Source: Pelagibacteraceae bacterium AG-390-A02 (GTDB lineage: Bacteria > Pseudomonadota > Alphaproteobacteria > Pelagibacterales > Pelagibacteraceae). Taken from it: 36,146 bases of DNA. Below the pieces are notes generated by a model, which was not told the DNA's origin, did no database searches, and saw only the letters and a program-made list of their open reading frames with translations. This document shows positions 1 to 36,146 of this stretch, piece by piece. Position numbers and translations under genes: made by a program. The stretch covers positions 1 to 36,146 of the forward strand of contig QCGU01000011.1 of NCBI GenBank assembly GCA_003278165.1. The letters are read 5' to 3'. Each line of letters starts with the position of its first letter. Positions within the stretch are counted from its first letter, which is position 1.

Positions 1-47
1 ATTCCACCATCTAAAATTTTTGTCGTTTTAAAAAAATCTTTATTCAT
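1..47 (-). CDS. N-terminal fragment of a homocysteine S-methyltransferase-like protein
   Basis: Only the first 15 codons and two bases of codon 16 lie in the window; the gene runs off the left edge. The translation begins MNKDFFKTTKILDGG, and the next codon starts AT, so it is Met or Ile. ILDGGM fits the N-terminal strand of homocysteine S-methyltransferase (MmuM/MetH/BHMT-type) domains. The start follows a GAGG ribosome site by five bases. The leader carries two stacked SAM-sensing-type pseudoknots, which supports a methionine-synthesis role; tandem SAM-II/SAM-V leaders are known in front of bhmT in Pelagibacter. The product call rests mostly on that context, because 15 residues are too few for a domain match. 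Confidence 0.5.
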   Translation of the reverse strand, partial: MNKDFFKTTKILDGG

Positions 48-52
48 TTCAT

Positions 53-102
53 CCTCACTTTTTTAGTGCTTAAGCGATATGCAGCTGCACAATATAGTTC
101 AA
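53..102 (-). ncRNA. SAM-V-like riboswitch overlapping the ribosome binding site
   Basis: Read on the minus strand, this leader can form an H-type pseudoknot. P1 pairs GTGC (90-87) with GCAC (69-66). P2 pairs loop bases TCGCTT (77-72) with AAGTGA (60-55), with one G-U pair, and an A-rich linker (65-61) lies between. P2 covers part of the GTGAGG Shine-Dalgarno sequence that ends five bases before the start codon, so ligand binding would block translation. This matches the SAM-V arrangement: same core logic as SAM-II, just upstream of methionine genes. It was recognised by eye, without a covariance-model score. Confidence 0.65.
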
Positions 103-120
103 CTACCTTGCTAATTTGAT

Positions 121-180
121 CTGTGGGGAGTTTCCATTTTAGCAGTTTATGCCCGCAATAGGATCAAATCGGCAAGTAGT
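121..180 (-). ncRNA. SAM-II riboswitch
   Basis: The minus-strand sequence carries the SAM-II core in order. P1 5' arm is TGCC (174-171), followed by loop GATTTGATCCTATTGC (170-155). P1 3' arm is GGCA (153-150), then TAAA, then GCTAAAATGGA (143-133). TCC (163-161) can pair with GGA (135-133) as the P2 pseudoknot. The loop and GCTAAAA tract closely follow known alphaproteobacterial SAM-II aptamers. It precedes the SAM-V-like element by about 20 nt, giving a tandem SAM sensor on one methionine gene. No U-tract terminator follows, so how the SAM-II element acts is not evident. Confidence 0.8.
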
Positions 181-208
181 CTTATATAATATTATTAAAA
201 TTTGTAAA
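181..208 (-). promoter_or_regulatory. Possible sigma70-type promoter for the riboswitch-controlled gene
   Basis: On the minus strand a TTTACA hexamer (208-203) and a TATAAG hexamer (186-181) are 16 bp apart, directly after the stop codon of the upstream oxygenase gene. Predicted initiation is near 174, at the first base of the SAM-II P1 stem. In such AT-rich DNA, promoter-like hexamers are common, and read-through from the upstream gene is also possible. Confidence 0.35.
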
Positions 209-799
209 TTATTTATTAAAAATTATTTTAGCATTGAAAGAAAACGATCTTCTTTCTTCTTCAATATTAAATGGATAGGCTGTATGCATTAAGTAATTTG
301 GAAATATTAAAAGATCACCTGTTTTTGGTATCAAATTAAAAATACTTTTAGAAAGAAAAGCTTTTTGTCCATTGATAAAATCAATTGTTCCATTGGTTTT
401 AATTTTTTTATTTTTAACATTTTTATTTTTTGTCATATATTTAGGAATTTTCAAATAACCAACTCCTGATAAGTCACCTTCATGATAATGTATAGGGTTA
501 TACTCATTTTTGTATTGACTAACGACCCACAAGTTTAAAATTTTAATTTCTTTAATTTTTTTAACATTTTCTTTCATAAGAAAAATTTTAATATTTTTTA
601 TTAATTCTTTTTCTAAATATTTTTTTATAAAATTTTTTGAAATTTGAACTTCTTTTCTAATTTGGCTTGCTAGTTTTGGACTATAATCATTCGATTTTGA
701 GAAAATTTTTGTATCAACTTCCATGTTAAGTTTTTCTAAAAATTTTCTAGAAATTTTAGATTTTCCTATTGAAGGTCCAAATGGTTTAAAATTTTTCAT
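209..799 (-). CDS. Small 2OG-Fe(II) oxygenase family protein
   Basis: A 196-residue protein whose C-terminal half looks like a double-stranded beta-helix 2-oxoglutarate/Fe(II) oxygenase of the putative 2OG-FeII_Oxy_5 type. The iron site appears as HYHEGD (H104, H106, E107) with a distal H172 in MHTAYPF. R183/R184 in the next strand are candidates for binding the 2-oxoglutarate carboxylate. The N-terminal 90 residues are lysine-rich and probably helical. There is no signal peptide, so it is likely cytoplasmic. It lies 36 bp downstream of the TauE gene on the same strand and may be cotranscribed with it; the SAM riboswitch gene follows. The substrate is unknown; relatives occur in phages and marine bacteria. 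Confidence 0.7.
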   Translation of the reverse strand: MKNFKPFGPSIGKSKISRKFLEKLNMEVDTKIFSKSNDYSPKLASQIRKEVQISKNFIKKYLEKELIKNIKIFLMKENVKKIKEIKILNLWVVSQYKNEYNPIHYHEGDLSGVGYLKIPKYMTKNKNVKNKKIKTNGTIDFINGQKAFLSKSIFNLIPKTGDLLIFPNYLMHTAYPFNIEEERRSFSFNAKIIFNK

Positions 800-835
800 G
801 AATGATTAAATATATTAAAAAATAATTAATTCAAC

Positions 836-1582
836 TTATGCTATAAGTGTTATGCCCATTCTTATAGCGACAAAAATTACCAAACATGCAGTCAACAGAG
901 CTAATATTTTGTTTGAAAGAAATTTTATATTTAAAAAACTTCCAATTTGGCCACCAATTAATACAGCAATAAATAGTGGCCAGTAATTTAAAAATTCATT
1001 GAAGACCATATCCTTTGTTAATTGTCCACCTATACCAAAAATTGAATTTACCAAAATAAACAAAGACGCAGTGCTTGTTATATGTTTTGGATATCCTGCT
1101 TTCATCAAAAATAAAATCGGACTTAAAAATATTCCACCACCAATTCCAATCAAACCAGACATAAAACCAATTATCGATCCTATTAATATTGATAATACTA
1201 GTGGTATTTTTTTAACAATAATGTCTTTTTTGTTAAAGGATTTACTCTCAATAAGTAAAAAAATTCCAGCTAATATTAAAATAAAGAAAAGTAAAATCTC
1301 AAATAAATTTTTTTCAATTGAGATAGATGCACCTATAAAAGCAAAAGGTATGGAACCAATTAAATAAGGATAAAGTAAATTAAAATTAATATTTTTTGAT
1401 TTTAAAAAATTTATAGAATTTCCAGAAACTACAATAATATTACAAATCAAAGCTAAAATTGGAAAGATATAGTAAGGGACATCCCAAATTAAAAGCAAAG
1501 CAAGATAAGTGGAGCCACCACCAAATCCTATACTTGAATATAATATTGCAGTTATAAAAAAAAATATTGTAAGTATAATCAT
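836..1582 (-). CDS. TauE/SafE-family membrane permease
   Basis: A 248-residue, highly hydrophobic protein with about eight membrane segments and the two-fold TauE/SafE repeat. Glycine-rich SSIGFGGGS lies near residue 20 in the first half, and SGLIGIGGGIFLSP near residue 145 in the second. The family exports sulfite, sulfoacetate or other small organosulfur anions across the inner membrane; the exact cargo cannot be read here. It starts 15 bp from the divergent moaB gene, so the two promoters must overlap coding sequence. Placement beside a methionine sulfoxide reductase operon and a methionine-synthesis gene is compatible with sulfur metabolism, but that is inference. Confidence 0.85.
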   Translation of the reverse strand: MIILTIFFFITAILYSSIGFGGGSTYLALLLIWDVPYYIFPILALICNIIVVSGNSINFLKSKNINFNLLYPYLIGSIPFAFIGASISIEKNLFEILLFFILILAGIFLLIESKSFNKKDIIVKKIPLVLSILIGSIIGFMSGLIGIGGGIFLSPILFLMKAGYPKHITSTASLFILVNSIFGIGGQLTKDMVFNEFLNYWPLFIAVLIGGQIGSFLNIKFLSNKILALLTACLVIFVAIRMGITLIA

Positions 1583-1597
1583 TAAAAAAATTTATTT

Positions 1598-2098
1598 ATG
1601 ATTGTAAATATAGCTTTACTAACTGTAACAGATACAAGAACAATTGATAACGATAAATCGGGTACAATCTTGGTTGAAAAAATTAAAGAGGCCAATCATC
1701 AATTAATTGATAGAAAAATTTGTAAAGATAATAAAGCAGATATAGTCAAAATTTTAAAAGACTGGACCAATCATAAAGATATTGATGTCATCATTACAAC
1801 TGGTGGCACAGGTTTGACTGGAAGAGACATTACACCTGAAGCTGTTGATGAAATAGCAGACAAACATATTCCAGGATTTGGTGAAGTTTTTAGAACTATT
1901 AGTTTAAAAACAGTTGGTACGTCATCAATTCAATCTAGAGCTTGCGCAGTTCTATCAAATGGCAAATACATATTTGCTTTACCTGGATCCTCAGGAGGAG
2001 TAACAGATGCTTGGGATGGTATTTTAAAACATCAATTAGATATTAATCATAAACCCTGTAATTTTGTTGAATTATTTCCTAGATTAAAAGAAAAATAA
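1598..2098 (+). CDS. moaB: Molybdenum cofactor biosynthesis protein B
   Basis: A 166-residue MoaB/Mog-type protein, which adenylates molybdopterin before molybdenum insertion. The phosphate-binding TTGGTG motif is at residues 67-72, followed by LTGRDITPEAV, and a second conserved loop PGSSGGV lies near 129-135. Length and motifs match the MoaB group rather than the larger MoeA. It is the only Moco gene here on the plus strand. It ends exactly where the convergent DUF1244 gene ends, with no bases between them. The upstream gap is only 15 bp, and a TATAAT hexamer at 1574-1579, inside the first codons of the divergent permease gene, could be its -10 box. No strong ribosome site is visible. Confidence 0.92.
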   Translation: MIVNIALLTVTDTRTIDNDKSGTILVEKIKEANHQLIDRKICKDNKADIVKILKDWTNHKDIDVIITTGGTGLTGRDITPEAVDEIADKHIPGFGEVFRTISLKTVGTSSIQSRACAVLSNGKYIFALPGSSGGVTDAWDGILKHQLDINHKPCNFVELFPRLKEK

Positions 2099-2344
2099 TT
2101 ACTTCTGATATTTCTCTTTCCACTCAGAGTAGGGCATACCATAAACATGTTCCCTTGCATCAGGATCTGATATCTCTACTCCCTTTTTTTCAGCTTCTTC
2201 TCTGTACCATCTAGATAAACAATTTCGGCAAAACCCTGCTAAATTCATCAAATCAATGTTTTGTACATCTTTTCTTTCATCTAGATGTTTCATTAATCTT
2301 TCAAGTGTAGCTGATTGAATTTCTTTTTTTAAATTATCATCCAT
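2099..2344 (-). CDS. DUF1244 family protein
   Basis: An 81-residue protein matching the DUF1244 family along its whole length. Hallmarks are LMKHLDERKDVQNIDLMNLA, then AGFCRNCLSRWYREEA with two cysteines three residues apart (C39, C42), and the C-terminal HVYGMPYSEWKEKYQ. The family is common in proteobacteria, is small and soluble, and has no assigned biochemical role. The CxxC pair could bind a metal or be redox-active. It is last in the moa-msrPQ operon: its start overlaps the msrQ stop by eight bases, suggesting translational coupling. The linkage hints at a part in sulfoxide repair or cofactor handling, but nothing in the sequence proves it. Confidence 0.9.
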   Translation of the reverse strand: MDDNLKKEIQSATLERLMKHLDERKDVQNIDLMNLAGFCRNCLSRWYREEAEKKGVEISDPDAREHVYGMPYSEWKEKYQK

Positions 2345-2921
2345 AATTTATATTTTTATTTTTAATTTTTATTCTAAATGCTAACAACAATATTATTATT
2401 ATAAAGTATATTAAAGGCTTAAAAAAAATAGTTTTTGATAACCAAATGTAATGGAGAGAACCAAAAATAGCTATTACATAAATTAGTCTATGTAATTTTT
2501 TCCAATTATTTTTAAGTAACATTACCATTTTTCTTGAAGAGGTAATTGCCAAAGGAATTAATAGTAGCCATGCTGCGAAACCAATGAATACATATTTTTT
2601 TTTAATAACGTCATCAAATATTGGTTGCCAATCAAATCTATAATCTAATCCAACATAAGTTAATAAATGAAGTGTTGCGTAGAAAAACACAAATAAACCT
2701 AACATTCTTCTAATATTTATCCATAAGGATAATTTAGTAAATGTTTTAAGTGGGCTCATGCTCAAAGTTAAACAAATAAAAATAAGCGTCCATTCTCCTG
2801 TAAAATGAGTAATTTCTTTTACTGGTTCAGGACCTAGTTTATTAAAAAAAATTTTGTAAGTGATGATAAGGAATGGAAATAAACTCAAAATGAAAACACT
2901 AGGCTTCAAATATTTTGTCAT
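2337..2921 (-). CDS. msrQ: MsrQ haem-binding membrane subunit of methionine sulfoxide reductase
   Basis: MsrQ is the inner-membrane haem b protein that passes electrons from the quinone pool or flavin reductase to MsrP. The protein is 194 residues with about six membrane segments, and has the ferric-reductase-like pattern RRMLGL with H85 in YATLHLL, H144 in KKLHRL and H157 in SLHYIW as likely haem ligands. I start it at ATG 2921. A longer reading from 3053 would add 44 non-hydrophobic residues that merely overlap msrP. The chosen ATG shares one base with the msrP stop codon (TAATG), the coupling seen elsewhere in this operon. Its length is close to the usual 200-210. Confidence 0.92.
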   Translation of the reverse strand: MTKYLKPSVFILSLFPFLIITYKIFFNKLGPEPVKEITHFTGEWTLIFICLTLSMSPLKTFTKLSLWINIRRMLGLFVFFYATLHLLTYVGLDYRFDWQPIFDDVIKKKYVFIGFAAWLLLIPLAITSSRKMVMLLKNNWKKLHRLIYVIAIFGSLHYIWLSKTIFFKPLIYFIIIILLLAFRIKIKNKNINYG

Positions 2922-3832
2922 TAAAAATATTTTTTTAAATCCATTCCAGTATATAAATTCGCAACTTGATCTCCGTAACCATTGAACATAGTTGTTGGAA
3001 TTCTTGGACTGATTATACTTTCGCCAATAACCCTTTCTGTTGCTTGAGACCATCTAGGATGGTCCACTCTTGGATTTACATTTGAATAAAAACCATACTC
3101 ATTTGGAGAAGCTTTCATCCACGAGGAGGTAGGCATTTTTTCAACTAATTTTATATTCACGATTGCTTTGGAGCTTTTAAATCCATACTTCCAAGGAACA
3201 ATTAATCTAAAAGGTGAGCCATTTTGATTTGGTAGTTTTTTTCCATACAATCCAGTAACCATAATAGTCAGATCGTGCATAGCCTCATCTATTCTTAAAC
3301 CTTCTTTATAAGGCCAATCTAAAATTGGAAATCTTTGTCCAATCATTTGTTCTGGATCTAGTATAGAAGTAAATTTAACAAATTTTGCTTTACTAGTTGG
3401 TGAAACTTTTTTTAAAATTTTATTTAAAGGAAATCCAAGCCAAGGGATAACCATTGACCATCCCTCAACACATCTTAACTTATAAATTCTTTCCTCTGAA
3501 GGAAACATATTTGTTATTTCTTCAATAGAGAGCTTTAAAGGGTTTTCGACCTCTCCATCAATAACAACATCCCATGGGGTAGTTTTAAATTTTTCTGATC
3601 TTTTAACTGGATCAGACTTACCTGTACCAAATTCATAATAATTATTATATGTCGTTACGTATCTATATTCTGTTAATTTTAAATCTTCATTTTTTGGAGC
3701 AGCTTTTGCTGGAAAATTTAAATTTTGGCCTAAGAAAACAGACCCCGCAGCGAGCCCAAATTTTTTTATAAAGTTTCTTCTGTTTTTATAAATATTTTCT
3801 GGTGTTATTTCTGAGTATTTAATTTTTTTCAT
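2921..3832 (-). CDS. msrP: MsrP periplasmic molybdenum-dependent methionine sulfoxide reductase
   Basis: Catalytic subunit (YedY family, sulfite-oxidase fold) that repairs oxidised methionine in envelope proteins. It is 303 residues. A twin-arginine signal, RRNFIKKFG with R18-R19, precedes a hydrophobic stretch and an AKA cleavage region near residue 44, so it is exported folded with cofactor. The molybdenum ligand is C121 in LRCVEGWSMVIPWLG, a strongly conserved family motif. The start lies 14 bp inside the end of moaE. MsrP uses mononuclear Mo-molybdopterin without an added nucleotide, which agrees with the absence of mobA nearby. It is the only clear molybdoenzyme in the window and so the probable reason for the adjoining moa genes. 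Confidence 0.95.
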   Translation of the reverse strand: MKKIKYSEITPENIYKNRRNFIKKFGLAAGSVFLGQNLNFPAKAAPKNEDLKLTEYRYVTTYNNYYEFGTGKSDPVKRSEKFKTTPWDVVIDGEVENPLKLSIEEITNMFPSEERIYKLRCVEGWSMVIPWLGFPLNKILKKVSPTSKAKFVKFTSILDPEQMIGQRFPILDWPYKEGLRIDEAMHDLTIMVTGLYGKKLPNQNGSPFRLIVPWKYGFKSSKAIVNIKLVEKMPTSSWMKASPNEYGFYSNVNPRVDHPRWSQATERVIGESIISPRIPTTMFNGYGDQVANLYTGMDLKKYF

Positions 3833-4271
3833 TAACTATAGGGTTACCTTTTAACCAGTCACTTTGATTATTTGTGTAATGTTCTTTTTTCCATATAGGA
3901 GATCTTTTTTTGATTTCTTCAATAATATACCTTGATAAAACGTAAACCTCTTCTCTATGTATGCATGCAACTGCTATAATGATACTAATTTCACCTAAAT
4001 TTAAGTAACCTTTAGCATGTTCAATAAAAACACTTTTATTTTTTATATTTAGTTTTTGTTCAGCCTCATTATAAATTTCTTCAAAACTCTTAATTACCAA
4101 AGCATCATGACTGTCATATGTAATACCTAAAACACTTTTATTATTATTTTGATTACGAACTGTCCCACTAAAAATTAATGAAGCTCCAAAATCATTAGAT
4201 GCTATAAATTTTTCAGCATCAATTAATGATAATTTTTTAACTTTACTATCTAAAATGTCAGTATGAAGCAT
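3819..4271 (-). CDS. moaE: Molybdopterin synthase catalytic subunit
   Basis: MoaE works with MoaD to insert two sulfurs into precursor Z (cPMP), making molybdopterin. The 150-residue protein has the family pattern IFSGTVRN (33-40), EHAKGYLNLGE (84-94), an IHREEVY block (105-110) and KKRSPIWKKEHY (121-132). The two lysines flanking PIW (K121 and K128) correspond to the catalytic lysines. In the HRxG element of the family the arginine is replaced by alanine (HAKG), a small deviation. The start ATG shares one base with the moaD stop codon; the end overlaps the msrP start by 14 bp. Assignment is secure from motifs and gene order. Confidence 0.94.
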   Translation of the reverse strand: MLHTDILDSKVKKLSLIDAEKFIASNDFGASLIFSGTVRNQNNNKSVLGITYDSHDALVIKSFEEIYNEAEQKLNIKNKSVFIEHAKGYLNLGEISIIIAVACIHREEVYVLSRYIIEEIKKRSPIWKKEHYTNNQSDWLKGNPIVNEKN

Positions 4272-4540
4272 TAACCTCCTCCAATTGGAGGGATAATACC
4301 AATTTTTTCATTATTTGTGATTTTATAATTGTCGCTAACAATATTATTTTTTTCTGAACAAAAAGCTGAAGAGTTAATGATTTTTATATAATTTTCATTT
4401 CCATTAAATTTCTGCTCTACATATTGAATTATTTTATTCCTTATATCCTTGATTGTTGTCTTTTGACCCAGATCTAGTTCTAATAAACTTTGATCACTAA
4501 AATCTCTTGCAGCACCAAATAACTCAATTTTAACTTTCAT
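4271..4540 (-). CDS. moaD: Molybdopterin synthase sulfur-carrier subunit
   Basis: A small ubiquitin-like sulfur carrier. Beginning MKVKIELFGAARDF and ending PPIGGG, the 89-residue protein has the beta-grasp start and the essential C-terminal Gly-Gly that is thiocarboxylated and enters the MoaE active site. I use the ATG at 4540. An upstream in-frame start at 4594 would add 18 residues overlapping moaC that do not resemble MoaD. With this start there is a 5-bp gap to moaC, whose last codons would contain the ribosome site. The stop overlaps the moaE start by one base. The thiolating enzyme (MoeB-type) is not in the window. Confidence 0.93.
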   Translation of the reverse strand: MKVKIELFGAARDFSDQSLLELDLGQKTTIKDIRNKIIQYVEQKFNGNENYIKIINSSAFCSEKNNIVSDNYKITNNEKIGIIPPIGGG

Positions 4541-4545
4541 AAAGT

Positions 4546-5091
4546 TTAGAAAAAATCTTTTAAAAAATTTGGAAGTCCATCTGGATTTTTCCACAATCCA
4601 CTTTTTCCACCTTCTTTAATTAATAATTTTACATTATCAATTCTAAGATGAGGGTTTACAATTTTACTTAAATCATAAATTGTAATTAGAGCTGCATTTA
4701 CACCCATTATTGCTTCCATCTCCACACCTGTTTTGGCATAAGCAGAAACCACACAGTATACCTCTAGCGAAGAGTCTTCTTCATTCATTATAATCTTAGT
4801 GGCCGTATGATCTATAGATAACGGATGACATAAAGGTATTAATTCACTTGTTTTTTTAACTCCTAATACTGCCGAAACCTCTGCCAAAGTAATTGGATCA
4901 CCCTTAGGCATCTGCTTATTTTTAATAAGTTCAAATACCTCTTTTCCAACATAAATTTTTCCTGATGCTAAAGCTCTTCGAAATGTTTCTTTTTTTTCAG
5001 AAACATCAATCATTTTAAATGAGTTTTTTTCAAAAATCTCCTTTGCCCAGTTTTTTAAATCATTATTAGTTACAATTTTTAAATTTTTCAT
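4546..5091 (-). CDS. moaC: Cyclic pyranopterin monophosphate synthase
   Basis: MoaC turns the MoaA product 3',8-cyclo-GTP into cPMP. The 181-residue protein carries KGDPITLAEVSAVLG, then IPLCHPL (CHP at about 88-90) and TGVEMEAIMGVNAALITIYD (about 121-140), the conserved active-site blocks. It has some 20 extra N-terminal residues before the usual MIDVSEK start of the fold. I choose ATG 5091, which has GGTGG nine bases upstream inside the last moaA codons. A GTG at 5100 in the same frame is possible and would add three residues and overlap moaA by eight bases. It is translated directly after moaA. Confidence 0.94.
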   Translation of the reverse strand: MKNLKIVTNNDLKNWAKEIFEKNSFKMIDVSEKKETFRRALASGKIYVGKEVFELIKNKQMPKGDPITLAEVSAVLGVKKTSELIPLCHPLSIDHTATKIIMNEEDSSLEVYCVVSAYAKTGVEMEAIMGVNAALITIYDLSKIVNPHLRIDNVKLLIKEGGKSGLWKNPDGLPNFLKDFF

Positions 5092-5092
5092 T

Positions 5093-6085
5093 TTATCCAC
5101 CGGTTGTTGATAGATTTTTTGTTAATCCTGTTTCTCCTATTTCTAAATAGTGAGACTCTTTTTTATAATTTAATTGTTTCAAAATTAAATCTTTTAACTC
5201 TTGGTTTTGATCATCTTTTTGCATCAAATGTCTAATATTTATTCCAGTATTTCCAAACAAACATAATCTTAAATCACCTTTAGCAGTTATTCTTAATCTA
5301 TTACAGCTCTTACAAAAATCTTTTGAGTATGGCGCTATAACACCAAATTTTCCTTTGTATTCAGGATTTATATAATTCTTAGATGGACCAGCGTCTTTCC
5401 CAAATGTTTGAATTACCCAATCATTATCATTTAAATAATCTATAAATTTGGTTGCAGATACATGATACTGATTAAAATAATCTAAATTATCTCCAGTTTG
5501 CATTAATTCTATATATCTAAAATCAATTTCATTATTTTTTATAAAGTTAGCCCAACTTTTAAAATCTTCTTCTTTATCATTTATGCCTTTAAGAAGAACT
5601 GCATTAACCTTAATATTCTTAAATTTTAGTTTTTGTAATTTTTTTATTCCTTCTAAAATCTCATTTAATCTATCATGTCCTGTAATTTTTTTAAAAGTCT
5701 CAGGATCAAGACTGTCAATACTAATATTTATGCCATCAAGCCCACTTTCATTTAAATCATCTGCAATTCTATCAAGATGATATCCATTAGTAGTAATTAC
5801 AGTTTTCTTAATACCTGAATTTTTTTTAATTATTTTAATGATATCTAAAAAATCTTTTCTAACTGTAGGTTCTCCTCCAGTTATTCTTATTTTAGACACA
5901 CCTAATTCTGATAGAGCTTTTGCTAGTCTTCCTATTTCTTCTTTAGTGATAAAGGTTCTGTTATCACTTTTATCAATTTTATAACCATTAGGTAAACAGT
6001 AACCACACTTAAAATTACATACATCCGAGATTGATAATCTAATATATGGAAATCTTCGTCCAAAACTATCTTTGAGAATATTCAT
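5093..6085 (-). CDS. moaA: GTP 3',8-cyclase (radical SAM)
   Basis: The first committed Moco enzyme. At 330 residues it has both iron-sulfur sites. The radical-SAM cluster is CNFKCGYC (C23, C27, C30) and the C-terminal GTP-binding cluster uses C258, C261 and C275 in FCKSCNRLRITAKGDLRLC. RITGGEPTVRKDF (67-79) is the SAM-binding GGE motif. The protein ends in the required Gly-Gly. It is the first gene of the moaA-C-D-E-msrP-Q-DUF1244 operon. A TTGACA/TAATAC promoter lies immediately upstream, leaving a predicted leader of only about six bases and no Shine-Dalgarno sequence. It may therefore be translated as a leaderless message. Confidence 0.96.
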   Translation of the reverse strand: MNILKDSFGRRFPYIRLSISDVCNFKCGYCLPNGYKIDKSDNRTFITKEEIGRLAKALSELGVSKIRITGGEPTVRKDFLDIIKIIKKNSGIKKTVITTNGYHLDRIADDLNESGLDGINISIDSLDPETFKKITGHDRLNEILEGIKKLQKLKFKNIKVNAVLLKGINDKEEDFKSWANFIKNNEIDFRYIELMQTGDNLDYFNQYHVSATKFIDYLNDNDWVIQTFGKDAGPSKNYINPEYKGKFGVIAPYSKDFCKSCNRLRITAKGDLRLCLFGNTGINIRHLMQKDDQNQELKDLILKQLNYKKESHYLEIGETGLTKNLSTTGG

Positions 6086-6097
6086 ATAATATAAACT

Positions 6098-6127
6098 GTA
6101 TTATTTCTTAAATAATCTCTGTGTCAA
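6098..6127 (-). promoter_or_regulatory. Promoter of the moa-msrPQ operon
   Basis: On the minus strand a perfect -35 hexamer TTGACA (6127-6122) and TAATAC (6103-6098) are separated by 18 bp, in the 70-bp gap before moaA. Predicted initiation near 6091 is about six bases before the moaA ATG at 6085. It is the best promoter match seen in the window. No palindromic operator or Moco riboswitch was seen around it. Confidence 0.6.
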
Positions 6128-6155
6128 ATTTTAAATGATGCTTAGATTAAATGAT

Positions 6156-7118
6156 TTAACCAGGAGTATATGTCCTCTCAGACTCGGGATCTTTAGTTGA
6201 ATAAGGTAATTTTAAAATTTCATTCCAAAATTCCTCTGGTATATCTGTTTTAGCCCAAGCAAGATTTTTTTCAATACTCTGTACACTGGTAACACCACAA
6301 ATGGTAGATATTATTCTTTTATCTTTCATTGAAAACTGTAAAGCTGCAGCACCCATTTCGACATTATATTTTTTACAAATTTTTTCTATTTCTCTAGCTG
6401 GTGCAAGTTTTTCTTCAGTAGCATCTTGGTAAGTTATTTTTTTAAAATTACTTGGACCTTTTGCTAAAACACCACCCGCATAAGGAGCAGCATTAAATAT
6501 AGATATATTTTTACTATGAGCATAGCTGTACATTTCATCTGCTTCTCTATTCAACAAAGTGTATCTGTTGTGATTTATTATGACATCAAAGTCCCACTTT
6601 CTTAAGATAGGGAACATAATATCTATTCTTCCCATAGCTAAACCAACTGCTTTTGCCAAACCTTCTTCTTTAATTTTAAACAATTCATCCAATGCCCCAT
6701 CTTTTTTAGTTACGTCATTTATATCTTTTACGTATTCTGGATCATGAAGAAATAAAACATCTACAGAATCAACGTTTAAAGCTTTTAAACTTTCTTCAAC
6801 TGACTCCCTTGTTCTTTTTTTATCAAGAACTAATGTATCCATATTTCTATCGATCTTAGTTGATAAGACAAATTTTTCTGGCCACCCACCATTTTCTTTT
6901 ATTGCTATACCAATTCTTTTTTCGCTTTCTCCCATTGCGTAATTTCTTGAAGTATCAAGCATATTTACTGGACCTTGAAAAAATCTTTTTAGTGTTTCTT
7001 GAGCTCTTTGTTCAGGCACCTCATAACCATAAGTATCCGGCATACTACCCAAAGAAGATGTTCCAAAACTCAATTCAGTAACTTCTACACCTGTATCTTT
7101 AATTATATTTTTTTTCAT
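6156..7118 (-). CDS. Aldo/keto reductase, aldose dehydrogenase-like
   Basis: A 320-residue cytoplasmic TIM-barrel oxidoreductase of the aldo/keto reductase superfamily. The catalytic tetrad is visible as D55 and Y60 in MLDTSRNYAMGESE, K88 in LSTKID and H125 in FLHDPE. The overall pattern (LSFGTSSLGSMPDTYG start, long gapped insert) resembles the D-threo-aldose/L-fucose/pyridoxal 4-dehydrogenase subgroup, which oxidises sugars or aldehydes with NAD(P). It is third in the minus-strand order iolG, SDR, this gene, with a 19-bp gap to the SDR. A role in sugar or inositol-derivative oxidation is therefore plausible, but the substrate is not determined. Confidence 0.85.
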   Translation of the reverse strand: MKKNIIKDTGVEVTELSFGTSSLGSMPDTYGYEVPEQRAQETLKRFFQGPVNMLDTSRNYAMGESEKRIGIAIKENGGWPEKFVLSTKIDRNMDTLVLDKKRTRESVEESLKALNVDSVDVLFLHDPEYVKDINDVTKKDGALDELFKIKEEGLAKAVGLAMGRIDIMFPILRKWDFDVIINHNRYTLLNREADEMYSYAHSKNISIFNAAPYAGGVLAKGPSNFKKITYQDATEEKLAPAREIEKICKKYNVEMGAAALQFSMKDKRIISTICGVTSVQSIEKNLAWAKTDIPEEFWNEILKLPYSTKDPESERTYTPG

Positions 7119-7137
7119 AAGTTAATTTAAATTAGGC

Positions 7138-7992
7138 TCATTCACCCAAAATACTATCATCCAAAATTTTAGTGTCATATGCAGAATAAGAATGCCATCC
7201 CGCAACTGTTTGATCAAAATCAACAATGCTTCCAGTCATAATCCCCGACTCATCTGAGCACAAGAAAGCCAAGATCTTTGCAACATCCAAAGGTTTGTTT
7301 AATCTTTTAAAAGGAACTTTCGCCTCAGCTTTTTTTAGCCAATCATCATCTGCGTTATGAAATTTTTTTTGAATTACTGTTTCTGCTGGTGTATCTGTCC
7401 ATCCTAAATTTACACCATTTACTCTTATTTGATGACCAGAAACTGAATTTGCAACATTTTTAATCATTACTGCTAATGCCGCTTTAGAAGAACTGTAAGC
7501 AGTTAAGAAAGGCATACCACTATACCCGGCCATTGATAAAATATGAGCAATAGTTCCTTTTTTCTTATCTCTAATCATTATTTTTATAACGTCTTGCATC
7601 ATAAAAAGTGGAGCTTTCACATTTACATTAAAATTTTTGTCATAATTTTCTTCTGTTGTACTTAAAATTGTTCCCCTCTCAGTAAAAGCTGCAACATTAA
7701 TAAAACTATCTACAGTATTGAATTTTTTATCAGTCTCAGAAATAATTTTTTTACAATCCGAAAGTTTCTCTAAATCTGCTTGAACGTATAGACATTCTGC
7801 GCCAATGGATTCTATTTCAGTTTTTACTTTGTTTCCTTTCTCTCTATTTCTTCCACAGATAGTTATTCCTTTAGCACCTCTACTTGCTAGTAATTTTGCA
7901 GTCTCAGCTCCACTTCCTTGAGTACTTCCAGTTACAATTATTATTTTATTTTTAAATTGATTAGATTGTTCTGATATATATTTATTAGACAT
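7138..7992 (-). CDS. SDR family oxidoreductase
   Basis: A 284-residue classical short-chain dehydrogenase. The Rossmann dinucleotide motif is TGSTQGSG (21-28). The usual NNAG is changed to NVAA (99-102). The catalytic Ser, Tyr and Lys are S153, Y166 and K170 in AYSSSKAAL. Its start shares one base with the iolG stop codon (TAATG), so it is almost certainly cotranslated with iolG and probably acts on an inositol, inosose or related sugar. The C-terminal extension after the fold (about 25 residues with GWHSYSAYDTK) is slightly longer than in 250-residue FabG-like proteins. Substrate not assigned. Confidence 0.87.
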   Translation of the reverse strand: MSNKYISEQSNQFKNKIIIVTGSTQGSGAETAKLLASRGAKGITICGRNREKGNKVKTEIESIGAECLYVQADLEKLSDCKKIISETDKKFNTVDSFINVAAFTERGTILSTTEENYDKNFNVNVKAPLFMMQDVIKIMIRDKKKGTIAHILSMAGYSGMPFLTAYSSSKAALAVMIKNVANSVSGHQIRVNGVNLGWTDTPAETVIQKKFHNADDDWLKKAEAKVPFKRLNKPLDVAKILAFLCSDESGIMTGSIVDFDQTVAGWHSYSAYDTKILDDSILGE

Positions 7993-8993
7993 TATAATTT
8001 TATATCTACTACTTTACCACTTTCAAACGATTCATATGCTGCATTCGCTATTATCAATGCGTTTCTACCGTCTTCAAAACCTACTAAAGGTTTTGTTTTA
8101 TTTTCAACACATTTTACAAACTCATTAAATTGATCTCTGTAAGCTTGCTCATATCTTTCAATAAAAAAGAAATGTATTGGTTCTTTTTCATTTGTAGATG
8201 AATTTGTGTATCTCTCTAAAGAAGTAGGAGTTTGATTATTTGAAATAACCATTCCCTTACTACCAAACACCTCAACCCTTTGGTCATATCCATAAACCGC
8301 TCTTCTGGAGTTATTAATATGAATTAAAACACCTTTTTTTGATTTTAATATAAACATTGCAGTATCAAAATCTTTTACTTGTTGTGAATTTTTATCAAAC
8401 AAAGCATCTCCAAAAGCAGATACTTGAACTACAGGATCGTCACCCAATATAAATCTAGTTAAGTCAAAATCATGAATAGTAGTATCTCTAAAAAATCCTC
8501 CTGCAGCTTTTAAATATTCAATACCTGGAGGTTCGGGGTCTCTACTTGTAATAACGACCATTTCTAATTCACCAATTTCTTTTTTTTCTCTTGCTTGTTG
8601 TGCTTTTGAGTGACTAGCATCAAATCTTCTATTAAAGCCTATTTGAATAGGAACATTTGTTCCTTTAATATTTTCCATACATTCATTTACTTTGTTAATA
8701 TCTAAATCAATTGGCTTTTCACAAAAAATTGCCTTTCCTGCTTTTGCTGCCATTGTAATAAATAGAGTATGGGTTGGAGTAGCAGATGCTATTAGAACTG
8801 CATCTACATCATCTGAATTAATTGCTTCTTCTGGCGAGGATGCAATTGAACAACCTGTTGATTTTACTACTTCTTCAGCAAATTGAGAGTTAACGTCATA
8901 TATATATTTTAATTTTGCATTTGGATGTGCAGCTATAAATTTAGCATGCATTTTTCCAATCCGTCCTGCTCCCATTAAAGAAAAGTTAATCAT
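7992..8993 (-). CDS. iolG: Inositol 2-dehydrogenase
   Basis: NAD-dependent Gfo/Idh/MocA enzyme that oxidises myo-inositol to scyllo-inosose, the entry step of inositol catabolism. The 333-residue protein has the N-terminal Rossmann motif GAGRIG (8-13), FCEKPID with catalytic K93, and GFFRDTTIHDFDL holding D170 and H174, which match the Lys-Asp-His triad of the family. QIGFNRRFD (117-125) is also characteristic of IolG. It begins a minus-strand group with an SDR and an aldo/keto reductase, and is divergent from iolE across a 141-bp region that carries an inverted repeat. Other Gfo/Idh/MocA genes in the window match this pattern less well. Confidence 0.88.
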   Translation of the reverse strand: MINFSLMGAGRIGKMHAKFIAAHPNAKLKYIYDVNSQFAEEVVKSTGCSIASSPEEAINSDDVDAVLIASATPTHTLFITMAAKAGKAIFCEKPIDLDINKVNECMENIKGTNVPIQIGFNRRFDASHSKAQQAREKKEIGELEMVVITSRDPEPPGIEYLKAAGGFFRDTTIHDFDLTRFILGDDPVVQVSAFGDALFDKNSQQVKDFDTAMFILKSKKGVLIHINNSRRAVYGYDQRVEVFGSKGMVISNNQTPTSLERYTNSSTNEKEPIHFFFIERYEQAYRDQFNEFVKCVENKTKPLVGFEDGRNALIIANAAYESFESGKVVDIKL

Positions 8994-9022
8994 AAGAATA
9001 TAGAACAGAATTAAAAAACAAA

Positions 9023-9081
9023 ATCAAGAAACATTTTTTTAGGATGAATTAAAGATAAATTAAAAATATAATTTTCTTGAT
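9023..9081. promoter_or_regulatory. Widely spaced inverted repeat between iolG and iolE
   Basis: ATCAAGAAA (9023-9031) and its exact reverse complement TTTCTTGAT (9073-9081) stand 50 bp centre to centre, in the intergenic region between the divergent iolG and iolE genes. Spacing close to five helical turns suits a pair of sites bound cooperatively by one regulator controlling both promoters. The match is perfect over 9 bp. The function is inference, and no regulator gene of the iol type lies next to it. Confidence 0.4.
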
Positions 9082-9134
9082 GCACATAACATCATCATTT
9101 AAAAATCCATTTAACTTTTTTAATAAATTTTTGT

Positions 9135-10037
9135 ATGTCAGTAAAATTAGGAATAGCACCAATTGCATGGAGTAATGACGATATGCCAGAATTGGGTGGT
9201 GATACTTCATTAGAACAATGTTTGTCTGAAGCTAGCCAGGCAGGATTTATTGGAATTGAATCTGGTGGTAAATTTCCAAAAAAATCAGAAGAATTAATTC
9301 CGAAACTTTCTGAATTTAATCTAAATCTATGCTCGGGTTGGTATGGAGCTAATTTGAGAACAAATAGTGTTGATGAAGAAAAAAATTTAATTCAAGATCA
9401 GTTAAAACTTTTTAAAGATTGTAATTCACCCTGTATGGTTTTTGCGGAAGTTTCTGACTCAATTCAAGGAGATCCAAATCGAAAATTGTCTACGAGACCT
9501 CAAATGGATCTTGAAGAGTCTAAAAAATATTATGAAAAAATTTCAGAAATGGGAAAATATCTTGAAGACGAAGGTATGCCACTTGCTTATCATCATCATA
9601 TGGGAACAGTAATAGAGACTGAGGAAGATACAGTAAGATTACTTGAGAACACTCATGATAGTGTAAAACTTACACTAGATACTGGTCATATGTTGTTTGC
9701 TCAGGGTGACTCGTTAAAAATAGTAAACGACTTTAGCAAAAGATTAATTCATATGCATTGTAAGGACATTAGAAAAAATGTTTTAGAAAAATCTTTAAAA
9801 GAAGACTTAAGTTTTAGAGGAGCATTTTTAGAGGGTGCATTTACAGTTCCAGGTGATGGATGTATTGATTACAAGCCTTTATTTGATGTGTTGAAAGAAA
9901 AAAATTATTCTGGATGGTTAGTAGTAGAGGCAGAACAAGATCCTGCAAAAGCAAATCCATTTGAATATGCAAAAATAGGTTACAAGTATTTAACAGAAAC
10001 TTTAAATCTTAGTGGTATTGAGATTTACAAAAGTTAA
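9135..10037 (+). CDS. iolE: Myo-inosose-2 dehydratase
   Basis: IolE dehydrates scyllo-inosose to 3D-trihydroxycyclohexane-1,2-dione, the second step of inositol breakdown. At 300 residues it is a xylose-isomerase-like TIM barrel. It has the family-specific APIAWSNDDMPELGGD start, HHHMGT (153-158), DTGH (182-185), TVPGDG (237-242) and the C-terminal EAEQDPAKANP (265-275). The His and Glu/Asp residues in these motifs form the divalent metal site. It is a single gene on the plus strand, divergent from iolG and convergent with a D-2-hydroxyacid dehydrogenase gene. The next pathway enzyme, IolD, is encoded 15 kb away at 25556, so the route is dispersed. Confidence 0.93.
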   Translation: MSVKLGIAPIAWSNDDMPELGGDTSLEQCLSEASQAGFIGIESGGKFPKKSEELIPKLSEFNLNLCSGWYGANLRTNSVDEEKNLIQDQLKLFKDCNSPCMVFAEVSDSIQGDPNRKLSTRPQMDLEESKKYYEKISEMGKYLEDEGMPLAYHHHMGTVIETEEDTVRLLENTHDSVKLTLDTGHMLFAQGDSLKIVNDFSKRLIHMHCKDIRKNVLEKSLKEDLSFRGAFLEGAFTVPGDGCIDYKPLFDVLKEKNYSGWLVVEAEQDPAKANPFEYAKIGYKYLTETLNLSGIEIYKS

Positions 10038-10081
10038 TTTTCAATAAATAATAAAACTAAATTTTTAGATTAAATCTTTTA

Positions 10082-11047
10082 CTATAGTCTTACAATTTTT
10101 GATTTTTCCAATGTATCATTGAAATAATCAATTATATTTTGAATTGTTTCTACACCCATTCTTGTCATACATTCATCAGTAAATGCTGCTGTATGTGGAC
10201 TTAAATAAACTTTTTCATTCTTTAAAAGAGGATTATCATTTTCTGGTGGTTCTTGTTTGAATACATCAATTCCTGCTCCAAATATTAAATCTTCATTTAA
10301 AGCCTTATCAAGATCTTCCTCATGAATAATTCCACCTCTAGCGGCATTAATGATGATACAGTTTTTCTTCATCGTTTTAAGTAAATCATAATTAATAAGA
10401 TTTTCTGTTTTTTCAGTTAAAGGCATATGTAAAGATATTACATCCATTGTTTTTACTGCCTCTTCAAGATTATCAACTTTTTTTCCACCAAGCTTTTCTA
10501 TTGTGTCTTTATCTACAAATGGATCATAGACGAATACATTCATTTCAAATCCCAAACATCTTTTAATAAGTGCTTTACCTATTCTACCAAATCCCATTAT
10601 TAGGAAATTTTTTTTCCATACTTCAATAGTTTTAGGTAATTTATTTCTGTCCTTAAAGTTACCTTCTTTAACTGTCGTATGATAAAGCTCTCTTCTCTTT
10701 GCAATATTTAGCAAGACAAACATTACATGTTCAGCAACTGTAACTGCATTTGCATTAGCTGTAATAGCAATTTTTATATCTCTTTCTTTGGCTGTTTTTA
10801 AATCAATATTATCGTAGCCAACACCATGTCTAGAAATTATTTTAAGATTTTTTGCTTCGTTAATTACCTCACCTGGTAGTTTTGCTATTCTAATTGAAGC
10901 ACCATCACAATCTTTTATTTTAGTCTTTAAATTTTCTACTGAAACATCGTCAGTTACCTCCACATCAAAATCAGGATGGTTATTAATTAATTCCATGCCT
11001 TTATCATGAACTTTTTGGATAACTAGAATCTTCTTTTTATTACTCAT
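10082..11047 (-). CDS. D-2-hydroxyacid dehydrogenase (NAD-binding)
   Basis: A 321-residue member of the D-isomer-specific 2-hydroxyacid dehydrogenase family, which reduces 2-oxoacids or oxidises D-2-hydroxyacids. The nucleotide motif is GFGRIG (152-157). The catalytic Arg-Glu-His set is R237 in NAARGG, E266 in KQEPP and H285 in LSPHTAAF. The arrangement is phosphoglycerate- or hydroxypyruvate-reductase-like, without the ACT domain of long SerA proteins. It is divergent from a TRAP transporter operon across 112 bp, so a hydroxyacid or oxoacid imported by that system is a reasonable substrate guess. A second, dissimilar paralogue is at 17142-18062. Confidence 0.88.
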   Translation of the reverse strand: MSNKKKILVIQKVHDKGMELINNHPDFDVEVTDDVSVENLKTKIKDCDGASIRIAKLPGEVINEAKNLKIISRHGVGYDNIDLKTAKERDIKIAITANANAVTVAEHVMFVLLNIAKRRELYHTTVKEGNFKDRNKLPKTIEVWKKNFLIMGFGRIGKALIKRCLGFEMNVFVYDPFVDKDTIEKLGGKKVDNLEEAVKTMDVISLHMPLTEKTENLINYDLLKTMKKNCIIINAARGGIIHEEDLDKALNEDLIFGAGIDVFKQEPPENDNPLLKNEKVYLSPHTAAFTDECMTRMGVETIQNIIDYFNDTLEKSKIVRL

Positions 11048-11059
11048 AATTTTATTTAA

Positions 11060-11082
11060 GCTTTTCTGTTGAAGGCTTTTCT
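11060..11082. repeat. Short direct repeat upstream of the 2-hydroxyacid dehydrogenase gene
   Basis: GCTTTTCT occurs at 11060-11067 and again at 11075-11082, a 15-bp period, in the divergent promoter region between the dehydrogenase and the TRAP operon. It could be a regulator half-site pair. It is short enough to be chance. Confidence 0.2.
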
Positions 11083-11159
11083 AATACGAAAAATATCAAA
11101 CAATGTAAAATAGTTTTTTAAAAAGTTGTAATTATTTTCTTATTAAAATAAATTTAGTT

Positions 11160-11756
11160 GTGAATTTAACTATAAAAACTCTACTTTATATTTTTAACTT
11201 TCTTGAAAAGATTAATACTTTTTTTCTAAGAATTGGAAGACAATTTGCGTGGATCGCAATTTTTTTAATGGTTGTCGTAATTATGATCCAGGTTTTCTTT
11301 AGATATGTTCTCAACAATGCCTTACCTTGGCCAGATGAAGTTGCAAGATTTTTAATGTTATGGATGACTGGTTTAATTGCTCCTTCAGCCTATAGATGGG
11401 GAGGTTTTGTGTCTATTGATATGTTGGAAAGATTTTTACCTAAAATCATATCCACTTTATTAACTTTATTTCTATTAATTATATCTTTATTTGTTTTGAT
11501 CATTGGACTTGAATTAGGTTTAAAGCATATTAATGCTGGATGGATATTTAATTCTGCTTCAATCAAAATTCCATTTAATTTAATTGGCGGTAAAGCTGAG
11601 CCAATAAAATTAGCTTGGATGTATATGTCCTTACCTGTTGGAATTGTTTTTTTGATTTCAGTGAACATAGAGTTAATTTTAAGAAATTTTTTAAGTAATT
11701 TTACAAAATTAGAGTTACCTGAAGATTTAGATAAACAAAAATTGGAGACCCAATAA
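11160..11756 (+). CDS. TRAP transporter small permease subunit (DctQ type)
   Basis: A 198-residue membrane protein with four predicted segments, the small subunit of a tripartite ATP-independent periplasmic transporter. Family signs are the first helix followed by FFRYVLNNALPWPDEVARFLM (near residues 45-65; pattern RYxxxxxxPWxDExxR). The start is a GTG at 11160 with only a weak ribosome site; no better in-frame start precedes the first helix. The stop shares one base with the large-subunit start (TAATG). The order here is small permease, large permease, then binding protein, so the binding protein gene is last and separately controlled. The substrate is unknown. Confidence 0.88.
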   Translation: MNLTIKTLLYIFNFLEKINTFFLRIGRQFAWIAIFLMVVVIMIQVFFRYVLNNALPWPDEVARFLMLWMTGLIAPSAYRWGGFVSIDMLERFLPKIISTLLTLFLLIISLFVLIIGLELGLKHINAGWIFNSASIKIPFNLIGGKAEPIKLAWMYMSLPVGIVFLISVNIELILRNFLSNFTKLELPEDLDKQKLETQ

Positions 11757-13045
11757 TGTTAATCTGGTTTCTACCTTTGTTTTTATTATTTTTGTTAATT
11801 GGATTACCAGTATTTTTCGGATTGTTGGCTGCTCCTGGAATTTTACTTTGGCTTAATGATCAATCTAGAGATGGAGCAATGCTTTATAGAAATATTTACA
11901 ATGGCATTGATAGTTTTCCTTTAATGGCAATTCCATTTTTCATGTTAGCTGGTGAGCTAATGAATAGGGGAGGAATTACTCAAAGATTAGTAGAATTTAG
12001 CCAAGCGATGATGGGTCATTTAAAAGGTGGTTTAGCACATGTTAACGTTTTAACTTCGATGCTTTTTGCTGGCCTATCTGGATCTGCAGTTGCAGATACT
12101 TCTGCAATCGGTTCAATGTTAATTCCTGCAATGGAGAAACAAGGTTATACTAAAAAATTTTCAGCAGCAATTACTGCAGCGAGCTCGGTTATTGGTCCAA
12201 TTATTCCACCTTCAGGAATAATGATTATTTATGCATACGTTATGGGAGAGAGTGTAGCCGCCTTATTCCTAGCAGGTATTATTCCTGGAATTTTAGTTGG
12301 TGTTAGTTTGATGGTTACAATTAAGTTTATGGCTAAAAGATATAATTTTCCTGCTGTAACAAAAAAGACAACATGGAGCCAAAGAGGAAAAGCTTCTTTG
12401 AAAGCTTTTTTCCCATTGATGACCCCAGTCATAATTCTGGGAGGTATACTTGGAGGAATTTTTACTCCTACAGAAGCATCTGCAGTTGCTGCTGCTTATG
12501 CAATGTTTATTGGTTTGTTTGTTTTAAAATCTTTAGAGTGGAAAGATGTACCAAAGGTTATGACAAAAGCTGCAATGGTTTCATCTGTAGTATTACTTTT
12601 GGTTGGTGCTGCAATGGCTTTTAAAACAGTTGTTAGTTTATCTCATGCACCAGAATATCTTGCTGAATTTGTTTTGGGATTAACCGACAATCCTTATATT
12701 TTATTATTTCTAATTAATATTTTACTATTTGTTGTTGGCATGTTTTTAGATGCAGGTCCAGCAATAATTATTTTAGGACCAATACTTGGACCTGTGTTTG
12801 TAGAACTAGGTGTACACCCAGTTCATTTTGCAATTATTATGTCAGTTAACTTAACTGTTGGTTTAGCAACACCACCAATGGGTTTAGTCTTATTTGTAGC
12901 ATCTTCAGTTTCTGGAGAAAGAGTTGAAACTATATCAAAAGCAATATTGCCGTTTTTAGCAGTTGAAGCTATTGTAATATTTTTAATTACATACTTCCCG
13001 TCAATCTCAATGACCATTCCCTTGCTTACAGGTTTTGCAAAATAG
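11756..13045 (+). CDS. TRAP transporter large permease subunit (DctM type)
   Basis: A 429-residue integral membrane protein with about 12 segments, the sodium-coupled channel subunit of a TRAP transporter. Recognisable are FFMLAGELMNRGGITQRLV near residue 65, LFAGLSGSAVADTSAIGSML near 105, and the second-half repeat PTEASAVAAAYA near 238 and NLTVGLATPPMGLVLF near 365. Length is typical (425-435). It is translationally coupled to the small permease gene and is followed after 88 bp by the binding protein gene. Confidence 0.95.
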   Translation: MLIWFLPLFLLFLLIGLPVFFGLLAAPGILLWLNDQSRDGAMLYRNIYNGIDSFPLMAIPFFMLAGELMNRGGITQRLVEFSQAMMGHLKGGLAHVNVLTSMLFAGLSGSAVADTSAIGSMLIPAMEKQGYTKKFSAAITAASSVIGPIIPPSGIMIIYAYVMGESVAALFLAGIIPGILVGVSLMVTIKFMAKRYNFPAVTKKTTWSQRGKASLKAFFPLMTPVIILGGILGGIFTPTEASAVAAAYAMFIGLFVLKSLEWKDVPKVMTKAAMVSSVVLLLVGAAMAFKTVVSLSHAPEYLAEFVLGLTDNPYILLFLINILLFVVGMFLDAGPAIIILGPILGPVFVELGVHPVHFAIIMSVNLTVGLATPPMGLVLFVASSVSGERVETISKAILPFLAVEAIVIFLITYFPSISMTIPLLTGFAK

Positions 13046-13086
13046 TTTTAAATTTTTTAGATAATAGACACAGAGGTACAAATTAG

Positions 13087-13101
13087 GTATAGTTTCTATA
13101 C
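13087..13101. promoter_or_regulatory. Palindromic operator candidate before the TRAP binding-protein gene
   Basis: GTATAG (13087-13092), TTT, CTATAC (13096-13101) form a perfect inverted repeat, extendable outward by one A-T and one G-T pair. It overlaps a TATACT hexamer (13097-13102) that could be a -10 box for the binding-protein gene 33 bp downstream. Size and symmetry suit a dimeric repressor site. Similar TATAGA/TCTATA elements stand at 20929-20956. Confidence 0.4.
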
Positions 13102-13133
13102 TTAAATATATATTTAAAGAGAGGGAAATAATA

Positions 13134-14186
13134 ATGAGTAAATTAATTAAATCATTTTTTTCATTATTATTCTTAATTAGTTTTACAGCTTCAGTTTCAG
13201 CTGCTGATTACAATTTAAGAATGACAATGAACTCTAATGATCAAGATGAAGACTATGATGGTTCAGTAGTATTTAAAAACTACGTAGAAGCAGCATCAAA
13301 TGGAAAAATATCTGTGGAACTTTTTGTAGGTACACAGTTGTGTTCTAAAGGAGCAGAATGTTTACAAGGTGTTTCTGATGGAAGTATCGATATTTACATT
13401 TCTACTTCTGGAGGAGCAGCTGGTGTATTCCCATATGTTCAAGTTTTAGATTTACCTTATCTAATGGCAGATGACAGAATTGCTGAAGATGTTATGCAAG
13501 GTGATTTTGTAAGAACTATGAGACAAATGGCTCTTAAAGATTCAGGTGATACAATAAGATTAATGACTATTGGAAACACTGGTGGATGGAGAAATTTTGC
13601 TAACACAAAAAGAAGAGTTGCAGAACCATCTGACATGAAAGGTCTAAAAATCAGAACTGTTGTAGCTGATTTACCTCAAGAGCTTGTAAGAGCTTTAGGT
13701 GCATCACCAACTCCTATTCCATGGCCAGAATTATTTACATCTTTTCAAACAGGTGTAGTTGAAGGTTCTAAAAATGGAATAACTGACATCATGAACATGA
13801 AGTTTCCAGATGCAGGTCTAAAATATGTTACTTTAGACGGTCATGCATACATGGGAGCACTTTGGTGGATGAACAATGCAAAATATCAATCTATGCCAAA
13901 AGAACTTAAGAAAGTTATTACGGATGGATTTTATGCATTGCAACAAGCTACATTTGCATCTCCAAAAAGAAAATCAATCAAAGCATATGAAGACTTTGTA
14001 GCAGGCGGTGGAGATTTATACGTTCCAACTCCAGCACAAAAAGCCAGCTTCAAAAAAGCTGCTAGTCCAGTTTATGATTGGTTTAAGTCAAATGTTAAAG
14101 GTGGAGGACAAATCTTTGACGCTTTAACAAGTGCAGTTGCTGATGCTGAGAAAAGAGCATCAAGTGCATACGACAAAGACTTATAA
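13134..14186 (+). CDS. TRAP transporter substrate-binding protein (DctP family)
   Basis: A 350-residue periplasmic binding protein. A classical signal peptide with cleavage after VSA (residues 21-23) is followed by the DctP fold. MKGLKIRTV carries R174, the arginine that forms a salt bridge with the carboxylate of most TRAP ligands. This points to an organic acid substrate. Two cysteines (C70, C76) six apart may form a disulfide. It has its own 88-bp leader with a strong ribosome site (AGAGAGGG, 13118-13125) and an operator-like palindrome. This fits higher output than the permease genes upstream. The ribosome site region resembles those of the other two binding-protein genes in the window. 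Confidence 0.93.
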   Translation: MSKLIKSFFSLLFLISFTASVSAADYNLRMTMNSNDQDEDYDGSVVFKNYVEAASNGKISVELFVGTQLCSKGAECLQGVSDGSIDIYISTSGGAAGVFPYVQVLDLPYLMADDRIAEDVMQGDFVRTMRQMALKDSGDTIRLMTIGNTGGWRNFANTKRRVAEPSDMKGLKIRTVVADLPQELVRALGASPTPIPWPELFTSFQTGVVEGSKNGITDIMNMKFPDAGLKYVTLDGHAYMGALWWMNNAKYQSMPKELKKVITDGFYALQQATFASPKRKSIKAYEDFVAGGGDLYVPTPAQKASFKKAASPVYDWFKSNVKGGGQIFDALTSAVADAEKRASSAYDKDL

Positions 14187-14198
14187 TCTTAATTAAAT

Positions 14199-14228
14199 AA
14201 TGGGGCGGATTTAATTATTCGCCTCATT
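14199..14228 (-). terminator. Hairpin between convergent dctP-type and Sel1 genes
   Basis: AATGGGGCG (14199-14207) pairs with CGCCTCATT (14220-14228): nine pairs, one of them G-U, with a 12-base loop. It sits between two convergent genes and covers the last bases of the Sel1 gene. On the minus strand the stem is followed by a T-rich stretch; on the plus strand no T-run follows. It is best read as a weak terminator for the minus-strand gene, possibly serving both. Confidence 0.4.
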
Positions 14229-14697
14229 ACCTAAACGGATAAATCCAAGCTTTGTAATCTTTAATAAGTATATGCGCTTTTTCAATTTGTTCAGGAGTCA
14301 TTTTTTTAATCACTTCCTCTTGAGAAATCGCAGCATCGGGATCACCTCCAATAGCAGACAAACCATACCACATGTAAGCTCGAACAAGATCAGGAGCAGG
14401 GAGTCCTCTACCGACTTCATAATACCATCCAACACCCGATTGAGCACCAGGATGACCTTTCATCGAAGATCTAAGATACCATTCAAAAGCTCTAACATCG
14501 TCTTGTTCAACTCCAAGACCCATTGCATACATAATTCCAATAAGCTCTTCAGCATCAGCGTTTCCAGATCGAGCAGCTGGCATCAGCTCTTCCATAGCTT
14601 CTTGAAATTTTCCAGCTTCCATCAAGTCTCTAGCATTTTCAATTTCTGCAAAAACTATAGATGGAATAAAAAAAATTATAAAAAAGTATCTCAACAT
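14227..14697 (-). CDS. Exported Sel1-repeat protein
   Basis: A 156-residue protein with a signal peptide (MLRYFFIIFFIPSIVFA) and at least three Sel1-like TPR repeats. These read NADAEELIGIMYAMGLGVEQD, GHPGAQSGVGWYYEVGRGL and GDPDAAISQEEV, with the usual A, G and Y positions. Sel1 proteins are helical adaptors for protein-protein contacts; this one would act in the periplasm. It starts one base from the assumed start of the divergent di-haem gene, so the two are likely expressed from overlapping signals. The specific partner is unknown. Confidence 0.85.
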   Translation of the reverse strand: MLRYFFIIFFIPSIVFAEIENARDLMEAGKFQEAMEELMPAARSGNADAEELIGIMYAMGLGVEQDDVRAFEWYLRSSMKGHPGAQSGVGWYYEVGRGLPAPDLVRAYMWYGLSAIGGDPDAAISQEEVIKKMTPEQIEKAHILIKDYKAWIYPFR

Positions 14698-16035
14698 ATA
14701 AAAATATTAATATTTATAATTCCATTTTTAATTTCAGCAAACAAAACATATTCAATTGAATTACCAAAACCTTTGACAAGTAATGATTTTCATAAAATTG
14801 ATATGGAAAAAGTTAAAATTGGAAGACTTTTATTTCATGATAAAATTTTATCAGCCAATCGTAATATTGCTTGTGCAACTTGTCATAGCCATGATCTAGG
14901 AGGGTCTGATGGACTTTCATTAGGAATTGGTGAAGGAGGACATGGTATTGGATTAAAAAGAACAGCTGGATCAGGGGATGATAAAATTAAAAAACGTATT
15001 CCAAGAAATGCTTTAGCATTATGGAATTTAGGATTTAAAGATATTACCACATTACTTCACGATGGTAGAGTGACTAAATCTGATATATTTGGAAATGGTT
15101 TTAATACCCCAGCACAAGAACTGCTTCCAAAAGGTCTTGATAATATAGTAGCGGTACAAGCTTTATTTCCAATGACAAGACAATTTGAAATGGCTGGAAA
15201 TCCAGGTGAAAATGAAATTATAGGACTGGTTTCAAAAGTCGGTAAAGATAGTATGAGAATTGATAGAGTTTGGCCGGTAATTACTCATAGAATAAGAGGA
15301 GTTCCTGAATATGTTGAGATGTTTAAACATGCTTTTGACGATGTTGATAATGCTTTAGACATAAATATTACGCATATAGTAAACTCAATTGCAGCTTTTG
15401 AAATTCATGAATGGACATCATTTGACTCTCCATTTGATGAATATTTAAATGGAAATAAAACAGCTTTAAATTTAAATCAGATTGCTGGTATGAATTTATT
15501 CTATGGCAAAGCTAATTGCAGCTCATGTCATTCTGGATCATTATTGTCTGATCAAAAATTTCATTCAATAGGCATTCCACAATTTGGACCAGGTAGAACT
15601 AGACCTTTTGATCCTTATGCGCGCGATGTTGGTAGAATGGTTGAAACAGATGATGTGAATGACATGTATAAATTTAAGACACCTGCGCTAAGAAATGTTT
15701 CTTTAACAGCACCTTATGGTCATAATGGTGCTTATCCAACACTTAAAGGTATAATTAAACATCATTTAAATCCAGTAGCTATGAATAAAAATTGGAAACC
15801 TCAATATGCAAATTTACCAAAGGCTCCATGGTTAGAACAAATAGATTTTGTGACTTTTTCTGACAAAAGAGAACAGGATAGAATTATTTCAAGTATAGAT
15901 ATCAAGCCAATAGATTTAAGTGAAAAAGAAATTGATCAATTAGTCTCTTTTTTACAATCTCTAACTGGAAAAAGTGGAAATCAAAGACCACTCGGTAAAC
16001 CAGAAAAAGTACCAAGTGGATTAACAATTGATTAA
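14698..16035 (+). CDS. Di-haem cytochrome c peroxidase/MauG-family protein, unusual start
   Basis: A periplasmic c-type cytochrome of about 445 residues with two haem sites: CATCH (C59, C62, H63 from the assumed start) and CSSCH (C274, C277, H278). These match the two-domain bacterial cytochrome c peroxidase/MauG family, which reduces peroxide or performs oxidation on a protein or small substrate. TPALRNVSLTAPYGHNGAYP near residue 335 is a family block. No ATG, GTG or TTG lies in frame before the export signal. The best N-terminus is an ATA at 14698, giving KILIFIIPFLISANKTYS, an otherwise perfect signal peptide. The next in-frame ATG (14803) would remove it. Either ATA is used or a base has changed; the frame is open all the way. 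Confidence 0.8.
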   Translation: MKILIFIIPFLISANKTYSIELPKPLTSNDFHKIDMEKVKIGRLLFHDKILSANRNIACATCHSHDLGGSDGLSLGIGEGGHGIGLKRTAGSGDDKIKKRIPRNALALWNLGFKDITTLLHDGRVTKSDIFGNGFNTPAQELLPKGLDNIVAVQALFPMTRQFEMAGNPGENEIIGLVSKVGKDSMRIDRVWPVITHRIRGVPEYVEMFKHAFDDVDNALDINITHIVNSIAAFEIHEWTSFDSPFDEYLNGNKTALNLNQIAGMNLFYGKANCSSCHSGSLLSDQKFHSIGIPQFGPGRTRPFDPYARDVGRMVETDDVNDMYKFKTPALRNVSLTAPYGHNGAYPTLKGIIKHHLNPVAMNKNWKPQYANLPKAPWLEQIDFVTFSDKREQDRIISSIDIKPIDLSEKEIDQLVSFLQSLTGKSGNQRPLGKPEKVPSGLTID

Positions 16036-16066
16036 ATTTATTTAATTAAACTGATAGATAATAAAT

Positions 16067-17149
16067 ATGGAAAAAATTAAATATGGAATAATTGGAGCTG
16101 GCACGATGGCTCGAGAACATATTTTAAATTTATCTTTGATAGATGAAGCTGAAGTAGTTGCTCTTTCAGATCCTCACGAAGAGTCTTTGAAACAGTGCCA
16201 AGAATTACTCAAATCAGAAGTTGTTTGCTTTAAAAATCATCAAGACCTGATCAAAGAAAATTTAGTTGATGTTTATATAATTTCGTCTCCTAATTTTACT
16301 CATATTCAAATTTTAAAAGATGTAATTAAAACTAAGAAACATATATTGGTTGAAAAACCCTTGTGCACTAAGACAAAAGATTGTTTAGAAATAGAAAAAC
16401 TTACTAAAAATTACCCTTCAGTTTTTTGGATTGCAATGGAATATAGGTATATGCCTCCTGTTTCAAAATTTATCAAAGAAATTCACAACAAAACAATTGG
16501 TGATCTAAAAACATTAACAATAAGAGAACACAGATTTCCTTTTCTAAAAAAAGTAAATGATTGGAATAGATTTGAAAAAAATACTGGAGGAACTTTAGTT
16601 GAAAAGTGTTGTCATTTTTTTGATTTGATGAGATTTATTGTTAAGAGTGAACCTGTAAGTGTTTATGCAAGTGGGGGACAAGATGTAAATCATTTAGATG
16701 AAGAGTATGATGGGAAAAAACCAGATATTATTGATAATGCTTACGTAATTGTTAATTTTGAGAATGGATCAAGAAGTATGCTTGAGCTTTGTATGTTTGC
16801 TGAAAATTCTGAAATGCAAGAAGAGTTAACTGCAACAGGAAATATTGGTAAAATTGAAACTTCAGTTCCTTCAAACGAGTCTGGAAAAACTACTTCTGAT
16901 GTAAGAATTGGTATGAGAGATGGAAAAATAAAACAAGAAAGTGTTAGTGTAGATCCAAAAATACTTGAAGCAGGACATCATCATGGTTCAACTTATTATG
17001 AGCATTTAGCCTTTATAAATGCAGTAAAAAATAAATTAAAGCCAGAGGTATCTTTGAATGATGGATTAATTGCAGTTGCTGTTGGAGAAGCTGCTGAGAC
17101 ATCAATTAAACTTGGGAGAGTAGTTAAATTAAACGAGATAATTACTTAA
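16067..17149 (+). CDS. Gfo/Idh/MocA family oxidoreductase
   Basis: A 360-residue NAD(P)-dependent oxidoreductase. The Rossmann motif is GAGTMA (10-15) and the conserved EKP signature is at residues 96-98 (LVEKPL). GGTLVEKCCHFFDLMRF near 175-190 corresponds to the catalytic-histidine block of the C-terminal domain. It resembles proteins that oxidise inositols or sugars, but the block differs from IolG (no IHDFD), so the substrate is open. It lies 31 bp after the di-haem gene on the same strand and overlaps the tail of the convergent dehydrogenase by eight bases. Confidence 0.85.
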   Translation: MEKIKYGIIGAGTMAREHILNLSLIDEAEVVALSDPHEESLKQCQELLKSEVVCFKNHQDLIKENLVDVYIISSPNFTHIQILKDVIKTKKHILVEKPLCTKTKDCLEIEKLTKNYPSVFWIAMEYRYMPPVSKFIKEIHNKTIGDLKTLTIREHRFPFLKKVNDWNRFEKNTGGTLVEKCCHFFDLMRFIVKSEPVSVYASGGQDVNHLDEEYDGKKPDIIDNAYVIVNFENGSRSMLELCMFAENSEMQEELTATGNIGKIETSVPSNESGKTTSDVRIGMRDGKIKQESVSVDPKILEAGHHHGSTYYEHLAFINAVKNKLKPEVSLNDGLIAVAVGEAAETSIKLGRVVKLNEIIT

Positions 17150-18062
17150 AAAAATCTATCGCCTTTTTAACTATAAAATTACTAACTCTTATATTTGACT
17201 CTGTTGTTACACCTGAAATATGAGGAGTTAAAATACAATTCATTTCAGAAGTTATTCTTTCGTATAAATCTTTTTTAATAGGTTCATTTTCAAACACATC
17301 TAATGCAAATCCTGAAATTATATTTTGATTATAAGCATCTATAAGATCATTCTCATTTACAACACTACCTCTAGAAGTATTAATTATTATTGGCTGTTTT
17401 TGCATTTTATAGAATGAAGACTTGTTGATTAAATTTTTAGTCTCTTCTGTTAATGGTAAGTGCAAAGAAATAATATCTGCATTTTTAAATACATCTTCTA
17501 ATGAAGATAATTTATAATTTTTTTCATTATCATCTAATTTTTTAATGTAAGGATCATAAGCCAAAATATTTAGGCCATTTTTCAAACTATAGTCAGCTAC
17601 CTTTCTACCGATTGTACCAAAACCTACTATTCCAATACACTTTCCATTTATTTCAGCGGATTTAATTGTTGTTCTAGGCCAATCACCTTTGATCGTTCCA
17701 TGATGAAACATAGGAATTTTTTTTATTAAAGACATCGAGGATGAAATCACATACTCAGCCACAGAGTCTGCGTTCATGCCAGTTGCAGGTTGGACATGAA
17801 TATTTTTGGTTTTACAAAATTCAGTATTAATGTTGTCTAAACCAACACCCAATCTTCCTATAAATTTTAAATTATTAGCATTAGATAAAATATCTTTATT
17901 TACTTGAGTTTTATTTCTGACAATTAAACCATCATAATCTTTAATGATTTCTTTAAGTTCTTCTTTTTTTTCCCAAAGCTTTTCATCAAATTTGATTTCA
18001 AAAGTATTATTTAATTCGTCTAAACTATTCTTATTAATAAATTCAGTTATTAAAATTTTCAT
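17142..18062 (-). CDS. D-2-hydroxyacid dehydrogenase, second paralogue
   Basis: A 306-residue D-isomer 2-hydroxyacid dehydrogenase. The nucleotide motif is GFGTIG (147-152) and the catalytic Arg-Glu-His are R231 in NTSRGS, E260 in FENEP and H281 in LTPHISG. It is only distantly similar to the paralogue at 10082. It is the last gene of a minus-strand group (PanE-like, 2OG oxygenase, PhyH, this gene) and follows the PhyH gene by 12 bp. A glyoxylate/hydroxypyruvate- or branched-oxoacid-reductase activity is possible. Context suggests it handles a hydroxyacid made by the preceding oxygenases. Confidence 0.87.
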   Translation of the reverse strand: MKILITEFINKNSLDELNNTFEIKFDEKLWEKKEELKEIIKDYDGLIVRNKTQVNKDILSNANNLKFIGRLGVGLDNINTEFCKTKNIHVQPATGMNADSVAEYVISSSMSLIKKIPMFHHGTIKGDWPRTTIKSAEINGKCIGIVGFGTIGRKVADYSLKNGLNILAYDPYIKKLDDNEKNYKLSSLEDVFKNADIISLHLPLTEETKNLINKSSFYKMQKQPIIINTSRGSVVNENDLIDAYNQNIISGFALDVFENEPIKKDLYERITSEMNCILTPHISGVTTESNIRVSNFIVKKAIDFFK

Positions 18063-18074
18063 AATAAATTTTTT

Positions 18075-19058
18075 TTATAATAATTTTGAAAGATCTCTTT
18101 TATTTGTTTTAAAAGTAGGAAGAGGATATTTAAAAGCGTATTTACGAGGGATACACTTTTCTTTTGCTTTTTCCCAAAGAGCCAACCATTGTTTAAAATT
18201 CTGAATTTTAAGGTTTTTTTTATTTTTACTTCTTACATAGAAATTTGGTAACGGATCTCTTCCAGAAGGTTGGCCGGCTACGTTATATCTAAGGTCTGCA
18301 CTTATTCTAAAATCATTTGATCTGTTAGGCAGAGAACAATGAATTGAATGTTTGTGTAAAAGAATTACATCCCCAACATTTGCTTCTAAGTGAATATGCT
18401 TCATTTCATCTAGTAATTTACTGTCTTTAATTTCTACTTGACCTCTATAACCAGCAATATGATTTAATAATCCCATTTTATTAATTTTCTTAACAGTAAT
18501 CATGCACCCATTTTTTTTTGTAGTTTTTGTAAAAGGTATCCATACAGTAACCATGTCAGTTAATTTTTGTCCTTTAGTATTAAGAACAGCAGCATCCTGA
18601 TGCCAAGGTGTTCTTCCACTTAAACCATCAAATACCGAACCTTTTGGTAATTTTTTTTCAGGTTGTTTAATTCTAGTATTTTGCACAGGATTAGACATGA
18701 TTTCTTTTCCTAAAATTTTTTCAACAACATCTAAAATGTTTTTATTAGTAATCAAATTCCATAAAGATTGAGTAGCAAAATAATCACTGTCTTTCTTAAC
18801 GTGATCTCTTGGTAATCTCGTATTAAAATATTGATCTAAATCATCAATTTTTAATTTTGATATATATGAATATTTTTTTTTAAAATCTAAATTAAGAACT
18901 TTTTTTACATCCTTTTTTTTTGCAAATTTTTGGATTAAGCAATCCATTACAAATTCCATGTCATTAAGGATTGGCTTTAAATCTCTTTGATAGTTAAGAA
19001 CATTTTTTACTCTCAAATACCCTTGTTCAAATAATTTCTTTTGTAGATTATTTGCCAT
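18075..19058 (-). CDS. Phytanoyl-CoA dioxygenase (PhyH) family protein
   Basis: A 327-residue 2-oxoglutarate/Fe(II) dioxygenase of the PhyH family. The facial triad is H153 and D155 in TPWHQDAAV plus distal H240 in HKHSIHCSLPN, with R251 in FRISADLRYN as the 2-oxoglutarate ligand. Bacterial relatives hydroxylate amino acids, ectoine, quaternary amines, phosphonates and lipids, so the family alone does not give a substrate. It is third in the minus operon and follows the other oxygenase gene after 31 bp. Two unrelated 2OG enzymes in series suggest successive hydroxylations, but this is inference. Confidence 0.85.
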   Translation of the reverse strand: MANNLQKKLFEQGYLRVKNVLNYQRDLKPILNDMEFVMDCLIQKFAKKKDVKKVLNLDFKKKYSYISKLKIDDLDQYFNTRLPRDHVKKDSDYFATQSLWNLITNKNILDVVEKILGKEIMSNPVQNTRIKQPEKKLPKGSVFDGLSGRTPWHQDAAVLNTKGQKLTDMVTVWIPFTKTTKKNGCMITVKKINKMGLLNHIAGYRGQVEIKDSKLLDEMKHIHLEANVGDVILLHKHSIHCSLPNRSNDFRISADLRYNVAGQPSGRDPLPNFYVRSKNKKNLKIQNFKQWLALWEKAKEKCIPRKYAFKYPLPTFKTNKRDLSKLL

Positions 19059-19089
19059 TAATAGAACCTAGTAGAATTTATTAACAATA

Positions 19090-19959
19090 TCAATTCTTAG
19101 GAGCGGTTGTTAAATAGTTTGCATCATGAAAAGAAGTTAACATTCTTTTTTTGGTACTGATGATGTGCGGATAGTAAGCTGTTCCTTTATAATTCCAAAT
19201 AACCGGTTTATTTAAAGCATAACTTCCATAAATAAAAAATCTTTTTGGACAGTTTTTTTCTATAAAACGCTTAACCCCATGATAAGAATTTGGTGTAGAT
19301 TGAAAAAACACCACTGTTCCTTTCTTTGGGGTGAATGCTTTGACAACTTCCAATTCACTAATTTTTGGAAATCTTCTGAAACTTTTTCTTAAATTTTTCT
19401 TAGACTTTTTTCTATAAATTGTTAGTGATCCTCCATTTTTTTTTGGAATATCAGTTAGATAAATTAAGAAATTGTACAACCTTGTGATGTCATCTCTATG
19501 AGGACGCAATCTGTATCCTCCCTTAGAAACTGAAAAATCAATATCCAAATTAACTTTTGGGTTAGTATAATTGTTTCCTAATAATTTTTTTAATTCACTT
19601 GAATTTAATTTCTTTTTAATAGTAAATTTTTTTTGATTAAATATTTTTGGCTTGTGACTATTTATCCAAGATCCATCTTTAAAATTTTTAGAAAAAAGAT
19701 TTTCAATTTTTTTATAAAATGTTTTGCTATTAAAAAGTTTGAAGAGTTTTGCAGAATTATTTGAAGATTTAATATAGTTATTAAAATTTTTTGACCCTTT
19801 GTTAATTCTTCTTCGACCACCCATAATCATGTCGTCAAAAGCTTTAGATTTACTAATCTCATCAATTAATAAATTGCATGTATTCTTTTCAACAACTTTG
19901 TCTCCGACTAGTACAGGAAAATTACTTTTAATTTTTTTTAATCGATTAATTTTAAGCAT
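19090..19959 (-). CDS. 2OG-Fe(II) oxygenase superfamily protein
   Basis: A basic, lysine-rich 289-residue protein whose middle carries a prolyl-hydroxylase-like 2OG oxygenase core. H154 and D156 occur in LRPHRDDITR and distal H227 in NSYHGVKRF; R240 in KRFFIYGSY is the probable cofactor-binding arginine. The LRPHRDDITRLYNFLIYLT arrangement resembles small-molecule or sugar-linked 2OG oxygenases in cell-surface gene clusters. The start shares one base with the stop of the PanE-like gene (TAATG), so it is coupled to it. The N-terminal 110 residues match nothing I recognise. Confidence 0.78.
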   Translation of the reverse strand: MLKINRLKKIKSNFPVLVGDKVVEKNTCNLLIDEISKSKAFDDMIMGGRRRINKGSKNFNNYIKSSNNSAKLFKLFNSKTFYKKIENLFSKNFKDGSWINSHKPKIFNQKKFTIKKKLNSSELKKLLGNNYTNPKVNLDIDFSVSKGGYRLRPHRDDITRLYNFLIYLTDIPKKNGGSLTIYRKKSKKNLRKSFRRFPKISELEVVKAFTPKKGTVVFFQSTPNSYHGVKRFIEKNCPKRFFIYGSYALNKPVIWNYKGTAYYPHIISTKKRMLTSFHDANYLTTAPKN

Positions 19960-20903
19960 TAACTATACATACCTTCTTTCACCTTAATCATTTTATACAT
20001 CAGGTCATTTAAAGGCGTTTTTACTCCATGTTTTTTTCCAATTTTAGATACAGCACCACTTATAAAATCAATTTCTGTTTTTCTTTTGTATTGAACATCA
20101 AAAGCCATTGAAGATTTATTAGTTTGCATCGAATCTACAATTTTATTGAACATAAATAGACACTCATCCTCAGAAACATTAACCCCATCAGCAAGCGCCA
20201 CTTCTCTTGTCTCTAAAATTATTTCTTTACCAAGTCCTCTCGAAACATCATTGGCTTTATTATTTACATATAGATCGGTGTGATGTAGATCAAATATAGC
20301 TGAAAGAGGACCAATTGCTGTTAGGGCAAAAAGTTTCATCCATTTTCTTTTTTTCACATCTTCAGCTGCAATCATTTCTAAATTGTGTGCAGTAAAAGTG
20401 TCAGCTATTTCAGTAATTCTTTCTGTTATTCCTCCTTCATATTCACCAATCCATGAAGGTAATGCACCATGGTTCATTATATGACCTGGTCCTAAAATAT
20501 TTGAAGCCTGTGTTGTTGTTCCACCGATTACTTTTTCATTTCCAACGATATTTTGAATTATTGCCTCATGACCAATACCATTTTGAAAAGACATGAAGAC
20601 TGTTTTTTCGCCAATAATATTTTTAATGCTATTTAGTGCTGGTTCTAATGCAGTTGCTTTACACATAACAATCACGGCATCCATTTTATCTAACGAAGAT
20701 GGATCCGAAGTAGCTTTAACTTTAATTATACGATCTCCACCATGACCATCCATTTTTAAACCATCTTTGTTAATTGCATCAACATGTTCTTCCCAAACAT
20801 CAATTAAAGTTACATTTAATCCTTTTTCAGCCAGCAATCCTCCAAACAGGCATCCCATAGCACCTGCACCTAATACAGCTACTTTTAAATCTTTATTTAT
20901 CAT
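19959..20903 (-). CDS. PanE/ApbA-like 2-dehydropantoate 2-reductase family protein
   Basis: A 314-residue NADPH-dependent ketoacid reductase of the PanE (ketopantoate reductase) family. It has N-terminal GAGAMG (12-17), FQNGIG with N108, and a C-terminal helical domain. The catalytic Lys appears as K190 in KWMKLFALTAIGPLSAIF. In E. coli PanE the corresponding stretch carries two substrate-binding asparagines; here those positions read L194 and G198. The enzyme may thus act on a ketoacid other than ketopantoate. It is the first gene of the minus operon with two 2OG oxygenases and a hydroxyacid dehydrogenase, and is divergent from the DUF1907 gene. Residue equivalences are by eye. Confidence 0.85.
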   Translation of the reverse strand: MINKDLKVAVLGAGAMGCLFGGLLAEKGLNVTLIDVWEEHVDAINKDGLKMDGHGGDRIIKVKATSDPSSLDKMDAVIVMCKATALEPALNSIKNIIGEKTVFMSFQNGIGHEAIIQNIVGNEKVIGGTTTQASNILGPGHIMNHGALPSWIGEYEGGITERITEIADTFTAHNLEMIAAEDVKKRKWMKLFALTAIGPLSAIFDLHHTDLYVNNKANDVSRGLGKEIILETREVALADGVNVSEDECLFMFNKIVDSMQTNKSSMAFDVQYKRKTEIDFISGAVSKIGKKHGVKTPLNDLMYKMIKVKEGMYS

Positions 20904-20928
20904 CGTTACCTTTTTAAAATTATTTATG

Positions 20929-20956
20929 TATAGAAATTATATATATTATCTATAGA
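20929..20956. promoter_or_regulatory. Inverted repeat between the PanE-like and DUF1907 operons
   Basis: TATAGA (20929-20934) and TCTATA (20949-20954) are inverted 20 bp apart centre to centre, and the right arm is itself part of the palindrome TCTATAGA (20949-20956). It lies in the 87-bp gap between the two divergent operons. The MarR-like gene in the plus operon is the natural candidate binder. The sequence is AT-rich, so chance cannot be excluded. Confidence 0.35.
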
Positions 20957-20990
20957 CAATATGCAAAATAAATTATAGCTTATTTACATT

Positions 20991-21968
20991 ATGCAATTAA
21001 AAATAGAAAAGGGAACTTTCACAAATCATTCACTTGAAGATGTTGCAGATGCATTAAAAAAAGGTTTATCTAAAAATTTTAAAAATGTTGAAGTAGAAGT
21101 TGTGGACTGTCCTAATCTTCGAGAGTGGGATTGTCCATCTGAAGGAATAAGCGGTAATCAAAAAATAATAGATGTTGGTGGTGAGCCATACATGCATGAT
21201 CCTAATTTTATTGGTGCTGAATTTGATTACCAAGAAATTTCAAAAATGATTGGATCAGAAAAATCTTACGCTTTAGGTGCTGGATCAGGTGCAATGTCGT
21301 GTTTGGATGGTCATTGTGGAGAATTGGTAATTAATGAAAATTTAATTACAGATGAGTCTAGATCTATAATTGCAAGAGTGAGTCCTGATAAAAAATGTAT
21401 TGTTGAAAAATATAGTGCAAGAAAACATGGAGGACTTGGAAATATTTATTATACAGATGGTAAACAAGGTAAAGTAATAAGAATAAAAATCAAAGGAAGA
21501 TCAGGAGATCAAGGGTCACTCCCGCAAGCAATGAGGTCTTCATTATCAAGTAATTTAAATCTTAAAGAAAATGAACATATTGCTATTGCAGGTGTGTTTA
21601 GAATTTTAGAAGGAAAAGTAAGATCTCATGTTCAACCAGATTATAAAGACATCAAACATGAATACTATGATCCAAAACAAATGAAGTGTGTAAAAGATTT
21701 TCTTCAATTTTATGAACCAGTTGGTCCAAAATTACAATGTTATACAGTTCTTTGGACTGGAGATCCTACAGGAGGAGAACTGAATTTAAGAGAGTCAGGT
21801 GAACATACGCATTTTCATTCTTATGACGATGATAAAAATGCTGGTCATTATCATTTTGATGTAACACCAGATGAAATTGAATATGAGGGATATTTTAATA
21901 CAGCTTCAGAAGTGCATAGAGTAAATAACATTTATAAAGAGCTACTAAGCAAAAATATTATTGAATAG
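20991..21968 (+). CDS. DUF1907 (C11orf54/PTD012-like) protein
   Basis: A 325-residue protein matching the DUF1907 family. Near the start are CPNLREWDCPSEG and a DVGGEPYMHDP block (61-71). A glycine-rich GAGSGAMSCLDGHCGE follows (96-111). A C-terminal histidine cluster GEHTHFHSYDDDKNAGHYHFD gives H272, H274, H276, H286 and H288. The human homologue holds zinc with an HxH...H set in this position and is reported as an ester hydrolase. Bacterial members are little studied. It opens the plus operon with the MarR-like and PanB-like genes, 28 bp before the next gene. A hydrolase or isomerase step in the local pathway is possible. Confidence 0.8.
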   Translation: MQLKIEKGTFTNHSLEDVADALKKGLSKNFKNVEVEVVDCPNLREWDCPSEGISGNQKIIDVGGEPYMHDPNFIGAEFDYQEISKMIGSEKSYALGAGSGAMSCLDGHCGELVINENLITDESRSIIARVSPDKKCIVEKYSARKHGGLGNIYYTDGKQGKVIRIKIKGRSGDQGSLPQAMRSSLSSNLNLKENEHIAIAGVFRILEGKVRSHVQPDYKDIKHEYYDPKQMKCVKDFLQFYEPVGPKLQCYTVLWTGDPTGGELNLRESGEHTHFHSYDDDKNAGHYHFDVTPDEIEYEGYFNTASEVHRVNNIYKELLSKNIIE

Positions 21969-21996
21969 AAAACTTAATAAGTTTAAGTTTATTTAA

Positions 21997-22410
21997 ATGA
22001 AAAGACAGTTTAAGTATCCTAAAAATTTTGAAGAACAGAAGAGAATTCCAAAATTAACTCAAAAGAGGATTAAATTAGCTGAAATTTCTCTTGGAGATTT
22101 TGAGGGAAGGTTAGCAAATGATTTATTGAATTGGTTTTCTCTAACTCCTCAGCATTGGATCATGTTGCATATGGTGATGCTTGCTTATTATAAAAATAAA
22201 TCTATCACTAAAAATGAACTTTTAAGAGTTATAGAGAAATCTTATTTAACTTCTAATGTTTATATCGATACAGCAATCAAAAAGGGTTATTTTAGAATTA
22301 TCAGAAACGAAAAAGATAAAAGGTCAATTTTTATTTTGCCATCTGTTGTCACTATTAAGACTTTTGAGGAATTTATCGATCGAAGAGATATTCTTTATAG
22401 AGGTGTTTAA
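21997..22410 (+). CDS. MarR-like winged-helix regulator (putative)
   Basis: A 137-residue basic protein that looks like a winged-helix DNA-binding protein. A helix around FEGRLANDLLNWFSLTPQHW (34-53) is followed by SITKNELLRVIEKSYLTSNVYIDTAIKKGYF, the likely helix-turn-helix (69-100). A wing-like hairpin with NEKDKRSIF (103-111), resembling the DxRS segment of MarR wings, comes next. It sits between the DUF1907 and PanB-like genes and shares one base with the latter. Local regulation of the two divergent operons is plausible. The family assignment rests on the predicted layout, not on a strong motif. Confidence 0.55.
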   Translation: MKRQFKYPKNFEEQKRIPKLTQKRIKLAEISLGDFEGRLANDLLNWFSLTPQHWIMLHMVMLAYYKNKSITKNELLRVIEKSYLTSNVYIDTAIKKGYFRIIRNEKDKRSIFILPSVVTIKTFEEFIDRRDILYRGV

Positions 22411-23225
22411 TGAAGAATGTATACACATGGGCTGCAAAAGCAGCAAAAAGATCTACTACAGTAGGTGATTTAAAAGCGGCTAAAGGCAAAAAAAAATTTA
22501 CTCAAGTTACCGCAAATACTGTTGATGAAGCCGCTGCAGCAGAAAAAGCTGGCTTTGATATGATTATTGCTAACGCCAAAAATATTATTCCAGTAAGGGA
22601 AGGGTCTAAAAATCTTTTTTTGACCGCAGCTTTAGTTTTGAATGAATTTGTTACAGCAGATGACATCATGCGTGGAGCATTTAAAGCTTTAGAAAATGGT
22701 GCTGATGCTGTGATGACACCAAGAAGTATGGACATAGTAGAAATGTTAGCAAAAGAAGATGTTCCTGTGATGGGTCACTTAGGATTAGTTCCAAGAAAAT
22801 CTACTTGGATAGGTGGACTAAGAGCAGTAGGAAAAACTGCAAATGAGGCTTATGAGTTATTTAAAAAATTTAAAAGATTAGAAGATGCAGGAGCTTTTTC
22901 TGCTGAGTGTGAAGTAATACCTGAAAATGTAATGGGAGAAATTTCTAAACGAACAAATATTGTTACTGTCTCATTAGGATCTGGAAGAAATGCAGATGTG
23001 ATGTATTTATTTATGGAAGATATTTGTGGCGACACTGAAAATCCTCCAAGACACTCTAAAGCTTATGGAAATTTATTAAAACTTAGAAATGAAATTAAAG
23101 TTGAGAGAATTAAAGCACTTAAAGCATTTAAAAAAGATTCTATGACTGGAAAATTTCCAGGTAAGAAACAATCTTCTAATTTAGATAAAAATCAGTTTGA
23201 AGAATTTTTAAATCAACTTGATTAA
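22410..23225 (+). CDS. PanB-like protein with altered active site
   Basis: A 271-residue TIM-barrel protein resembling ketopantoate hydroxymethyltransferase (PanB) and the PEP mutase/isocitrate lyase superfamily. Shared features are GHLGLVPRKS (122-131), a GGLRAVGKT loop (135-142), EDAGAFSAECEVIP with the catalytic-type E166, and a GSGRNADVM block (190-198). The magnesium-binding aspartates of PanB are not seen: the GDS position reads NAKN (55-58) and the ADLP position reads TAAL (72-75). The substrate lysine is also absent (MTPRS, 102-106). It is therefore unlikely to make ketopantoate; it may be a different aldolase or lyase. It is translated from a start sharing one base with the regulator's stop and overlaps the convergent aldolase by four bases. 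Confidence 0.72.
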   Translation: MKNVYTWAAKAAKRSTTVGDLKAAKGKKKFTQVTANTVDEAAAAEKAGFDMIIANAKNIIPVREGSKNLFLTAALVLNEFVTADDIMRGAFKALENGADAVMTPRSMDIVEMLAKEDVPVMGHLGLVPRKSTWIGGLRAVGKTANEAYELFKKFKRLEDAGAFSAECEVIPENVMGEISKRTNIVTVSLGSGRNADVMYLFMEDICGDTENPPRHSKAYGNLLKLRNEIKVERIKALKAFKKDSMTGKFPGKKQSSNLDKNQFEEFLNQLD

Positions 23226-24016
23226 TAAGTGGCGTCGTTGTCTTTTTTAGACAAAGAACCTTTCATCTTATCTACAGTTGCTTTTGCACCAGCACTTAAA
23301 GCTCTTAAATCAGAGGCTATTGTTACAAAATCAAAACCTTTTTCAATCATCTTGGTTGCGTATTCAGTTGTACCATTGTGAATTCCAGCAAAAATATTAT
23401 TTTTCTTTGCATGCTCAAGAATTCTCAAAATTTCAGAGTAAGCTTTTGTTGTTTCAGCTCGATCAAATCCAGGTTTTTCACCAATTGCTAAACTTAAATC
23501 TGCAGGCCCAATATAAATACCATCAACACCTGGTGTAGACATTATTTCATCTAAATTTTCTAAAGATTCTTTTGTTTCTATCATTGCTAATTTAAGAATT
23601 TCTTCATTAGCGTGATCTGGATAATCTGGACCACCATAAATTAATCCTCTAACAGGACCAAAACTTCTATAGCCATCAGGTGGATACATACAAGCTTGAA
23701 CAAAATTTTCAGCTTCTTTTCTGTTACTTACCATTGGACAAATAATTCCATAGCAACCCGCGTCTAAAATTTTCATTATTTGACCTGGCTCATTCCAATT
23801 TACTCTAGCAAGTGGAGTTACGTCAGTTGTCGAAATTGTTTGAAGCATTGGAAGGGCATTACTGTAATCAACCAATCCATGTTGCATATCTATTGTTAGT
23901 GAGTCCCAACCTTGATGAGCCATTGCCTCTGCTGATGCAGTACTTGCAATTGCACACCAACCATTAATGACGGGTTTGCCGTCTTTCATCATTTGTTTTA
24001 TATTATTTTTTCTCAT
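23222..24016 (-). CDS. HpcH/HpaI-family aldolase
   Basis: A 264-residue class II aldolase of the HpaI/2-keto-3-deoxy-L-rhamnonate aldolase group, which splits 2-keto-3-deoxy acids into pyruvate and an aldehyde. Seen are the base in DMQHG (H46), R71 in ARVNW, metal ligand E147 in MIETKE, and GIYIGPADLSLAIG with D173. It lies two bases after the aldehyde dehydrogenase gene in one operon. The aldehyde it releases could therefore be oxidised directly. The usual DxEHG is DMQHG here, a common variant. The precise keto acid is unknown. Confidence 0.9.
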   Translation of the reverse strand: MRKNNIKQMMKDGKPVINGWCAIASTASAEAMAHQGWDSLTIDMQHGLVDYSNALPMLQTISTTDVTPLARVNWNEPGQIMKILDAGCYGIICPMVSNRKEAENFVQACMYPPDGYRSFGPVRGLIYGGPDYPDHANEEILKLAMIETKESLENLDEIMSTPGVDGIYIGPADLSLAIGEKPGFDRAETTKAYSEILRILEHAKKNNIFAGIHNGTTEYATKMIEKGFDFVTIASDLRALSAGAKATVDKMKGSLSKKDNDATY

Positions 24017-24018
24017 TT

Positions 24019-25461
24019 TTATATTTTTAAACCCATGTGTGTGTATTTCACATTAAGGTAATCTTTTATTGCCCCAGAACCACCTTCACGTCCATAACCT
24101 GTTTGCTTTATACCTCCAAAAGGTGCTTCAGCTATTGCAACAACGCCAGTATTAACTGCTACACATCCAGATTCTAATTTTTCTGATCCAATGTGAGCTT
24201 TATCCATAGAATTTGTGTACAAATAGCTACACAATCCTAAATCATTATCGTTTGCTCTTTCGATTACTTCATCAAAAGTTTTAAAAGTTAAAATCGGAAC
24301 TAGTGGACCAAAAGGTTCTTCTTTCATTATTGTAAAATTATCTTTTACATCATCAAATACAGTTGGTTCGTAATAATATCCTTTGTTGAAACCAGAAGGT
24401 CGTTGTCCACCCATCAATACTTTAGCACCTTCTTTTTTCGTAGTATCAACTAATTTTTCTATTTCTTCTAATCTTTTAGCAGTAGTTAAAGGTCCTAGAT
24501 CTACACCTTCATCCATACCGTTACCAATTTTTAATTTTTTTGCTCTTTCCATGAAAGCATTAACAAACTCATCTTTTCTATTTTCTTGGATGTAAAATCT
24601 ATTAGGAGAAATACAAACTTGACCATTATTTCTAAACTTACCAGTTATTGCTATGTCGGCTACTTTGTTCATATCCACATCTTCACATACAATAAAAGGT
24701 GAGTGTCCGCTTAGTTCCATTGTAACTCTTTGAACTTTGTCAGCTGCTTTTTTTAAAATAATTTTTCCAACTCTAGTAGATCCAGTGACTGAAACTTTTT
24801 TAATAATATCAGATTCCATTAATTCATTTGATATTTCAGCGGGATCACCCGATAATAGACTAACAACACCATCTGGCACTCCAGCTTCTTTACAAATATT
24901 AACCAATTCCATTACAGCTCCAGGAGTAATAACATCTGGTTTACATATAACAGAACAACCTGCTGCTAAAGCAGTAGAAATTTTTCTTGAAGCTAAAACT
25001 ATTGGAAAATTCCAAGGAACTAAAGCTGCAACAACTCCTACTGGTTGATAATAAACATGAACTCTTGTATCTGGAAATCTACTTTGTTGAGTTTGACCAT
25101 AGATTCTTTTTGTCTCCTCTGCATTCCACTCAAAAATATCAGCTCCACCACCAACTTCACCAACTGCTTCAGTAAGAGGTTTACCAACTTCAAGTGTTAA
25201 CCATTTCGCTATAACATCTTTTTTTTCTCTCATCAGATCAGCAATTTTTCTAAGCACATATGCTCTTTGCCACGGCGCAGTGTTTTTCCAAACCTCCAAA
25301 CCTTTCTCAGCTGACTTTAATGCTTTTTGTACATCTGCCGAAGATGCTTTTGATGCTTTTCCAATCACTTCTTCTGTTGCAGGATTGATTACATCATATG
25401 TTTCTTTTTTTTCTGCTTCTTGCCATTTTCCATCAATGAATTGTCCAAATTTGCTATACAT
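24019..25461 (-). CDS. NAD(P)-dependent aldehyde dehydrogenase
   Basis: A 480-residue member of the aldehyde dehydrogenase superfamily. Catalytic residues are N151 in VPWNFP, E249 in TMELSGH and C283 in NGQVCISPNR. The overall pattern is closest to succinate-semialdehyde or aliphatic aldehyde dehydrogenases rather than CoA-acylating methylmalonate-semialdehyde dehydrogenase (IolA/MmsA). It forms a two-gene operon with the HpaI aldolase (two-base gap) and is divergent from iolD. It might oxidise an aldehyde such as malonate semialdehyde, but that is inference. Confidence 0.92.
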   Translation of the reverse strand: MYSKFGQFIDGKWQEAEKKETYDVINPATEEVIGKASKASSADVQKALKSAEKGLEVWKNTAPWQRAYVLRKIADLMREKKDVIAKWLTLEVGKPLTEAVGEVGGGADIFEWNAEETKRIYGQTQQSRFPDTRVHVYYQPVGVVAALVPWNFPIVLASRKISTALAAGCSVICKPDVITPGAVMELVNICKEAGVPDGVVSLLSGDPAEISNELMESDIIKKVSVTGSTRVGKIILKKAADKVQRVTMELSGHSPFIVCEDVDMNKVADIAITGKFRNNGQVCISPNRFYIQENRKDEFVNAFMERAKKLKIGNGMDEGVDLGPLTTAKRLEEIEKLVDTTKKEGAKVLMGGQRPSGFNKGYYYEPTVFDDVKDNFTIMKEEPFGPLVPILTFKTFDEVIERANDNDLGLCSYLYTNSMDKAHIGSEKLESGCVAVNTGVVAIAEAPFGGIKQTGYGREGGSGAIKDYLNVKYTHMGLKI

Positions 25462-25489
25462 AATTTTTATTTTTTTAAGGTTTACTAAG

Positions 25490-25553
25490 TTGGGTTTTTT
25501 AATTTATAAATATAATTATATATAAACATTATACATAAAAAAAATAAACCCAA
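25490..25553. promoter_or_regulatory. Inverted repeat between aldehyde dehydrogenase and iolD
   Basis: TTGGGTTT (25490-25497) and its exact complement AAACCCAA (25546-25553) frame the AT-rich 94-bp gap between the divergent aldehyde dehydrogenase and iolD genes, 56 bp centre to centre. The right arm lies two bases before the iolD start and may include ribosome-contact sequence. It could be a shared regulatory pair or a structure in a leader RNA. The motif differs from the repeat at iolG/iolE. Confidence 0.35.
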
Positions 25554-25555
25554 TT

Positions 25556-27400
25556 ATGAAAAAAATCACTCTTACTTGTGCACATGCAATTGTTAAATAT
25601 TTGATTGCTCAAAAAATATTAATTAATGGTAAAAAAGAACCACTCTTTCCCGGTGTCTTTGGAATTTTTGGACACGGAAATGTAGCGTGTTTAGGCCAGG
25701 CACTCGAAGAAAATCAAAAAGAATTACCAACTTATAGAGGCCATCATGAACAGAATATGGCTTTAACAGGTATAGGTTATGCTCGAGCTAAGAGAAGACA
25801 ACAAATTTTTGTAGCAACATCGTCAGTTGGTCCAGGAGCAACAAATATGGTTACAGCAGCAGCAGTTGCAATGAGTAATAGATTACCAATTTTGTTTTTA
25901 CCTGGTGATACTTATGCAAATAGAATGCCGGATCCAGTATTGCAACAAGTTGAACATTTTAACAATCCGAGCACAACTGCAAACGATGCTTTTAAACCAG
26001 TTACAAGATATTTTGATCGTATCACTAGACCTGAACAAATAATTCAATCATTTCCAATAGCAGTTCAAACAATGTTAGATCCTGCTGATTGTGGCCCTGC
26101 TTGTATTGCGTTAAGTCAAGATATCCAAGGTCAAACTTTTGATTACCCAGAAGAATTTTTTAAGGAAAAAGTTCACACCATTAGAAGACCAAGACCAGAT
26201 GAATTTCAAATTAAAGAAGCAGCTGAAAAAATTAAATCTTCAAAAAATCCAATCATAATATCTGGAGGGGGAGTTTTTTATTCAGATGCAATGGAAGAAT
26301 TAAGTCAGTTTGCAATTAAACATAACATTCCAGTTACACAAACTGTAATGGGTTATTCAACAATGAAGAGAGATCATTCTCATTTTGCAGGTCAAATTGG
26401 AGGATTGGGAGGAAAAAATACAAACACATTAGCTAAACAAACTGATCTTGCTATTGCTGTTGGAACAAAACTTGCTGATTTTACAACTGGATCATGGGCA
26501 AACTTTGAAAACGAAAATTTTAAATTAGTCTCTATTAATGTATCAAGATATGATGCCAACAAACATTTAGCACAAGCAGTTGTTGGAGATGCAAAAGTTT
26601 CATTAACTGAACTTTCTCAAGCTTTAGGTGCTTGGAAAGCAGGAGAAGATTGGAATAAAAAATCTCAAACTGAGCTTAAGTCATGGAATGAACATATAGA
26701 TAAAGAGAGTGCTCCAACCAATCAGGAAGTCCCAAGTTATGTTCAAGCAATTGGTGCAATCTATAGAAATTCTGATCCAACAGACATTGCGGTTACAGCT
26801 GCAGGAGGGTTAGTAGGTGAGGTAATTCAAGTTTGGAGACCAAGAGAACTCAATACCCATGAAACAGAATGGGGTTTTAGTTGTATGAGTTATGAAATAT
26901 CTGGAGCATTAGGAATTAAAATGGCAAACCCAGATAAAGAAGTAATCTCTTTCGTTGGAGATGGATCTTATCTATTAAATAATACTGACATTTATTCTTC
27001 AGTAATCACAAAAAATAAATTGATTATAATTGTTTGTGATAATGGAGGCTTTGCAGTTATTAATAGATTGCAATTATTCAAAGGTGGAAAAGAATACAAT
27101 AACTTATTAAAGAGTTCTAATACACCTGGCTTAGTTGATGTAGATTTTGCAAAACATGCAGAAAGTATGGGGGCAAAATCTGAGCACGTTACTTCAATTT
27201 CAGATCTTGAAGCTGCATTCAAAAGAGCCAAAGCATCTGATGTGACTTATGTTATTTCAATTAAAACTCATGCTTATAAATGGGTCGAAGGATCATCTTT
27301 TTGGGATAGTCCAACTTTAGAAATTCCAACTACTAAAGAAAATGAAGAAGCTTTAAAACTTTACAAAGAAGGAAAAAGCAAACAAAGACAAGGTATTTAG
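25556..27400 (+). CDS. iolD: 3D-(3,5/4)-trihydroxycyclohexane-1,2-dione hydrolase
   Basis: IolD is a thiamine-diphosphate enzyme that opens the ring of the IolE product to give 5-deoxy-D-glucuronate. The 614-residue protein has the family hallmarks: GVFGIFGHGNVACLGQAL (33-50), the TPP-activating glutamate E65 in RGHHEQNMA, GGGVFYSDAMEEL (237-249), ETEWGFSCMSYEISG (436-450), and the metal/TPP motif GDGSYLLNN (468-476). It is separated from iolG and iolE by more than 15 kb and is followed after six bases by a Gfo/Idh/MocA gene. No iolB or iolC follows, which is unusual for an iol operon. Confidence 0.94.
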   Translation: MKKITLTCAHAIVKYLIAQKILINGKKEPLFPGVFGIFGHGNVACLGQALEENQKELPTYRGHHEQNMALTGIGYARAKRRQQIFVATSSVGPGATNMVTAAAVAMSNRLPILFLPGDTYANRMPDPVLQQVEHFNNPSTTANDAFKPVTRYFDRITRPEQIIQSFPIAVQTMLDPADCGPACIALSQDIQGQTFDYPEEFFKEKVHTIRRPRPDEFQIKEAAEKIKSSKNPIIISGGGVFYSDAMEELSQFAIKHNIPVTQTVMGYSTMKRDHSHFAGQIGGLGGKNTNTLAKQTDLAIAVGTKLADFTTGSWANFENENFKLVSINVSRYDANKHLAQAVVGDAKVSLTELSQALGAWKAGEDWNKKSQTELKSWNEHIDKESAPTNQEVPSYVQAIGAIYRNSDPTDIAVTAAGGLVGEVIQVWRPRELNTHETEWGFSCMSYEISGALGIKMANPDKEVISFVGDGSYLLNNTDIYSSVITKNKLIIIVCDNGGFAVINRLQLFKGGKEYNNLLKSSNTPGLVDVDFAKHAESMGAKSEHVTSISDLEAAFKRAKASDVTYVISIKTHAYKWVEGSSFWDSPTLEIPTTKENEEALKLYKEGKSKQRQGI

Positions 27401-27406
27401 TGCTTT

Positions 27407-28564
27407 ATGAATAAAGTGTTTAAAGTAGGCCTTATAGGTTGTGGCCATATTTCTGAAACATATTTTAGAGCTCAAGAGTATTTCAACAATATCAGGATTG
27501 TTAAATGTGCTGATATCAACATGGAAACAGCGAAGAAGTGTGCAATCCATTACAATATTGAAGCTGTAACTGTTGAAGAACTTCTTAAAGATGAAGAGAT
27601 TGAAATAATATTAAATCTTACAATTCCTAGAGCGCATTTTGAAGTTTCAAAAATGGCTTTAGAAAATGGTAAACATTCTTATGCTGAGAAACCTATGTCT
27701 GTTAACTTTGAAGATGGAAAAAAATTAGTTGAACTTGCTAAAGAAAAAAATCTTTATATTGGAAATGCACCAGATACTTTCTTGGGTGGAGGTATTCAAA
27801 AAACACGGGAGCTAATTGATAACGGAGTGATTGGTGATATTAAATTGGGAAATGCAATTTTTGCCTTCCCTGGAGTTCAATCGTATCACCCTAACCCAGA
27901 ACCTTGGTTTGCTGAAAATGAAGGAGGTCCTGTAATAGATATGGGACCATATTATCTTACAGCATTAGTAAATTTAATTGGTCCAGCAAAACAAGTACAA
28001 GGAAGATGTACAAAAGTTTTTGAAGAAAGAGAAATTGGAATAGGTCCTAAAAAAGGTCAAAAATTTAAAGTAGAAACTCCAACAACTTATCTTGCAACTA
28101 TACAATTTGAAAATGATTGCATCATACAGATTACTTTATCTTTTGATGTGGTTGCTCATCAAAGAAACCACATAGAACTTTATGGTAACAAAGGATCAAT
28201 TATTGTTCCTGATCCAAATATGTTTGGTGGATCAGCTTATGTTTCGGTAACAGCTGGTGGTAATTGGGGCGAACACAAAACAGACACGATGCCTTTAGGA
28301 AAAATTAATATTAAAAGTCAAAGCTCTAGAGCAAATGAATCTCCAACAAATGCAAATTATAGAGGAGCTGGTCTATCAGAGATGGCCTATGCAATTGAGA
28401 ATAATTTAGCACATCGATGTAATGGAGATCTTTCTTTGCATGTTTTAGATATCATAGACTCAACAATGAGAGCATCTCAAACAGGTGTTCCACAAGAAAT
28501 AAAGACAACTTGCAAGAAGCCAAAACCTTTTACTTTAGAGGAAATAAAAAAAATATTAAACTAA
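27407..28564 (+). CDS. Gfo/Idh/MocA family oxidoreductase (iolD-linked)
   Basis: A 385-residue NAD(P)-dependent oxidoreductase with GCGHIS (11-16) and AEKPMS including the EKP signature (94-96). GGPVIDMGPYYLTALV near 186-201 is the second-domain block that often replaces the IHDFD motif in sugar and inositol dehydrogenase relatives. It follows iolD by six bases and is followed by an SDR gene, so it is most likely an inositol-isomer, inosose or sugar dehydrogenase feeding the pathway (IolX/IolW-like roles are possible). The third Gfo/Idh/MocA gene of the window. Exact substrate not determinable. Confidence 0.86.
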   Translation: MNKVFKVGLIGCGHISETYFRAQEYFNNIRIVKCADINMETAKKCAIHYNIEAVTVEELLKDEEIEIILNLTIPRAHFEVSKMALENGKHSYAEKPMSVNFEDGKKLVELAKEKNLYIGNAPDTFLGGGIQKTRELIDNGVIGDIKLGNAIFAFPGVQSYHPNPEPWFAENEGGPVIDMGPYYLTALVNLIGPAKQVQGRCTKVFEEREIGIGPKKGQKFKVETPTTYLATIQFENDCIIQITLSFDVVAHQRNHIELYGNKGSIIVPDPNMFGGSAYVSVTAGGNWGEHKTDTMPLGKINIKSQSSRANESPTNANYRGAGLSEMAYAIENNLAHRCNGDLSLHVLDIIDSTMRASQTGVPQEIKTTCKKPKPFTLEEIKKILN

Positions 28565-28582
28565 TCATAAATTTTTATCTCA

Positions 28583-29344
28583 ATGAAAGTTCAATATTTT
28601 GATTTAAAAGATAAACGCGCATTAGTTTCAGGTGGAGCATCTGGTATCGGTGCATCAATTGTTGAACACCTTTGTGAACAAGGTGTTGAGGTTTATTTTT
28701 TCGATATAGATAAAAAAGGAGCTGAAAAATTAATTTCAAAAATTAAAAAGAAAAAACAAAAAATACCTACTTTTCAATTCTGTAATATTAAAAATATAAA
28801 AAAATACAAAACTCTAATTCAGAACATTATTAAAAAGAAGGGAGCAATTGATATTTTAGTTAACAACGCTTCAAATGATCAAAGGCACACTCTTGAGGAA
28901 GTTACAGAAAAATACTGGGATGAAAGAATGGCAATAAATTTAAAGCACTATTTATTCGCTATTCAAACAGTTAAAAAAAGCATGATTAAAAACAAAGGTG
29001 GATCAATAATAAATTTAGGTTCAGTTAGCTGGATTAGAGGAGCTGTCATGTTTCCAGCTTACAGCACAGCAAAAGCTGCCATTTATGGTTTAACCAAATC
29101 TTTAGCTAGAGATCTAGGACAACATAATATTAGAATTAACTCCATAGCACCTGGATCAGTTGCAACTAAAAGACAGTCAAAACTATGGTTAAATCCAAAA
29201 TTTAAAAAAGAAATTTTAGATCAACAGTGTCTTAAAAAACAAATATTACCTGAGGATGTTTCAAAAATGGTTTTATATTTGGCATCAGATGTTTCATCTG
29301 GATGTACTAAACAAAATTTTACAGTAGATGCTGGTTTAATTTAA
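28583..29344 (+). CDS. SDR family oxidoreductase
   Basis: A 253-residue classical short-chain dehydrogenase. The cofactor motif is GGASGIG (17-23), NNAS is at 94-97, the catalytic serine is S147, and Y160/K164 lie in AYSTAKAAI. A lysine-rich stretch (49-60) is a local compositional oddity. It follows the iolD-linked Gfo/Idh/MocA gene by 18 bp and ends three bases from the convergent PdxA-like gene. Probably an NAD(P)-linked polyol or sugar dehydrogenase; substrate unknown. Confidence 0.86.
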   Translation: MKVQYFDLKDKRALVSGGASGIGASIVEHLCEQGVEVYFFDIDKKGAEKLISKIKKKKQKIPTFQFCNIKNIKKYKTLIQNIIKKKGAIDILVNNASNDQRHTLEEVTEKYWDERMAINLKHYLFAIQTVKKSMIKNKGGSIINLGSVSWIRGAVMFPAYSTAKAAIYGLTKSLARDLGQHNIRINSIAPGSVATKRQSKLWLNPKFKKEILDQQCLKKQILPEDVSKMVLYLASDVSSGCTKQNFTVDAGLI

Positions 29345-29347
29345 AGC

Positions 29348-30349
29348 TTAGCTTAACTTCTTTTTATTTTCAGCCATTGATAATGCAATTTTAAATGAAT
29401 TTAAAATTGGAGCTAAGTTAGCTTCATTTTTTCCAGCAATTGCAAATGCCGATCCATGTGCAGTTGTTGTTACAGGAACTGTTAAACCACCTTGAACAGT
29501 AACACCTCTATCAAAACCAAATGCTTTAAGTCCAGATTGAAGTGCATCATGATACATGCCAACCATACAATCATGATTTTTATTTTTATATGCAACTACA
29601 AAAGATGTATCGCATGGTAATGGTCCATCCGTATTAAATCCAAGTTTTTTTGCCTCTTCTATTGCTGGAATAATTTCATCTTTTTCTTCAGTACCAAATT
29701 CTGCATGTGGATTAAGTGCTTGAACTGCTATTCTTGGATTTTTCACACCGTTCAATTCCATAACTTCGTTAATTAATTTAATTGGCTTTAAGATATTTTC
29801 TTTTGTAATGTGTTGAGCAACCTCTTTAATTGGAATATGAGAAGTTACTCTTGCAGTCCAAAAATTATCTATAACATTAAACTCACAACAAAAACTTTTG
29901 ACATCCAATTTTTCAGCCATTAATTGTAATTCATCTGAATGAGTGTTTCCTCCAAGTTTTAAACTTGTCTTATTCATTGGAGCAAAATTAATTGCATCAA
30001 TTTTTTTTTCTTTAGCAAGAGTTAGTGCTAAATCTAAAGCTTCTAAAACACTTTCACCTGATTCTTTTGAAGGTTCAGCAATTTTATATTTATGATTTTT
30101 ACCTTTTGAAATATCTAATAAAAATCTATTCGATTTCTTAAAATCAATTTGATCAAAATCTTCTACTATTTCAAGGTGATGAGAGTTGCCAGTTATATTA
30201 TTTCCACTTTCAAGAATTTGTTTTTCACCAATTACAACAATATTAGCTTTATTAGTAACCTCTTCCTTTAATAGTTTTGAAATAAGCTCAGGTCCTATTC
30301 CTGCTGGATCCCCGAGTAAAAGAGCAATGTTACTTTTATTTTGTTCCAT
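29348..30349 (-). CDS. PdxA-like 4-phosphohydroxy acid dehydrogenase family protein
   Basis: A 333-residue protein of the PdxA family. GDPAGIGPE (13-21) and the three metal histidines H171 (VTSHIP), H215 (LNPHAEFG) and H267 (MYHDAL) are present. Several positions depart from vitamin B6 PdxA: YHDQG is YHDAL, and the DHGTAFDIAG block reads AHGSAFAIAG. The gene stands alone on the minus strand between catabolic genes and next to a TctABC transporter. I favour a catabolic role on a hydroxyacid (PdxA2-like) over pyridoxine synthesis. Its start is 87 bp from the divergent tctC start. Confidence 0.82.
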   Translation of the reverse strand: MEQNKSNIALLLGDPAGIGPELISKLLKEEVTNKANIVVIGEKQILESGNNITGNSHHLEIVEDFDQIDFKKSNRFLLDISKGKNHKYKIAEPSKESGESVLEALDLALTLAKEKKIDAINFAPMNKTSLKLGGNTHSDELQLMAEKLDVKSFCCEFNVIDNFWTARVTSHIPIKEVAQHITKENILKPIKLINEVMELNGVKNPRIAVQALNPHAEFGTEEKDEIIPAIEEAKKLGFNTDGPLPCDTSFVVAYKNKNHDCMVGMYHDALQSGLKAFGFDRGVTVQGGLTVPVTTTAHGSAFAIAGKNEANLAPILNSFKIALSMAENKKKLS

Positions 30350-30408
30350 TTTTTACTTTACGTTCTGTGTAAGAGTATGATTAAATATTTTTATATAAGT
30401 TATATATA

Positions 30409-30426
30409 TAAACTAAATAAACTAAA
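30409..30426 (+). repeat. Tandem 9-bp repeat before tctC
   Basis: TAAACTAAA occurs twice in perfect tandem immediately upstream of the tctC ribosome site AAAGAGGG (30424-30431), which overlaps the second copy. In AT-rich leader DNA this may be chance, but its position next to the ribosome site is notable. Confidence 0.25.
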
Positions 30427-30436
30427 GAGGGAAATA

Positions 30437-31411
30437 ATGAAAAAAAGCTTTAAACTATTTTTAGCAGCTGCTTTTTTAGTAACTGAATTTTTTGTTGTAG
30501 CTCTTCCATTAATGATCACTTCAGCAAAAGCTGATGGACATCCAATACAAGCAATTACTCACGCTGGTTTTGGTGGTGGAACTGACGTTACTACTAGAAT
30601 GATGTTATTAAGAGCAAGAAGAGTTCTTAAACAAGATATGCAGTTAGTGAATAAAAAAGGTGGTGGTGGAGCAGCATCTATGGATTACATGATGTCTTTA
30701 CCTGCAGATGGTAACCACACTTTAACTTGGACTACTGGTCATGCAGTATCAATGGCCTTAGGAAAAACTAAAGTAAAATTAAGCGATATGCAGCCTTTAG
30801 CAAGAGGTACAGACGATCCTCAATTATTTGTTGTTAACTGTAACAATGAAATTAAAGATGCTAAAAAATTTATTAGCGCACAAAAATCAAAATCACTAAA
30901 ATATGGAACAACACACACTGGTGGTATTGATGACGTTAGTGCAATTGCATTTACTAAAAAAGGTGGATTAACAGATCCAACTATTGTTGCTTACAAAGGT
31001 GTAGCACCAATTAAAACTAACCTGATCAAAGGTGATATCGATGTAGGTGTTTTAAACTTAGGTGAAGCATTAACTGAAATTAACGAAGGTAAACTTTGTG
31101 TGTCAGTTGTTTTAGCAAACAATAGAATGGCTAAAATTGGAGACTCTCCAACAGCTAAAGAACTAGGAATTCCTGTTTCTTTATCTACTGTTAGAGGTTT
31201 CGTAACTAAAAAAGGTGCTCCAGCAGATAGAGTTAAACAACTAGAAGCTGGAATGATGAAAGCTATGAGCCACAACTATTACAAAAATTTCTTAACTGAA
31301 ATTGGTCTTGATGACACTAGTGTAGTTGGTGCTGACGAGTGGGGTAAGCAAATGGAAGAAATGCTTGCCGAAATGACTGCTCAGCTAAAAGCCTTAGGTT
31401 ACATTAACTAA
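30437..31411 (+). CDS. tctC: Tripartite tricarboxylate transporter receptor (TctC/Bug family)
   Basis: A 324-residue periplasmic receptor. A long signal peptide ends near TSAKA (29-32 region), followed by the Bug-family fold with THAGFGGGTDVTTRMM (carboxylate-binding loop) and KKGGGGAASMDYMM near 74-87. The start is ATG 30437, with AAAGAGGG (30424-30431) six bases before it. Longer in-frame readings from 30341 begin inside the opposing PdxA-like gene and are rejected. The mature protein captures an organic acid or similar ligand for TctA/TctB. A terminator hairpin follows it, so it should be made in excess of the permease. Confidence 0.9.
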   Translation: MKKSFKLFLAAAFLVTEFFVVALPLMITSAKADGHPIQAITHAGFGGGTDVTTRMMLLRARRVLKQDMQLVNKKGGGGAASMDYMMSLPADGNHTLTWTTGHAVSMALGKTKVKLSDMQPLARGTDDPQLFVVNCNNEIKDAKKFISAQKSKSLKYGTTHTGGIDDVSAIAFTKKGGLTDPTIVAYKGVAPIKTNLIKGDIDVGVLNLGEALTEINEGKLCVSVVLANNRMAKIGDSPTAKELGIPVSLSTVRGFVTKKGAPADRVKQLEAGMMKAMSHNYYKNFLTEIGLDDTSVVGADEWGKQMEEMLAEMTAQLKALGYIN

Positions 31412-31434
31412 TCTAATTAAAAGTACATTTGCAT

Positions 31435-31941
31435 ATGAAGAATGTACAAAAACAAAAAAGGGCAAACAAAAGTTTGCCCTTTTTTTTTAGAGACGAATTT
31501 AAAGTCTCTTTTGTAATTATATTTATATCTGTTGCATTATTAATCACTACCTTTACTTTTGATATTGTCCCACCTATTTTAAATAGAGGAATACAGCCAG
31601 CAACATTTCCAAAAGCACTTTTGGTTTTAATAATAGTTATGACTTTGTTGATCTATTATTTGGCAACTAAAAATCCTTGGAAGGTTCAAAAAAAATTACC
31701 TAAATCGTTCTTTTTAACTCTTCTGAGTTTTTTTATTTTTGTAGTGATTTCAAAAACATTAGATTTCTTTTTAGCAATTTCAGCTTTATCTATTTTTGTT
31801 TCTTATTATTGGGGAGAGAAAAGAATATTTTATTTATTACTTGTTGGAATTATTTTTCCTGTAATTGTCTTTGTATTTTTTGAAACAATCTTAGGTTTAA
31901 GATTTCCACCTGGAATTATAACTAATATTTATTATAGCTAG
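31435..31941 (+). CDS. tctB: Tripartite tricarboxylate transporter small membrane subunit (TctB)
   Basis: A 168-residue protein with about four membrane segments and a TctB-like pattern (first helix VIIFISVALLITTFTFDIVPP, then a cytoplasmic loop and three more helices). The first usable ATG is 31435; a TTG at 31429 would add two residues. No later ATG exists before the first helix, so the N-terminal 20 codons contain the terminator hairpin at 31454-31488. The ribosome site is weak. If translation begins at this ATG, the ribosome must cross the hairpin. Confidence 0.85.
   Translation: MKNVQKQKRANKSLPFFFRDEFKVSFVIIFISVALLITTFTFDIVPPILNRGIQPATFPKALLVLIIVMTLLIYYLATKNPWKVQKKLPKSFFLTLLSFFIFVVISKTLDFFLAISALSIFVSYYWGEKRIFYLLLVGIIFPVIVFVFFETILGLRFPPGIITNIYYS
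31454..31488 (+). terminator. Strong intrinsic terminator between tctC and tctB
   Basis: GGGCAAAC (31460-31467), loop AAAA, GTTTGCCC (31472-31479), then nine T (31480-31488), with six A before the stem to extend the pairing. It is a textbook rho-independent terminator, also functional on the minus strand. It sits 42 bp after the tctC stop, within codons about 7-18 of tctB. It probably limits transcription into the permease genes relative to the receptor. Confidence 0.88.
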
Positions 31942-33414
31942 ATGGATAATTTATTATTAATGATGGCTCCTTTCTTTAGCTCAAAGCTATTATTAGTTTT
32001 ATTTTTTGGAACTTTGTTTGGATTAATATTAGGTGTTCTACCTGGTTTAGGACCAACTACTGGTGGTGCATTAATTTTACCTTTTACAATGACACTTGAT
32101 CCCTTATCAGCAATAGTATTGTTAACTTCAATTTATTGTGCAGGAACTTACGGTGGTGCGATAACAGCAGTGTTAATCAACACACCAGGAACTCCAGCTG
32201 CAGCAGCAACTTGTTTAGATGGTTATCCTCTAGCACAAAAAGGAGAAGCTGGAAGAGCTTTAGGAATGGCTACTGTTTCAAGCACAGTTGGAGGTATTTT
32301 TAGTGTTATTATACTTGTCTTTTTTGCACCTATATTGGCTCAGCTCGCATATGAATTTGGTCAACCAGAATATTTTGCATTAGCTATCTTTGGTTTAACG
32401 ATGCTTGCATCAATTGGAGAGGGAAGTCCAATTAAGAATTTGATTGCTGGTGCATTTGGAATTTTAATTTCAACAGTTGGTAAAGATTTTATGACCTCAA
32501 TTGATCGTTTTACTTTTGGAATTAATGAATTAACAGAAGGTATTGGTTTTATTCCAGTAGTAGTTGGGTTGTTTGCAATGAGTGAGATGTTAACACAATC
32601 AACTTTAATTAATCAGGTATTTAATAGAATAGCTTTAAAAGCAATTAAACTTCCAAGTAAAGATGATTACAAAAAAACTTGGAAAACAATTTTAAGATCT
32701 AGTGGTATTGGTTCTTTCATTGGAGTGTTGCCTGCTGAAGGTGGAACAGTTGCATCTTTGATTGGTTATTCCGAAGCTAAAAGATTTTCAAAAAAACCAG
32801 AGGAATTTGGAAAAGGATCTATTGAAGGTATTGCGGGTGCAGAAGCTGCAAACAATGCAGCAACTGGTGGTGCGATGGTTCCAACACTTGCACTTGGAAT
32901 TCCTGGTAGTGCAACAACAGCTGTTATCTTAACAGGATTAATTATACATGGGGTTAGACCTGGACCTGATTTATTTAGAGAACAACCAGATTTTTTATAT
33001 GGAATTTTTGGAGCAATGCTAATTGCTAACGTTTTATTTTTTATATTTGGTTTTTTTGGTGCAAAAATTTTTGCAAGAATAACTTTGGTGCCTAATAAAA
33101 TATTATGGCCAATGATTTTTGCAGTTTCAGTTTGTGGAACATATTCATTAAATCAATCTATAATTGACGTTTGGATAATGTTATTTTTTGGTGTGCTCGG
33201 TTTCTTCATGAGAAGGTACGGTTTCTCAGTTGTCCCCGTTATCATTGGGTTGATTTTAGGAGAGTTAGTTGAAGGTACCTTAAGACAATCTCTGGTTATA
33301 TTTGATGGAAATTGGTTTATGTTTTTCACAAGACCAATAGCTTTAACATTCTTTATTTTATCTTTAATTGCTCTAGCTTTTCCTTTAATAAGAGCAAAAA
33401 AAATTAAAAAATAA
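31942..33414 (+). CDS. tctA: Tripartite tricarboxylate transporter large permease (TctA)
   Basis: A 490-residue, 12-segment membrane protein with the signature glycine-rich blocks of TctA: LGVLPGLGPTTGGALILPFT (29-48 region) and AGTYGGAITAVLINTPGTP (68-86 region), and again GALVPTLALGIPGSATTAV-like sequence near 315-333. It starts immediately after the tctB stop codon without a gap. Together with tctC and tctB it forms a sodium-coupled secondary uptake system. An SDR follows two bases later and then a ROK kinase, so the imported compound is likely processed by them. Confidence 0.95.
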   Translation: MDNLLLMMAPFFSSKLLLVLFFGTLFGLILGVLPGLGPTTGGALILPFTMTLDPLSAIVLLTSIYCAGTYGGAITAVLINTPGTPAAAATCLDGYPLAQKGEAGRALGMATVSSTVGGIFSVIILVFFAPILAQLAYEFGQPEYFALAIFGLTMLASIGEGSPIKNLIAGAFGILISTVGKDFMTSIDRFTFGINELTEGIGFIPVVVGLFAMSEMLTQSTLINQVFNRIALKAIKLPSKDDYKKTWKTILRSSGIGSFIGVLPAEGGTVASLIGYSEAKRFSKKPEEFGKGSIEGIAGAEAANNAATGGAMVPTLALGIPGSATTAVILTGLIIHGVRPGPDLFREQPDFLYGIFGAMLIANVLFFIFGFFGAKIFARITLVPNKILWPMIFAVSVCGTYSLNQSIIDVWIMLFFGVLGFFMRRYGFSVVPVIIGLILGELVEGTLRQSLVIFDGNWFMFFTRPIALTFFILSLIALAFPLIRAKKIKK

Positions 33415-33416
33415 AG

Positions 33417-34166
33417 ATGATTAAATTTGATTTAAACAACAGAGTAGCAATTGTAACAGGTGGAGCCCAAGGGTTTGGATTAGCTATTACTGAAAGATTT
33501 ATAGAGTCTGGTGCTAAAGTAGTAATTTGGGATATAGATGAAGGTGAAGCTAAAAAAGCTTTAGAAAAAGTAAATTCTGAAAATTTAACTTATCAAATAG
33601 TTGATGTAAGCAACTATGAAACAATTAATTCAAAATTATCTGAAGTTGAAAAATCACATGGTAAGATTGATATCTTTATAAACAATGCTGGAGTAGCAGG
33701 TATGAATACTACCGTTGCAGAATATCCAATTGAAGAGTGGAATAAGGTAATTAATTTAAACTTAAATGCAGTATTTTACTGTTGCAAAGCAGTTGTTCCA
33801 TTTATGGCAAAGAATGATTATGGAAGGATTGTAAATATTGCATCTATTGCAGGTAAAGAAGGAAATCCAAATGCAAGTGCTTATAGCACTTCAAAAGCAG
33901 GAGTTATAGGGTTAACCAAATCTTTAGGTAAAGAACTTGCTCAAAAAAATATTGCAGTAAACTGCGTTACTCCAGCAGCAGCAAAAACTAGAATTTTTGA
34001 TCAAATGACTGAGGAGCATATAAATTATATGCTTTCAAAAATACCAAGAAACAAATTTGCCAAGGTAGAGGAATTAGCATCTTTAGTTACTTGGTTATCA
34101 AGCGAAGAAAACTCTTTCTCAACAGCCGCAGTATTTGATCTAAGCGGTGGTAGAGCAACTTACTAA
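33417..34166 (+). CDS. FabG-like SDR oxidoreductase
   Basis: A 249-residue classical SDR with GGAQGFG (15-21), NNAG (89-92), S143, and Y156/K160 in AYSTSKAGV. Length and motifs match FabG-like and sugar/polyol dehydrogenases. It is two bases downstream of tctA and five bases before the ROK kinase, so it is in the transporter operon. It is likely the first enzyme acting on the imported substrate. Substrate unassigned. Confidence 0.9.
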   Translation: MIKFDLNNRVAIVTGGAQGFGLAITERFIESGAKVVIWDIDEGEAKKALEKVNSENLTYQIVDVSNYETINSKLSEVEKSHGKIDIFINNAGVAGMNTTVAEYPIEEWNKVINLNLNAVFYCCKAVVPFMAKNDYGRIVNIASIAGKEGNPNASAYSTSKAGVIGLTKSLGKELAQKNIAVNCVTPAAAKTRIFDQMTEEHINYMLSKIPRNKFAKVEELASLVTWLSSEENSFSTAAVFDLSGGRATY

Positions 34167-34171
34167 TAATT

Positions 34172-35074
34172 ATGCAAGTAGGTATAGATGTCGGTGCAAC
34201 AAAAATAGAGAGTGTTGTGCTTGAAAAAGATGGACAAGAAAAACATAGATCTAGAATATCATGTCCAAAAAATTACACTCAGATTATAACTGCAATAAGA
34301 GATATTCATAAAAAATTAGAAGAAGAGTTTAAACAAGAACTTCCAATTGGTGTTTGTCATCCAGGAGTTCACTCTCCTCAAACAGGGTTGGTTAAAAACG
34401 TTCCAAACATCAGTTGGTTAGAAAAAAAACCTTTTCAAAATGATTTACGTAAAGCATTAGGTAAAGAAGTGTTTTGTGAAAATGATGCAAATTGTTTTGC
34501 ACTGTCAGAGGCTATAGATGGAGCAGGGAAACACTACAAGATTGTTTATGGAATTATTTTAGGATCTGGAGTTGGAGGTGGTTTAGTAATTGATAAAAAA
34601 ATTGTAAGCGGTCCAAATGGTGTTGCAGGAGAATGGGGTCACAATCAAATTCCCTATTTTGCTGCAAAGAAAGAAAATTTTGACTCGACTAATCCTAGAG
34701 AAGCAGAGATTGAGAGTTTTTTGTCTGGCTTAGGTTTGGCAAAAAGATTTAAAAAACTTTACGGCAAAAATTTAAAAACTAATGAAATTTTTGAGTTAAA
34801 CAGAAAACATGATTTAGATGCTGAAAAATTTATAGATGACTTTAAAGTAAATTTAGCAATGTCACTTTCAAGTATAATAAATATTTTAGATCCCGATGCT
34901 TTTATATTTGGGGGAGGGGTTTCAAACGAAATTGATTTCTTACATGAAATAGATTCACTTGTACGAAAATTTGTAATTGGAAGAGAATACGAAGGTGTTT
35001 TTTTGAAACCAAGATATGGTGATGCTAGTGGAGTTAGAGGTGCTGCAAGATTAGGAAGAAGCGCGACATATTAA
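34172..35074 (+). CDS. ROK family sugar kinase lacking the zinc-cysteine motif
   Basis: A 300-residue ROK protein. ATP-binding DVGATKIE (6-13), catalytic base D105 in ENDANCFALSEA (103-113), and GSGVGGG (131-137) match sugar kinases of this family; there is no DNA-binding N-terminus, so it is not a regulator. AGEWGH (152-157) keeps the conserved Glu and His, but the following CxCGxxxC zinc loop is absent. That region reads NQIPYFAAKKENFDSTNP with no cysteine. It is the last gene of the tct operon. It phosphorylates a sugar or sugar-like compound; which one is open. Confidence 0.87.
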   Translation: MQVGIDVGATKIESVVLEKDGQEKHRSRISCPKNYTQIITAIRDIHKKLEEEFKQELPIGVCHPGVHSPQTGLVKNVPNISWLEKKPFQNDLRKALGKEVFCENDANCFALSEAIDGAGKHYKIVYGIILGSGVGGGLVIDKKIVSGPNGVAGEWGHNQIPYFAAKKENFDSTNPREAEIESFLSGLGLAKRFKKLYGKNLKTNEIFELNRKHDLDAEKFIDDFKVNLAMSLSSIINILDPDAFIFGGGVSNEIDFLHEIDSLVRKFVIGREYEGVFLKPRYGDASGVRGAARLGRSATY

Positions 35075-35098
35075 TTTTTAATTTTTGATTAGAGTTAA

Positions 35099-35125
35099 AT
35101 TTAGAAAAATTCTAATATTCTAAAT
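35099..35125. promoter_or_regulatory. TTTAGAA/TTCTAAA repeat cluster before the ABC binding-protein gene
   Basis: ATTTAGAA (35099-35106) and TTCTAAAT (35118-35125) form a perfect inverted repeat, with an extra TTCTAA (35110-35115) inside and a further ATTTAG at 35134-35139. The cluster is in the 190-bp gap between the ROK kinase and the ABC binding-protein gene, about 140 bp before the latter. It is an operator candidate for a sugar-responsive repressor. The rest of this gap shows AT-rich DNA and a ribosome site AGGGAG (35254-35259), with no clear promoter pair. Confidence 0.4.
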
Positions 35126-35264
35126 ACAAGTAAATTTAGGAAAAAAATCTCAAAAAAAAAAATCAATCAAAAGTTGTATTTAAATTTTTTGTTATGATCT
35201 TTACTCAAAGTAGGTATATTTCCTTTTTTAAATTAATTTAAAAACATAAAAAAAGGGAGAAATA

Positions 35265-36146
35265 ATGAAAAAACTTATACTTTCGATTGCAGCTCTTGCA
35301 TTATTTGCAACTTCTGCGTTCGCTGAAAGATACGTCATGATTACTCATGGTGAAGGAAAAGATCCTTTTTGGCCAGTAGTTCAAAAAGGAGGTGAAGATG
35401 CAGCTAGAGCAATCGGTGCTGACTTCGAATATATCTACAACCCTTCTGCTGATATGGCTGATATGGCAAGCTCAATTCAAGCTGCTGCAGCTACTCAACC
35501 AGATGGTATGGTAATTTCTTTACCAGATCCAGATGCATTAGGCCCAGCTATTAAAGCTGCTGTTGCTGCTGGTGTTCCAGTAATTACAATGAACTCTGGT
35601 TTAGAGTCTTCTGCTAGCCTAGGTGCATTAATGCACGTTGGTCAGCCAGAATTACTTGCTGGACAAAAAGCTGGTGAAAGAGCAAAAGCTGAAGGTGCTT
35701 CTAAAGCACTTTGTATGATTCAAGAAGCATACAACACAGCTCTTGTAGACAGATGTGAAGGTTACGGTTCAGCTGTTCCTATGCAGATGACTGATACTAC
35801 ATCTGACCCTGCAACTATTCAAACTAGAGCAACTGCTGCTTTACAAGCTAACAAAGATATCGATGCGATCCTTTCAGTAGGACCACACGTTTGTGAAGCT
35901 GTTGACAAAGCTTTAGTTGATCTTGGTATGACTGTACACCATTCTTGTTTCGACTTGAGTCCTGCAGTTATGGACTTAATCGGATCTGGAAGAGTCTCTT
36001 TCACTATCGATCAACAACAAAGACTACAAGGTTATATGCCAGTTATCGTATTACACTTGTACAACAACAGTGCTGGACTTTTACCAGGAGCTAACATCCC
36101 ATCAGGACCTGGCTTCGTAGACAAGTCTAACGCTTCTTCAGTTGCT
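35265..36146 (+). CDS. Sugar ABC transporter periplasmic binding protein, C-terminus cut off
   Basis: 294 codons are open to the right edge of the window; no stop is reached. A signal peptide (MKKLILSIAALALFATSAFA) is followed by a type I sugar-binding protein of the ribose/xylose/inositol group. Signs are GKDPFWPVVQKGGEDAARA near 30-48, PDGMVISLPDPDALGPAIKAAV (the conserved hinge/second strand), and VPVITMNSG. Codon use is more G/C-rich than its neighbours, typical of a highly expressed gene. The ribosome site resembles those of the other two binding-protein genes. The ATPase and permease genes should lie just beyond the window. Inositol or another sugar is a possible ligand, given the iol genes. 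Confidence 0.9.
   Translation, partial: MKKLILSIAALALFATSAFAERYVMITHGEGKDPFWPVVQKGGEDAARAIGADFEYIYNPSADMADMASSIQAAAATQPDGMVISLPDPDALGPAIKAAVAAGVPVITMNSGLESSASLGALMHVGQPELLAGQKAGERAKAEGASKALCMIQEAYNTALVDRCEGYGSAVPMQMTDTTSDPATIQTRATAALQANKDIDAILSVGPHVCEAVDKALVDLGMTVHHSCFDLSPAVMDLIGSGRVSFTIDQQQRLQGYMPVIVLHLYNNSAGLLPGANIPSGPGFVDKSNASSVA

Follow-up and report, generated by a model that had tools for sequence, protein, structure and literature searches.

A predicted compact SAM-II-type pseudoknot precedes the SAM-V riboswitch of a Pelagibacter mmuM leader without an intervening terminator

The window analyzed here was the entire 36,146-nt contig QCGU01000011.1 of a draft genome of genus g1, Pelagibacter (78.8% complete, 1.08 Mb, 62 contigs). 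Pelagibacter is one of the most abundant marine bacteria. The feature under study was found on the minus strand, right where the contig begins; there, in the 5' to 3' direction, the end of a 2OG-Fe(II) oxygenase gene was followed by a 161-nt intergenic region and an ATG at 47..45, from which 15 codons could be read before the contig ended. The features of the locus are as follows:

799..209, minus strand: 2OG-Fe(II) oxygenase gene (PF13759)
191..219, minus strand: possible promoter TTAATA-17-AATAAT, which would initiate transcription just 5' of the upstream aptamer (consensus scan, 9/12)
132..176, minus strand: candidate compact SAM-II-type aptamer CUUGCCGAUUUGAUCCUAUUGCGGGCAUAAACUGCUAAAAUGGAA (R1 model, alignments, pair counts, R2 model)
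174-171/153-150, minus strand: P1 of the compact element (alignments and pair counts)
from 170, minus strand: L1 of the compact element, with UUU at 168-166 (alignments)
160-155 with 143-138, minus strand: P2 of the compact element, UAUUGC with GC-U-AAA (alignments and pair counts)
163-161 with 135-133, minus strand: P2a of the compact element, UCC with GGA (alignments)
107..131, minus strand: linker without terminator (fold, duplex test, terminator scan)
55..117, minus strand: SAM-V riboswitch aptamer (RF01826; alignment of leaders)
53..56, minus strand: Shine-Dalgarno GAGG of mmuM at the 3' edge of SAM-V (sequence; GAGG in most aligned mmuM leaders)
1..47, minus strand: 5' end of mmuM (MNKDFFKTTKILDGG...), cut by the contig end (start identical to the L217 protein; synteny with HTCC1062, L168)

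The truncated gene was assigned to mmuM (homocysteine S-methyltransferase) because of synteny with HTCC1062 and an identical start in a close relative. The same gene order was found in HTCC1062 (TauE-family protein, oxygenase and a 302-aa mmuM product, PF02574), and in genome G236 (locus L217) a near-identical leader precedes a 301-aa protein with the same first residues and a PF02574 match at E 1.2e-52. As the downstream gene, bhmT was ruled out by synteny and sequence; it belongs to the same Pfam family but is a separate member and has a leader of its own. The promoter match at 191..219 is, taken alone, no better than chance. A TauE/SafE-family (sulfite exporter) gene at 836-1582 on the minus strand adjoins the mmuM locus in the window, as it does in HTCC1062, giving the locus a sulfur-related neighborhood.

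SAM-V was the sole Rfam match within the 36-kb window (117..55, minus strand), with 59.4 bits against a gathering score of 41 for RF01826 and an E value of 2.3e-7 over the whole window. Across 54 diverse leaders, 99% of the cells in P1 and P2 of SAM-V were paired, changes on both sides occurred, and the covariation score of 0.129 was reached by 0 of 500 shuffles. Assignment to SAM-V rests on the Rfam threshold, the P1/P2 pseudoknot with covariation and the nearby ribosome site of a methionine gene. The initial annotation had placed the second of two pseudoknots over the ribosome site; GAGG (56..53) lies at the 3' edge of SAM-V, and the overlap is therefore partial. Contigs that carried the SAM-V pattern and came from named genomes, including near relatives of the window leader, belonged to Pelagibacteraceae or Pelagibacterales, and the published HTCC1062 coordinates agree with genome G026, which is also of g1. 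A search of viral contigs with a SAM-V core pattern gave no exact match. A fourth HTCC1062 SAM-V (57.6 bits; L166 664-728, minus strand) was found before osmC, the gene after bhmT.

The window SAM-V carries a C-to-G change at position 85, in the 3' arm of P1 on the minus strand, which is unique among the 54 leaders and turns the otherwise invariant pair 106-85 into G.G; it is G-C in all 53 other aligned leaders. G236 has C at the matching position, and the change could reflect either a true mutation or an error close to the contig end.

Upstream of SAM-V, with no ORF in between, lies the element at 176..132. The expectation that both riboswitch models would score above threshold held for SAM-V only: RF00521 gave 10.7 bits on 185..118 (minus strand), below its cut-off of 36, and over the window RF00521 had no match at E≤5 and RF01726 was absent. 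The Rfam threshold is an annotation cut-off and no structural definition, and it is not diagnostic for SAM-II in this lineage. The SAM-II element of metX in the same genome scored 24.5 bits with RF00521 and 32.7 with RF01726 (cut-off 44), and the HTCC1062 bhmT SAM-II, for which a KD of 1.2 uM has been reported (PMC5069961), was absent from the Rfam matches at E≤5. Since other SAM-II elements of the lineage are also missed or under-scored, the low score leaves membership in the SAM-II class possible. The SAR11 SAM-II elements tested scored under both cut-offs, so that automated annotation will miss them.

A covariance model (R1) was built from 24 long-P1 SAM-II elements of SAR11, with no element of the short type among them. 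R1 picked the compact element as the best site of the window (23.5 bits, E 1.4e-4; the next site in the 36 kb had 10.9 bits) and recovered nearly all compact elements in 57 loci. The reverse model (R2), built from 54 compact elements, gave 71.4 bits for the window element, whose sequence was part of its training set, and it retrieved SAM-II elements before metX (NCBIfam) in g9, which is a different genus of the family, and in two further families. The 23-nt core GCCGATTTGATCCTATTGCGGGC occurred once in the window, was matched with up to 3 mismatches by 0 of 100 shuffles, and recurred exactly in 112 of 210 loci. The pocket-type nucleotides UUU (L1), UAUUGC and GCUAAA were invariant in the 54 diverse leaders; pocket roles have been described for the nucleotides matching UUU, UAUU and UAAA in SAM-II/SAM-V (PMC6061858). 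The P1/L1/P2 pseudoknot was paired in 96.8% of cells, and both sides of P1 had changed in 6 cells. The variation of P1 is compensatory, e.g., with a G-C to A-U exchange in the HTCC1062 mmuM leader. Over 122 leaders the core was near-invariant, and much of the linker and upstream flank was variable. These sequence comparisons identify 176..132 as a predicted short SAM-II-type pseudoknot homologous to the SAM-II elements of the lineage, and we infer that it still binds SAM. The two SAM-type pseudoknots in series that the initial annotation had proposed in front of a methionine-synthesis gene are thus borne out as a SAM-II-type/SAM-V tandem, both on the minus strand, with mmuM as the gene. In another alphaproteobacterial family, a SAM-II-like match followed by a terminator was also seen (L277 1501-1546, minus strand), in front of a small protein whose family is unknown.

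The distribution of this arrangement was examined in 151 distinct SAM-V leaders collected with a SAM-V seed, three of which, all metY leaders, were cut by contig ends. The compact element without a terminator was present in 22 of 22 mmuM leaders and in approximately 106 metY leaders of Pelagibacter, and SAM-II followed by a terminator was present in all 12 bhmT leaders and in the metY leaders L062 and L137; since the genomes behind these leaders are related, the counts do not represent independent events. R2 matches at E≤0.01 were found in 52 of 77 g1 genomes, and all 30 R2 loci fetched from that search were followed by SAM-V and then by metY or mmuM. No R2 match occurred in 20 g1 genomes without a SAM-V match. 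Of 250 evenly sampled g1 genomes, 99 had the compact element. The compact elements of HTCC1062 (732861-732906 and 1005761-1005806) lie within the mmuM and metY intergenic regions of PMC2704228 Table 1.

In the other genera of the family, metY and bhmT leaders consisted of SAM-II, terminator and SAM-V, and the metY leaders of g3 and g6 had the compact aptamer together with a terminator. In the simplest reading, the g1 form would have arisen from a SAM-II/terminator/SAM-V ancestor through loss of the terminator. A bhmT-type tandem with no bhmT gene after it was seen in L006 (1308-1560; G000:C10:29807-30060), where the next ORF is on the opposite strand, and in L038 and L099; it is either a fossil or a free-standing RNA. 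In five bhmT leaders (L166, L160, L172, L082 and L116) the SAM-V GGAG and a CUCC downstream of it are able to form a hairpin; bhmT, which has a ribosome site of its own, starts about 65-75 nt beyond. The output stage of the bhmT leaders is different from that of metY/mmuM.

No intrinsic terminator was found between the two aptamers of the window, and the linkers of 121 leaders had a minimum free energy of about 0. The window linker likewise folded at about 0 kcal/mol; in terminator-bearing tandems, the hairpin preceding the U-run had a median of -11.7. Six metY linkers contain U-runs, and no hairpin accompanies them. In leaders of the window type the aptamers are about 25-30 nt apart. The window linker can form a 14-bp alternative helix with the upstream aptamer, 111-107 with 176-172 and 121-113 with 170-162, which was the main helix of the pseudoknot-free fold (z -2.59 for the MFE fold), and the duplex between linker and upstream aptamer had a z of -5.8 (0 of 200 shuffles). 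Its linker nucleotides 108-107 are also part of SAM-V P1, and by sharing these two nucleotides the helix could couple both aptamers in the window.

Complementarity between linker and aptamer reached p≤0.05 against shuffled linkers in 31% of metY and 48% of mmuM leaders, compared to 2.5% of the terminator-bearing tandems (n=40), so that a signal exists across leaders but is less strong than in the window. At least 6 linker/aptamer pairs were found in whole-leader folds of 96% of metY and 90% of mmuM leaders, and of 4 of 40 terminator-bearing tandems. Shuffled linkers in which the last 6 nt were kept still reached this number of pairs in 82% of metY and 54% of mmuM cases, because SAM-V P1 is itself complementary to the upstream P1, and whole-leader folding was rejected as proof of the alternative helix as too weak after this control. 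Pair counts within Pelagibacter showed no double change in the alternative helix. The compact leaders of g3 and g6 had linker complementarity made of different letters, e.g., UAGCCGAU with AUUGGCUA in L249. Support for the alternative helix is moderate.

The capacity of the linker to pair with both the upstream aptamer and SAM-V P1 favors, as we infer for the direction of the coupling and for the output of the upstream element, a strand exchange between the two aptamers. Without SAM, the upstream 5' strand (the P1 arm and L1) would pair with the linker and some of the SAM-V P1 strand, disfavoring both aptamers and leaving the gene on. When SAM is present, formation of the upstream pseudoknot would free the 5' strand, and SAM-V would close, stabilized by bound SAM in the P2 triplex and P2a. 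Since SAM-V then hides the ribosome site, as has been described for the SAM-bound aptamer (PMC6061858), no MmuM would be produced while SAM is abundant. The upstream element would thus be a shortened SAM-II aptamer that hands its output to the linker. That the mmuM leader holds two serial SAM aptamers of the SAM-II/SAM-V superfamily, in which the output of the terminator-less SAM-II is passed to the linker to give a sharper OFF switch, falls somewhat short of an even chance in our estimate. The fuller proposal for both mmuM and metY, in which SAM on the compact SAM-II frees the SAM-V P1 strand by strand exchange and SAM-V serves as its expression platform, making a cooperative translational OFF switch of two aptamer classes for one ligand, is held to be doubtful. 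The broken P1 pair of the window SAM-V speaks against the proposed switch. Coupling could also be absent, since in the bhmT tandem the linker reportedly kept SAM-II silent in vitro and synergy was not observed (PMC11508383). That silencing fits pairing between linker and aptamer but does not fit a simple sum of two sensors.

A different output of the same aptamer would be an effect on mRNA amount, in which SAM binding would leave the AU-rich linker open to RNase or Rho, and the long 5' hairpin of the SAM-free RNA would protect the message. We regard this as unlikely, and yet as a serious rival, because sulfur limitation raises mmuM and metY mRNA 6.1-fold and 7.1-fold, respectively, and SAM-V has been described as translational (PMC5069961). 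The lack of a terminator and the position of the alternative helix near the presumed 5' end also agree with it. However, reduced translation alone can lower mRNA levels, the promoter is a weak consensus only, and the RNase/Rho sites are putative. It is improbable that the upstream element is a functionless relic of a terminator-bearing SAM-II riboswitch. The terminator has been lost and SAM-II is silent in vitro in the full bhmT tandem (PMC11508383), but decay would be expected in AT-rich genomes, and the core has stayed near-invariant while linker and flank vary, with the element kept in every mmuM leader.

The initial annotation had called the leader a two-input device. If both aptamers bind SAM, it would instead have one ligand and two sensors; a real two-input device would need a changed ligand for the upstream element, e.g., SAH or another methyl-cycle compound. 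The compact elements do form a tight cluster of their own under the Rfam SAM-II thresholds, but they retain the positions that correspond to the uridines facing the sulfonium and to the nucleotides anchoring the adenine and aminoacyl parts in SAM-II/V, which makes a changed ligand very improbable. The known bhmT-type SAM-II/terminator/SAM-V riboswitch, to which the initial annotation had pointed, shares the order of the two aptamer classes and is ruled out by the sequence, given the missing terminator, the unfolded linker and mmuM as the gene.

Both metY and mmuM feed methionine synthesis in Pelagibacter, and in the accessible literature the leader of each is regarded as one SAM-V switch. Given a conserved second aptamer that lacks an intrinsic terminator, the SAM-V constructs studied so far would have missed part of the natural regulator, and such an aptamer would offer a reason for the strong changes of metY and mmuM mRNA under sulfur limitation. 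SAM-II with terminator, the compact element with terminator and the compact element alone form a natural series for studying the loss or replacement of an expression platform.

When compared to known systems, the leader resembles the published SAM-II/SAM-V tandem (PMC9481103; PMC11508383) in having a SAM-II-type aptamer 5' of SAM-V in the leader of a methionine gene. In the original 120 tandems SAM-II always stands before an intrinsic terminator (PMC9481103), whereas the window has none, a shorter P1, closely spaced aptamers and mmuM as the gene. The aptamer, genes and position at the ribosome site are those of SAM-V of metY/mmuM (PMC2704228, PMC6061858). These leaders have been described as SAM-V only, with SAM-II placed at bhmT and metX (PMC2704228 Table 1; PMC5069961), in contrast to the SAM-II-type aptamer found directly upstream in the window. 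The compact element shares with the SAM-II riboswitch (RF00521, RF01726; metX) the H-type pseudoknot and the GAUUU / UAUUGC / GCUAAA core, and its short P2a is as in translational metX-type SAM-II. Unlike that riboswitch, it has a P1 of 3-4 bp, scores far below the Rfam cut-offs, and has neither a terminator nor a gene start of its own. Relative to the accessible literature, the terminator-less pair at mmuM/metY is probably new.
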